Part shown: piece after piece, positions 1 through 46,243 of the stretch
Layout of the letters: each line of letters opens with the position of its first letter
Numbering within the stretch: the stretch's first letter is position 1
Origin: Chlorobiaceae bacterium
GTDB lineage: Bacteria; Bacteroidota; Chlorobiia; Chlorobiales; Chlorobiaceae
DNA length: 46,243 bases
Direction: 5' to 3'
NCBI GenBank assembly: GCA_013334755.1
Contig: JAAXWX010000014.1
Location: forward strand, 1 to 46,243
Made by a program: the position numbers and the translations under genes
Notes under the pieces: generated by a model
The model's database searches: none
The model's input: the letters and a program-made list of their open reading frames with translations, nothing else
What the model was told of the DNA's origin: nothing

Positions 1-108
1 ACAACAACAGCCAACGCTCTGACAAAACTCGGTGTCAAGGTCGATGTCATTCCTGAATCGTTTGACGGCCCCGGTTTTGCAAAAGCTATTGCAAAAGCAC
101 TGCTGTAG
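1..108 (+). CDS. hemD: Uroporphyrinogen-III synthase, C-terminal end (partial)
   Basis: Only the last 35 codons lie in the window; the reading frame is open from base 1 and stops at TAG 106-108. The tail has the usual HemD ending: a Thr-Ala-Asn-Ala-Leu helix start, then a Leu-Gly-Val-Lys-Val strand, a Pro-Glu-Ser turn and a final amphipathic helix ending KAIAKALL. HemD cyclises hydroxymethylbilane to uroporphyrinogen III, the common precursor of haem and bacteriochlorophylls. hemB lies 10 kb downstream on the same strand, and in Chlorobium hem genes are known to cluster, which supports the call. With so little sequence the name rests on pattern and context. Confidence 0.6.
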
Positions 109-138
109 ACGAAGGCTCCACACCGTATAACCATCCGG

Positions 139-741
139 TTACAGATCTTCAATATCCGGGATATCATCATTGATTGCAGAACTCAATTTGCATACAGAAG
201 CATCCGGAATATCATCGTCATCGCATTCAGAGGTTAATTTGCATTCCGACACATCCGGCAGGTCATCCTGGTCGAAAACAGGAACCACGATGAATTCCTC
301 TCTTTCTGACACTGTTCTTTCCGGTTGTGTTTTTTCCGACTGCGTCTGTTCAGAAAAAAGAAGCAACTGCCGTTCAGGTTCGTGAAATCCGGCTTCCGGT
401 TTATATTTGCCTGTCTGCTCTCCGTTTATGCCCTCTCCTTCAGGCTCTTCGACTGTTTTCTGTACGGAAGTGTATTTTCTGCGCCGGGAAGTAGTCTGAT
501 TATTCATTGCGCTGAACGAGTCCAGATTCTGTTCAAGTGTCTCCCTTACGGTTTCTTCAAGTTCCATCCGCATGGCATGCAGAAACTGCAGAGAGTCGGC
601 CCGGTGCTGGGCAAGCTCGCGGCGAAGGTCTTGTCCTGTTTTTTCAATTTCCTTCCGCTCTATGCCCGGCCAACCAGTCAGAATCATTGCAAGCAGTGCA
701 GCAAGCATTAAAAAAACAGCAATAAGCAGTGCGGTTGTCAT
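139..741 (-). CDS. Membrane-anchored acidic protein with C-terminal Asp/Cys repeats, function unknown
   Basis: A 200-residue protein that I do not recognise. Residues about 3-23 form one hydrophobic membrane segment. They are followed by a charged, probably coiled-coil region (about 28-75, rich in Glu, Arg, Leu and Gln) and a Glu/Gln/Lys-rich, low-complexity middle. The last 50 residues contain a degenerate repeat with the core D-D-[IL]-P-D-x-S-x-C-K-L-[TS]-S, present twice in full and once more as a truncated DDIPDIEDL at the C-terminus. The gene starts 10 bases after the hisN-like stop, so the two are probably co-transcribed. The architecture (one N-terminal anchor plus a coiled coil) is seen in DUF-type envelope proteins, but no function can be assigned. 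Confidence 0.6.
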   Translation of the reverse strand: MTTALLIAVFLMLAALLAMILTGWPGIERKEIEKTGQDLRRELAQHRADSLQFLHAMRMELEETVRETLEQNLDSFSAMNNQTTSRRRKYTSVQKTVEEPEGEGINGEQTGKYKPEAGFHEPERQLLLFSEQTQSEKTQPERTVSEREEFIVVPVFDQDDLPDVSECKLTSECDDDDIPDASVCKLSSAINDDIPDIEDL

Positions 742-750
742 GATGATTGG

Positions 751-1518
751 TTATACAGATTTTTCAATATCAGAAAGAAGCGCTGAACCTATCACCCTGT
801 TTGCGCTGACAAGCCCTTCTCCGGATATCGTTGTCTTTCCCTTATAATCAAAACAGCATCCCCCGGCTTCCGTCACGATTGGAATCAGTGCTGCACAATC
901 CCATGGGCTCATGATTTTATCGACTGAGACTTCTGCACGACCGGATGCAACGAGCATATGACCATAGCAGTCCCCCCATCCACGAACAAGAGCGGCTTTA
1001 TGGCGAAGCAGGTCGACAGGATGCTGAGATAACTGGTCGAGCAGATACTCTTTTTCCGTAAAGAGCACGGTTGCGTCCCTGACATCACTGATTGATGAGA
1101 CCGTTATCGGTGATCCGTTTAAAAATGCTCCGATTCCCCGTTCGGCATAATAAAGCTCTCTGAGCGCAGGAAAATGAACAACACCAAGGCTCACAGTTCC
1201 ATCTATCTCAAGAGCAATCATCACACCGTAAAGCGGCACACCGTGAATGAATGCCTTAGTGCCGTCAATTGGATCAATGATCCAGCGACGGTTGTTAGAA
1301 GATGGACGCTCTTCAAATTCTTCACCCAGCACTCCATCTTCAGGATTACGGGAGGTAATTGCGATACGGATCAGCTCTTCGGCTTTACGATCGGCTTCGG
1401 TAACCGGGGTTGCATCCCTTTTGGTGAACACCTGCAATGATTTACGGGAAAAGTAACTAAGGGTTAACTGCCCTGCCTGTTCGGCCAGTTCAATAGCAAG
1501 CTGAAGATCGGATGTCAT
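751..1518 (-). CDS. hisN: Inositol-monophosphatase-family phosphatase, probable histidinol-phosphatase
   Basis: The 255-residue length is typical for the Mg-dependent IMPase family. The metal-binding motifs are present in order: GEE (about 65-67), WIIDPIDGT (79-87) and SPWDCAALIP near residue 205. The glycine pair of the family (EAGG) follows the last motif. HisN-type members dephosphorylate L-histidinol phosphate, the penultimate step of histidine synthesis; relatives act on inositol phosphate, fructose-1,6-bisphosphate or adenosine-3',5'-bisphosphate (CysQ). The short N-terminal region and the spacing of the motifs look more like HisN than CysQ, but substrate choice cannot be settled from sequence alone. 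The gene heads a two-gene minus-strand unit with the unknown acidic protein. Confidence 0.7.
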   Translation of the reverse strand: MTSDLQLAIELAEQAGQLTLSYFSRKSLQVFTKRDATPVTEADRKAEELIRIAITSRNPEDGVLGEEFEERPSSNNRRWIIDPIDGTKAFIHGVPLYGVMIALEIDGTVSLGVVHFPALRELYYAERGIGAFLNGSPITVSSISDVRDATVLFTEKEYLLDQLSQHPVDLLRHKAALVRGWGDCYGHMLVASGRAEVSVDKIMSPWDCAALIPIVTEAGGCCFDYKGKTTISGEGLVSANRVIGSALLSDIEKSV

Positions 1519-1670
1519 GGTTTTCTCTATTCTTTTAATATCTTGTTGATCAAATTATTTAATGCCGAGTACTGGAAGGTCGCATCTACAGCATTCATGC
1601 TTAACCCCGGACAAACACCTGAAAAGAAACTGTCGCCCGGCAAGTTAGTTAATCAATATCGTAAAATACA

Positions 1671-3212
1671 ATGAAACGCTTGATTGCCGAACGCGAAAAA
1701 GCCCGACTTGGAGGTGGAGAAAAACGCATTGACTCACAGCATAAAAAAGGCAAGTTTACAGCTCGCGAACGCCTTAATCTCTTGCTTGACGAAGGCAGTT
1801 TTGAAGAATATGACATGTTTGTCACGCACAGGACAACTGATTTTGGCCTTGACAAGCAAAACTATCTTTCAGACGGTGTCATTACTGGTCACGGTACCAT
1901 TGATGGTCGTCTTGTCTATATTTTCTCTCAGGATTTTACCGTTCTTGGCGGTTCGCTTTCAGAAACCAACGCACTTAAAATCTGCAAGGTGATGGACCAG
2001 GCCATGAAAGTCGGCGCACCCTTCATCGGAATCAACGACAGTGGCGGGGCAAGAATCCAGGAAGGGGTAAGAAGTCTTTCCGGCTATGCAAGTATTTTCC
2101 AGAGAAACGTCATGGCATCGGGGGTCATTCCCCAGATATCGGCTATTTTCGGTCCATGTGCCGGCGGTGCGGTTTACTCCCCTGCGCTTACTGATTTCGT
2201 AGTCATGGTCGAAAAAACCAGTCATATGTTTGTCACTGGTCCAAAAGTTGTAAAAACCGTTACCGGAGAAACCATCACTGACGAGGATCTTGGAGGTGCT
2301 TCAGTTCATGCAACAAAATCAGGAGTCACCCATTTTGTAGGCGCGGATGAAACTGAAGGAATCCTGCTGATAAAAAAGCTGCTCAGTTACCTGCCACAAA
2401 ACAATCTTGAAGAACCACCTCTTGCTGTTTGTGACGATCCAGCCGATCGCCTTGACGACAAACTGAACTCCATCATACCCGAAAAGCCATCCATTCCTTA
2501 CGACGTCAAGGATATTATCTATTCGATTGCCGATAACGGAGAGTTCCTCGAAGTTCAGCGGCAATATGCCAGAAACATTGTTATCGGTTTTGTCACCTTC
2601 AACGGCATCTCTACCGGTATAGTCGCCAACCAGCCCAACTACCTTGCCGGTTGTCTTGACATCAACGCATCCTGCAAGGCTGCAAGATTTGTACGATTCT
2701 GCGACGCCTTCAACATTCCCATCGTCACCCTTGTGGATGTTCCCGGTTTCCTTCCCGGCAGTGCTCAGGAATTTGACGGCATTATCACTAACGGTGCAAA
2801 ACTGATTTTTGCCTATGCAGAAGCCACCGTGCCGAAAATCACCATCATCCTGCGAAAAGCATATGGAGGAGCATACATCGTCATGAGCTCCAAGCAGCTG
2901 CGCGGTGATGTCAATTATGCATGGCCGACGGCAGAAATAGCTGTCATGGGCCCGATAGGCGCCATTGAGGTACTCTTCAACAGGGATCTGAATGCCATTG
3001 AAGATCTGGAAGAACGTGCCCGGTTTGTAGCTGAAAATGCAGCGGAGTATCGTGAAAAGTTCTCCAATCCCTATGAAGCGGCGAAATTCGGATATATTGA
3101 CGATATCATCGAACCGCGCAATACCCGTTTCAGGATCATTCGCGCCCTTCAGACGCTCTTGACAAAAAAAGATAACAATCCTCCCAAAAAGCACTCGACC
3201 ATACCATTGTAA
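1671..3212 (+). CDS. mmdA: Methylmalonyl-CoA decarboxylase / propionyl-CoA carboxylase carboxyltransferase subunit
   Basis: A 513-residue carboxyltransferase of the acyl-CoA carboxylase beta (12S/MmdA/PccB) family with both crotonase-like halves. Visible family marks are [10 protein letters not shown] near residue 30, GGSLSE (about 93), the oxyanion loops [10 protein letters not shown] and [13 protein letters not shown] in the N-domain, and [23 protein letters not shown] and [11 protein letters not shown] in the C-domain. The ATG at 1671 is the first start after an in-frame TAA (1662-1664); no Shine-Dalgarno is evident. It transfers a carboxyl group between an acyl-CoA and biotin. The three following genes (membrane gamma, biotin carrier, integral beta) form a Na+-pumping decarboxylase, so methylmalonyl-CoA decarboxylation is the likelier role. 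Part of the set could instead serve a cytosolic propionyl-CoA carboxylase. Confidence 0.85.
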
Positions 3213-3225
3213 ACGGAAAAAAAAT

Positions 3226-3603
3226 ATGACATCGATCATTCAATATTTTCCGGTCAATCTCTCGGAGATTCACAGTCAACATGTGGTAATGGCTGTAACA
3301 GGATACAGTATTGTCTTTCTCTCTTTCTTCCTGCTCGCACTGCTCTTCAGCGTGATACCGAAGTTCCTCTCCTGGAATATCAGAAGAACATTTGACGATG
3401 AGGGTGACAAAGTAAAAAAAGCCCTGGCAGGAAACATGATTCCCGGAGAGGTCAGTGCTGCTATCAGTATGGCAATCTCGCTCTATCTCGATGAGCTTCA
3501 CGATCAGGAAAATGCAATTCTGACTATCAGGAAAGTGGGAAAAACCTACTCACCCTGGAATTCAAAAATTTACAATGTCATTAATACTAACCGTTTTCAA
3601 TGA
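3226..3603 (+). CDS. Sodium-pumping decarboxylase gamma subunit (OadG-like)
   Basis: A 125-residue protein with one strong membrane segment (about residues 22-45: VTGYSIVFLSFFLLALLF), followed by a polar cytoplasmic tail rich in charged residues. This is the layout of OadG/MmdD subunits, which tether the carboxyltransferase and biotin carrier to the beta subunit. Sequence conservation in this family is low, so the call leans on size, topology and position between mmdA and the biotin carrier gene. It starts 13 bases after mmdA, and its stop codon overlaps the next start in an ATGA arrangement (3600-3603), which points to translational coupling. The C-terminal half (YLDELHDQENAILTIRKVG) looks like the membrane-distal part of fused OadG-type proteins. 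Confidence 0.7.
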   Translation: MTSIIQYFPVNLSEIHSQHVVMAVTGYSIVFLSFFLLALLFSVIPKFLSWNIRRTFDDEGDKVKKALAGNMIPGEVSAAISMAISLYLDELHDQENAILTIRKVGKTYSPWNSKIYNVINTNRFQ

Positions 3604-4019
3604 TGAGACGATATAAATTCACAATAAGCGGCAACAAATATAACGTCGAAATTAAATCTCTCGAAGAAAACATTGCCGAAATAGAGGTAAATGGTACATC
3701 CTATCAGGTTGAGTTGGGTCAGGAAATCAAAACACCGCAAACACCGAAACTTGTACGATATACCCCTCCAGCACCGCCAAAAGCGCCAATACTCAATACA
3801 CCAGGCTTGAGCATGATCAAGGCCCCTCTTCCAGGCACGATTATTGCAATCTCAGTCAAACCCGGCATGCAGATAAAACTGGAACAACCAGTACTTGTTC
3901 TTGAAGCCATGAAAATGGAAAACAATATTTTTGCAGAAAAAGCCGGTACCGTCAAGACTGTCAGGGTAGCGGTAGGCGATACAGTCATGCAGGGTGATAT
4001 CCTGATAGAAATTGAATAA
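3600..4019 (+). CDS. mmdC: Biotin carboxyl carrier protein of the decarboxylase
   Basis: A 139-residue biotinyl/lipoyl-domain protein. Residues 1-40 resemble the N-terminal beta region of OadA/PycA tails, residues 45-75 are a Pro/Ala-rich hinge, and the C-terminal 70 residues are the biotinyl domain with the biotinylation motif VLEAMKMEN (lysine between the two methionines) about 35 residues from the end. It carries CO2 between the carboxyltransferase and the membrane beta subunit. The start ATG overlaps the preceding stop; a second ATG follows directly at 3603, so the first residue is uncertain by one codon. It lies in an operon with mmdA and the beta subunit. Confidence 0.88.
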   Translation: MMRRYKFTISGNKYNVEIKSLEENIAEIEVNGTSYQVELGQEIKTPQTPKLVRYTPPAPPKAPILNTPGLSMIKAPLPGTIIAISVKPGMQIKLEQPVLVLEAMKMENNIFAEKAGTVKTVRVAVGDTVMQGDILIEIE

Positions 4020-4026
4020 CACCATT

Positions 4027-5163
4027 ATGGACGGACTTATGCAGCTTTACGGGTATTCCGGTTTTGCAAATGCAACTCCGGGGCACCTTTTGATGATTCT
4101 TGTCGGAATGGTTTTCATCTACATAGCCATCCGCTTTGAATATCAACCAATTCTTCTGGTTCCGATCGGTTTCGGCATCCTGATCGGCAATACCCCGTTT
4201 ATCGAGCATGGCGGAATGGCGCTGGGCATCTATCAGGATGGCAGTGTTTTGAACTACCTTTACCAGGGAGTACTCAAAGGGATTTTTCCTCCCCTGATTT
4301 TTCTCGGAATCGGAGCCATGACCGATTTTTCGCCGCTTATTTCAAATCCAAAGCTTATCCTGCTCGGAGCCGCGGCACAGCTTGGCATTTTCATGACCTA
4401 TCTCGGTGCTATCTCTCTCGGCTTCACCAATACCGAATCAGCTTCAATAGGCATAATCGGCGGTGCTGATGGCCCGACAGCAATCTTCCTCTCCTCCCGG
4501 CTTGCTCCGCATCTCGTAGGCTCCATAGCTATTGCCGCGTATACCTATATGGCTCTTGTCCCCCTTATTCAGCCACCGATCATGCGCCTGTTAACCACCC
4601 AAAAAGAGCGTAGAATCAAAATGAAACCGCCTCGTTCAGTTACCAAAATCGAAAAAGTCATTTTTCCCGTATTCGGCCTGCTCCTGACCGGATTTATCGC
4701 TCCCGGATCCCTGCCTCTTCTTGGTATGCTTTTTCTTGGCAATCTGCTCAAGGAATCAATGGTCACAAAAAGGCTTGCTGATACTGCAAAAAATGCCATG
4801 ATAGACATTGTCACCATCATTCTTGGCGTTACTATCGGAGCTTCAACACAAGCGACAACATTTCTGACTCACAGTTCCGTGCTTATTTTCATTCTTGGTG
4901 CGACTGCATTCATGTTCTCAACAGCCGGCGGAATCCTTTTTGCAAAGTTCATGAACCTTTTTCTTTCCGAGGAGAACAAAATCAACCCGCTGATCGGTGC
5001 AGCAGGTGTTGCAGCTGTGCCGGAAAGCGCCCGTGTCGCCCAGTTAGAGGGGCTGAAAGCCGATCCGACCAATCACCTGATTGTGCATGCCATGGCTCCG
5101 AATGTTGCCGGAACAATCGGGTCAGCCATTGCCGCCGGTATTATGATGAGTTTTTTACTGTAA
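4027..5163 (+). CDS. mmdB: Sodium-pumping decarboxylase beta subunit (OadB/MmdB family)
   Basis: A 378-residue integral membrane protein with about nine to eleven hydrophobic segments. It has the family signatures GGADGPTAIFLSS near residue 155, whose Asp lies in the Na+ and proton path of OadB, and AGVAAVPESARVAQ near residue 320. The beta subunit decarboxylates carboxybiotin and uses the energy to export Na+. I take the ATG at 4027, 7 bases after the biotin-carrier stop; an in-frame TTG at 4012 would overlap the upstream gene by 8 bases and adds only five residues. It is the last gene of the mmdA-gamma-mmdC-mmdB unit and faces the convergent kinase operon across a 209-base gap that holds two hairpins. 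Confidence 0.88.
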   Translation: MDGLMQLYGYSGFANATPGHLLMILVGMVFIYIAIRFEYQPILLVPIGFGILIGNTPFIEHGGMALGIYQDGSVLNYLYQGVLKGIFPPLIFLGIGAMTDFSPLISNPKLILLGAAAQLGIFMTYLGAISLGFTNTESASIGIIGGADGPTAIFLSSRLAPHLVGSIAIAAYTYMALVPLIQPPIMRLLTTQKERRIKMKPPRSVTKIEKVIFPVFGLLLTGFIAPGSLPLLGMLFLGNLLKESMVTKRLADTAKNAMIDIVTIILGVTIGASTQATTFLTHSSVLIFILGATAFMFSTAGGILFAKFMNLFLSEENKINPLIGAAGVAAVPESARVAQLEGLKADPTNHLIVHAMAPNVAGTIGSAIAAGIMMSFLL

Positions 5164-5226
5164 AGCAGATTTTTCCGGCACAGGATCCACCCCTTTGAAT
5201 TGAATCGGAGTTATCGTCTTCATATA

Positions 5227-5250
5227 CCGTCAGTTACTGGTAACTGACGG
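5227..5250. terminator. Perfect 24-base hairpin between convergent genes
   Basis: Arms CCGTCAGTTA and TAACTGACGG pair over 10 bases around a CTGG loop. It lies 64 bases past the mmdB stop and about 120 bases past the stop of the opposing kinase gene, where a bidirectional terminator is expected. The T-run is poor on either strand (plus strand continues TTCATG), so it may act as a Rho-assisted 3' end or an RNA-stability hairpin. Confidence 0.45.
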
Positions 5251-5293
5251 TTCATGCTGAACCGGGTTACTTTTTCTGCTTTTCAGATTATAT

Positions 5294-5312
5294 AATTCAG
5301 TAACACTGAATT
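5294..5312. other. Second small hairpin in the convergent gap
   Basis: AATTCAGT and ACTGAATT form an 8-base stem with a 3-base loop (AAC). It repeats the CAGTAAC/GTTACTG word found in the stronger hairpin at 5227-5250. It lies 60 bases past the kinase stop and may be part of that operon's 3' end. No T-run follows on either strand. Confidence 0.3.
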
Positions 5313-5372
5313 CAAGCAAATCCGGATCACGCTATAACGTCAACGGCTCAGTGACTCTGCAGGATATCTGAA

Positions 5373-7481
5373 TCAGTTATGCTTATGTATTAATTTCTCC
5401 AAAGATGCGATTTTTTCGAAAAGCAACATATTGTCGACCGGTTTGACGATATAATCATTCATCCCGCATTGCATTGCCTGTTTAACCGTTTCATTATCTG
5501 AATCACCGCTCAAACCGATGATTGGAATGTTTCTGTAGTCATGTTTTCCAGAACGGATGCGCTTTGCAGCTTCAATACCGTCAAGAACCGGCATCTGAAT
5601 ATCCATAAGCAGCAGATTGCAATGATGGTTTTCCAGAATATCAAGAGCTTCCTGTCCGTTTGATGCCTCCATCACTGTTACTCGCAGCTTCTGCAGCATT
5701 GTTCTTATGATCATACGGTTGACAGCCGAATCATCAACAACAAGCAGCGTCTTACCGGCAAGTGATCCTTGCAGAGCAGTAGAGTTTTTCTGAATAGATG
5801 CTGAAAGCGCCTGCAAAAGCTCCGGAAGAACTATAGGCATTGAAAGTAACCCGTGTATACCTGACTTTTCAGCACGAGCCCGAAGAACATAAGAGGGGGC
5901 CTGGGTATATGCAACAACGGGCAGATGTTTACCGTTGCTCCTGATCTTGTATGCAAGCTGGTAGACATCAAGACCAGAACGATCAAGATTTGCAAGAAGA
6001 AGATCATACCTGCCCGAATCAATCATCTGCATTGCCTCAGCAAAACTGGATGCTTCGTCAGTATCGACTCCAAGTGGCATAAGATAACTGCGGAACAGTG
6101 CATGATTCTCAGTATCATCATCGACAAGCAGAAACCTCTTCCCTGAAAACAGCGTCCGGTTATCAATATAGAGTTGTGCCTCATAGTCAGCAATTTCATT
6201 TTCACCAAGCACGGGGAAACTCAATACAAATTCGGTAAACTCGCCATGCACTGAATTGCAAATGATATCACCGCCAAATGAACGCATAACTCGTTTGCAG
6301 AAAGCAAGGCCGAGTCCTGTGCCCCCTTTTCTTCCTGAGGTAAAAAACGGGTCGAAAAGCTTACCGATATTTTCCTTTGAAACACCTGGACCGGTATCCC
6401 TGACAAAAACCTTGTTCTGGGTTTCACCGCGCTGCAAATGAATATCGATACAACCATCGGGAAAAGAGCGGAGAAAATAGAGAGCATTCAAGACCAGGTT
6501 GAAAAGCACAAAGATATACATGTTCTCGGCACCCAGAAACATAAAATCTTCACCTTCCCGAAAATGCACTCGTGCACGCTCCTCATCCGACTCATAACTG
6601 TATTCATCAAGTGCCTTGCGTGTTACAGCGGCTACGGAAAGAAAGGCAAACCCTTTTTTCATCGACGATTGCTCTTTGACCTCCTCAAGAATCATTTCAA
6701 TAACCTGTATGCCCCGGTTAACCGCCAGTTGACCATTTGCAACACTTTGATAGATTCTTTCTATTCCTCCCGAAGTAACCTGTGTAAACATCCTGTCGGG
6801 ATGATAGAGCGGTAGTTCCTGCTGGATAGCATCAAAATTATAACGGATCTGACCCAGAGGATTGCGCATCTCATGAGCAATACCACCCGCCAGAGCTTGA
6901 AGGGCATTGTTTCTTTCCTGGGCCATCAAACCTCTTTTATTGCTGTAGCTGAAACCATACCCGGCGATGATGGTAAAAAACAGCACCAGAAAATAGAGCG
7001 GCTGATTGAAAGTCGGATGAAGTTCGACGTGAGGAACCGAGAGAAAATAAAACAGGATCGCCCCGGCGACACCGATTATCAGGTCAATTAAAAAAATCAG
7101 CCAGTTTGGAACAAATGATATCAGCACAAACAGCATGAATATTTCCCAGTACAGCCAGAGCTCATGAAAGTTGTTCATGATGAGATTAACCGTAAAAATA
7201 AAGGGAAGAACAAAAATGAGAATAAAATGCCAGTAGTAAGTAAAAAAGGTATTGGGAACGCCGGTACTGACCAGTTTTTCTTTAAACAACATTGACAGAC
7301 AAAGCAGTGTTGCCGTCATACGAAGAAAAACATTCTCATAAGGAAGATGAAATCCGTACTTGAAAATGAAATAAAAAAAGAAATGAGCCGGCGCTCCAAG
7401 CAAGGCAGCAGCAAGCGAATTGAAGCGAGATATCTGAGTACCTTCATTTATACTATGCCGTATATAGGAGAACAGCTTCAA
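5373..7481 (-). CDS. Hybrid sensor histidine kinase, CqsS-like, six TM segments and two receiver domains
   Basis: 702 residues from the TTG at 7481; that start overlaps the upstream stop as TTGA and has a GGGGGTG stretch about 8 bases before it. An ATG at 7511 would add ten residues and a 34-base overlap. Order: six hydrophobic segments (about 20-170) with hardly any extracytoplasmic loop; HisKA with the H-box GGIAHEMRNPLGQI (His203); HATPase_c with RDTGPGV and GGTGLGLAF; a first receiver (about 448-560); a second receiver (about 577-690) with VVDD, phospho-acceptor Asp627 in LLLMDIQMP and YIVKPV. In the first receiver the phospho-Asp is Asn498 and the switch Lys is Met548, so it is a pseudo-receiver. 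The membrane part, H-box and tail recall Vibrio CqsS, the CAI-1 autoinducer sensor, as I remember that sequence. Last gene of the AfsA-like operon. Confidence 0.85.
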   Translation of the reverse strand: MKLFSYIRHSINEGTQISRFNSLAAALLGAPAHFFFYFIFKYGFHLPYENVFLRMTATLLCLSMLFKEKLVSTGVPNTFFTYYWHFILIFVLPFIFTVNLIMNNFHELWLYWEIFMLFVLISFVPNWLIFLIDLIIGVAGAILFYFLSVPHVELHPTFNQPLYFLVLFFTIIAGYGFSYSNKRGLMAQERNNALQALAGGIAHEMRNPLGQIRYNFDAIQQELPLYHPDRMFTQVTSGGIERIYQSVANGQLAVNRGIQVIEMILEEVKEQSSMKKGFAFLSVAAVTRKALDEYSYESDEERARVHFREGEDFMFLGAENMYIFVLFNLVLNALYFLRSFPDGCIDIHLQRGETQNKVFVRDTGPGVSKENIGKLFDPFFTSGRKGGTGLGLAFCKRVMRSFGGDIICNSVHGEFTEFVLSFPVLGENEIADYEAQLYIDNRTLFSGKRFLLVDDDTENHALFRSYLMPLGVDTDEASSFAEAMQMIDSGRYDLLLANLDRSGLDVYQLAYKIRSNGKHLPVVAYTQAPSYVLRARAEKSGIHGLLSMPIVLPELLQALSASIQKNSTALQGSLAGKTLLVVDDSAVNRMIIRTMLQKLRVTVMEASNGQEALDILENHHCNLLLMDIQMPVLDGIEAAKRIRSGKHDYRNIPIIGLSGDSDNETVKQAMQCGMNDYIVKPVDNMLLFEKIASLEKLIHKHN

Positions 7482-8791
7482 TCTACACCCCCAAGTAATT
7501 TCTCGACACATTCATCCGCAGCCCTGAAACAGGCCTCGATGGATGCTCCCCGACGGTAGTCACCAGTTGCACCAAAACCGGCAAAAGGTTCAAGTTTTTT
7601 ATCGATATCCCGAAGCAGCCGGTGATGCATCGGCGAATATGCGCACAAACCTTCTTCTATATACCGGTATGCGAAAGACTCTCTTGTATTGTCATGTATA
7701 TTAAAGTAAGGCCCGGCAATCTGCTCTCCAAGTGCGACGACATCTTCAGGCTTTGTGCTCTTTGAAACAACAGATCTCGAAACCCTGCCGCTGAATGTAT
7801 AGCGAACAAGGTCCAGATCGTTGATACCGTATGCCCCTGCATTGCTCAAGGGGAAAGAGTGATCGAACACCATGGCCCGCTGCGACTGCTGGAAAACATC
7901 CCGGGCGTATTTCACAATAGCGACAGCTACCGGGTAATACCGTACTCTGCGAAGCAGAGCTGCAGCTTCAGGAAGAAGCCCTTCAAACAGAATACTCAGC
8001 CGGCCCGCCGGAAGTGCAGATATAACCCTGTCATAACCTGCCGATTCCTGGACACCCCCTTGCTGATAGCCGACCATGATAGCGCCTGTTCCCGGATCAC
8101 GTGAAACAGAAGTTACCCTGTGACCTGTAATAATTCTGAGCAAACCAGTTCCGGAGAAGGCCTGAAACGCATCAAGCATTCCATGCATTCCGCTTTTTAA
8201 CTGTTCATAACTGTCAAGGACAAGAGCCAGATTTGAACCGAAATTTCCTAGATAACACTCATCAGGCTCCGCGCCGTTCATACGTACCGTGACCGGCCTT
8301 ACGACATGACTTAGACAAGGCTCTTGCAAATAGCCGGCAAGTGAAAGATGATCATACTGCTCTGCAAGCCTGTTGAAATAATCGCTGTTGAGCACTCCCA
8401 TCCTGCGATCCTTCATAATTGCCCGGACATGGGGATACAGCTTCCTGATACCGTCAAAACCGCATAATCCGATAAACCGGATAGTATTCAAGAGTTTCGC
8501 CCCTTCCTTGTTTATCCTTACAACACGCCCATCGATCATCTGCGACGTATTGAACCCGAAATATTCATAGTCATGAACACCACATTTCTGCACAAAGTCG
8601 CGGAACAACAGATAATTTTTACCAATATTTTTACCTCCAAAATCAAGCCAGCGACCAAGAAGCTGTTCGCTGCCAATCCTGCCACCGATTCGCTCTTCGG
8701 ATTCATAGAGGTCTACCTCAATATTGCGTTGTGTCAGAAAAAATGCTGAAGCAATCCCTGATATCCCGCCACCAATGACTGCAACCCTCAT
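7478..8791 (-). CDS. FAD-dependent amine-oxidase-fold oxidoreductase
   Basis: 437 residues. The N-terminal dinucleotide-binding motif VAVIGGGISGIASAFFL (3-19) is followed by an acidic ribose-binding residue (DLYESEERIGGRIGS), the hallmark of the flavin amine oxidase/protoporphyrinogen oxidase fold. The C-terminus has the second FAD contact, GDYRRGASIEACFRAADE, in the usual place. The substrate-binding middle (KLYPHVRAIMKDRRM, NSDYFNRLAEQYDHLSL) does not let me name the substrate. It is sandwiched between the AfsA-like gene (TAATG overlap, one base, at 8791) and the kinase (4-base overlap), so it is very likely translationally coupled to both. By context it could modify the product of the AfsA-like enzyme. 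A haem or carotenoid role is the alternative. Confidence 0.8.
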   Translation of the reverse strand: MRVAVIGGGISGIASAFFLTQRNIEVDLYESEERIGGRIGSEQLLGRWLDFGGKNIGKNYLLFRDFVQKCGVHDYEYFGFNTSQMIDGRVVRINKEGAKLLNTIRFIGLCGFDGIRKLYPHVRAIMKDRRMGVLNSDYFNRLAEQYDHLSLAGYLQEPCLSHVVRPVTVRMNGAEPDECYLGNFGSNLALVLDSYEQLKSGMHGMLDAFQAFSGTGLLRIITGHRVTSVSRDPGTGAIMVGYQQGGVQESAGYDRVISALPAGRLSILFEGLLPEAAALLRRVRYYPVAVAIVKYARDVFQQSQRAMVFDHSFPLSNAGAYGINDLDLVRYTFSGRVSRSVVSKSTKPEDVVALGEQIAGPYFNIHDNTRESFAYRYIEEGLCAYSPMHHRLLRDIDKKLEPFAGFGATGDYRRGASIEACFRAADECVEKLLGGVD

Positions 8792-9783
8792 TATCTGGTC
8801 GCATCCTCTTCAACAAACTTGCTGACTTTTGCTTTAAACTGCATTTGACTTCTTGATGATATTTTCTCAATCCGCTCTCTCTGCTGCTGGTAACGCTTGC
8901 TGCTCATGTAAGCAAAAGCATTCAGCGTGGCCTCAGCGCAAACCTTGCCCCACTGCATGACCTGAATATAGACCGGTGCTTCCTTGTCTTCGCTTGTTTC
9001 ATCCGCACTAAAACCGCAGTATGCTCTCAGTATAATGGGTGCACCCGACTCAAGGTAATGAAAAAAATTCGTATTGTATTTTAAAAGTCCAAGTCCCCCA
9101 TCAAAGGATAAGCCCTGAAGATGCGCAGTAGTAATAGCTGCCTGCCTCAGCGCTTCAAGCATAAGCATTCCCTGGACATGGTCAGATACATGGTCGAAAC
9201 TCAGCTCTTCAGTTTCTTCAAGCATGTTGAAATGGTGCAGCCGTCCGGAGGTAAAGACTTCTGAAATCAAAACATTGGCATCATTTTTTTTATGCACATA
9301 TTTTTTATCCATCAACCCGGGTAAACTGTCTTCCATTGTCAAGGCAAGTGGACTCCTGACCAGGCTTTTCAGATCGAGAGGCAGCTTTTTCATCAGTTTG
9401 GCGGCCGTCTCAATATCAAATGGTGGCGTACCCTTTAAGGAGGGGTAGGAAAGTGATTTGAGTAAAGCATACACACCGGGATTGGCTATGCGAAAGTCCG
9501 GAGAAATAAAAATTTCACATGCTTCGCCGAGGAGCATAAGAAAAAGGGAGACTTCATCGACTGATTCGACATTGACAACCTGAAGAGCTCCTGCCTGAAA
9601 AGGCAGCTTGTCCCCGTCGAAAAGAAGCGTATAAGGCTTTCTGCCGGGGTTGAGGGTAAGAACGCCATGATCCTTTCTCGGTCTTCTGAAATTTCTCTGT
9701 ATCGGAAGCCGCACAATCGGAGAAGGATAGGCGGTTGTCCGCAACTTGTGGACAAGCGAGATATTTACTGATTGTTTGAACAT
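8791..9783 (-). CDS. AfsA-like hotdog-domain protein (A-factor biosynthesis family)
   Basis: 330 residues. The C-terminal half (about 170-305) matches the AfsA repeat. FDHVSDHVQGMLMLEALRQA at 197-216 parallels the NDHVPGMLLLEAARQAA motif of Streptomyces AfsA, and NFFHYLESGAPIILRAY after it parallels the second conserved block (HYSEFGSP). AfsA joins a beta-keto acyl chain to dihydroxyacetone phosphate, the first committed step to gamma-butyrolactone signals. Residues 1-165 are unlike AfsA and unrecognised, so this is a one-hotdog variant with a new N-terminal part. The start at 9783 has a good Shine-Dalgarno (CTGGAGTGAT, GGAG about 7 bases before ATG). First gene of a three-gene operon with the FAD enzyme and CqsS-like kinase. 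The real product is unknown. Confidence 0.75.
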   Translation of the reverse strand: MFKQSVNISLVHKLRTTAYPSPIVRLPIQRNFRRPRKDHGVLTLNPGRKPYTLLFDGDKLPFQAGALQVVNVESVDEVSLFLMLLGEACEIFISPDFRIANPGVYALLKSLSYPSLKGTPPFDIETAAKLMKKLPLDLKSLVRSPLALTMEDSLPGLMDKKYVHKKNDANVLISEVFTSGRLHHFNMLEETEELSFDHVSDHVQGMLMLEALRQAAITTAHLQGLSFDGGLGLLKYNTNFFHYLESGAPIILRAYCGFSADETSEDKEAPVYIQVMQWGKVCAEATLNAFAYMSSKRYQQQRERIEKISSRSQMQFKAKVSKFVEEDATR

Positions 9784-11182
<1,399 letters not shown>

Positions 11183-11216
11183 GCCTCTCTCTGAAAGAGT
11201 TATCCAATTCAAAAAG

Positions 11217-11250
11217 CCCGGCTGTAAAGTTCAGATAGCAGCCGGGTATT
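11217..11250 (+). terminator. Hairpin between hemB and aroC
   Basis: CCCGGCTG (11217-11224) pairs with CAGCCGGG (11239-11246) over 8 GC-rich bases with a 14-base loop, followed by TATTCTACT. The weak T-run suggests partial termination or attenuation between hemB and aroC, whose start is only 19 bases past the stem. Confidence 0.5.
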
Positions 11251-11265
11251 CTACTGTATAAAAAC

Positions 11266-12459
11266 ATGATACGATACTTTACGGCAGGTGAATCACATGG
11301 ACCGGCACTTTCTGCAATAGTGGAAGGCATGCCTGCAGGAATCTTCGTCACACCTGAGGAGATCAACAAACAGTTAGCCCGCCGTCAGCAAGGACATGGC
11401 CGGGGTGGACGCATGAAAATCGAGACCGACAAGGCAGAGATACTCTCAGGCATCAGATTTGGGAAAACAATCGGTTCACCAATTTCCATGGTGATCAGAA
11501 ACAGGGACTGGGAAAACTGGACAACCACCATGTCCCAATTTGAGAAACCTGATAAAACGTGTGCGAAAATCACCATTCCAAGACCAGGCCATGCCGACCT
11601 GGCTGGACGCATCAAATATGGCTTTGACGATATCCGTCCTGTTATTGAACGCTCATCAGCACGAGAAACTGCAGCCAGAGTTGCCGCTGGAACACTTTCA
11701 AGAGTCTTTCTCAAGGCTCTTGGCATTGAAATCGGCAGTTACATCTCGGCAATCGGATCGGCTGCAGAATCTTCTCCTGATAAACAACTTGCACTACTCC
11801 TCAGAGAAGGAGCTGAAGCCGTCGCAACACAGGCCGATCTTTCGCCGGTACGCATGCTCCAAAAAACAACTGAAGCACAAGCTCTTGCGGCCATAGATGC
11901 AGCAAGTGAACGTGGAGATACCCTTGGTGGAATCATTGAAATTTTTATTACCGGAGTACCTCCGGGCTTTGGCAGCTATGTTCAGCACGACAGACGTCTC
12001 GATGCCGCACTCGCAGCAGCGATCATCTCCATTCAGGCTATCAAGGGAGTTGAAATCGGTACCGCTTTTGAAAACGCAGGAAAACCAGGCTCAGAGGTAC
12101 ACGATGAATTTTACCTCTCTCGGGAAGAAGGTGTTTTCAGAAAAACAAACCGGTCCGGCGGACTTGAAGGAAGCATGTCAAGCGGACAAACCATTCACCT
12201 CAGGGCGGCCATGAAACCTATCTCCTCTCTGGTGACTCCCCTGCAATCCTTTGATATTGAAACCCTACAGCCAACACCATCACGATTTGAGCGCAGCGAC
12301 ACCTGCGCGGTACCTGCTGCAGGGGTAGTTACCGAAGCTGTTCTTGCACCGGTAATCGCCAATGCACTGCTTGAAAAGCTCGGTGGTGATCATCTTGATG
12401 AAATCCGACAGAGACTTGATCTTTATCGGGAGAACCTCCGTAAGACATTTCGTGCTTAA
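11266..12459 (+). CDS. aroC: Chorismate synthase
   Basis: 397 residues. Converts EPSP to chorismate with reduced FMN as cofactor, the last step of the shikimate pathway. All three signatures are present: GESHGPALSAIVEGMPAG at residues 8-25, the RPGHADLAG loop, and RSSARETAARVAAG with the catalytic His-Arg context. The SRFERSDTCAVPAAGVV block stands near the C-terminus as expected. The start ATG at 11266 (MIRYFTAGESHG) is standard for the family. Its stop overlaps the stop of the opposing cysE by 4 bases (12456-12459), so the two transcripts converge without room for a terminator. Confidence 0.96.
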   Translation: MIRYFTAGESHGPALSAIVEGMPAGIFVTPEEINKQLARRQQGHGRGGRMKIETDKAEILSGIRFGKTIGSPISMVIRNRDWENWTTTMSQFEKPDKTCAKITIPRPGHADLAGRIKYGFDDIRPVIERSSARETAARVAAGTLSRVFLKALGIEIGSYISAIGSAAESSPDKQLALLLREGAEAVATQADLSPVRMLQKTTEAQALAAIDAASERGDTLGGIIEIFITGVPPGFGSYVQHDRRLDAALAAAIISIQAIKGVEIGTAFENAGKPGSEVHDEFYLSREEGVFRKTNRSGGLEGSMSSGQTIHLRAAMKPISSLVTPLQSFDIETLQPTPSRFERSDTCAVPAAGVVTEAVLAPVIANALLEKLGGDHLDEIRQRLDLYRENLRKTFRA

Positions 12460-13268
12460 CCCTTTGTGAGACCCTCTTTACCGGTCATGAACACCATCTG
12501 GTTCATATCAAGAGAGGGCTCCGATACCTCGGTTTTACCAACAATCCGGGCTGGAACTCCAACAACTGTATAATGGGGCGGAACATCATCAAGCACGACG
12601 CTCCCGGCTCCAATCTTTGCACCCTCACCGATCACCACGTTACCAAGTATTTTGGCTCCAGCTCCGATCATCACCCACTTTTTCACTTTCGGATGACGGT
12701 CGCCACTCTCTTTTCCTGTGCCGCCAAGAGTGACTTCATGCAAAATGGATACATTATCATCAACCACGGCGGTCTCTCCAATAACAAGGCTGGTAGCATG
12801 GTCAAGAAAAATTCCCTTTCCGATTACTGCTGCCGGATGAATATCGACTGCAAAAACCTCTGACATGCGGTTCTGGATAAAATAGGCCATGGTTTTACGT
12901 CCGTTTTTCCAGAGCCAGTGCTCCATTCGATAGCTCTGCAACGCCTGATACCCCTTCAGAAACAGCATGATCTCGAAATAGTGCACCGCTGCCGGATCAC
13001 GCTGCTTGGTGGCGATAAGGTCATAAGCTGCATACTCAACAGCTTCGGGACAATGAACGTAAAAATCCTCAAAAAGCCCCTGTAATACCAAGGGCGGGAA
13101 ATGCTTCGAAGCGAGCTTCACCGACAAAAGCATTGCCAATGACGCACCGAAATCACCAAAGCGCAAAATATGCTGCTCTAAATAAATCCTGATTTGTGGG
13201 TCACAATTGCACTCATTGGCAGCTTCTGTGACAATCGTTGACCAGATTTGCTTGATGTCTTTTTCCAT
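12456..13268 (-). CDS. cysE: Serine O-acetyltransferase
   Basis: 270 residues. Acetylates serine with acetyl-CoA to give O-acetylserine, the cysteine precursor. The N-terminal helical domain (1-140) precedes a left-handed beta-helix of hexapeptide repeats (about 143-235). Active-site marks are LDHATSLVIGETAVV and LGGTGKESGDRHPKV (both catalytic histidines), followed by VMIGAGAKILGNVVIGEGAKI. The C-terminal extension after VVGVPARIVGK is about 25 residues and ends in a short polar tail. In classic CysE the C-terminal peptide binds the next enzyme (CysK) by a terminal Ile; here the protein ends Lys-Gly, so that contact is not obvious. Start ATG at 13268. Confidence 0.93.
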   Translation of the reverse strand: MEKDIKQIWSTIVTEAANECNCDPQIRIYLEQHILRFGDFGASLAMLLSVKLASKHFPPLVLQGLFEDFYVHCPEAVEYAAYDLIATKQRDPAAVHYFEIMLFLKGYQALQSYRMEHWLWKNGRKTMAYFIQNRMSEVFAVDIHPAAVIGKGIFLDHATSLVIGETAVVDDNVSILHEVTLGGTGKESGDRHPKVKKWVMIGAGAKILGNVVIGEGAKIGAGSVVLDDVPPHYTVVGVPARIVGKTEVSEPSLDMNQMVFMTGKEGLTKG

Positions 13269-13555
13269 ACGGATCCAGTACTCAGTAAATGGATATTCCG
13301 GATAACTTTATCCGCTGCTGTAACATAAGCGCCAGACAAGCCAAAAGCTACAGCATTAATAAAAAATTAAACTCATTATGTATCAAAACCGTAAACAGAA
13401 ACCTGTTAAAATGAGAAGATAACGTTTGCCTCTAAGACAGATTTCAACAATGAAACGAAAAATATTCCACGTGTTTTTTTTTATTTTTACGTAAATATTT
13501 TGTAATTATAGTATAAAAATCACTTTAATAATACCGTAACCACACGATCATTTCG
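13269..13555. other. AT-rich intergenic region upstream of the exoprotein gene
   Basis: 287 bases between divergent cysE and the exoprotein gene. The right half is very AT-rich, with a palindrome TTTACGTAAA at 13486-13495 followed by TTATAGTATAAAAATC, which could hold a -10 element for the exoprotein. No gene or clear -35 is seen. Confidence 0.4.
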
Positions 13556-16500
13556 ATGAATAATGTCTGTCGGTTTTTTGGCAGCAATACCAGAGATCCC
13601 TTGATCGCCACAGCTGTTGTTACACTCATGTTATTTGCCGGATTCAGGGCTTTTGCGCTGCCTGTCAACGGACAGGTGGAAGCTGGGAAGGCCGCCATCA
13701 ACACACCTTCGGCAAATGAAATACACGTCGAACAGACAAGCAACCATGCCATCATCAACTGGAGTTCCTTTGGAATCGGCAAGGATGAATCAGTCAAAAT
13801 AATCCAGCCGTCAACCCGCTCCATCATGCTCAACAGGGTTTTGGGTAATGATCCTTCTGAAATATTCGGAGCACTAACGGCCAATGGTCGTCTCTTTCTG
13901 TTAAATCCGAACGGCATACTGTTTGCACCAAGTGCCACTGTAAACGTTGGAGGGTTGGTAGCATCAAGCATGTCGATAAGAGACAACGACTTCCTCTCGG
14001 AAAAATATACCTTCTTCCGGAACAACGCGAAAGGTTCTATAGTGAACCAGGGCTCATTGAGCGGTGGATTTATAGCTCTGCTCGGTAACAGCACAACGAA
14101 CACCGGCAAAATTGTAACCACCGGGGGAACAACAGGAATGGCCGCTGGAGAACAAATTGCCCTCAACATTGACCCTTCCGGTCTGGTCGCGATCAAAGTG
14201 GAGCAGGCTGCATATAATGCGCAGATAATGAACAGTGGAGTGATCGAAGCTGATGGCGGCACGGTGATCATGAGCACCTCGGCAGCCGATGCTCTGCTTG
14301 CATCGGTCGTTAATAACAGCGGCAAGATACGTGCAGTGAGCATGACGGAATGCGACGGCACCATAAAAATCGAAGGCGGTACAATCATCAATACCGGTAC
14401 TTTCCATGCATACGACATCGACGTCATAGGAAACAACCTTGTCGATGCTGGGGCATGGAATGCTTCCGAAATCAAAAGAGGGGGGACTATACAAATTGAC
14501 GTAACGGGCAGCATTGAGCAAACCGCTGCAAGCATGATGACGGCCGATGGTGCTGATGGTGGCCATATCCACATCAATGCAGGAAAGGGCCTTTACCTTT
14601 CCGGAACACTCAGTGCAAATGGATGTGACGGATCGGGCGGAGAGATCGCCATCACTGCGCCGGTAACCCTTCTCGCCGGAACTCATGTAACCACTGATGG
14701 GCAGAGAGGAGGGGGAAGCATTCTTGTTGGGGGTGGCTGGCAGGGCAAGGATAGCGATATCGTCAATGCTGAAACCACCATTGCAACGAGCAGCAGCAGG
14801 GTGAGCGCAAATGCACTTGACAACGGAAACGGGGGCACAGTGGTATTCTGGTCAGAGCACTCCACTACATTTGCCGGTATCGCTGAGGCAAAAGGGGGAA
14901 TGAACAACGGCAACGGTGGGCAGGTCGAACTATCCAGCCATGAAAACCTCACCTTCTCAGGGCAGGTTGAAACGAGCTCACCCAATGGCAAAAACGGCAG
15001 TCTATTGCTTGACCCGAGAAATATCACCATTGATGCCAATACATCTACTTCACCTCCTCTTTTCTTTCTCATTTCGTTGCCAGATGCAAATCCTGCACCT
15101 GGTGACCAGCATAGCTACGGAAACATCATTGAACTGAGCAACGGCAATATTATCGTGGCCAGTCCTTTAGACGATTTCGTCGCAACTGATGCCGGAGCTG
15201 TAAGGCTTTTTAAGCCCAATGGTACCTTGCTGTCAATGCTTTGCGGTTCTTCTGCCAATGACCAGGCAGGTGAATATGTTACCACTCTGATCGGCAATAC
15301 CAATGCAGTCACGTTGACACATGAATGGTCAAACTCAGGAAAGGATGGTGCCGGTGCAGTAACATGGATAGATGGAACCAAGGGCATCAGCGGGAGCATC
15401 TCCTATACAAACAGCCTGGTCGGTTCAACAACAAATGATGGTTCCTCCTCCCAAGTCATCACTCTTACGAACGGCAACTATGTGGTCAGTTCACCAGACT
15501 GGGATAATGATTCATCCTCTGATGCCGGAGCCGTAACATGGGGAAATGGCCTCGGCGGCACAGCAGGAGCAATCAGTACAATCAATAGTCTGGTGGGTTC
15601 TAAAAATAACGATCATGTCGGGAGTGTGACTGCACTGAACAACGGCAATTATGTTGTCTCATCTCCCTTGTGGGACAAGGAAAAAATTACCAATGCAGGT
15701 GCTGTGACCTGGGGAAGCGGAGACGGTCACACCGTCGGAATGATATCTGCCAGTAATAGTCTGGTGGGTTCTAAAACTGGAGATCAGGTTGGCAGCGTCA
15801 CTGCTCTGACCAATGGTAATTATGTTGTCAGTGCGCCAAATTGGGATAACGGTAAAATCACTAATGCCGGTGTGGTAACCCTTTTAAATGGGCTCAACGG
15901 TGCTGTCGGAACAATAAATGCTGCAAAAAGCCTGGTTGGTTCAAAAAAAGAGGATAAGGTTGGAAGCAAGGTAACAGCACTTGCCAACGGCAATTATGTC
16001 GTTATTTCTCCGGCATGGGATAATTTTACTGTAATCGATGCGGGAGCGGTTACATGGGGGGATGGCGTCAACGGTACAGTCGGGATAATCAGAACAACAA
16101 ACAGCTTGACTGGTTCTACTGGTAATGATTTTGCATCATCGTATGTTACAGCCCTGACAAATGGAAATTATGTTGTCATATCCCCGGCCTGGGACAATCT
16201 TTCAGCCAAAGACGCGGGTGCAGTGACATGGGGTAATGGAGCAAGCGGGACTCCTGTAGGAACAATAACGACGAAAAACAGCCTTGTTGGCTCTATGAAC
16301 GATGATGGCATTACCTCAACAGTGACCGCACTTGCCAATGGTAATTATGTTGTAGGTTGGCCACATTGGGATAATGAACAGATGAGCGACACGGGTGCAG
16401 TGACATGGGGGAACGGGTTGGAAGGCACTGTCGGAGTAATCAGCACTTCCAACAGCCTGATCGGCTCCACAGCTAATGACGGTCGTCGCTATAACATAAC

Positions 16501-18343
16501 ACCACTCACAAATGGCAACTTTGTTGTAGGGTCACCATATTGGGATAATGGTTCAGCCACAGATGCAGGTGCAGTAACCTGGGGGAACGGAGTCGGCGGA
16601 ACTGTCGGAATAATCAGCGCCACCAATAGCCTTGTCGGATCTTCCAAAAATGACTACGCAGGATCTGATACTTCGGGATCTAATAAAATAACTGCTTTGA
16701 ACAACGGCAATTATGTTGTTGCATCTACAGGATGGGACATGGGAAGCACCGCCAATGCCGGTGCGGTAACCTGGGGAGATGGACTCGGCGCAACAGTCGG
16801 GGCAATCAGTATAGCCAACAGTCTGGTCGGGTCAAAAACAGGTGATCAGGTTGGCAGCATCACAGCCCTGCCGAATGGAAATTATGTTGTCTCATCTCCG
16901 TTATGGAACAATGGATCTCTCACCAACGCAGGCGCAGTAACCTGGAGAAGTGGACTAAGCAGAACAACTGGAGTAATAAACTCCGTTAACAGTTTGACCG
17001 GCTCAAGCAAAGAGAATCAACTGGGCATCGGAGGAATTACACCGCTCACGACAGGCATCATGAACGGCAGTTTTGTTGTCAGCTCTTATAACTCATTAAA
17101 CAAAAAAGGCTCAGTAAATATTCTTACACCAAACAGCATGACGGAATCGATACAGCAGGAGTACATATATAATCCCGAGACCGACAACACCTTCACTCCA
17201 GACCAGATAACCACACTGCTCAATGCAGGTGAGCACGTCGTGCTGAAGGCCAACAATGATATTACAGTCAATGCATCCATCGTTACTGATAACCCCCTTG
17301 GAGATGGTGGCAAGCTTGAACTGTATGCCGGAAAAAACATTGTTATCAATGCCAATATCATAACCGACAATGGCGACATTACACTTATTTCCAATGATAC
17401 ACAAATAAACGGAGTCGTTGACAGGTGGCGTTCTGCAGGCAATGCAGCAATCACCATGGCTGCAGGCACAACTATCGACGCTGGCTCGGGAACCGTAACC
17501 ATCGAACTGCGCAACGGAGCCGGCAATACCAACAAGGAGAGCGCTGACATTGCCCTACGCAACATCAACGCTGGCACTATCAGCGCTGTAAACAACGGGC
17601 TGACTGGCAGTTCAGGTATTACACTGGCTGCAGGTACACTTGCCAGCAGTGCTGCCAGTGGCAACACTATTATTCTGGCCGGAAAAGATTTTGACAATAG
17701 CGCCAATGTATTACTCTCCACTACCGGATCAGCCCGATGGATCGTCTATTCAGTTAATCCCGATGCATCAATCAATGGGTACCTGACACCCGACTTTCGT
17801 CACTATGATGCCAGTTACAGCACCTACCCGCCTTTTAACGTAAGAGAATCCGGCAATGGCTTTATTTATACCAGTGTTCCAAACCTGAGTGAGCAGATAC
17901 TGAACTGGCAAGCCGATGCCGGGCAAAGCATACGAAAAGTGTTTTCAGGACAAACCCTTCTCAATTGTTTTAACAAGATTATGGATGCTGCCAGCAAGAG
18001 CTATACCATCAAGCAACCAGTTCATGCTTCAAAAAAAACATCAGAACACGGCAGCTTTATTGCGTGCGACACAATAGAACTGCCGGAAGTTGCTGAGGCA
18101 TTTTTCATTTTTCCTCTTCCTGGCTGCATCTTCAGCCACAGCAATCCCGATGCAGTTATCTCTCTGGAAATACACTCGGTCAATGGCTCGTCAATGCCAG
18201 CCTGGATGTCGTTTGATCCGAAGCGTAAAGTCATTTGTGGAAAAGCACCAAAAGAGGCGAAAGGTGAATACCGGATTGAACTTATCGCCAAAGATCAATT
18301 TGGTGGCAATGCACGATCAGTCGTGTTGATAAAAATAGGGTAA
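13556..18343 (+). CDS. Large two-partner-secretion exoprotein (TpsA) with propeller-like repeats and Ig-like C-terminus
   Basis: 1595 residues. A Sec signal with hydrophobic core ATAVVTLMLFAGF and an AFA-L cleavage site near residue 35 precedes a haemagglutinin-type TPS domain (about 36-280) with NPNG at 117-120 and the usual VGGLVAS. Residues 280-520 are beta-helix-like with short Gly/Asn-rich coils. Residues about 523-1195 carry the tandem 57-residue repeats annotated separately. After that come more beta-helical repeats, and the last 90 residues (SMPAWMSFDPKRKVICGKAP, GEYRIELIAKDQFGG) match the Ig/cadherin-like putative-Ig family. No C-terminal anchor is visible. It is exported by the adjacent TpsB, and is likely an adhesin or matrix protein on the cell surface. 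Start ATG at 13556, first in frame. Confidence 0.88.
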   Translation: MNNVCRFFGSNTRDPLIATAVVTLMLFAGFRAFALPVNGQVEAGKAAINTPSANEIHVEQTSNHAIINWSSFGIGKDESVKIIQPSTRSIMLNRVLGNDPSEIFGALTANGRLFLLNPNGILFAPSATVNVGGLVASSMSIRDNDFLSEKYTFFRNNAKGSIVNQGSLSGGFIALLGNSTTNTGKIVTTGGTTGMAAGEQIALNIDPSGLVAIKVEQAAYNAQIMNSGVIEADGGTVIMSTSAADALLASVVNNSGKIRAVSMTECDGTIKIEGGTIINTGTFHAYDIDVIGNNLVDAGAWNASEIKRGGTIQIDVTGSIEQTAASMMTADGADGGHIHINAGKGLYLSGTLSANGCDGSGGEIAITAPVTLLAGTHVTTDGQRGGGSILVGGGWQGKDSDIVNAETTIATSSSRVSANALDNGNGGTVVFWSEHSTTFAGIAEAKGGMNNGNGGQVELSSHENLTFSGQVETSSPNGKNGSLLLDPRNITIDANTSTSPPLFFLISLPDANPAPGDQHSYGNIIELSNGNIIVASPLDDFVATDAGAVRLFKPNGTLLSMLCGSSANDQAGEYVTTLIGNTNAVTLTHEWSNSGKDGAGAVTWIDGTKGISGSISYTNSLVGSTTNDGSSSQVITLTNGNYVVSSPDWDNDSSSDAGAVTWGNGLGGTAGAISTINSLVGSKNNDHVGSVTALNNGNYVVSSPLWDKEKITNAGAVTWGSGDGHTVGMISASNSLVGSKTGDQVGSVTALTNGNYVVSAPNWDNGKITNAGVVTLLNGLNGAVGTINAAKSLVGSKKEDKVGSKVTALANGNYVVISPAWDNFTVIDAGAVTWGDGVNGTVGIIRTTNSLTGSTGNDFASSYVTALTNGNYVVISPAWDNLSAKDAGAVTWGNGASGTPVGTITTKNSLVGSMNDDGITSTVTALANGNYVVGWPHWDNEQMSDTGAVTWGNGLEGTVGVISTSNSLIGSTANDGRRYNITPLTNGNFVVGSPYWDNGSATDAGAVTWGNGVGGTVGIISATNSLVGSSKNDYAGSDTSGSNKITALNNGNYVVASTGWDMGSTANAGAVTWGDGLGATVGAISIANSLVGSKTGDQVGSITALPNGNYVVSSPLWNNGSLTNAGAVTWRSGLSRTTGVINSVNSLTGSSKENQLGIGGITPLTTGIMNGSFVVSSYNSLNKKGSVNILTPNSMTESIQQEYIYNPETDNTFTPDQITTLLNAGEHVVLKANNDITVNASIVTDNPLGDGGKLELYAGKNIVINANIITDNGDITLISNDTQINGVVDRWRSAGNAAITMAAGTTIDAGSGTVTIELRNGAGNTNKESADIALRNINAGTISAVNNGLTGSSGITLAAGTLASSAASGNTIILAGKDFDNSANVLLSTTGSARWIVYSVNPDASINGYLTPDFRHYDASYSTYPPFNVRESGNGFIYTSVPNLSEQILNWQADAGQSIRKVFSGQTLLNCFNKIMDAASKSYTIKQPVHASKKTSEHGSFIACDTIELPEVAEAFFIFPLPGCIFSHSNPDAVISLEIHSVNGSSMPAWMSFDPKRKVICGKAPKEAKGEYRIELIAKDQFGGNARSVVLIKIG
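15110..17140 (+). repeat. About eleven tandem 57-residue coding repeats in the exoprotein
   Basis: Each unit follows the pattern VTALxNGNYVVSSPxWDN, 4-5 variable residues, DAGAVTWGNG, 3 residues, GTVGxIS, 4 residues, NSLVGSxxND. Ten units are close to each other and the first and last are diverged. The unit resembles an FG-GAP blade of integrin-like beta-propellers (VVSSPxWD...AGAVTW versus VVGAPxxD...GAVYVF). The copies differ at many silent and replacement sites, so the array is old and not a recent expansion. Confidence 0.8.
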
Positions 18344-18425
18344 CCAGCATGCAAACAAGAGTTGCCTGTGTAACCTGGATCGTCTCTATCCCATAACAGT
18401 TCTACGTTGATTGAAGGAGTCAAGA

Positions 18426-20117
18426 ATGTCATCAACACCATTAAAAATATTCGTATTCGTTTCAGTCATTACGACAAGCTCCACTATGGCTGCTGATCGT
18501 CCTGATGCCGGACAGTTTCTCAAAGAGAGTACTCCCCCTCCATCCCTGGCACCAGTGAAGGAACCACCGGATTTTCAGAATCCGGTGATGCAAAAAAAAC
18601 AGAACCCGGACGGAGTTCTGGTCAAGGTTGCCGGGTTCACCTTTGTCGGCAACACAGTCTTTTCCAGTGATGAACTTTCAAAGCTTATGTCAGAATGCAT
18701 TGGCAAAGAGATGACATTTGCAAGACTGAATGATTCTTCTACTGCAATTACCAAAGCCTACAGAAAAAAAGGGTATTTCCTGGCATCACTCTTTTTCCCC
18801 CCTCAAACTGTACAACCAGGAATGCCCCTTACCATTGAAATCAGTGAAGGCGTACTGGAAAGTATACATGTTGAAACAAGACCAATTCATACAAGAACCC
18901 GGAAATCTCTTCTTGAAGCCTATGCAAGTCAGGTAGCAATCGAACAACCTCTCAACGAGGGTTCCCTTACCTCCATGGTCATGAAAACCAATGAACTGCC
19001 AAACATCTCTTCCCGCATTCTGCTTGAACCAGGCTCCCGACCCGGTACGACACAAGCAACCCTTGAAGTCACCGAAGGCAGGCCATACAGTTTTTCATTC
19101 GATATTGACAACTATGGGAATCCAGCGACCGGAAAAAATCACGCTGGCAGCACCATGGAGCTTTATTCTCCATTTCATCTCGGAGATCAGTTCTCAGTGC
19201 GCCTGCAGACATCAACAACCGGTGATCTGCAGAATATTCAGACCGGATATTCGATACCAGTGACACCCTATGGAACAAAAATAGCTTTGAACTATAACTA
19301 TGTAAACTATCGACTGGGAGGATTATTTGAATCACTGAACGCTTACGGTGACGGACATAACCTGACTCTTGCCGTAACGCATCCAATCATACGCCACAGA
19401 GCCCTTATCGTAAATGCAACTCTTGCCGGAGAAGGAAGTTTACTCGACGACCGCGTTCCGAGCGCTTCATTCATCAATAGACGTCATACCACATCCCTGC
19501 AGGCAGGAATTTCCGGCATAAAGAAAGATCATGCTCTTGGGGGCGGCACAACAACATTTTCGATTGGTTTTGTTGGAGGGCGGCTGGATATCGATAATTC
19601 CGAAACGATTATTATTGACCAGTCGTCAACCGGATTGCAGACCAAAGGAAGCTATTCGAAACTAACCATGGCTCTCGCCCGAAGCCAAACCATCTATAAC
19701 GGATTATCTCTTTACACAGGAGCCTACGGGCAGTGGGCCAGTAAAAACCTGACAAGCTCGGAAAAGATACCCTTGGGTGGACCCTCTTCAGTGCGTGCAT
19801 GGCAACGCGGTGAATCTTATGCCGATAAGGGTATTATCACAACAGTTGAACTGCGATACCTGTTTGGATCTCTTGGAGAACTCCCCGGCACACTGGAAGT
19901 CAGCGCTTTTTTTGACCATGGTTACGCTCTTCTTCATTCAAACCCCGTCACCGATGTCAATACGAACACCTGCAATGTCAGTGGCGCAGGCTTCGGTATG
20001 AAATGGCTCAATGTAAACAACTACAGTCTGCAAACAACTGCTGCCTGGAAAATCCATGGAGAGAGCACTCCTTCCGATACCCCCATGATTTTTGTTCAGG
20101 CAGTAAAGCGGTTTTAA
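18426..20117 (+). CDS. Two-partner-secretion outer-membrane transporter (TpsB, ShlB/FhaC family)
   Basis: 563 residues from the ATG at 18426, which has a perfect AAGGAG five to six bases upstream; the in-frame TTG at 18411 lies before that site and is rejected. A signal peptide (1-23, ending TMAA) is followed by a Pro-rich linker, POTRA domains (about 60-210: VKVAGFTFVGNTVFSSDEL, YRKKGYFLASLFFPPQ) and a beta-barrel (about 215-563). The barrel has the conserved GGPSSVRAW loop, equal to the VRGY/VRG motif of Omp85-type transporters, and ends in a Phe. It secretes the neighbouring exoprotein by recognising its TPS domain. It starts 82 bases after the exoprotein stop; the pair is an operon. Confidence 0.9.
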   Translation: MSSTPLKIFVFVSVITTSSTMAADRPDAGQFLKESTPPPSLAPVKEPPDFQNPVMQKKQNPDGVLVKVAGFTFVGNTVFSSDELSKLMSECIGKEMTFARLNDSSTAITKAYRKKGYFLASLFFPPQTVQPGMPLTIEISEGVLESIHVETRPIHTRTRKSLLEAYASQVAIEQPLNEGSLTSMVMKTNELPNISSRILLEPGSRPGTTQATLEVTEGRPYSFSFDIDNYGNPATGKNHAGSTMELYSPFHLGDQFSVRLQTSTTGDLQNIQTGYSIPVTPYGTKIALNYNYVNYRLGGLFESLNAYGDGHNLTLAVTHPIIRHRALIVNATLAGEGSLLDDRVPSASFINRRHTTSLQAGISGIKKDHALGGGTTTFSIGFVGGRLDIDNSETIIIDQSSTGLQTKGSYSKLTMALARSQTIYNGLSLYTGAYGQWASKNLTSSEKIPLGGPSSVRAWQRGESYADKGIITTVELRYLFGSLGELPGTLEVSAFFDHGYALLHSNPVTDVNTNTCNVSGAGFGMKWLNVNNYSLQTTAAWKIHGESTPSDTPMIFVQAVKRF

Positions 20118-20219
20118 AACAAGATCAAGAGTCGTTCCACGGAGAGCATTCTGGAACTATCCTTTTGTAACCGTTGTTATATTGATGTCAGTGAGGTTTT
20201 TTGTACAAACTAAAACCCT

Positions 20220-20774
20220 ATGAAAATGAAAAAGACAGTTATGATGGCCTTGGTTTTTTTAGGCCTTGGTTCAACTCCTGCAGTTGCACAGCCCTATGTA
20301 AGCGGTTCTGCTGGTGTTGGTATAGCCGGAGATTGGGTAGAGCAGGGTTGGGGTATTGATGAGTTAGAGGCTGGACTTGCATTGAATGGCGCCATCGGTT
20401 ACGATTCCGGGTCAACAAGGATTGAGGCCGCTGTGGGTTATCAGCAGCACGACTGGAAATATTCTCTTGATGATGGTTCATTCCTCACCGTCATGGCAAA
20501 CGGGTATTATGATATGGAGACGAACTCCGAAATTACCCCATACTTAATGGCCGGTGCAGGTATTCTCAATGCAGATGTTTCCTGGGCTTCAGATACCAGT
20601 ACATCCTTTGCATGGCAGGTCGGAGCTGGTTTGGGCTTCAAGATTGATAACAATATGACGTTTGATGTTGGTTACAGGTATCTTCGGCCGGAAGGTCTCG
20701 AATCTCCAGCGAATGGAAATGACGTAGAATGGGAAAGTCATAACATCCTGGCAGGTATCAGGTACAACTTCTGA
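20220..20774 (+). CDS. Small outer-membrane beta-barrel protein
   Basis: 184 residues. Signal peptide at 1-23 (KTVMMALVFLGLGSTPAVAQ). The mature part alternates short beta strands with Gly and aromatic residues and ends GIRYNF with the terminal Phe used by the BAM machinery, the layout of eight-stranded OmpX/OmpA-type porin-family proteins. About eight strands can be counted. Its function is not known; it may be a structural or adhesion-linked barrel. It follows tpsB by 102 bases and ends at a strong terminator, so it may be separately transcribed. Confidence 0.8.
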   Translation: MKMKKTVMMALVFLGLGSTPAVAQPYVSGSAGVGIAGDWVEQGWGIDELEAGLALNGAIGYDSGSTRIEAAVGYQQHDWKYSLDDGSFLTVMANGYYDMETNSEITPYLMAGAGILNADVSWASDTSTSFAWQVGAGLGFKIDNNMTFDVGYRYLRPEGLESPANGNDVEWESHNILAGIRYNF

Positions 20775-20797
20775 AACATTAAACTGTGCTGACAGTA

Positions 20798-20831
20798 AGG
20801 TCAGAGGCTTTTCAGCTTCTGGCCTTTTTTT
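20798..20831 (+). terminator. Rho-independent terminator of the barrel gene
   Basis: AGGTCAGAGGCT pairs with AGCTTCTGGCCT over 12 bases with two G-U pairs and a TTTC loop, followed by seven T. Confidence 0.85.
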
Positions 20832-21155
20832 GTTAAAACCAAAAAGATGATTCCATCCATTGCATCCAATCTTCACCGAACATGAGTAATAGCAGGAACA
20901 GCAATTTTTTCATCTGGTGATCGTGTGTCAGAATGAAACCGCAGCGGTGATCAAAGCTCTTGTCGTCATTCTCAATTTGAAAGTTTTTCTCTGCGTTGCT
21001 TTTGGAACATTGTTGTCGGTCAACCACTTTGCGACATCCTGATTACGTTTGCTATACGCAATCAGGCGCAAAAAATCCGCAGATTGGCGAAACAGTATTT
21101 TTTTGCGTACACTTTGCTGTTCAACGGAGAAACCAGTAAAGAGAATATTCAGACG
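20832..21155. other. Region without a recognised gene before queD
   Basis: 324 bases. A minus-strand frame at 20833-21027 (64 codons) has no family look and overlaps no regulatory site. CCTGATTACG (21038-21047) can pair with CGCAATCAGG (21057-21066) as a hairpin with one mismatch 90 bases before queD; it does not have the preQ1 riboswitch pattern. I see nothing else. Confidence 0.4.
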
Positions 21156-21599
21156 ATGATGCGCATTTCACGTAAAATTGAGATCGATTACGGCCATACG
21201 CTTCCGAACAGCTTTTCATTCTGCAACCAGTTGCATGGCCACCGGGGAGTGGTAGTTGCCACAGTTGAAGGCAGGACGATTGATCGCAAAGGTGATGGCG
21301 AAGAAGGCATGGTGATGGATTTCAAGTTTTTAAAGGAAATAATGCAGGAACACATTCACGACAAACTTGACCACGGTTTTGCCGTCTGGAAAGAGGACCA
21401 TGAAGATCTTGACTTTATCCTGAAGCGTAATTCACGGGTGCTGGTTACTGATGCCCCCCCCACCGCAGAATTTCTTGCCTTATGGGCGTTCAACCAGATC
21501 CGCCCCCATTTGCCTGAAGGGGTGACGCTTAAACAGATCCGCTGGTACGAAACACCAAACAATTGGGCAGATTATGAGGGAAATGACATGCAAGAGTAA
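21156..21599 (+). CDS. queD: 6-carboxytetrahydropterin synthase / 6-pyruvoyltetrahydropterin synthase family
   Basis: 147 residues from the ATG at 21156; a TTG at 21084 would add 24 residues not seen in the family. Zn ligands: the His of DYGH and the HGH motif, in CNQLHGHRG, whose Cys is the catalytic residue of QueD and PTPS. The DGEEGMVMDFKFLKE block follows, then the LDHGF and PPTAEFLALWAFNQI signatures, then YET near the end, which recalls the PTPS Glu. QueD makes 6-carboxytetrahydropterin for queuosine. PTPS makes 6-pyruvoyltetrahydropterin; green sulfur bacteria are known to make tetrahydrobiopterin glycosides, so a biopterin role is possible. No other queuosine gene is near. Confidence 0.85.
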   Translation: MMRISRKIEIDYGHTLPNSFSFCNQLHGHRGVVVATVEGRTIDRKGDGEEGMVMDFKFLKEIMQEHIHDKLDHGFAVWKEDHEDLDFILKRNSRVLVTDAPPTAEFLALWAFNQIRPHLPEGVTLKQIRWYETPNNWADYEGNDMQE

Positions 21600-21700
21600 A
21601 ATAAAAACATTATACCGTGCCCAACACCATATCATACGACAAGGCTGCAGCCATTTTCAGCAATAATAAATATCCAGAAAAAAGAAAATGAGATCGTGTA

Positions 21701-21735
21701 ACAAAGGGATACATCATGAATCCCTTTGTTTATTT
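21701..21735 (+). terminator. Terminator downstream of queD
   Basis: ACAAAGGGAT (21701-21710) and ATCCCTTTGT (21720-21729) form a 10-base stem with a 9-base loop, followed by TTATTT. It stands 100 bases past the queD stop. Confidence 0.7.
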
Positions 21736-21817
21736 AACAGGGTTTTACTAATTTAAAACCTGTTGGATGCAGAATACCAGAGTGTGTTATATTTGAAAAT
21801 TTTAACCCGTGCAAACA

Positions 21818-22252
21818 ATGCAACCTCAGCTCAGCCGTCCGGACACCGGAGAAAATCAGGTAAGGGTTAGTACAGCAGGGCCATGGTCAGGCAATGCGGT
21901 TCATAAGGCAGAAAAATATTTTATCACCTCTGCAAAAAGGGATGCCTATGGCAAACTTCAAGTGCAGATAAGCCCAAGTTCGGGACGCAGAAAGCTATCA
22001 CCTACAAAGGAGATAGTCAATAAAGTCATTTCCGGTGAAATTGAGCTCTTTGTTCTTTCAACACAACCAGATATTGGTATTGACATCAACAAGATAATCC
22101 TTGACAACGAAAATCGCTATGTCATTGATTTTGATAACCGTGGCATAAAATGGACAATGAGGGACATACCTGTCTTTTATAGTTCACTTCAACAACAACT
22201 TTGTGTTGAAATTGCCCGGCGCACCTACACACTGAATGAATTTTTCAAGTAA
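21818..22252 (+). CDS. Protein of unknown function, soluble
   Basis: A 144-residue protein that I do not recognise. I take the ATG at 21818; the GTG at 21809 adds only three residues. There is no signal peptide or membrane segment. The N-terminal 45 residues are polar and probably flexible ([19 protein letters not shown]). The rest has a predicted alternation of strands and helices with the block [20 protein letters not shown] and a C-terminal [18 protein letters not shown]. It is flanked by terminators on both sides (21701-21735 and 22301-22328), so it is its own transcript. Whether it is conserved in related bacteria I cannot tell from here. Confidence 0.65.
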
Positions 22253-22300
22253 GCACCACATACACTCTCCCTTTGGATTGAATTGCATACTCTATAACAT

Positions 22301-22328
22301 AAACCCCGGCACATAACCGGGGTTTTGT
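22301..22328. terminator. Bidirectional terminator between the unknown gene and cpoB
   Basis: AAACCCCGG (22301-22309) and CCGGGGTTT (22317-22325) pair over 9 bases with a 7-base loop. The plus strand continues TTGTTATT; the minus strand has a shorter T-run. It serves the convergent ends of the unknown gene and the Tol operon. Confidence 0.8.
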
Positions 22329-22350
22329 TATTCATGATTTTCAAAGATAG

Positions 22351-23145
22351 TTATGGCAGTTTTTTACGCGCAAGAGCAGCTTGAGATGACGCAGGATAAA
22401 CAGTGACTAAATCCTTGTATCTGGCTTTAGCATTAATCTTATCACCGATCAACTCGAAAGAGAGTGCCTGCTTGTACAAGGCTGCAGGCCGCTTGGTGCT
22501 TTTAGTATGTTTGGCAATAACTACCTGATACTCAAGTATGGCTTTTTCATACCATTTCTCCCCAAAATAGCTTTCCGCGATGTAAAACTGTGCTTCATCA
22601 ACATGAGAGGATTTTGGCGTAGTCTGCAGCAGTAAACTGAAACTCTCTCTTGCCGCAGCATAATTTTTCTTATTGAGCTTCTCCAGACCGTCGCTCAGCA
22701 ATGCCGTATCAGTCTGAGTTCCGGGCTTTTTAACTCCTCCCTGCACCGGATCATTTTTCGGTAATGGTGCTGCTGAAGAGAGATTCTCCTGTTTGGGGAG
22801 AGCAAGATACTGCTCAATTTTGTTAAGCCTCAATTCCAACTCATCAACCTTGTGCACGAGAAGGGAATCTTCCATACCAAGGCGTCCGAAAGCCTGACGG
22901 TTATTATGTGAAAGCTCTTCCACATTACCCTGTAGCCGGGAAACCTCATCACGAATCTGCTGAACATCTGAGTAGGAAACAGCAGACTGAGATTTAATGG
23001 TTTCAGACTCCGTTTTCAACTTTCTCACATTATCTTCAACAACAAGAAGATCCTGTTTTGATGCACAGGCAGATATAAGGAGAACTGGAAAAAAAAGAAA
23101 TGGTTTGATTTTTTTATGCATAGCAAGCAAGGGTTTCTTCATCAT
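22351..23145 (-). CDS. cpoB: Tol-Pal associated lipoprotein CpoB (YbgF)
   Basis: 264 residues from the ATG at 23145, which has AAAGGTG nine bases upstream; a TTG at 23166 would lie before that site. A lipoprotein signal ends at the lipobox LISAC (Cys about residue 27). Next come a coiled-coil region with hydrophobic heptads (about 35-115: KLKTESETI, LHNN-type polar stutters) and a linker. The C-terminal TPR block (about 150-260) has the YbgF pattern YAAARESFSLLLQTTP, AQFYIAESYFGEKWYEKAI and YPASSQAALARKKL. CpoB coordinates septal peptidoglycan synthesis with outer-membrane constriction through TolA and Pal. Last gene of the Tol cluster, 53 bases from the second Pal gene. Confidence 0.88.
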   Translation of the reverse strand: MMKKPLLAMHKKIKPFLFFPVLLISACASKQDLLVVEDNVRKLKTESETIKSQSAVSYSDVQQIRDEVSRLQGNVEELSHNNRQAFGRLGMEDSLLVHKVDELELRLNKIEQYLALPKQENLSSAAPLPKNDPVQGGVKKPGTQTDTALLSDGLEKLNKKNYAAARESFSLLLQTTPKSSHVDEAQFYIAESYFGEKWYEKAILEYQVVIAKHTKSTKRPAALYKQALSFELIGDKINAKARYKDLVTVYPASSQAALARKKLP

Positions 23146-23200
23146 AAGCCGTTTCACCTTTCCCAATTACTGTCATCGCTTTTAAAAAACGAAACAACCA

Positions 23201-23698
23201 TCATTTTATGATAAAATGAGCCCGGCGGTTTTTTCCCCATGCATCTTCATTATGACCAGAATCAAAGGGACGTTCTTCACCGTAACTGACAGTTTCAAGT
23301 CGGGCTGGAGCAACACCAAATCTGACCAGATACTCCTTTGCACTTGTGGCTCTGCGATCACCGAGTGCAAGATTATATTCAGAAGTTCCCCTCTCATCAC
23401 AATGACCTTCAATAAGAACCCCTTTAGCTGCATTTTTTTCCAACCATAGCCCGTTTTGATTCAACCGGGTCTGGGCATCTTCGCTCAAGGTTGCACTGTC
23501 ATAATCGAAAAAAACATCGCCAAGTGGTCCAGTCTGCCATTGATCAAACCCGTAACCAGTTGGTGTTGACGAAGTAGTAGATGATAATGTCGAAGAAGCG
23601 GGAGCTGATGTGTCGTCAGTCGTCACAGCGCTTTTTGATGAGCATCCAGCAGTCACCATTAAAGCTAATACAAAGATACTGTTAATTTTCCTGTTCAT
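23201..23698 (-). CDS. pal: Peptidoglycan-associated lipoprotein, second copy (Pal/OmpA-like)
   Basis: 165 residues with the lipobox VTAGC (Cys about residue 19), a Ser/Thr-rich linker and an OmpA domain (about 55-165). Peptidoglycan contacts are in VFFDYDSATLSEDAQTRL, IEGHCDERGTSEYNLALGDR and RLETVSYGEERP. The upstream GAGGA is a good Shine-Dalgarno for ATG 23698. Pal tethers the outer membrane to the cell wall and is released by TolB. It is a close relative of the gene just upstream (23782-24237), with most of the OmpA core shared, so the two are a tandem duplication. A terminator-like hairpin lies between them. Confidence 0.92.
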   Translation of the reverse strand: MNRKINSIFVLALMVTAGCSSKSAVTTDDTSAPASSTLSSTTSSTPTGYGFDQWQTGPLGDVFFDYDSATLSEDAQTRLNQNGLWLEKNAAKGVLIEGHCDERGTSEYNLALGDRRATSAKEYLVRFGVAPARLETVSYGEERPFDSGHNEDAWGKNRRAHFIIK

Positions 23699-23722
23699 GG
23701 AATCCTCTCATTTAAGCATTAA

Positions 23723-23758
23723 CAAAAAAAGGGGTTACCATCACACGGCCTACCCCTT
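23723..23758 (-). terminator. Terminator-like hairpin between the two pal genes (minus strand)
   Basis: On the minus strand AAGGGGT (23758-23752) pairs with ACCCCTT (23735-23729) across a 16-base loop and is followed by seven T. It lies 24 bases past the upstream pal stop, so downstream pal and cpoB are probably expressed by readthrough or their own promoter. Confidence 0.65.
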
Positions 23759-23781
23759 GTAATTTTCAATAAACCACTTTT

Positions 23782-24237
23782 TTATTGAGCAACAAAGTGA
23801 GCCCTTCTGTTCTGAGCCCAAGCCTCTTCTGTGCTGCCGGCAGCAAATGGTTTTTCCTCACCATAACTGACTGTCTTCAGTCGAGCTGGAGCAACACCAA
23901 GATTGACAATGTAATCCTTTGCACTGTTGGCACGGCGATCACCGAGAGCAAGATTGTATTCGCTTGTTCCCCTCTCATCACAATGGCCTTCAATGAGAAC
24001 ATTGCTTGCTGTATTTGCCTGTATCCAATTGGCATTAGTCTTCAGCTGTTCGATGGCTTCCGCACGGAGGTCTGACTTATCAAAATCATAGAAGACATCA
24101 CCGAGACCAGGCAGTACAACCGGAGGTGGCGGTGGTGGAGGCGGTGCTACCACAGTTTCTTTGCCACAGCAACAGGCTCCAAGAAAGAGCATGCTTGGAA
24201 TAATCAGACTTCTCAATAACGGCTTCATGGTTTTCAT
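23782..24237 (-). CDS. pal: Peptidoglycan-associated lipoprotein, first copy (Pal/OmpA-like)
   Basis: 151 residues. The lipobox is LFLGAC (first of three consecutive Cys: GACCCG, lipidated Cys about residue 22), followed by a seven- to eight-proline stretch (VAPPPPPPPPVVLP). The OmpA domain (about 47-150) carries VFYDFDKSDLRAEAIEQL, LIEGHCDERGTSEYNLALGD and RRAHFVAQ at the end. It sits directly after tolB (44-base gap), the canonical pal position, and so is probably the ancestral copy. The start ATG at 24237 has GGGGG about 8 bases upstream. A second ATG follows three codons later. It acts in the outer membrane, binding TolB and peptidoglycan. Confidence 0.9.
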   Translation of the reverse strand: MKTMKPLLRSLIIPSMLFLGACCCGKETVVAPPPPPPPPVVLPGLGDVFYDFDKSDLRAEAIEQLKTNANWIQANTASNVLIEGHCDERGTSEYNLALGDRRANSAKDYIVNLGVAPARLKTVSYGEEKPFAAGSTEEAWAQNRRAHFVAQ

Positions 24238-24281
24238 TTTTCCCCCTTTTTCATTGTTTTTTCCAAAATAAAAAAATACTA

Positions 24282-25598
24282 CTACCTGAACAAAGACCAG
24301 GACGGCTGCGTCTGCTCACCATCACCCTGCAATAAATTCCTCTGGTTATCCCCATTCGAATTCATGACATACATTTTCTCCTTTCCCTTGCGGTTAGAAG
24401 TAAACACAATCATTCCACCATCGGGAGACCAGGAAGGGGATTTGTTTTCACCGCTTTTTCGCGTCAGTTGCGCTAAACCTGATCCATCAGCGTTTATTGT
24501 AAATATATTGATTTCACCACTATTTTCCCATGTAGTGTAAACAATTTTATCGCCTGCAGGAGACCAGGATGGCTGGGTATTGTAACGCCCGCTGAAGGTC
24601 AGCCTTTTTGTCTGCCCGGATTGCATATCCTGGATAAAGATCTGTGGCAGACCGTTTCTCGAAGAGACAAAAACCATCTTGCTGCCATCGGGAGAAAACG
24701 ATGGGGAAATATCGATACCCTTACTGTTCGTAAGTCTTCGAGAGATTGTTCCGTCAGTTTTTATAAGATAGATTTCCGGATCTCCATTAAGTGAGAGCGT
24801 TGCTGCAACCTCACTGCTGTTTCTCCATTCCGGATCGATACTCACGGAGCTTTTGCCTACAGATGCGACTTTTCTGTCAGCAAGACTCCTGATATAAAGA
24901 GTCGGCCTCCCGGTTGTAAAATCAATATAGGCAAGATGCTTTCCATCCGGAGAAAGCGCCGGATTCATGGAAATAGACCTTGAATTAGTGACTTGCTCAA
25001 GCCCATATCCATCAAAGTCACACTGATAAATCTCTTTGGAACCCGATTTATTAGAAACAAAAACCACTTTGCTGCCAAATACCGATTTTTTGCCGGTAAG
25101 AAGTTCAACAAGATCTGCGCAGAACGCATGGCCGATTGAACGAAGCCCTCCCTCCTTGCCGGTATAGGTTTTCCTGAGCAGTAATTTGGCACCTGCAGTT
25201 TCGTATACCTCCATATCAAGAGTAACCAGACCTGATTTAATTGTAACAACACCACCGGCATAGACCTCTGCGCCTACAGAATTCAGTGCACCGAAATTGA
25301 TCACGACATTCTTTCTGTTACTGTTATCTCTCACATTAAGCGGTGGGGAGATCATGGAGAACAGCTTGGTAAAATCAAGACCATCATGAATAATTGTATC
25401 CAGACCCTGAGCAAATCCTGTCTCTTTTCTCCCGTTTGCATCCAGCTTGTTAAGCACCAGAGCAATGTTCCCAGACCCCGCCTTACGTATAGCGATATAC
25501 TCACCACTCTCAGCCGCAGTGAGATGAAAAGGGAAAAATACCAGACTAAAAAGTACGACAAAAATGCCGGGAAGAACATGTCTGTAAAAATGCATCAT
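24282..25598 (-). CDS. tolB: Tol-Pal translocation protein TolB
   Basis: 438 residues from the ATG at 25598 (a TTG at 25607 lies three codons upstream; the next ATG is adjacent). A signal peptide ends near LTAAES. Then comes the TolB N-domain (about 30-160: IALVLNKLDANGRKETGFAQ, DLVELLTGKKSVFGSKVVF) and a six-bladed propeller of PD40 repeats with the pattern SPDGxxxxFxSxRxGxxxI, for example SFSPDGSKMVFVSSRNGLPQ and SWSPDGGMIVFTSNRKGKEK. It is periplasmic and releases Pal from peptidoglycan under TolQRA control. The 293-base gap upstream (25608-25900) holds no gene; the gap plus the pal-proximal position suggests its own promoter. Confidence 0.93.
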   Translation of the reverse strand: MMHFYRHVLPGIFVVLFSLVFFPFHLTAAESGEYIAIRKAGSGNIALVLNKLDANGRKETGFAQGLDTIIHDGLDFTKLFSMISPPLNVRDNSNRKNVVINFGALNSVGAEVYAGGVVTIKSGLVTLDMEVYETAGAKLLLRKTYTGKEGGLRSIGHAFCADLVELLTGKKSVFGSKVVFVSNKSGSKEIYQCDFDGYGLEQVTNSRSISMNPALSPDGKHLAYIDFTTGRPTLYIRSLADRKVASVGKSSVSIDPEWRNSSEVAATLSLNGDPEIYLIKTDGTISRRLTNSKGIDISPSFSPDGSKMVFVSSRNGLPQIFIQDMQSGQTKRLTFSGRYNTQPSWSPAGDKIVYTTWENSGEINIFTINADGSGLAQLTRKSGENKSPSWSPDGGMIVFTSNRKGKEKMYVMNSNGDNQRNLLQGDGEQTQPSWSLFR

Positions 25599-25900
25599 GA
25601 CCAACAAAGCTTTAATTGTTACAAGTAATCTGAAACTGGCAAATAATTTTAACGTTCAAGCAATAAAGTAACAGTCCTTTCATAATGCCAGTAGCATATC
25701 AACTTCCTAAATATACATATCCAAGGCAAATATAAACAAAACGTCTTGTTCCTGCAGAGGATTACAACCCTTATTTTCAACAAAGCATTCCCACAGGAAA
25801 TATCCGGGTTATTGGCTTATTTTTACATCAATCCTGTTTTTTATAAAATCTTGGGGGATTTACCCTCAGAAATTAAAACACGAAAACACAGCATGCCGAT
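25599..25900. other. Gap between tolA and tolB
   Basis: 302 bases. No gene. AT-rich; on the minus strand TATATTTG at about 25735-25728 and TATATTTA at about 25718-25711 could be -10/-7 elements for tolB, but no matched upstream box is visible. Confidence 0.4.
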
Positions 25901-26803
25901 CTACTCAATGCCTTCCGGAGTAAACACAAATCCAATCCATATATCCCGTAAAGCCTCCCCTTTCGGAGGAAAAGGAAGTGGTGATGATTTCTCAAGCGCC
26001 TTTTTCACAGAATTGTTCAGATATTCACTTGGTGCTCTCTTGTCAAAAACAATCTGGCGAATCGTCCCATCAGAAATAATATTAATACGAACATAAACGT
26101 TCATACCATAACTATTCTTGAGCAGCTGCTTTGAAAATGCCCAGTTCTGCTGAATAATTGAAGCAATTTGAGCCTTGTAGGGATCTGCGTTTCCGCCTCC
26201 GCCATACCCGTATCCCCCGCCACCTCTGCCTCCTGAAGAGCTCAACCCTCCGCTACCACCGTTCCCTGTTCCAGCCTGCTTTCCAGCAGACTGGACTTTC
26301 TGCTGAAGGCTGGCAAGCGCCTTGTTCAGGACACCAGTGGATGGCTGCGGCATTGCCGCCGTTTTCTTGTCAACGTTTTGTTTGAGACGCTCAAGCGCTG
26401 TGTTGATATTTTGCGGTTTCTCAACAATCTTTGGCTTGACTGGTTCTGCCGGAATTTTTTTGGGGGGTTCCACAGCAACCTGCTTCGGAGTTTCCACTGG
26501 AGCTTTCTTCTGGACAACCGGAGGCAATGTTTCCGGCTTGGGTTCTTCATCAGCCTTGTTGACAACAGGAGCAGGAGAGGCTATACCTGGTGAACCTGCC
26601 TGCATTGCTGCTCCTCCTGAGCCGGGCAAGGAAACAAGGCTGACACTCACAATCTTGGGTTTAATATGCCGGCCGGAATCCCATATCTGGAAATAGAGTA
26701 CCAAAAAAAGCACAACAACATGCATTGCGGCAGCTGCGGCAAGCCAGAACGAAAACTTTTTTTCGGTATAAACAAGCTTCTGACCTTTTTTCATACGCCC
26801 CAC
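25901..26803 (-). CDS. tolA: TolA/TonB-type energy transducer
   Basis: 300 residues. An N-terminal membrane anchor (about 15-36: FWLAAAAAMHVVVLFLVLYF) is followed by a Pro/Lys/Val-rich periplasmic stretch (about 75-130, VQKKAPVETPKQVAVEPPKK), a Gln/Lys-rich helix (about 135-170) and a Gly-rich hinge of about 30 residues (GGSGGLSSSGGRGGGGYGYG). The C-terminal TonB/TolA domain has ASIIQQNWAF, GMNVYVRINIISDGTIRQIV and LEKSSPLPFPP. Position between tolR and tolB makes it TolA by role, though the C-domain is TonB-like. The start is GTG at 26803, directly after the tolR stop; an ATG at 26794 is an alternative and gives three fewer residues. Confidence 0.85.
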   Translation of the reverse strand: MGRMKKGQKLVYTEKKFSFWLAAAAAMHVVVLFLVLYFQIWDSGRHIKPKIVSVSLVSLPGSGGAAMQAGSPGIASPAPVVNKADEEPKPETLPPVVQKKAPVETPKQVAVEPPKKIPAEPVKPKIVEKPQNINTALERLKQNVDKKTAAMPQPSTGVLNKALASLQQKVQSAGKQAGTGNGGSGGLSSSGGRGGGGYGYGGGGNADPYKAQIASIIQQNWAFSKQLLKNSYGMNVYVRINIISDGTIRQIVFDKRAPSEYLNNSVKKALEKSSPLPFPPKGEALRDIWIGFVFTPEGIE

Positions 26804-27226
26804 TTATTTCCTGTCTTCCCTGGTAACGGCCGCCGGTTCAGTCACCATACCAATTTTTTCAATACCAGCATCCCTTATTTGGGCCATTACATCCATGACC
26901 AAGCCATAAGGCAATGATTTATCAGCTTTAAGAAAGACTTCACCTGTCTGCTTTACATCAAGAATAGTCGGAAGCTTTTCGCGAACTTCCGAGGCATTCA
27001 ACTGATATTGATTGATGAAAACACGCCTTGAAGCATCAATACTGATCACAAGAGACTTGTCATCCACATCCATCTTCTCGTGAGTCGTCTGCGGCGTTTC
27101 GACCTTCACTCCATGCGTCATCATTGGAGCTGTTACCATAAAAATTATCAGCAGCACAAGCATGACATCAACAAACGGTGTTACGTTAATGTCACTCATC
27201 AACCTGCCTTTTCCTGATGTAATCAT
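26804..27226 (-). CDS. tolR: TolR/ExbD-type proton-channel subunit
   Basis: 140 residues with one membrane segment (about 18-38) that follows the signature LMSDINVTPFVDVMLVLLII; its Asp, at the start of the helix, is the proton-carrying residue of the ExbD/TolR family. The periplasmic part has the D-x-x-x-x-Y-G-L-V-M-D-V-M block near residue 105 that is typical of the ExbD fold. It uses proton motive force with TolQ to drive TolA. The tolA start follows the stop codon with no gap; tolQ ends 16 bases upstream. ATG at 27226. Confidence 0.93.
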   Translation of the reverse strand: MITSGKGRLMSDINVTPFVDVMLVLLIIFMVTAPMMTHGVKVETPQTTHEKMDVDDKSLVISIDASRRVFINQYQLNASEVREKLPTILDVKQTGEVFLKADKSLPYGLVMDVMAQIRDAGIEKIGMVTEPAAVTREDRK

Positions 27227-27242
27227 ATAGGTATTTTAAGGC

Positions 27243-27902
27243 CTAAGGTTCGTTAATGAATGCTGCAACAAATTCCGGAGAAAACTCTTCGAGATCCCGC
27301 TCAATGCTGCCGATCTGCTGTGTAAAATAGTTATAGCCGATCACCGCAGGAATAGCGGCGGCAAGACCGGCTGCAGTAGCGACAAGAGCTTCAGAAATAC
27401 CGGGAGCGACTGCGGCAAGAGAGGCGGACTGGGTAAGACCGATATTATGGAATGAATTCATAATACCCCAAACCGTCCCGAACAGTCCGATAAATGGGGC
27501 CGTATTACCGACTGTTGCAAGAAATGGCACAAGAACTGACAGCCTCTTGTTTTCTGCATTAACCTCCCTCTTGATAGCTCTGGCAATTTTTGCTTTTGCC
27601 TGCCGGATATCACTTTTATCACCAAGAGCCCGATACTCGATGTAACCCGAACGAAAAACTCTGGGCAGAGAACCGTTTCTGTAATTTTCGCTTTCAGAAA
27701 AGGCCTTGTCAACATTGTACACCTGGAAAAAGTAGTCCATAAATGCTTTGGACTCGCGCGATGATTTCCGGACATAACCAAATTTATAGGCAATTATTGC
27801 CCATGAAATGACAGAGAACGCAAGCAGTACTGAAAGCACCATCAACACAACAGGTCCTGCATCCGATAACAGGCCAAAAATCCCGAGTCTGGAATCAAGC
27901 AT
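27243..27902 (-). CDS. tolQ: TolQ/ExbB-type proton-channel subunit
   Basis: 219 residues from the ATG at 27902 (a TTG at 27908 adds two residues). Three membrane segments are visible: about 14-38 (AGPVVLMVLSVLLAFSVISW), and the pair about 130-155 (VPFLATVGNTAPFIGLFGTV) and 170-195 (ALVATAAGLAAAIPAVIGYN). The TVGNTAPFIGLFGTVWGIM and LAAAIPAVIGYNYF blocks are the TolQ/ExbB signature. With TolR it forms the proton motor that energises TolA. First gene of the tolQRA unit; the phytol-kinase fusion gene ends 24 bases upstream on the same strand, so the Tol genes may be co-transcribed with it. Confidence 0.93.
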   Translation of the reverse strand: MLDSRLGIFGLLSDAGPVVLMVLSVLLAFSVISWAIIAYKFGYVRKSSRESKAFMDYFFQVYNVDKAFSESENYRNGSLPRVFRSGYIEYRALGDKSDIRQAKAKIARAIKREVNAENKRLSVLVPFLATVGNTAPFIGLFGTVWGIMNSFHNIGLTQSASLAAVAPGISEALVATAAGLAAAIPAVIGYNYFTQQIGSIERDLEEFSPEFVAAFINEP

Positions 27903-27926
27903 ATGCAAAAAAACAATTAAGATTCA

Positions 27927-29507
27927 TTAAAACAGATGGACGTTCTGGATCACCATGTAAGCCAGCGCTGAACCGGAAAGAGCACAGAGCGTGTTGACCA
28001 GATCATTATTGACAAGCGGAGTTCCCTTAAGAAGCCTGTTTTCAACCAGCAATCCATCAGGAGCAATACTATGGGTCCTCTCCGTTACCTTTTCACGGAT
28101 CGGATCAAAATACTGGGCCTGTACAGTCGCCCCGAAAAAGCTGTCAACCAGACTGGCAAGCAGTCCGGAAAAACCAATCAGAAGAAAGGATTGGAGTATT
28201 CCAAAATCAGTCAACCATTTGACATTGATGAGCATTGCACTGGCACAGATAAAAAGCGAGCCAAGAAATGCCCCTGAAGTACCAGGCACAGATACACCTC
28301 CGGAAGTTCCGACAGGCACCTCCTTGAAAGTAGTCACTAACCAGGCTTTTGGATTTGGCCACATGGTACCGATCTCAGTTGCCCAGGTATCAGCCTGCAC
28401 TGCGGCAAGCGTTCCGAGGTAGGCAAAAAAGATTGCCGGATCATTATTCAAAGAAAAAACAATCATCAAAATCCAGGCGATCCCCCCGTTGGCATAAACC
28501 TGACCTGCATCCCGCTGTGATCCCTTTTCAAAAACCAGGTCAAATTTAGCCTTCCGCTTTTTGCCCAGTTTCGACAATACCGACGACAAGAGATAAAAGG
28601 TAAGCAGAGGTATAGTCCACTCTATTCCACCGATACCAAAAATTGTTGTTCCAAGCAAAAACGTCGCCGTTGCCCCGCTGTTGTTGAGAAACTTGACCTT
28701 GATCGAAAAAACGGCAAGAAAAAAGGCAAACAGTCCGCCAAGAAGAAAGCGCTCAAGAACGATGGTGTGATTCATCTCCAGAACATAGAGCACATAGGCT
28801 ATCGAAACGGGAATAAAAAAATTATCGAGCCCGTGAGACAGCAACGCCTCAACAGCAGTTGCAACAAGGGCAAGAAGAAGCGCAAGGGCAAGAAGAATCA
28901 ACACCGACTTGCCTGCCAGTCCGCCGCTGAAATCTTTACTGAAAACCATAAGGCTCGCACTGAGCAGCAGACAACTGCTTAAAAACATGGTTAGTGATCC
29001 CTCAACAGTCTTGGGATTTTTCGTCAGATGCTCAATATGTTTTTTGCCCACAGAACTGCCAACCAATGCTGCAAGCGAGTCACTCACACCCATAACAAGC
29101 ATGGAGGTCTGCAATATCCACTTATGGGACTCCCAGAGAAAAAGAAGCTGAAACAGAAAGACAAGAGGGAAAAGAAGCGAGCCAAAACTTTTTACTGCAG
29201 GAGACTTGGCATTCTTCTCCTCAGGAAGGGCAAGCAGAGAACCAAACCACTTCAATTGAATGTTCAAACCATTAAAAAGCAGCAAGAGGAGTGCAGCAAG
29301 CGCAGGATAAAAATTAGACTGAAAATAAGCAGGCACAAAAAAAATCACCACTCCCATGGAGAGATGAACGATTTTCCTGACAACAAGAGCGCTGACACGA
29401 AATTTTCTTGTCAGCAGTTCCGCAAGAAGAACAAAAAGCGATACAAGAGAGAGTGTCAGGAAAAAAGCAGGTAAATCCTGAGGCAATGGGGCTTGGATAT
29501 TCAGCAT
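27927..29507 (-). CDS. Fused polyprenol/phytol kinase (VTE5-like) and polyprenyl-phosphate kinase (DUF92/VTE6-like)
   Basis: 526 residues, all-membrane. The N-terminal half (1-225) is the CTP-dependent dolichol/phytol kinase fold: RKIVHLSMG (44-52), VSDSLAALVG (141-150) and KTVEGSLTM (166-174). The C-terminal half (about 250-526) is DUF92/TMEM19: NNSGATATFLLGT, FEKGSQRDAGQVYANGG, ADTWATEIGTMWP and VPVGTSGGVSVPGTSG. In plants and cyanobacteria VTE5 makes phytyl-P and VTE6 makes phytyl-PP, so this single protein may carry out both steps from free phytol or farnesol, recycling alcohols from bacteriochlorophyll. Substrate unproven. It lies 24 bases upstream of tolQ, same strand. Start ATG 29507. 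Confidence 0.82.
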   Translation of the reverse strand: MLNIQAPLPQDLPAFFLTLSLVSLFVLLAELLTRKFRVSALVVRKIVHLSMGVVIFFVPAYFQSNFYPALAALLLLLFNGLNIQLKWFGSLLALPEEKNAKSPAVKSFGSLLFPLVFLFQLLFLWESHKWILQTSMLVMGVSDSLAALVGSSVGKKHIEHLTKNPKTVEGSLTMFLSSCLLLSASLMVFSKDFSGGLAGKSVLILLALALLLALVATAVEALLSHGLDNFFIPVSIAYVLYVLEMNHTIVLERFLLGGLFAFFLAVFSIKVKFLNNSGATATFLLGTTIFGIGGIEWTIPLLTFYLLSSVLSKLGKKRKAKFDLVFEKGSQRDAGQVYANGGIAWILMIVFSLNNDPAIFFAYLGTLAAVQADTWATEIGTMWPNPKAWLVTTFKEVPVGTSGGVSVPGTSGAFLGSLFICASAMLINVKWLTDFGILQSFLLIGFSGLLASLVDSFFGATVQAQYFDPIREKVTERTHSIAPDGLLVENRLLKGTPLVNNDLVNTLCALSGSALAYMVIQNVHLF

Positions 29508-29589
29508 AAGCTCTATGGTTAATCTGAAATCTGATTGCGCTGAAAATATAACGATAACTGTACGGAATTAACAGCAAATATCCATCGGA

Positions 29590-29838
29590 TTATAACATTT
29601 TTAATGTTTGTTTTACTAAAAGTTTAAATGTATTTTGTCTCAAATTTTCGTTTAATACCGAAAAACCTTTTCCATAAATGTCTGCATTGAATTCACAGAC
29701 CAACTTGTCCATCTGCTGCTCTGGAAAGCCGGCACAGTATCGGTCGTTATTTTCCTTCGATATGGCAACGCATGTGCCGAACTCCCTCAACTCCTGGATC
29801 GGAATCGCAGTCACTGTGACTGCAGTACTGGTGAGCAT
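29590..29838 (-). CDS. Possible small unknown protein (weak)
   Basis: An 82-codon frame on the minus strand between the kinase fusion and ilvD; it is the only minus-strand frame of this size in the gap. It has no signal, membrane segment or known motif (three Cys). Its first 77 bases lie opposite the candidate ilv leader peptide at 29762-29851. I would not rely on it, but it is kept as a possible gene because nothing else accounts for 29590-29761. Confidence 0.22.
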   Translation of the reverse strand: MLTSTAVTVTAIPIQELREFGTCVAISKENNDRYCAGFPEQQMDKLVCEFNADIYGKGFSVLNENLRQNTFKLLVKQTLKML

Positions 29839-29851
29839 TACCGTGCTCTGA
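29762..29851 (+). CDS. Candidate ilv leader peptide, 29 codons
   Basis: ATG at 29762, TGA at 29849-29851, 114 bases before ilvD. After the Trp at residue 12 the peptide holds ten Ile, Val or Leu codons among its last 17 (WIGIAVTVTAVLVSITVL). This is the composition of leader peptides that control branched-chain amino acid operons, such as E. coli ilvGMEDA. No clear Shine-Dalgarno precedes it. A terminator-like hairpin (29909-29928) and possible antiterminator pairing lie between it and ilvD. It could be a chance frame; the composition and the place make that less likely. Confidence 0.5.
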   Translation: MATHVPNSLNSWIGIAVTVTAVLVSITVL

Positions 29852-29863
29852 ACTACAGAACCG

Positions 29864-29939
29864 TTCCCAAGTCCATTTTCTACTTTTCAATCGTATCTTC
29901 ACAGTGGCTTCGGGATCGGCGGCCCGGGTATATCTTTTT
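29864..29939 (+). promoter_or_regulatory. Candidate transcription attenuator upstream of ilvD
   Basis: TTCGGG (29909-29914) pairs with CCCGGG (29923-29928), with two G-U pairs and an 8-base loop, followed by TATATCTTTTT: an intrinsic-terminator shape. TTCCCAAG (29864-29871) can pair with CTTCGGGA (29908-29915), one mismatch, and would hide the 5' arm as an antiterminator. GGAAT (29801-29805), inside the leader peptide frame, could pair with GTTCC (29863-29867) when no ribosome covers it. The topology is that of classical attenuation; no energy was computed. Confidence 0.4.
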
Positions 29940-29964
29940 AATTGCCTAATAATTTTTTACTGCC

Positions 29965-31662
29965 ATGAGATCTGATACAATCAAAACAGGGTTTGAAAAA
30001 GCGCCGCACCGCAGCCTTCTGAAAGCCACAGGCTCTATTGTTTCAAATAATGACTTCAAAAAGCCCTTTATCGGAATATGTAATTCCTTCAACGAACTGA
30101 TTCCAGGTCATTCCCACCTGCAGGAACTCGGCCGCATAGCTAAAGAAGAGGTTCGAAAGGCCGGAGGAGTTCCTTTCGAATTCAATACCATCGGTGTATG
30201 CGACGGTATTGCGATGGGCCATATCGGCATGCGCTACTCCCTTGCAAGCCGTGAACTGATTGCCGACAGTGTCGAAACCGTTGCCGAAGCCCACCGGCTC
30301 GACGGCCTGGTCTGTATTCCGAACTGCGACAAGATCACCCCCGGCATGATGATGGCTGCACTTCGCATCAACATTCCGGTTATCTTTGTCTCCGGCGGCC
30401 CTATGAAAGCCGGCCACACTCCTTCAGGTAAAACCGTTGACCTGATTTCAGTCTTCGAGGCTGTCGGTGAGTTCAGTGCCGGAAAAATCAGCGATAATGA
30501 GCTGGAATCAATAGAAGATAATGCCTGCCCCGGATGCGGCTCATGTTCCGGAATGTTCACGGCAAACTCGATGAACTGCCTCAGCGAAGCACTGGGCTTT
30601 GCCCTGCCCGGCAATGGCACGATACTTGCAATCGACCCCCGGCGCAACGAACTGGTCAAAGAGGCCTCCCGCCGGATTATCGATCTGGTCAAAAACGATA
30701 TCAAACCGAGAGATATTCTCACACGCAATGCCCTGCTGAACGCTTTTGCCCTTGATTTTGCAATGGGAGGCAGCACCAATACCATCCTGCATACGCTCGC
30801 CATTGCAAACGAAGCTGAACTCGACTTCGATTTCTCGGAATTGAACGCCCTTTCCGCAAAAACGCCCTATATCTGCAAGGTCAGCCCTGCCACTATGGCT
30901 GTCCATATCGAGGATGTAGACCGTGCAGGAGGCGTATCCGCCATTCTTCATGAACTCAGCAGGATTGACGGCCTTCTTGACCTCTCTGCCATGACCGTTA
31001 CAGGCAGAACACTTGGCGAAAATATTGCCGATGCGGAGGTTCTTGACCGCTCGGTTATCAGAAGTATTGAAGAACCATACTCCGCTACAGGAGGACTTGC
31101 TGTTCTCTACGGGAATCTTGCACCCCAGGGCGCTGTTGTAAAAACAGGTGCAGTCGCCCCGGAGATGATGATCCATACCGGTCCGGCAAAAGTTTATGAC
31201 TGCCAGGATGATGCCATCAAAGGTATTATGGAAGACGATGTCAAAGCCGGTGATGTGGTTGTGATACGCTATGAAGGTCCAAAGGGAGGCCCCGGCATGC
31301 CGGAAATGCTCTCCCCGACCAGCGCCATCATGGGTCGCGGTCTCGGTGGATCAGTTGCACTTCTTACTGACGGACGCTTCTCCGGAGGATCAAGAGGAGC
31401 CTGTATCGGCCACATCTCTCCCGAAGCAGCCGAGAAAGGCCCGATTGCCGCCCTGATAAACGGCGACATGATCACCATCGATATTCCGGCAAGAAGCATC
31501 TCGGTCAACCTGAGTGACACTATTATCAATGAACGGCTTGCCTCACTGAAGCCATTTGAACCGAAAATCAAAAAAGGATATCTGGCCAGGTATTCACAAA
31601 TGGTCACATCGGCCAATACCGGCGCAATCCTGAAAAGCCCAGTTTCCTGTGAACCTAAATAA
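29965..31662 (+). CDS. ilvD: Dihydroxy-acid dehydratase
   Basis: 565 residues. Dehydrates 2,3-dihydroxyisovalerate and 2,3-dihydroxy-3-methylvalerate to the 2-keto acids of valine and isoleucine. The Fe-S cysteines are in CDKITPGM and in [20 protein letters not shown]. The IlvD/Edd signatures GGSTNTILH and [12 protein letters not shown](A)CIGH are intact, and the conserved Ser of the latter is the likely base. Start ATG at 29965, preceded by the leader and attenuator region. First enzyme gene of the nine-gene operon; its end is 7 bases before the ilvB ATG (an in-frame GTG at 31649 would overlap). Confidence 0.96.
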
Positions 31663-31669
31663 ACCAGCT

Positions 31670-33391
31670 ATGCATTCATCAGGCCAAACACTCAATGGCT
31701 CAGAAATATTTTTCGAATGTCTGCGGCGTGAAAACGTTGAATATATTTTCGGGTATCCGGGCGGATCCCTGTTAAAAGTTTACGAAACACTCTATGATGT
31801 AGAAGACATCCAGCACATCCTTGTCCGTCATGAACAGGGCGCAACCCACATGGCCGAGGGTTATGCCCGCGCCACGGGAAAACCGGGAGTTGTTCTCGTC
31901 ACCTCCGGTCCCGGCGCAACAAACACCGTCACCGGAATCGCCAACGCCTACATGGACTCCTCTCCGATGGTTGTCTTTACCGGACAGGTGCCAAGCTCTC
32001 TGATCGGCAACGATGCCTTTCAGGAAGCCGACATTGTCGGCATCACCCGGCCCATAACAAAGCACAATTTTCTCGTCAAGGATGTCAAAGAACTTGCCAT
32101 AACCATCCGCAAGGCATTTTTTCTTGCGACAAACGGCAGACCGGGTCCGGTTCTTGTTGATATGCCGAAAGATATCCTGAACGCATCCTGTGTTTTTCAG
32201 TGGCCTGAGACTGTTGACATTCGAGGGTTCAAACCAACCCTGAAATGCCATATCAATCAGGTTCAGAAAGCAGCACATAAAATTGCCAAGGCAAAACGCC
32301 CCCTGCTCTATATCGGAGGCGGAGTTATCAGTGCAGAAGCATCCGAAGAGCTCCGGAAATTTGCCATCCAGCAGAATATACCGGTCACCATGACTCTACA
32401 GGGACTTGGAGCCTTCCCTGGCAACCACCCGCTCAGTCTGGGAATGCTCGGCATGCATGGAACCTACTGGGCAAACCGCGCGGTCAATGCCTGTGATCTT
32501 TTGATTGCCGTCGGCGCACGCTTTGACGACCGGGTCACCGGAAAAGTCGAAACTTTTGCTCCGCAGGCATACAAGATCCATAATGACATTGATCCCACCA
32601 ATGTTGATAAAAATATCAAGGTTGATCTGCCGATCGTCGGGGATGCAAAGCATTTTCTCTCCTCTCTTATCGAAGAGATGCCTGACGCCTTTGAAAACCG
32701 TGAGTCCTGGCTTGCCCAGATCAACCAATGGCGAGAGGAATGCCCACTGACCTATACCTCTGATGACAACACGCTGAAAACCGAATTTGTCATCGACGAA
32801 GTTTCAAAACAGACCAAAGGCAATGCGGTTGTTGTCACCGATGTCGGTCAGCACCAGATGTGGACATCGCAGTTTTACACCTTCATCAATCCGCGATCAA
32901 TCATTACAAGCGGCGGACTCGGCACCATGGGTTACGGCCTGCCTGCGGCTATCGGCGCAGCCTTCGGCATCAAGGATCGTCCGGTTGTCCTCTTCTGCGG
33001 AGACGGCGGAATTATGATGAATATTCAGGAGCTCGTCACGGCTGTTCACGGTAAAGTGCCCATAAAGATATTCCTGATCAACAACAGCTTTCTCGGCATG
33101 GTCCGCCAGTGGCAGGAACTGTTCCACAAAGAAAAATATTCCTTTACTGATCTTGGCGACAGCAACCCCGACTTTGTAAAGGTTGCGGAAGCATTCGGAT
33201 GCAAGGCGCTCAAAGCTGATAACCCGGCAACTGCAAGAGAGGCTATCAAGGAGGCACTTGCATGGAATGAAGGCCCTGTTCTTGTTGATTTCAGGGTTAT
33301 CAAAAAAGATATGGTCTTCCCTATGGTGCCTGCCGGAGGTTCAATTTCAGATATGCTCCTGGAAAGGTTAAACCCAAAAACAATGGTGTAA
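31670..33391 (+). CDS. ilvB: Acetolactate (acetohydroxy acid) synthase large subunit
   Basis: 573 residues from the ATG at 31670; the in-frame GTG at 31649 would overlap ilvD. The TPP enzyme fold is in three parts: the PYR domain with the catalytic Glu in RHEQGATHMAEGYARATGK, the central FAD-type domain (IGGGVIS, ARFDDRVTGK), and the PP domain with the TPP motif CGDGGIMMN...LVTAVHGKVPIKIFLINN. It condenses pyruvate with pyruvate (valine, leucine) or 2-oxobutyrate (isoleucine). The next gene, 7 bases away, is its regulatory subunit. Normal family length. Confidence 0.96.
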   Translation: MHSSGQTLNGSEIFFECLRRENVEYIFGYPGGSLLKVYETLYDVEDIQHILVRHEQGATHMAEGYARATGKPGVVLVTSGPGATNTVTGIANAYMDSSPMVVFTGQVPSSLIGNDAFQEADIVGITRPITKHNFLVKDVKELAITIRKAFFLATNGRPGPVLVDMPKDILNASCVFQWPETVDIRGFKPTLKCHINQVQKAAHKIAKAKRPLLYIGGGVISAEASEELRKFAIQQNIPVTMTLQGLGAFPGNHPLSLGMLGMHGTYWANRAVNACDLLIAVGARFDDRVTGKVETFAPQAYKIHNDIDPTNVDKNIKVDLPIVGDAKHFLSSLIEEMPDAFENRESWLAQINQWREECPLTYTSDDNTLKTEFVIDEVSKQTKGNAVVVTDVGQHQMWTSQFYTFINPRSIITSGGLGTMGYGLPAAIGAAFGIKDRPVVLFCGDGGIMMNIQELVTAVHGKVPIKIFLINNSFLGMVRQWQELFHKEKYSFTDLGDSNPDFVKVAEAFGCKALKADNPATAREAIKEALAWNEGPVLVDFRVIKKDMVFPMVPAGGSISDMLLERLNPKTMV

Positions 33392-33398
33392 ACTGTCT

Positions 33399-33875
33399 AT
33401 GAAACATATTATTTCTGTATTGGTTGAAAACAAGTTCGGCTCCCTTAACCGGGTTGCCGCGATGTTCAGCGCCCGGGGATTCAACCTCGAAAGCATATCC
33501 ATCGGTGAAACTGAAGACACTGAAATCTCGCGCATGACCATTGTGACGCGGGGTGAAGACCAGATCATCAGCCAGGTGCTCAAACAGCTGAACCGGCTGG
33601 TCGACACCATCAAGGTTACCGATCTGACCCGTCAGCCGCATGTTGAGAGGGAGCTGCTCCTGATGACCCTGAAACTCAGCAAGCCTGTACAGCATGAGAT
33701 TTTTGAGCTTATCAATGTTTTTAAAGGAAAAGTCGTGGATATAAAACAAAAATCCATTACTATTGAGGTCATCGGATCTCCGGACAAGATCAACACAACT
33801 ATCGATATCTTCAAGCCGTACGGCATAAAAGAGCTTGCCCGTTCTGGCGCGGTAGCAATACATCGGGGAGAGTAA
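33399..33875 (+). CDS. ilvN: Acetolactate synthase small (regulatory) subunit
   Basis: 158 residues, the long IlvH/IlvN type. The N-terminal ACT domain (1-75) has the pattern [25 protein letters not shown] conserved second half (about 80-158) has [42 protein letters not shown]. It binds valine and stimulates the large subunit, giving feedback control of the pathway. ATG at 33399. Confidence 0.95.
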
Positions 33876-33915
33876 CTTTTTTTTAATGAATTATCAATCA
33901 AACCCATTCTGCGAA

Positions 33916-34908
33916 ATGAACGTTTATTATGAGAAAGATGCCGATCTCGGTTATCTTCAGGGAAAAAATATTGCAATACTCGGTTACGGCAGCCAGGGCC
34001 ATGCTCATGCCCTTAACCTCAAGGAGAGCGGCCTCAATGTTCGCGTAGGTCTTCGTACAGACAGCACATCATCAGCCAAAGCAAGGGAAGCCGGCCTGCA
34101 GGTCGACACTGTTGCTGAAGCAGTCAAATGGGCAGACATCGTCATGGTCCTGCTTCCAGACCAGACCCAGAAGGCAATCTATGAAGCTGAAATTCTCCCG
34201 AACCTCGTAGCTGGCAACACCCTTGCCTTCGCTCACGGCTTCAATATTCATTACAAGCAGATTGTGCCACCGGAAACAATCAACGTTATCATGATTGCCC
34301 CGAAAAGCCCCGGCCACCTTGTGCGCCGCACATTCACACAGGGCAACGGCGTCCCCTGCCTTATCGCGGTTCATCAGGACGCAACCGGAGAGGCAAAACA
34401 GCAGGCGCTTGCATGGGCTAAAGCTCTTGGCGGCACCAAAGCCGGCGTCATCGAGACAACCATCAAAAACGAAACGGAAACCGATCTCTTCGGTGAACAG
34501 GCTGTCCTCTGCGGCGGTTCAGCCGAACTGATCAAGGCTGGATTTGAAACACTTGTTGAAGCCGGCTACCCTGAAGAGCTTGCCTACTTTGAATGCATGC
34601 ATGAGCTGAAACTCATTGTAGATCTCTATTATGAAGGAGGTCTTTCACGAATGAATTACTCCGTCAGCGATACGGCCGAATACGGCGGCATGACCCGCGG
34701 ACCACGCCTCATTACGCCTGCGGTAAAGGCCGAGATGAAAAAAATCCTTGAGGAAGTTCAGGACGGTCGTTTTGCCAAAGAGTTTATTGACGAGTGCAAT
34801 GGCGGATACAAAAACCTGAGCAAACTCAGAGCTGAAAACAGCGGCCATGCCATTGAAAAGGTTGGTGCCAAACTCCGTGACATGATGAGCTGGCTGATCA
34901 AAAAATAA
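33916..34908 (+). CDS. ilvC: Ketol-acid reductoisomerase
   Basis: 330 residues, class I (short) KARI. I take the ATG at 33916 ([14 protein letters not shown]), the start used for the Chlorobium proteins as I know them; an upstream ATG at 33886 adds ten residues not seen in them. NADPH-binding motif [17 protein letters not shown] at about 24-40, followed by the cofactor-specifying loop LRTDSTSS. Metal/active-site region: [11 protein letters not shown] (about 130) and the C-terminal knotted domain with [30 protein letters not shown] and [11 protein letters not shown]. It isomerises and reduces acetohydroxy acids to dihydroxy acids. 40 bases separate it from ilvN. Confidence 0.95.
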
Positions 34909-34924
34909 CCCATTCAACAGAAGA

Positions 34925-35983
34925 ATGTACAAGATTGTCTCAATACCGGGCGATGGTATAGGCCCGGAAGTCGTTGCAGGAGCTGTTTCAGTGCTTGGGC
35001 AGCTCTCAAAAAAACATGGCTTTGAAATTGTAATTGAAGAGCACCCCTTCGGCGGAGCTTCGTATGAACTGCATGGTGAAATGCTCACCCAGGCAACGCT
35101 TGACGCCTGCCGCAACTGCGACGCCGTGCTGCTTGGAGCCGTTGGCGGCCCGAAATGGGAAAGCCTGCCGCACGAACACAAGCCGGAAGCTGCACTGCTT
35201 AAAATCCGCAAAGAGCTTGAACTCTTTGCCAATCTCAGGCCGGCCAAAGTCTACGATGCACTGCTTGACGCATCATCACTAAAGGCAGACGTTGTTCGCG
35301 GTACTGATTTCCTTGTTTTCAGGGAGCTCACCGGCGGCATTTATTTCGGCCAGCCACGCGGCTTCGATGAAAACCGGGGCTGGAACACCATGGTCTATGA
35401 GCGCTATGAAGTAGAGCGAATTGCCCGTCTGGCTTTTGAAGCTGCCCGGAAACGCAAGGGGAAAGTCATCTCGATCGACAAGGCAAACGTGCTTGAAGTT
35501 TCACAGTTCTGGAGAAATGTGGTGCATGAAGTCCACAAGGATTTTACCGATGTGGAACTAAGCGACATGTATGTGGATAACGCCGCAATGCAGATTGTCC
35601 GCAATCCGAAACAGTTTGATGTTATCGTGACGAGCAACCTCTTCGGCGACATATTAAGCGACATCGCCGGCATGATCACCGGAAGTCTCGGCATGCTCCC
35701 TTCGGCAAGCATCGGCACAAAATACGCACTCTACGAACCGATTCACGGAAGCGCACCGGATATTGCAGGCCAGAACAAGGCTAACCCGATTGCCACCATC
35801 GCATCGGTAGCCATGATGTTTGAACACAGTTTCAATTTGCCGGATATCGCTCGTGAGATTGAGCTGGCAATTGAGGCAACCCTGGCCTCCGGACTACGGA
35901 CAGCGGACATCGCCAATGCAGGAGACCCAGTGATTGCAACAACAGAGATGACAGAAGCAATTGTCAGGCATCTCGGCGCCTGA
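34925..35983 (+). CDS. leuB: 3-Isopropylmalate dehydrogenase
   Basis: 352 residues. Beta-decarboxylating dehydrogenase: oxidises and decarboxylates 3-isopropylmalate to 2-oxoisocaproate. Marks are the start IPGDGIGPEVV, LLGAVGGPKWE, the substrate Arg and loop LELFANLRPAK and FRELTGGIYFGQPRG, the catalytic Lys-Asp block SIDKANVLEVSQFWR and VTSNLFGDILSDIAG, and the NAD loop EPIHGSAPDIAGQNKANP. Nothing unusual. It could also serve as 3-methylmalate dehydrogenase in the citramalate route, since cimA is in the same operon. Start ATG 34925, 16 bases past ilvC. Confidence 0.95.
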   Translation: MYKIVSIPGDGIGPEVVAGAVSVLGQLSKKHGFEIVIEEHPFGGASYELHGEMLTQATLDACRNCDAVLLGAVGGPKWESLPHEHKPEAALLKIRKELELFANLRPAKVYDALLDASSLKADVVRGTDFLVFRELTGGIYFGQPRGFDENRGWNTMVYERYEVERIARLAFEAARKRKGKVISIDKANVLEVSQFWRNVVHEVHKDFTDVELSDMYVDNAAMQIVRNPKQFDVIVTSNLFGDILSDIAGMITGSLGMLPSASIGTKYALYEPIHGSAPDIAGQNKANPIATIASVAMMFEHSFNLPDIAREIELAIEATLASGLRTADIANAGDPVIATTEMTEAIVRHLGA

Positions 35984-36005
35984 TAAAAAATAGGCGGAGA
36001 GAGAG

Positions 36006-37574
36006 TTGAAAGAAAAGATTATTGTATTTGATACAACCCTGCGCGATGGAGAGCAGTCCCCCGGAGCTTCGCTCAATGTTCAGGAAAAGGTGGAAATTGC
36101 CCGGCAGCTTGAAAAACTCGGGGTAGATGTGATTGAGGCCGGTTTTCCGGCTTCATCACCACTGCAGCTTGAAGCGGTTCAACGGGTGAGCGCAGAGTCG
36201 AAAGCAGTCGTAGCCGCACTGGCCAGAGCGGTGGAGAACGACATTGCCGCAGCATGGAATGCCGTACAGCAGGCACGCAAACCTCGCATCCACACCTTTA
36301 TCGGCACCTCTGACATCCATATCGCCGGAAAATTCGGCAGTGACCGATACGGCCTTACCCTGCAGGAAAAACGGCAAACCGTCCTCAAGATGGCGGTCAA
36401 CGCCGTCACTTTTGCCAAGACCTTCACGGCCGATATTGAATTTTCTGCTGAAGATGCAGGACGCACCGATCAAGGTTACCTGGCAGAAATCATCGAAGCG
36501 GTTATTGCCGCTGGAGCAACAACGGTCAACATTCCCGACACCACCGGCTATACCTGGCCTTCAGAATTCGGCCGGAAGATAGCTGATCTCCGCAGCCGCG
36601 TGAAAAACATTGGTAATGCCATCATCAGCGTGCACTGCCATAACGACCTCGGTCTGGCGGTGGCAAACACACTCAGTGCACTGGAACACGGTGCCCGTCA
36701 GGTTGAATGCTCGATGAACGGCATAGGAGAACGGGCCGGAAATGCATCGCTTGAAGAGATTGTGATGGCTCTGAAAGTCCGGAGCGATCTGCACAACTTC
36801 TACACCGATATCGTCACCGAAGAGCTTTACAATACGAGCCGGATGGTTTCTACCTTCACCGGCATCATCATACAGCCCAACAAGGCAATTGTCGGCGACA
36901 ACGCATTCTCGCACGAATCCGGCATCCATCAGGACGGCATGCTGAAAAACCGGCAAACCTATGAGGTGATGACTCCGGAATCGGTGGGCGTGCCGCAAAC
37001 CAGCATCGTACTCGGACGCCATTCAGGCAAGCACGGCCTCAAATCCCGTCTTTTTGCCCTCGGCTACAACCTTGATGACACCGAACTCGAAGCGGTGTAC
37101 AAGCGATTTGTTGAAATCGCCGACAAAAAGAAAGAGGTCTTTGACGACGACCTGCGGGTACTGATGGGAGATGAACGGAGCAAGCCTCGGAACGCTTATG
37201 AGCTTGATTACCTTCACATCAACAGCGGTACGGCTTCAATTCCAACAGCAACGGTGAGAATCCGGCATAACAGCCAGATTTTTGAAGAGTCCGCCATAGG
37301 TGACGGCCCGGTTGATGCCTGCTTCAGGGCTATTGAACGGGCGCTCGGCATAGAATCAATGGTCAGTTCCTACTCCGTCCGTTCAACCACGGCTGGCCGC
37401 CAGGCACTCGGTGAGGCACTGGTACGAATAAGAGACAAAAATATTTCCTTTAACGGAAGAGGGGTTTCGACCGATATTATAGAGGCAAGCGCCAAAGCCT
37501 ATCTGCAGGCTCTTGGCCTCCGCCAGCATCATTTTCAAAACAAGACTACTGAAACCATAGACAGCGGGGTTTAA
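36006..37574 (+). CDS. leuA: 2-Isopropylmalate synthase
   Basis: 522 residues with a TTG start at 36006; the purine-rich GGCGGAGAGAGAG before it is the best ribosome-binding site in the region, and no other start is close. The N-terminal TIM barrel (1-280) carries DTTLRDGEQSPGASL, EAGFPASSP, HCHNDLGLAVANTLSALE and the GERAGN loop with its metal ligands. A linker (HSGKHGLKSRL) and the C-terminal LeuA dimer and leucine-feedback domain (about 390-500: TASIPTATVRI, GDGPVDACFRAIE) follow. It condenses acetyl-CoA with 2-oxoisovalerate, the first leucine step. Confidence 0.95.
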   Translation: MKEKIIVFDTTLRDGEQSPGASLNVQEKVEIARQLEKLGVDVIEAGFPASSPLQLEAVQRVSAESKAVVAALARAVENDIAAAWNAVQQARKPRIHTFIGTSDIHIAGKFGSDRYGLTLQEKRQTVLKMAVNAVTFAKTFTADIEFSAEDAGRTDQGYLAEIIEAVIAAGATTVNIPDTTGYTWPSEFGRKIADLRSRVKNIGNAIISVHCHNDLGLAVANTLSALEHGARQVECSMNGIGERAGNASLEEIVMALKVRSDLHNFYTDIVTEELYNTSRMVSTFTGIIIQPNKAIVGDNAFSHESGIHQDGMLKNRQTYEVMTPESVGVPQTSIVLGRHSGKHGLKSRLFALGYNLDDTELEAVYKRFVEIADKKKEVFDDDLRVLMGDERSKPRNAYELDYLHINSGTASIPTATVRIRHNSQIFEESAIGDGPVDACFRAIERALGIESMVSSYSVRSTTAGRQALGEALVRIRDKNISFNGRGVSTDIIEASAKAYLQALGLRQHHFQNKTTETIDSGV

Positions 37575-37581
37575 GAAAACC

Positions 37582-38877
37582 ATGGCACAAACAATAACCC
37601 AGAAAATCCTTTCCAGGGCAGCAAACAGAAAATTTGTCGACGCAGGCGAAAGCGTCTGGCTGAATGTCGATATCCTGCTTACCCATGATGTCTGCGGACC
37701 GCCGACCTTTGATATTTTCAAACAGGAATTCGGACCTGACGCAAAAGTATGGGATCCGAAAAAAGTTGTCGTCCTGCCTGACCACTATATTTTTACAGCA
37801 AACGAGCACGCCCATCGCAATATCGATCTGCTGCGCCAGTTTGCAAAAGAGCAGGGACTTGAACACTACTACGATGTCGGCTCCGACCGCTATAAAGGTG
37901 TCTGTCATGTCGCCTTGGCAGAAGAAGGCTTTAATCTGCCAGGCACCGTGCTCTTCGGAACCGACTCTCATACCTGTACTTCAGGAGCATTCGGCATGTT
38001 CGGCACAGGAATCGGTAACACCGACGCAGCATTCATTCTCGGCACCGGAAAACTCTGGGAAAAAGTCCCGGAATCGATCAAGTTCACCTTTGACGGTCCG
38101 ATGCCTGAATATCTTACAGCAAAAGACCTCATTCTGCAGATTCTCGGCGATATCACCACCGACGGCGCAACCTACCGGGCCATGGAGTTTGATGGAGAAG
38201 CAATTTTTTCACTTCCCATGGAAGAGAGAATGACTTTGACCAACATGGCCATTGAAGCCGGAGGCATGAACGGCATCATCGCTGCCGACAGCATTGCCGA
38301 AACCTATGTCAAGGCAAGAAGCAACAAGCCCTATGAACTCTTCCAGAGCGATCCGGATGCAAAATATCACAGCAAGTACCATTACAACGTCCGTGATCTT
38401 GAGCCTGTAGTAGCCCAGCCGCACAGCCCTGACAACCGTGCCACAGTGAGAAGCGTCCAGGGCACCAAAATCACCAAATCCTATATTGGCTCCTGTACCG
38501 GCGGCAAACTGACCGATTTTGTCATGGCAGCTAAAATTCTGAAAGGACACAAGGTTGCCGTTACCACAAACATTGTCCCGGCCACGGTTAAAGTTGCCCG
38601 TGACCTTGAATGTGAAAGGTATGATGGTCAGACCCTGAAACAGATCTTTGAAGATGCGGGATGCAGCATTGCCCTCCCCTCATGCGCAGCATGTCTCGGA
38701 GGCCCTGCCGATACCGTCGGACGTTCGGTTGATAACGATGTGGTCGTTTCTACCACAAACCGCAATTTCCCCGGCAGAATGGGCAGCAAACATGCAGGAG
38801 TTTACCTTGCCTCCCCGCTCACGGCAGCCGCTTCGGCAATTACGGGAAAACTCACCGATCCGAGAGATTTTCTCTGA
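37582..38877 (+). CDS. leuC: 3-Isopropylmalate dehydratase large subunit
   Basis: 431 residues, the short LeuC form of archaea and several bacteria (HacA type), shorter than the E. coli enzyme. [4Fe-4S] ligands: the Cys of FGTDSHTCTSGAFG region, of IGSCTGGKLTDF, and two of PSCAACLGGP, all present. It isomerises 2-isopropylmalate to 3-isopropylmalate with LeuD, and in the same operon probably citramalate to 3-methylmalate. Start ATG 37582, 7 bases after leuA. Confidence 0.94.
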   Translation: MAQTITQKILSRAANRKFVDAGESVWLNVDILLTHDVCGPPTFDIFKQEFGPDAKVWDPKKVVVLPDHYIFTANEHAHRNIDLLRQFAKEQGLEHYYDVGSDRYKGVCHVALAEEGFNLPGTVLFGTDSHTCTSGAFGMFGTGIGNTDAAFILGTGKLWEKVPESIKFTFDGPMPEYLTAKDLILQILGDITTDGATYRAMEFDGEAIFSLPMEERMTLTNMAIEAGGMNGIIAADSIAETYVKARSNKPYELFQSDPDAKYHSKYHYNVRDLEPVVAQPHSPDNRATVRSVQGTKITKSYIGSCTGGKLTDFVMAAKILKGHKVAVTTNIVPATVKVARDLECERYDGQTLKQIFEDAGCSIALPSCAACLGGPADTVGRSVDNDVVVSTTNRNFPGRMGSKHAGVYLASPLTAAASAITGKLTDPRDFL

Positions 38878-38912
38878 TCGGCTCAATGGACTAACTTTTT
38901 TGCATTACACCA

Positions 38913-39479
38913 ATGGAAACCATCATTCAGGGAAAAGCCTACGTTTTAGGCAAAAATATCGATACCGACCAGATCATACCGGCCGAACATCTGGTCTACA
39001 GCCTCTCGGATCCTGAAGAGGTAATACTCTACGGCAAATATGCCCTTTCCGGCGTTCCACCCGAACAGGGCGGCCTGCCTGAAGGCAACGTCCTCTTCGT
39101 TGACGAGGGCAGCTGCCAGTCAAAGTTCACCATCATTATTGCCGGACCGAACTTCGGCTGTGGATCATCAAGAGAGCACGCGCCTTTCGCCCTCAAGGTT
39201 GCCGGCGTTAAAGCCATTGTTGCTGAGTCATACGCAAGAATTTTTTACCGCAACTGTGTCGATGGAGGCTTTGCGATCCCTTATGAGACTGCTGAACAGC
39301 TCAATAAGGTCATCAAAACCGGTGACGAACTGAAAATTGATGTAGAAGCAAATACCATCGAAAATTTGACAAGCAAGGTCACCTACAAGCTCAATCCACT
39401 TGGCGATGTTTTCAACATTGTTGAGGCTGGCGGAATTTTTGCTTATGCCAGACAGGAAAATTTAATGCCTCAACCCTGA
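38913..39479 (+). CDS. leuD: 3-Isopropylmalate dehydratase small subunit
   Basis: 188 residues. The swivelling aconitase-like domain has KNIDTDQIIPAEHL at the front, the substrate loop GPNFGCGSSREHAPFAL, and the FYRNCVDGG block. It is the partner of LeuC. Short family form matching the short LeuC. Start ATG 38913, 35 bases past leuC; ends 3 bases before cimA. Confidence 0.95.
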   Translation: METIIQGKAYVLGKNIDTDQIIPAEHLVYSLSDPEEVILYGKYALSGVPPEQGGLPEGNVLFVDEGSCQSKFTIIIAGPNFGCGSSREHAPFALKVAGVKAIVAESYARIFYRNCVDGGFAIPYETAEQLNKVIKTGDELKIDVEANTIENLTSKVTYKLNPLGDVFNIVEAGGIFAYARQENLMPQP

Positions 39480-39482
39480 TAT

Positions 39483-41093
39483 ATGACTGCTACTCCAAAA
39501 GCAATAGAACTTTACGACACGACCCTGCGTGACGGCACGCAGGGTGAGCATATCAACCTTTCTGTACAGGACAAGCTGCTGATTGCCCAGAAGCTTGACG
39601 AGTTCGGCATGGATTATATTGAGGGCGGATGGCCGAGCAGCAATCCAAAAGATGAAGAGTTTTTCCTTAAGGCGCGACTACTTGAGCTCAAACATGCAAA
39701 GCTCACCTCCTTCGGCTCTACTGCCCGTTTTGTAAAAAGCGTTGACAGCGATCCCAACCTGCTCGGGCTGCTCCAATCCGAAACTCCGGTCATCACTATT
39801 TTCGGAAAAACATGGAAAGCACACTCCAAAAAAAGTCTCGGCATTTCGGATGAAGAGAATGCCGAACTGATCTATCGCTCAGTCAGCTTCCTCAAGCAGG
39901 AGGGGCGGGAGATCTTTTTTGATGCCGAACACTTTTTCGACGGCTACAAAGACAACCGCGAATTTGCCCTGAAAATGCTTGTTTCAGCAGTTCAGGCTGG
40001 AGCATCAAGAATAGTGCTGTGCGACACCAACGGAGGATCACTGCCCCATGAGATAACGGATATCGTTGCACACGTCCTGGCTGTCACCGGAGTTCCCGTA
40101 GGCATTCACAGCCACAATGACGGCGATCTGGCCGTGGCCAACTCCATAGCTGCCGTCATGGCCGGCGCAACCCATATTCAGGGAACCATCAACGGTATCG
40201 GCGAACGGTGCGGCAACGCCAATCTTATCAGTATTATTCCCAATATCATGCTGAAGCTGGAGCGTTCCTTCTCCTTTGTGGAACACCTCAATCAACTGAC
40301 ATCACTCTCGAAGTTCGTTTACGAGATTCTGAATATGCCGTCAAATACCCGTGCACCCTTTGTCGGAAAATCAGCATTCGCCCACAAGGGCGGCATTCAT
40401 GTCAGTGCCGTCATGAAAGAGAGCTCACTTTACGAGCATATCGACCCCAAACAGGTCGGAAACCGTCAACGAGTTCTTGTTTCAGAACTTGCCGGCCAGA
40501 GCAACATTCGATACAAAGCACAGGAGCTCGGTATAAGCCTGCCCGAAAAAAGCGAACTCATCAAGGATATCGTCCATCATATCAAAGAGCTCGAACACGA
40601 AGGCTATCAGTTTGACGGAGCAGAAGCCTCATTCGAACTCCTCCTGCATAAAGAGCTCGGCAACTTCAAACCGTTCTTTGAAGTCCTTGAAACCAAGGTG
40701 CATATCGAGTCTGCCAAAAATGCGAAAAATGTAGACCAGGCGGTACTCAAGGTGAAGGTTGGAGAGGAGATCGAGCATATTGCCGCCGACGGTGACGGCC
40801 CGGTCAACGCACTCGACAAGGCACTCCGCAAGGCATTGATCCATTTTTACCCTGAGATCAAGAGCATCAAGCTGGTTGACTACAAGGTCCGGGTGCTGGA
40901 GGAAAAACGCGGCACCAGCGCCAAAGTGCGGGTGCTGATCGAATCAAGCAACGGACGCTATACCTGGGGAACAGTCGGCGTCTCCACAAACATCATTGAG
41001 GCAAGCCTTCATGCCCTCGAGGACAGTATGAACTACCACCTCTTCACCCTGAAAGCCTCAATGCCGAAAAGCAAAGCAACCCCTCAGGCATAA
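39483..41093 (+). CDS. cimA: (R)-Citramalate synthase
   Basis: 536 residues. It shares the LeuA-type layout but is distinct in substrate region: DTTLRDGTQGEHINLSVQDK instead of the leuA QSPGASL, EGGWPSSNPKDEEFF, FGKTWKAHSKKSLGIS, SHNDGDLAVANSIAAVMAGA, and the TINGIGERCGNANL loop. The C-terminal regulatory domain (about 400-520: GPVNALDKALRKAL, VRVLEEKRGTSAKVRVLIE) follows. This is the bacterial citramalate synthase class, which condenses acetyl-CoA with pyruvate to citramalate. LeuCD and LeuB then give 2-oxobutyrate for isoleucine without threonine. Last gene of the operon, ending at a strong terminator. Confidence 0.92.
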   Translation: MTATPKAIELYDTTLRDGTQGEHINLSVQDKLLIAQKLDEFGMDYIEGGWPSSNPKDEEFFLKARLLELKHAKLTSFGSTARFVKSVDSDPNLLGLLQSETPVITIFGKTWKAHSKKSLGISDEENAELIYRSVSFLKQEGREIFFDAEHFFDGYKDNREFALKMLVSAVQAGASRIVLCDTNGGSLPHEITDIVAHVLAVTGVPVGIHSHNDGDLAVANSIAAVMAGATHIQGTINGIGERCGNANLISIIPNIMLKLERSFSFVEHLNQLTSLSKFVYEILNMPSNTRAPFVGKSAFAHKGGIHVSAVMKESSLYEHIDPKQVGNRQRVLVSELAGQSNIRYKAQELGISLPEKSELIKDIVHHIKELEHEGYQFDGAEASFELLLHKELGNFKPFFEVLETKVHIESAKNAKNVDQAVLKVKVGEEIEHIAADGDGPVNALDKALRKALIHFYPEIKSIKLVDYKVRVLEEKRGTSAKVRVLIESSNGRYTWGTVGVSTNIIEASLHALEDSMNYHLFTLKASMPKSKATPQA

Positions 41094-41104
41094 ACCCGGC
41101 TCTT

Positions 41105-41144
41105 ATTCTGCAGCATCGTCAGAGAAGATGCTGCAGAATCTTTA
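41105..41144 (+). terminator. Terminator of the ilv-leu-cimA operon
   Basis: ATTCTGCAGCATC (41105-41117) and GATGCTGCAGAAT (41127-41139) pair over 13 bases with a 9-base loop, followed by CTTTA. It lies 11 bases past the cimA stop. Confidence 0.75.
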
Positions 41145-41208
41145 CCACGTTCCCTTCCAGACTTGCTTCAGAGAAGAGAGATAAACTGCCGTTGGACAAC
41201 TACATCAA

Positions 41209-41460
41209 TCAACCCCTGCCATCCGTAACAGACGGGATGGTATCATCTTTCTTCAGAATACCATCTTCAACCATTTTGTTGATTGCCTGCGTAAGCTGCT
41301 CGTGAGTACGAATGAGCGCAGGAAGTGAAAGCGCAAGCGACGCGATTGGACGAATATTGGCTTTTTCTTTTTCAACCTGTGTGATATTGACAAGATCAAG
41401 ACGGATAACGCCATCAATCAGCGTAATGTTGGCAACTCCGTCAGCATAAAAAGTCTGCAT
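41209..41460 (-). CDS. Small protein of unknown function
   Basis: 83 residues from the ATG at 41460, which has AGGGGAG about 8 bases upstream; a longer frame from 41520 has no such site. No Cys, signal or membrane segment. It starts with YADGVANITLIDGVIRLDLV, which looks like beta strands. This is followed by ALSLPALIRTHEQLTQAINK, an amphipathic helix. I do not recognise the family; the composition is that of a small soluble, probably oligomeric protein. It is alone, 70 bases before the ilv operon terminator's end, and convergent with cimA. Confidence 0.6.
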   Translation of the reverse strand: MQTFYADGVANITLIDGVIRLDLVNITQVEKEKANIRPIASLALSLPALIRTHEQLTQAINKMVEDGILKKDDTIPSVTDGRG

Positions 41461-41577
41461 GTTATTTCTCCCCTGAAAATGATTTTGTTTTGCGATTCGC
41501 ATACTACAGCGAAGCCACAATATATGACCACAGCATTTTATTTTATAAATAATTCGTCAGCAAAGAAAAGTATACCA

Positions 41578-41604
41578 ACAAAAAAAGCACGGGGATTCCG
41601 TGCT
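41578..41604 (-). terminator. Terminator, minus strand, of the decayed DUF218 gene
   Basis: On the minus strand AGCACGG (41604-41598) pairs with CCGTGCT (41592-41586) over a 5-base loop and runs into seven T. It faces the remnant at 41644-41945, not the small gene downstream. Confidence 0.7.
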
Positions 41605-41643
41605 CTTCATCATGCGGGAAAATAATGGATTCAAGTCATGGTG

Positions 41644-41945
41644 TCAGTTCCTGAAACGGCAGCAGGCGATACCGATCATTTCACGCATGGCACCACAAAA
41701 TCAACCATGCCGCGCAACAGCACAATGGCATCCATATGCGGCATCGATGCAACGGACAATCTGGAATAGCCTCTGTATACCGTTTGCATCAGACGATCAC
41801 CCGTGAACGGCATGCTCAGCACCCAGAGCACTATTGCACAAATCAGGATAAGGGCTCTTTTTTTCAAAACAAGACCTGCCAAAACAAAAAGCAGGGTTGA
41901 CCCTGTCAGAAGAAAAACAATCGGAAAAATTTTAATGCAGATAGA
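41644..41945 (-). pseudogene. Remnant of a DUF218 (YdcF/ElyC-like) membrane protein
   Basis: On the minus strand the frame opens after a TGA (41948-41946) and runs KIFPIVFLLTGSTLLFVLAG, KKRALILICAIVLWVLSMP, DRLMQTVYRGYSRLSV and MPHMDAIVLLRG. This is the N-terminal two-helix part and first strand of DUF218 proteins (AD-x-IVVLGGG). There the family's central domain should begin, but the frame ends within 15 codons. A shifted frame directly after it reads MREMIGIACCRFRN then TGA, like the family's C-terminal end (REMIG-x-YYR-W, with Trp changed to stop). So the middle 150-180 residues seem deleted. It keeps its own terminator at 41578-41604. No good start codon remains. Confidence 0.45.
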
Positions 41946-42090
41946 TCATCGGTAATTATCGACATGCAGGAACTCTGTGGCTCAAAAATATCAGCACAAC
42001 ATATTTCTCAAATAAACTATTTTAAGTACATAATGCCAATCAGGGTAATGAGCATTCAGAAGCTCTCCTGTGATTCGCGCAAACATCATA

Positions 42091-42684
42091 TCAGCGAATA
42101 ATACTCCACAGCGTCTTTATGATCAGTGTCAGATCCGTTTTCAGGCTTTGTTCCTTCAAGTATTTCCTGTAATACCCGATCTTGACCGGCAGAATCTCGT
42201 CCAGGTATTTCTTTTCAGGGTCATCGGCATTTTTCAGAAGCTCATTTTCATCCTTGAATTCCAGCGATGCAAAATCGGTGATGCCCGGTTTTACTGTCAG
42301 GATTTCGCGATAATCGTTTTTATAAGCCTCCACATATCGGGGAACTTCAGGCCGTGGCCCAACAAAACTCATCTCACCCTTCACTACATTGATCAATTGC
42401 GGCAGTTCGTCAAGTTTGTATTTCCTTAAAAAACGACCTACCCTTGTTATGCGAGGATCGTCACCCGAACTCACCTGAGGGCCAAGCTTTTCTGCTTGGC
42501 TCACCATCGTCCTGAATTTGAAAATCCTGAACGATGTGCCGAATTGACCGACACGAATCTGCCTGAAAAACACCAATCCGGGAGAATCAATTTTCAAAAC
42601 GACAGCAATAATGAGCAAAAAAGGCGCAAAAACCATGAGACCGATCAAGGAAACAACAAGATCGAAAAATCGCTTGAACATCAA
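42091..42684 (-). CDS. Undecaprenyl-phosphate sugar-phosphate transferase (PglC/WbaP-type)
   Basis: 197 residues, the short PglC type. An N-terminal re-entrant membrane helix (about 5-30: [20 protein letters not shown]) is followed by the catalytic core with [44 protein letters not shown] (catalytic Asp-Glu pair within) and [14 protein letters not shown]. It transfers a sugar-1-phosphate from a UDP-sugar to undecaprenyl phosphate, starting a surface polysaccharide or glycan. The start overlaps the preceding aminotransferase stop by 4 bases. Sugar identity is not visible in sequence; the upstream aminotransferase suggests an amino sugar. Confidence 0.88.
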
Positions 42685-43832
42685 GAGAGAATCTCCCTGA
42701 CGGCATTGATAACCGTCAACTGATCTGCTTCGCTCATGCGGGTATACAGCGGCAAGCTCACGGCCCGTTCATAAGCTCTGAGTGACTGCGGAAAGTCTTC
42801 CGGCTTCAGTTCGTATCTGTCACGCCAGTAAGGATGAAGATGAAGCGGAATAAAATGAACACTGCACCCCACACCTTTTTCAGCCATCAACTCAATAAAA
42901 CGGTCACGGGTAACAGGAGCTTTATCAGTCAGACGTATTACATAGAGATGCCATGCATGCATATCCCCCAAAGGAGCTTTTGGAGGCAGAACCATCGGCA
43001 GGCTGCGGAATGCATCATCATAGCAAGCAGCCATAGCTTGGCGCTTTATCTGGAAAACGCTTGCTTTCTTCAACTGATGAATTCCCAAAGAGGCTGCCAG
43101 ATCAGTCATGTTGTATTTGAAGCCGGGAGCAACGACCTCATAACGCCAGGCCGGTTTGGTTGAAGTATAGCGGTCAAAAGAATCCCGGCTGATACCATGC
43201 AGTCGCATGACACGACAGCGCCTCGCCACTTCAGGATTGCGGGTAATAATCATCCCCCCCTCACCAGTTGTGATCGTCTTGGTAGCATAAAAACTGTAGA
43301 CCGTTGCATCGCTGTCCAATGAACCTATCAAGCGCCCTTTACAGGTTGTCGGCAAAGCGTGAGCGGCATCTTCAATCACTTTCAAGCCGTTTTTGCGGGC
43401 AATCCTCAGAATTTCATCCATAGCACAGGAGAGTCCGGCAAAATGCACCGGAATAATCGCCCTGGTACGGGGTGTAATCGCAGCTTCTATCTTTGCCGGA
43501 TCAATATTGAACGTTGCTGGATCAATGTCCACAAAGACGGGATCCGCTCCAAGATAGCGAACAACTTCTGCCGTAGCAGTAAACGTGTAAGGTGTTGTGA
43601 TTACTTCATCGCCAGCACCTATTCCTGAAGCTTCAAGAGCGAGATGCAAACCGGCAGTAGCCGAATTGACTGCTATGGCCTCACTGCCTTCGCCTGCAAA
43701 GACTGCAAAGTCCTCTTCAAAACGCTTTGTTTTGGGGCCAGTTGTCAACCAGCCGGAACGAAGGGAATCAACTACTTCATTTATTTCTTCTTCACCAATA
43801 TCGGGAAGGGCAAAAGGGAGAAAAGGGGTCAT
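42681..43832 (-). CDS. DegT/DnrJ/EryC1-family sugar aminotransferase
   Basis: 383 residues of the PLP-dependent sugar aminotransferase family. It has the binding Lys in [15 protein letters not shown] (about residue 185), [18 protein letters not shown] with the cofactor Asp, [15 protein letters not shown] near the start, and [16 protein letters not shown]. These enzymes convert a nucleotide-activated keto sugar to an amino sugar (PglE/ArnB/WbpE-like). The 4-base overlaps with its neighbours on both sides place it in one polysaccharide operon. The start ATG at 43832 is the family start ([17 protein letters not shown]). Confidence 0.92.
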
Positions 43833-44437
43833 ATCAAGTTCTTTGATAACGTTATCCAGTATTCATTCATTCTTCGACCTTCGGGGCTCTCATACTGGCG
43901 TTCGATGGTAAAACCTCGCTTTGTATAGAAGGAATTTACCGCTTCATTATTGTCACGGTCGGTCGTCAGAAACACTCTTTTGCAACCTCTCTGCTTTGCT
44001 TTATCCAGAAAAGCCTGTACAAGCATTTTTCCTGCACCTGTACCCTGCAGTTCAGGAAGCACTCCAATTGAAAACAGTCCGGCTACATCATCCCCTATCG
44101 GATTGCCGGAAGGATGGGAAACAGCACGTGCTACCCGCCAAATAATTGACGGTTTATGCAAAATTGGAGTTATTGATGCCAAGGCAAATTTAAACCATTC
44201 ACGCTTCAAGAGACGAAAATAAAATCCTCCGGGATTTGTGGTTCCAGCGACAAACCCAACCGGAATACCTGCATCATTCAAATAGACAAATGCGATCCCC
44301 TCCTGAGCAGAACATATAGCGGAATACAACAGCGATAGGAAATCAGGGCCTAAAAAAGAAAGAAAAAAGCCAGGAAAACTGGCAAGATGAACCGCAACCA
44401 CTTGATCAACATCACGCATTTGTAACTGACGAATCAT
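43829..44437 (-). CDS. GNAT-family N-acetyltransferase
   Basis: 202 residues of the GCN5-related fold. The acetyl-CoA loop is [21 protein letters not shown] (motif A; Q-G-T-G-A-G, about 121-135), followed by the beta5/helix4 block [23 protein letters not shown]. It is not the hexapeptide PglD type. In an operon between a sugar aminotransferase and a glycosyltransferase it likely N-acetylates the amino sugar, as PseH or WecD do, but other substrates are possible. Both ends overlap neighbours by 4 bases. Confidence 0.85.
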
Positions 44438-45693
44438 TCATGTACTCCAGCAACCTGCATTATTGTGTTGGCAAGCCTCACAACACCGGATGATTTCGAA
44501 AAATGGGCTAATCCAAATTTCTTACTCCGTTGGCCTATTGCATCAAGCTCTTCCAGAGACATCTGAGCCACCTCCTTCATGGCATGTACCAACCAGGCCT
44601 GATCCTCCGCATCACCAACCAGCCCGCACTCAGCTTCACGGACAAAACGGGCCGTATCACTGTCACGATCAACCGTAGCGATAACAGGCCTGCCTGAAAA
44701 CAAATATGACGGGAGTTTTGAGGGAATAGAACTCATCCCCGCGCCACGCTTCACCGGAAGCATGCACACATGCGCAATACCTTGCAACACGGAAACATTG
44801 GCAACGTCAGGGTCAGAAATGAAATGCACATTCGACAGATTTAACTGTTGTACCATCTTGACGCAATCTGACTTTGAAGCTCCCCCCCCTACTATCACCA
44901 GTTGCGTATCAGGTATATCGGCTTCAGCAAAAGCACGAATCAAAAAGTCAACCCCGGCAACAGGGCCGATGTTTCCAAGAAACAGAAAGGTAAACGGAAG
45001 CTCGGAAATGCCATATCTCAGGCAACATGCCGATCTGGATGGAATATCTTCAAACGCATGTTCATCCTGCCAGGTTGGAATGGTAACAACATATTCAGCA
45101 ATAACTCCACGGCTTTCAACATAGGTTCGCCGCATGTTTTCTGATATTACCAAAACTTTAGCCGCTGTACCTGCAATCCAGGCATCAAGCCGCTTCAACG
45201 GCATATACATGACAGAACGGAAAAAAGCAGGCAGTTTATCGGTAAACGACTCCGGATAAATATCCATTATCTGCAATACCATTGGCACAGCAGCTTTTTT
45301 AGCGAACCGGGCAATAATGGCCTGTGCAAACAAAGGCCAGGCATTTAAATAAATGACATCGGGCATATTCTGCTCCCGGGCCAGATATCTGGAAACCTTC
45401 CTTCCAAAGCTGATACTTTCCCGCATTCTTGCAAGTATGCTGGACTCAGGTGCGGCAAACGAAGGAAGCCTTACAACCTTGATGCTCTCTTCATCCAGCA
45501 CAACAGGAGCATCAGGATTGCTATACTGACTATAATCCGTATTCAAGGGCCGAGAGGGCTGAGGACATAAAACAGTAACACAACAACCCCGAACTGTAAG
45601 ATAATTCGCCAAATCCCAACTCATTCGAGCTGAAACTTGCGGCTCAGGAGGATATACTGCACTGATTATTGAAATATTGCGAACAGCAGTCAC
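44434..45693 (-). CDS. Glycosyltransferase family 4 protein
   Basis: 419 residues, GT-B fold, GTG start at 45693. A later Met (residue 24) would remove the first strand SIISAVYPPEP, so GTG is chosen. The N-domain ligand loop AVYPPEPQVSARM parallels the donor-facing PPxxGG of the family. The C-domain has FTFLFLGNIGPVAGVDFLIRA, VGGGASKSDCVKM and SIPSKLPSYLFSGRPVIATVD, with the E-x7-E-type donor contact replaced by KLPSY-SGRP as in WbuB-like enzymes. The acceptor and donor cannot be read from sequence. It is followed by the GNAT gene with a 4-base overlap. Confidence 0.88.
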   Translation of the reverse strand: MTAVRNISIISAVYPPEPQVSARMSWDLANYLTVRGCCVTVLCPQPSRPLNTDYSQYSNPDAPVVLDEESIKVVRLPSFAAPESSILARMRESISFGRKVSRYLAREQNMPDVIYLNAWPLFAQAIIARFAKKAAVPMVLQIMDIYPESFTDKLPAFFRSVMYMPLKRLDAWIAGTAAKVLVISENMRRTYVESRGVIAEYVVTIPTWQDEHAFEDIPSRSACCLRYGISELPFTFLFLGNIGPVAGVDFLIRAFAEADIPDTQLVIVGGGASKSDCVKMVQQLNLSNVHFISDPDVANVSVLQGIAHVCMLPVKRGAGMSSIPSKLPSYLFSGRPVIATVDRDSDTARFVREAECGLVGDAEDQAWLVHAMKEVAQMSLEELDAIGQRSKKFGLAHFSKSSGVVRLANTIMQVAGVHE

Positions 45694-45727
45694 TGTCAGT
45701 ATATGTCCGGTTTATTATTGTGTGTCA

Positions 45728-46243
45728 TTATTTTTTCCACACAACCCGGTTCACATAATCGGTATAGCTTAGTATCAACCGAACCACCTTCTCCGAGACA
45801 TTAGGCATCGAATAATCTGCTACCTGTCTCAATCCGCGTTGGCCACCACGTTGCTGCAACTCAAGAATCGCCAGTGCCTGCATGACACGATCAACTTCCA
45901 GGCCAACCATCATGACACTTGCCTCCTCCATCCCCTCGGGCCGCTCATGGGCCTCACGGATATTGATGGCGGGAAAATTGAGAATTGAAGATTCCTCAGT
46001 AATGGTGCCGCTGTCAGAAAGCACCGCTTTGGCATGCATTTGAAGATGAACATAATCACAAAATCCGAGAGGCTTCAACAGTTCAACCTGCTTGTTAAAA
46101 ACCACACCGCTTGTATCAATCCGCTTGCGGGTTCTCGGATGGGTCGAGACGATCACCCTTTTTTTAAACTCATCAGCAAGCATGTTCAGGATGGTAACAA
46201 GCCGCTGGAAATTCCTGTCCGATTCAATATTCTCTTCGCGATG
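45728..46243 (-). CDS. UDP-N-acetylglucosamine 2-epimerase family, C-terminal part (partial)
   Basis: The gene continues past the right window edge; the last 171 codons are present, in frame from HREENIES at the edge. It carries the non-hydrolysing epimerase core: HREEN (catalytic context), [11 protein letters not shown] and [20 protein letters not shown] (UDP-sugar binding Glu and Ser-Gly), then [16 protein letters not shown]. The last block is that of the FnlC/WbjD/Cap5G sub-group, which acts in UDP-N-acetyl-L-fucosamine synthesis; WecB itself differs there. It ends 34 bases before the GT4 gene. Assignment to FnlC or WecB needs the missing half and the upstream neighbours. Confidence 0.85.

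Follow-up and report, generated by a model that had tools for sequence, protein, structure and literature searches.

Background

Do three overlapping minus-strand genes of a Chlorobiaceae contig, which encode an AfsA-family protein, a FAD enzyme and a hybrid histidine kinase, form a signalling locus in which synthase and sensor lie side by side? A preliminary description of the window (the whole analysed stretch of 46,243 nucleotides) had proposed such an operon, with an AfsA-like enzyme, a tailoring FAD oxidoreductase and a kinase resembling Vibrio CqsS. Systems grouped with CqsA/CqsS include LqsA/LqsS, and Ralstonia PhcB/PhcS is a methyltransferase-kinase pair. Genes for CqsA/CqsS have already been published from Chlorobiaceae (excerpts of PMC5289986 and PMC10158934), and in the excerpted text of the 2023 genome study the CAI-1 system was the only one found in green sulfur bacteria (PMC10158934). 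The excerpted literature on AfsA in Chlorobi, on AfsA with CqsS and on green-sulfur quorum sensing named no AfsA-FAD-kinase trio.

Locus organisation

The features of the locus are listed in Table 1. The 1- and 4-base overlaps that had been described between the genes were confirmed at the AfsA/FAD junction (TAATG) and the FAD/kinase junction (TTGA), respectively. GGAG precedes the AfsA gene and GGGGG the kinase gene, for which an alternative frame of 712 aa starts with ATG at 7511. A scan of 300 bases of the region that separates the trio from the divergent hemB gene detected no convincing sigma-54 site, and the best sigma-54-like candidates 5' of 22 trio operons had 3 to 5 mismatches. Inspection of the neighbouring frames by eye revealed no TetR-type butyrolactone receptor gene, and no response regulator linked to the trio was found.

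Table 1. Features of the trio locus, with positions in the window
Feature	Positions	Strand	Basis and proposed role
AfsA-family protein, 330 aa	8791..9783	-	PF03756, 24-sequence alignment; proposed first signal enzyme
N-terminal region of AfsA protein, residues 41-160, without family match	9304..9663	-	alignments, model
Single AfsA hotdog domain, residues 162-290	8914..9300	-	PF03756, alignment, AlphaFold model and fold matches
FAD enzyme, PPO/monoamine-oxidase fold, 437 aa	7478..8791	-	PF01593, model, PDB fold search, AfsA co-occurrence; proposed tailoring enzyme
Hybrid sensor histidine kinase, 702 aa, TTG start	5373..7481	-	
CqsS-type membrane sensor domain, residues 1-181	6939..7481	-	hhalign, hydropathy
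HisKA + HATPase_c, residues 194-424	6210..6902	-	Pfam, alignment
Degenerate receiver REC1, residues ~449-556	5814..6137	-	limits inferred from alignment
Intact receiver REC2, residues 580-691	5409..5744	-	
Intergenic region, trio to divergent hemB	9784..10183	none	

The two enzymes

The PF03756 profile matched the AfsA protein with 131.7 bits against a curated cut-off of 24 (E 2.2e-38), which bears out the AfsA-like hotdog read from its motif, and no other protein of the source genome was matched. D197, H198, H202, E210 and R213 of the hotdog were invariant (24/24 sequences), and the matches listed in the fold search with the AlphaFold model of the whole protein were all hotdog proteins (FabZ/thioesterase, best Z 12.3). 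As in Streptomyces AfsA/ScbA, the hotdog carries an FDHxxDHxxGMxxLEAxRQA-type motif. Profile alignment against five ScbA proteins covered only residues 152-282, which matched the second ScbA domain, with E210 and R213 aligned to its ExxRQ. The protein differs from ScbA in having a single PF03756 stretch instead of the tandem two-hotdog layout of ScbA/BarX, an unrelated N-terminal region and a FAD partner, and the trio has a membrane kinase where four of the five ScbA regions carry an ScbR-family receptor gene. The ETxRQ motif of the first ScbA domain is absent, residues 41-160 were not aligned with the first ScbA hotdog in these comparisons, and the score for the ScbA/BarX equivalog NF041195 was 50.3 bits against a cut-off of 200.

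The N-terminal ~160 residues had been called unrecognised, and indeed gave no Pfam or NCBIfam match at the curated cut-offs; that description is qualified by their conservation within the family, except for the initial part (24-sequence alignment), and by a model that is folded from about residue 41. The PDB sequence search with the AfsA profile gave no match. Plasmid sequences searched with the AfsA protein gave none at 1e-6 and, up to E 0.1, 19 records, all from Streptomyces. For the middle gene, a FAD enzyme with the amine-oxidase fold had been proposed, and this was upheld by the Amino_oxidase profile (PF01593, E 3.4e-23).

The sensor kinase

The likeness of the kinase to CqsS was sustained for the membrane sensor, which is homologous to that of V. 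campbellii CqsS (hhalign probability 97.4, E 1.2e-11, 170 columns), but not for the double receiver, because V. campbellii CqsS has one receiver and the trio kinase two receiver stretches. Hydropathy segments at residues 22-40, 48-66 (at the lower threshold only), 84-102, 107-125, 128-146 and 162-180 are consistent with six membrane passes, and the kinase thus has a homologous six-segment sensor of the CqsS type. F175 is the chain-length residue of V. harveyi CqsS (excerpt of PMC3285556); taken as residue 175 in the V. campbellii frame, it aligns with the invariant F177 of the trio kinase. The PDB sequence search with the sensor profile gave no match.

In the kinase core, H203 and N332 were invariant (24/24). 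HATPase_c and two Response_reg stretches were matched, while HisKA fell under its cut-off (20.8 vs 26.9 bits). The acceptor position of REC1 varied among the 24 sequences (D in 15, N in 5, E in 3, G in 1); D583, D584, D627, S658 and K680 of REC2 were invariant in all of them. The LuxN equivalog NF041945 scored 293.5 bits against a cut-off of 1550, with residues 187-527 as its best stretch.

As in Vibrio CqsA/CqsS, a HisKA-HATPase-REC kinase whose membrane sensor is homologous in the two systems is encoded next to a synthase gene; the Vibrio CqsS locus compared here also holds CqsA. The arrangement of the trio differs in having AfsA and FAD genes rather than CqsA, overlapping genes on the same strand and an extra, degenerate receiver, and a LuxU or LuxO partner of the trio kinase was not found in the source genome.

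Distribution in Chlorobiaceae

The conservation survey supported the grouping of the genes. Orthologues of AfsA and the FAD enzyme were present in an identical set of 23 out of 61 sampled Chlorobiaceae genomes, and the two genes adjoined each other in 28/28 cases (24 wide loci and 4 more) rather than being scattered. The kinase gene came next in all 24 wide loci, two of which were judged only to the contig end. A chance neighbourhood was rejected on the strict AfsA-FAD adjacency and the identical genome set. A pattern scan of genome contigs gave 22 loci, all from Chlorobiaceae; the patterns were derived from Chlorobiaceae, hence the scan is uninformative on other groups.

Sensor and synthases were also associated. 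The sensor was found in 36/61 genomes, 35 of which had at least one of three synthases (AfsA-FAD, CqsA or the methyltransferase, the last in 8/61 genomes), and 24 of the 25 sensor-less genomes had none of the three; the Fisher p for this association ignores kinship. The exceptions were G046, with a sensor and no synthase, and G037, with CqsA and no sensor. In G014 the sensor profile matched the trio kinase alone. CqsA was also present in each of the 11 first-genus trio genomes of the sample, but in only 1 of the 12 from the second genus (G020), so that the trio is usually without CqsA there.

Exchange at a shared site and co-divergence

Among 21 sampled second-genus genomes, 19 had one syntenic site occupied by the trio (12), by CqsA with a kinase (4) or by the methyltransferase with a kinase (3); it is another site than that of the hemB-adjacent trio. 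A sensor-kinase tree was built from 84 kinases, of which 6 shorter than 400 aa were dropped and to which 3 outgroup rows were added (81 rows). It was a quick tree with long-branch warnings, and 29/81 rows had no synthase identified alongside, some due to a contig end. Domain trees were computed for 42 rows chosen from the trio/methyltransferase clade, with 40 sensors, 42 cores and 41 receiver regions passing the gap limit.

In the sensor tree, all 7 methyltransferase-partnered kinases clustered together (support 100/99), whereas in the core and receiver trees the 3 from the second genus fell among local kinases (100/100). AU tests on these clades, which were chosen after the trees had been inspected, gave p values of 2e-64, 2e-7 and 1e-74; identities taken window by window lent further support. 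By these trees, the methyltransferase versions combine a foreign sensor with a local transmitter, which argues for a joint transfer of enzyme and sensor. At the shared site, kinases partnered with CqsA retain the AfsA-type sensor (sensor tree, 100/98), so the match between synthase and sensor is not strictly one-to-one.

Co-divergence was assessed in 20 of 24 trios, omitting L032 (short AfsA frame), L026 (broken kinase start) and L035 and L044 (no full kinase). AfsA divergence tracked the sensor given core and receivers (partial r 0.57, p 0.0002), but not the core given sensor and receivers (partial r -0.08, p 0.79), and to some extent also tracked the receivers (partial r 0.23, p 0.024). The sensor is encoded closer to AfsA than the core is, and this alone could raise the AfsA-sensor correlation.

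Interpretation

Judged from sequence comparison, the trio would be a self-contained signal-and-receptor cassette with AfsA and the FAD enzyme as autoinducer synthase and the CqsS-type kinase as sensor, a reading to which we give a probability of about 80%. It agrees with the proposed synthase-sensor layout and is favoured by the presence of CqsA or the methyltransferase in place of AfsA-FAD at a conserved site, with exchange of the sensor in the methyltransferase case. The AfsA protein would use its single hotdog to join a small acceptor, by condensation or transfer, to a medium-chain acyl or beta-ketoacyl group supplied by ACP or CoA. Oxidation of this product by the FAD enzyme may then yield the small hydrophobic molecule that is the final signal. 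The CqsS-type domain would detect the signal at the membrane and thereby shift the HisKA-HATPase core between kinase and phosphatase activity; from the core, phosphate could pass through REC2 on to a regulator.

We further consider it probable, if somewhat less so, that quorum sensing in green sulfur bacteria uses a plug-in slot with a conserved transmitter and swappable synthase/sensor pairs (AfsA+FAD, CqsA or methyltransferase), in which AfsA and the FAD enzyme make a new class of acyl-derived autoinducer that a membrane kinase detects, and not a butyrolactone with a DNA-binding repressor.

The kinase might instead sense something else (membrane state, redox or a foreign signal) and regulate AfsA-FAD as a target operon that makes an ordinary metabolite or modified lipid. 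Kinases commonly adjoin their target genes, and the AfsA-type sensor kept by CqsA-partnered kinases would suit such an arrangement; homologous sensors in the same genomes, however, adjoin CqsA, a family of autoinducer synthases, as does the Vibrio CqsS compared here, and the domain exchanged along with the methyltransferase is the sensor, not the transmitter. We regard this alternative as unlikely. More improbable still is a role of AfsA-FAD in removing or altering a signal, such as the CqsA product, the level of which the kinase would report: the constant company of CqsA in first-genus trio genomes would fit such quenching or tuning, but not its rarity beside second-genus trios or the presence of the trio in place of CqsA at the shared site.

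Least credible is that the FAD enzyme serves haem, bacteriochlorophyll or carotenoid synthesis and adjoins AfsA and the kinase by chance. Its best fold matches in the PDB were protoporphyrinogen oxidases (Z 32.7), hemB adjoins the trio in the window, and no gene of the source genome passed TIGR00562, with the FAD gene second (38.6 bits) to one on another contig (45.9 bits); the genome's own PPO is left unassigned because none passed. Yet the FAD enzyme fell under both PPO cut-offs (42 and 38.6 bits vs 97.85 for TIGR00562; 72.2 vs 517 for NF008841). It is also missing from 38/61 genomes, although haem and bacteriochlorophyll are made throughout this family, which renders a core haem or carotenoid role unlikely, and it is present exactly where AfsA is. 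In the trio-less first-genus genomes that were checked, 12 out of 29 in the sample, hemB is still found in its place, and second-genus trios lie elsewhere. The haem or carotenoid assignment, which the preliminary description had named as a possible objection, was rejected on these grounds.

If the cassette reading is correct, the trio would be a second signalling system of green sulfur bacteria after CAI-1, present in more than a third of the sampled Chlorobiaceae genomes, and an instance in which an AfsA enzyme supplies the signal of a membrane kinase. Those kinases that carry swapped sensors are a natural domain-swap experiment on signal-receptor co-evolution.

Other signalling genes and related loci

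The search of the source genome for cqsA, luxU and luxO homologues, suggested with the original proposal, succeeded in part. CqsA was identified well over its cut-off (629 vs 428 bits) on contig C94, beside a second CqsS-type kinase and not at the trio locus. An NtrC-family regulator encoded next to the CqsA locus reached 358 of the 800 bits required for LuxO and was not adopted as a LuxO partner for the trio kinase. HPt domains occurred only inside two other kinases, and by PF01627 were absent in 5 of 13 chosen genomes, 4 of them with the trio.

The methyltransferase lies beside a third such kinase in the source genome, and the pair looks like a third green-sulfur system. Its likeness to PhcB/PhcS is no more than a lead. 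The methyltransferase had generic NCBIfam and Pfam matches only, and its matches on plasmids (104 records, 97 from Rhizobium) were at 26-27% among the 25 matches listed, so its identification as PhcB was not confirmed. A synthase family different from that of the trio was seen, as a single case, on a plasmid of Paraburkholderia caribensis, where a homologous sensor (30.5%, E 1e-15) lies directly 3' of a KAS III gene.

Genes of the trio

Re-analysis of the window bore out the three genes of the preliminary description with their strands, overlaps and domains: an AfsA-family gene, a FAD-enzyme gene and a hybrid kinase gene, together called the trio. Residue numbers refer to the trio proteins unless said otherwise. 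The AfsA protein contains a single hotdog domain (model mean pLDDT 82.6), and the closest fold match of the model was a FabZ (Z 12.3, rmsd 3.0, 127 residues). Profile alignment against five ScbA proteins of Streptomyces matched residues 152–282 to the second ScbA hotdog (prob 97, E 1.1e-10), with E210 and R213, invariant in 24/24, as counterparts of its ExxRQ, whereas no part of the protein aligned with the first ScbA hotdog. The ScbA/BarX cut-off was also missed (50 of 200 bits). Judged by sequence, the protein is a member of the AfsA family but distinct from ScbA, and its product should not be taken for a butyrolactone. PMC12114271 cites work according to which homologues of butyrolactone clusters span 12 phyla.

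The FAD enzyme was predicted to have a PPO/monoamine-oxidase fold (mean pLDDT 80.8 in the best model, 62.7–75.0 in the other four), closest to Myxococcus PPO (Z 32.7, rmsd 2.9, 379 residues). It remained under the PPO family cut-offs, and that of TIGR00562 (PPO) was passed by no gene of the window's own genome.

The double receiver of the kinase had been likened to CqsS, which did not hold, as CqsS of V. campbellii carries one receiver and the trio kinase two. Among 24 aligned trio kinases, the first receiver was degenerate (acceptor position D in 15, N in 5, E in 3 and G in 1) and the second, REC2, was intact in all 24. A profile of 15 trio-type sensors (membrane domains) gave a 170-column alignment with the sensor of V. 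campbellii CqsS (prob 97.4, E 1.2e-11, 21% identity) and also matched a CqsS set including Chlorobium members (E 1.2e-21). The Vibrio record is unannotated, and its CqsA and CqsS names rest on the 52% identity between the CqsA at this locus and Chlorobium CqsA, which itself has an NCBIfam hit. F175 of V. harveyi CqsS, a chain-length residue according to PMC3285556, was equated with position 175 in the V. campbellii frame and aligned with F177, which all 24 aligned trio kinases share; this is only a hint that the trio sensor may bind a short-tailed ligand. On a Paraburkholderia caribensis plasmid (L073, 8921–12562, plus strand), a beta-ketoacyl synthase III lies immediately upstream of a kinase that has this sensor type.

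Distribution and gene order

Of 61 Chlorobiaceae genomes sampled, 23 had the AfsA domain PF03756; a sample of 394 genomes across the whole phylum had it in 27, all of them Chlorobiaceae. The suggested conservation survey favoured the trio: the FAD-enzyme profile (E <= 1e-60) picked out the 23 AfsA-bearing genomes of the 61 and no other, and the FAD gene adjoined the AfsA gene in 28/28 cases (24 wide loci and L069–L072). This uneven distribution argues against a core function of the FAD enzyme for pigments or haem. The kinase came after AfsA-FAD in the 24 wide loci, the contigs of genomes G018 and G035 holding only its first part; genome G030 (L037) had two trios in tandem and one further kinase. 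Named trio-bearing records include Chlorobium ferrooxidans and assemblies labelled Chlorobaculum parvum and Pelodictyon luteolum.

In the first genus, oadB and hemB flank the trio. Among 12 trio-less genomes checked there, hemB directly adjoined oadB in 7 (L189–L194, L196) and another gene lay between them in L197, L198 and L200; L199 had oadB at the expected place with the hemB frame called on the opposite strand, and in L195, where the contig ends, the neighbour was a different one. The start of the trio kinase was broken or interrupted in L026 (genome G008; stops seen). Downstream of the trio kinase in L040 is a GH15/DUF547 protein gene (13843–16509, plus strand), with relatives at the same place in several genomes of the second genus; those of G014 and G008 are shorter or fragmented.

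Other sensor kinases and synthases

The window's own genome (G000) carries four kinases with a CqsS-type sensor, which adjoin, respectively, CqsA and an NtrC-family regulator, a methyltransferase, no identified synthase, and AfsA-FAD. The methyltransferase and its kinase are a possible third signalling pair. In the suggested search for cqsA, luxU and luxO, CqsA passed its cut-off; the LuxO score of the NtrC-family regulator stayed below the cut-off, and HPt domains in this genome sit solely inside two other kinases. PF01627-type HPt was absent in 5 of 13 genomes checked by Pfam, four of the five being trio genomes.

Coordinates of trio genes and of related loci in the same genome
Feature	Locus	Position	Strand	Remark
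AfsA-family gene	window	8791–9783	-	330 aa
FAD-enzyme gene	window	7478–8791	-	437 aa
Hybrid kinase gene	window	5373–7481	-	702 aa
CqsA	L105 (C94, 1–17000)	8485–9738	+	629 of 428 bits (NCBIfam), over cut-off
CqsS-type kinase, two receivers and HPt	L105 (C94)	5359–7899	-	beside CqsA
NtrC-family regulator	L105 (C94)	2993–4456	-	LuxO 358 of 800 bits
Methyltransferase	L104 (C48)	926–1792	-	adjoins kinase
Trio-like kinase	L104 (C48)	2087–4243	-	adjoins methyltransferase
CqsS-type kinase with HPt	L106 (C92)	2656–5343	-	no synthase identified beside

CqsA was above cut-off in 22/61 genomes and the methyltransferase was found in 8/61; G043, G039, G049 and G055 had a kinase like the one in L104 and no methyltransferase match. 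One or more of the three synthases (AfsA with FAD enzyme, CqsA, methyltransferase) occurred in 35 of 36 sensor-bearing genomes, and none in 24 of 25 sensor-less ones (Fisher p 1e-14, kinship ignored). In the 61-genome sample, CqsA was also present in 11/11 first-genus trio genomes vs 1/12 of those in the second genus. Broken or interrupted genes (stops seen) were a methyltransferase in L108 (G012) and a CqsA on contig C47 of G056.

Exchange of synthases and separate histories of sensor and transmitter

One shared site, identified through common neighbours on one side or both, holds a cassette in 19 of 21 sampled genomes of the second genus. Twelve of these have the trio there, 4 have CqsA plus a trio-type kinase, and 3 have methyltransferase plus kinase. 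G022 and G034, of this genus, had none of the three synthases. By eye, the neighbours resemble genes for an OmpA-like protein, lpxD, ribose-phosphate pyrophosphokinase and ribosomal protein L25; another encodes a CaMKII_AD/SnoaL-like protein.

In the sensor tree, all 7 methyltransferase-partnered kinases and three synthase-less ones formed one clade (100/99), whereas in the trees of the core (HisKA-HATPase_c) and receivers the three methyltransferase kinases of the second genus fell inside a 23-row local group with 12 AfsA-partnered members (100/100). A single clade of second-genus rows was rejected by the sensor data (p 2e-64), and a single clade of methyltransferase-type sensors by the core (p 2e-7) and receiver data (p 1e-74). 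Along these three kinases, identity shifts from methyltransferase-type to local somewhere within about residues 120–210. This conflict and switch indicate that the methyltransferase came in with its own sensor domain onto a resident transmitter at least once, and perhaps twice, judging from places in the core tree. Such joint arrival is the strongest evidence that the sensor reads the product of the neighbouring enzyme. The AfsA-partnered kinases of first-genus genomes G003, G015 and G041 grouped with methyltransferase-type kinases by core (95/97) and by receivers (98/94) and not by sensor, which marks them, by tree position, as a further mosaic.

The main point against strict synthase-sensor pairing comes from the four CqsA-partnered kinases of the second genus, whose sensors remain in the AfsA-type group (100/98); the receptor may have been retuned, the two products may be similar, or the sensor may respond to something different. 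Across 20 trios, AfsA and sensor distances were correlated after controlling for core and receivers (partial r 0.57, p 0.0002); AfsA and core distances showed no association (partial r -0.08, p 0.79), and a weak link to receiver distances remained (partial r 0.23, p 0.024). Part of the correlation with the sensor could be due to linkage, because the sensor lies nearer AfsA on the DNA than the core does.

Proposed mechanism

Chlorobiaceae homologues of CqsA/CqsS have already been published (PMC5289986, PMC10158934); no publication combining AfsA with a CqsS-type kinase was found in the open-licence literature searched. In the trio, AfsA would transfer an acyl or beta-ketoacyl group, the FAD enzyme would oxidise the product, and the resulting signal would get to the membrane sensor, with the kinase altering output via REC2. 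Elsewhere in the window (13556–18343, plus strand), a 1595-aa protein begins with what resembles, by eye, a secretion domain of the filamentous-haemagglutinin type and continues with numerous repeats that are alike.

Follow-up and report, generated by a model that had tools for sequence, protein, structure and literature searches.

A probable ribosome-mediated transcription attenuator upstream of the ilvD-first branched-chain amino acid operon in Chlorobiaceae

Introduction

How is a long operon for branched-chain amino acid synthesis adjusted to supply in a green sulfur bacterium, and does the region upstream of its first gene hold the answer? The stretch of DNA analyzed here (the window) comprises 46,243 nucleotides of contig JAAXWX010000014.1 from a Chlorobiaceae bacterium; coordinates refer to its plus strand unless stated otherwise. 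Its leader region is flanked by a divergent minus-strand gene (27927–29507) and by ilvD (29965–31662), which encodes dihydroxy-acid dehydratase and is the first gene of the presumed operon. The remainder of the operon (31649–41093) consists of ilvB, ilvN, ilvC, leuB and leuA (starting at 31649, 33399, 33886, 34925 and 36006, respectively), followed by leuC (from 37582), leuD (from 38913) and the citramalate synthase gene cimA (39483–41093). All nine genes, in the order ilvD-B-N-C-leuB-A-C-D-cimA, are on one strand with intergenic gaps of no more than ≈35 nt, an arrangement from which we infer co-transcription as a single unit. All belong to the Ile/Val/Leu synthesis pathway, and an attenuator in this leader would thus stand upstream of the matching biosynthetic operon.

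The classical ribosome-mediated attenuators are those of the enterobacterial ilvGMEDA, ilvBN, leuABCD, trp and his operons, and the best-known leader-peptide attenuators come from Proteobacteria, Actinobacteria and Firmicutes. According to a study from 2010, none had been known outside Proteobacteria and Actinobacteria before its own additions from Firmicutes (PMC2965389). Here, we describe an element upstream of ilvD that very probably controls the branched-chain amino acid operon by ribosome-mediated transcription attenuation.

Results

The Leader Reading Frame

A sequence-only reading of the window had proposed a 29-codon leader peptide, ending at the TGA at 29849–29851, with ten of its last 17 codons specifying Ile, Val or Leu. 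The frame and its control-codon block (29798–29848) are present as described, but the length had to be corrected. ilvD and its upstream DNA were collected from relatives in the same genus and the same order, yielding 36 loci including the window: 34 from the genus of the window and two (L037 and L038) from another family. In all 36, a frame rich in branched-chain codons terminates shortly 5' of the same RNA block. An ATG is found 40–58 codons upstream of the stop in 34 of the 36 loci. Of these 34 leaders, 18 have it at exactly codon −57, as do at least five of the 20 loci from a second genus, while an ATG at −29 (29765 in the window) occurs in just four of 36. Because the ATG at −57 recurs and that at −29 is rare, we place the leader start at 29678, giving an open reading frame of 57 codons plus TGA (29678–29851; MSALNSQ...SLNSWIGIAVTVTAVLVSITVL).

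The frame is open in 34 of 34 genomes, compared to five and seven for the remaining two sense frames. In these genomes, 49% of the last 20 leader codons specify Ile, Val or Leu, against 21% and 6% in the other sense frames, with Val the most frequent control codon, followed by Ile and then Leu. Ile and Val together account for only ≈5% of the leader codons that precede the control block. The locus thus has a short leader, predicted to be translated, that is rich in codons for the products of the operon. Leader lengths vary (57, 48, 46 codons and others), with the frame kept and the stop ≈7–11 nt 5' of the first switch strand (strand 2, below). In the group with 48-codon leaders, 27 nt have been deleted right beside the stop, yet the position of the stop relative to strand 2 is unchanged. 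Exceptions are L012, whose leader appears to be frameshifted in its first half, and L004, which has no start at the usual site.

The Antiterminator Helix

RNAalifold, run on the leader alignment, returned a single helix, formed between strand 2 (CCGTTCCCAAGTCC; 29861–29874) and strand 3 (GGCTTCGGGATCGG; 29906–29919). An alternative pairing between 29864–29871 and 29908–29915 had been suggested from the window sequence; such a pairing does exist, but that register gives way to a longer helix of 29861–29873 with 29906–29919. Its pairs are 29861–29863 with 29917–29919, 29865–29868 with 29912–29915 and 29869–29873 with 29906–29910, interrupted by a mismatch (29864 × 29916) and a bulged C at 29911. 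In the alignment, 87.6% of the cells for this helix are paired and four pairs show changes on both sides. The covariation score exceeded those of all 500 shuffles and of every slid register.

The covariation set was then enlarged with the second genus and more congeners to 60 loci, representing 35 distinct strand combinations. (L102 was mis-anchored in this set, which had only the effect of adding unpaired cells.) The enlarged set contained 21 double-change cells, compared to 8.8 when strands were swapped between genomes, and none of 2000 swaps matched it; in one such change, CCG/CGG is replaced by CCT/AGG. Family-wide alignment therefore bears out the conservation of the frame, the branched-chain codon block, the stop position and the antiterminator, the last with compensatory changes, and the possibility that frame and stems would be unconserved in close relatives did not materialize.

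The mismatch 29864 × 29916 is itself conserved, being unpaired in 34 of 36 genomes, though its bases vary.

The Candidate Terminator and Flanking Hairpins

Strand 3 can also pair with strand 4 (CCCGGG; 29923–29928), which is followed by a U-tract at 29935–29939. The terminator-like hairpin noticed earlier at 29909–29928, with its T-run, was confirmed in the sequence. Antiterminator and terminator thus have strand 3 in common, with covariation in helix 2:3 but not in 3:4: helix 3:4 is conserved (87% paired), and no compensatory changes were found in it across the aligned genomes. In the window, it consists of just four G-C-type pairs and two G-U pairs, and the U-tract begins six bases beyond the stem. 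A T-run of at least four after strand 4 is present in 40 of 60 genomes, compared to 11% in shuffles, and the region contains two terminator-like sites, where 0.5 are expected. Helix 3:4 and the U-tract form a candidate terminator, with a transcript end predicted near 29940.

In 48 of 50 distinct sequences, the leader stop codon is enclosed by a small hairpin (TCTG/CAGA; 29847–29859 in the window), with a mean z of −1.64, compared to 0.17 in a control window. In the window itself it is weak, at −2.5 kcal/mol. Our guess is that it serves as a pause site. A candidate strand 1 (GGATCGG), which mimics strand 3 and lies near codon −18, is seen in many long leaders. On average, its pairing was no better than in codon-shuffled controls (mean z −0.13), and no clear protector helix 1:2 emerged.

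The Promoter-like Element

A promoter-like pair upstream of the leader consists of TTG (29608–29610) and TATTTTG (29631–29637), separated by a 20-nt spacer. In 52 of 54 genomes, the pattern TTG-N19/20-TAnnTT occurs 38–77 nt 5' of the leader ATG, compared to 10% in shuffles. TTG-N20-TAnnTT resembles the Bacteroidetes-type promoter; a sigma-70 scan of the region gave no promoter. Transcription would start near 29643. The conservation of the pair 5' of the leader makes a start downstream of 29851, which would have spoken against the attenuator, unlikely.

Distribution in Chlorobiales

A covariance model of the element (R1) was built and searched against the genome of the window and 98 Chlorobiales genomes. 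(A search across the class covered the same 98 genomes.) R1 matched once in the genome of the window and in 74 of the 98. Five genomes of the second genus (L101–L105) and L038 have the leader but a switch that has diverged further, and were R1-negative; in the other negative genomes, a complete ilvD is missing from the assembly or the family does not have this ilvD. The exceptions are three related genomes (G021, G035 and G085; loci L031, L032 and L099) with an intact ilvD and no attenuator element, a pattern suggestive of a single-lineage loss. Two of these genomes are small (1.6 and 1.8 Mb) and the third is 2.1 Mb. A second R1 match in G104 (L094) lies inside a coding sequence and was rejected as a chance hit. 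A search of plasmids gave no match.

Proposed Mechanism and Folding Calculations

The sequence-only reading had likened the arrangement to classical attenuation, and comparative analysis supports this through the conserved leader, the control codons, the stop spacing and the covarying antiterminator, all of which are clear at the level of sequence. The leader would presumably sense charged tRNA. In the mechanism we propose, RNA polymerase would initiate near 29643, followed by a ribosome translating the 57-codon leader. Ile and Val are almost absent from the first ≈37 codons, which the ribosome would pass whatever the supply of these amino acids. When charged Val- or Ile-tRNA (and, less so, Leu-tRNA) is scarce, the ribosome would stall in the last ≈18 codons, leaving strand 2 free to form the 2:3 antiterminator, and transcription would continue into ilvD. 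When charged tRNA is plentiful, the ribosome would reach the stop codon, where its front edge would crowd strand 2, and the resulting 3:4 pairing would terminate transcription near 29940.

The RNA from the ribosome front edge to the terminator was folded with the edge at varied positions. (These are equilibrium calculations that ignore kinetics.) Edge positions are counted from the first base of the stop codon. As long as the edge lies upstream of ≈+9, most genomes form the 2:3 helix; over the range from ≈+9 to +17 this helix gives way, and strand 3 either finds a partner downstream or is left unpaired. By the toeprint distance, the front edge of a ribosome should be at ≈+12 to +13 when the stop codon occupies the A site. 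The window flips at +17, ≈4 nt past this expected edge, so that a terminating ribosome would need to interfere slightly past its footprint. In six of 60 genomes, the antiterminator was never favored in equilibrium folding.

Related Elements in Sister Lineages

The closest ilvD genes of other lineages often have leaders with 8–13 Ile/Leu/Val in the last 16 codons, and in a broader sample of 69 loci, six leaders had at least ten, compared to 0.2% of shuffles. In most of the same-phylum leaders of this kind, strand 2 (GGTCAATCCC or similar) lies 5–10 nt past the stop and strand 3 (GGGGTTGACC) begins 38–75 nt past the stop. In the 2:3 helix of these lineages (23 sequences), six pairs have changed on both sides, and the covariation score surpasses that of every one of 500 shuffles. 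In several sister lineages that share this geometry, strand 4 is not followed by a clear U-tract, and their read-out may thus differ. A hairpin before the ilvD Shine-Dalgarno sequence in sister families gave weak scores (mean z −0.97).

The ilvD leaders rich in branched-chain codons (L109–L114, L118 and L200–L228) come from Calditrichia, Neomarinimicrobiota, CSSED10-310 and genomes of the same phylum.

A second model (R2) was built from the sister-lineage leaders, with no Chlorobiales in the training set. Outside that set, it found one further ilvD leader (L248) and two elements upstream of leuB in other families, with Leu/Ile-rich leaders (L251 and L254). Since R2 was trained on ilvD leaders only, the leuB matches are an independent sign that the element tracks branched-chain amino acid genes. 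One further match (L253) had no leader and was rejected. R2 matched the deep-branching Chlorobiales L037 and L038 weakly and in the right place (E of 0.095 and 0.52), and L037 looks intermediate. In Chlorobiaceae, R2 gave no match. Common descent of the Chlorobiales element with the phylum-wide set is therefore plausible but unproven.

Tentatively, and as a possibility we would not yet favor, one ancient homologous attenuator RNA may serve ilvD operons, and in some cases leuB operons, throughout the phylum and perhaps in neighboring phyla, with an output that depends on the lineage. Its layout would be the stop codon, GGTCAATCCC 5–10 nt further on, a loop of ≈20–60 nt, GGGGTTGACC and strand 4 (ACCC). 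Its output would have shifted between intrinsic termination in Chlorobiaceae and another read-out, perhaps at the ilvD start, where there is no U-tract.

A conserved TATATCTGAAG is found 3' of strand 4 before ilvD in several sister-family genomes (L200–L212), and in some of them it pairs with TTCAG beside the ilvD Shine-Dalgarno sequence. The window has TATATCT at this place, followed by the U-tract.

Alternative Explanations

We considered the possibility that attenuation here is translational, with the ribosome on the leader altering access to the ilvD start site and 3:4 not being a working terminator. Such a scheme would fit the absence of covariation in helix 3:4 and the several sister lineages that have no clear U-tract, as well as those in which the 3:4 hairpin ends within ≈10–20 nt of the ilvD start. 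In Chlorobiales, however, strand 3 ends ≈39–52 nt before ilvD and the T-run after strand 4 is far above chance, and the leader stop in the window is 113 nt from ilvD, too distant for simple re-initiation. Translational attenuation is improbable for this locus, and transcription attenuation is the preferred reading.

That the 57-codon frame encodes a working small protein, perhaps in the membrane, and that the RNA structure is incidental, is considerably less probable still. A conserved frame and start and a hydrophobic C-terminal end are what such a protein might have. However, pN/pS for the leader is 0.87 (37 close pairs), indicating that the amino acid sequence is otherwise hardly constrained; both length and sequence are variable, and the amino acid class is conserved only in the final codons. 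The leader frame has no NCBIfam match, and the covarying RNA helix is located outside the frame. Low protein constraint combined with an open frame and branched-chain codons is expected of an attenuator leader rather than of a working protein.

Finding a conserved long-range helix 5' of a biosynthetic operon might bring to mind a ligand-binding riboswitch or T-box in place of a leader sensed by the ribosome, but this reading can practically be dismissed, as conservation falls on the translated frame and the control codons, and Rfam 15 offered no credible match: no family reached the gathering threshold, the window scan (E up to 5) gave only spurious matches, and seven loci from relatives gave none.

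Discussion

The Chlorobiaceae element has in common with the enterobacterial attenuators a leader rich in product codons, a stop immediately 5' of strand 2, an antiterminator and a terminator that exclude one another, and a biosynthetic operon downstream. It differs from them in its 57-codon leader, compared to roughly 14–32 codons there, and in having no clear protector helix, and its sequence does not resemble those of the Rfam leader families.

A comparable arrangement has been described for Staphylococcus aureus, where an attenuator also precedes an ilvD-first ilv-leu operon, with a peptide rich in branched-chain amino acids and a terminator before ilvD; that peptide, however, is Leu-rich, and the proposed antiterminator pairs with the poly-U tail (PMC5794164). 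The region before ilvD in Staphylococcus rostri (L133:528–733) matches the Rfam family rli60, which is listed as an sRNA of Listeria, unlike the window and its relatives. Upstream open reading frames rich in branched-chain codons, for which attenuation has been proposed, also characterize the ilvB-II (Corynebacterium), ilvB-OMG and Leptospira ilvB motifs, but these precede ilvB rather than ilvD, and the ilvB-II frame usually has 15–17 codons (PMC10272879). We file the mechanism as classical and the element, provisionally, as a new RNA family. A 2010 attenuation survey by Lopatovskaya, Seliverstov and Lyubetsky reportedly included the Bacteroidetes/Chlorobi group, and a Chlorobi ilv attenuator may already have been predicted there; the papers searched here gave no description from Chlorobi.

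A conserved attenuator of this kind would imply close coupling between ribosome and RNA polymerase in green sulfur bacteria, with one steering the other, and it offers a point at which control over the supply of branched-chain amino acids can be tested. Attenuator-type sensors have been described as rapidly evolving; if the phylum-wide elements are homologous, attenuator strands would be traceable over large evolutionary distances.

A minor observation concerns the second gene of the operon. The ilvB frame as listed begins with a GTG at 31649, so that its first 14 nt (31649–31662) coincide with the end of ilvD, which suggests either translational coupling between the two genes or a true ilvB start further downstream.
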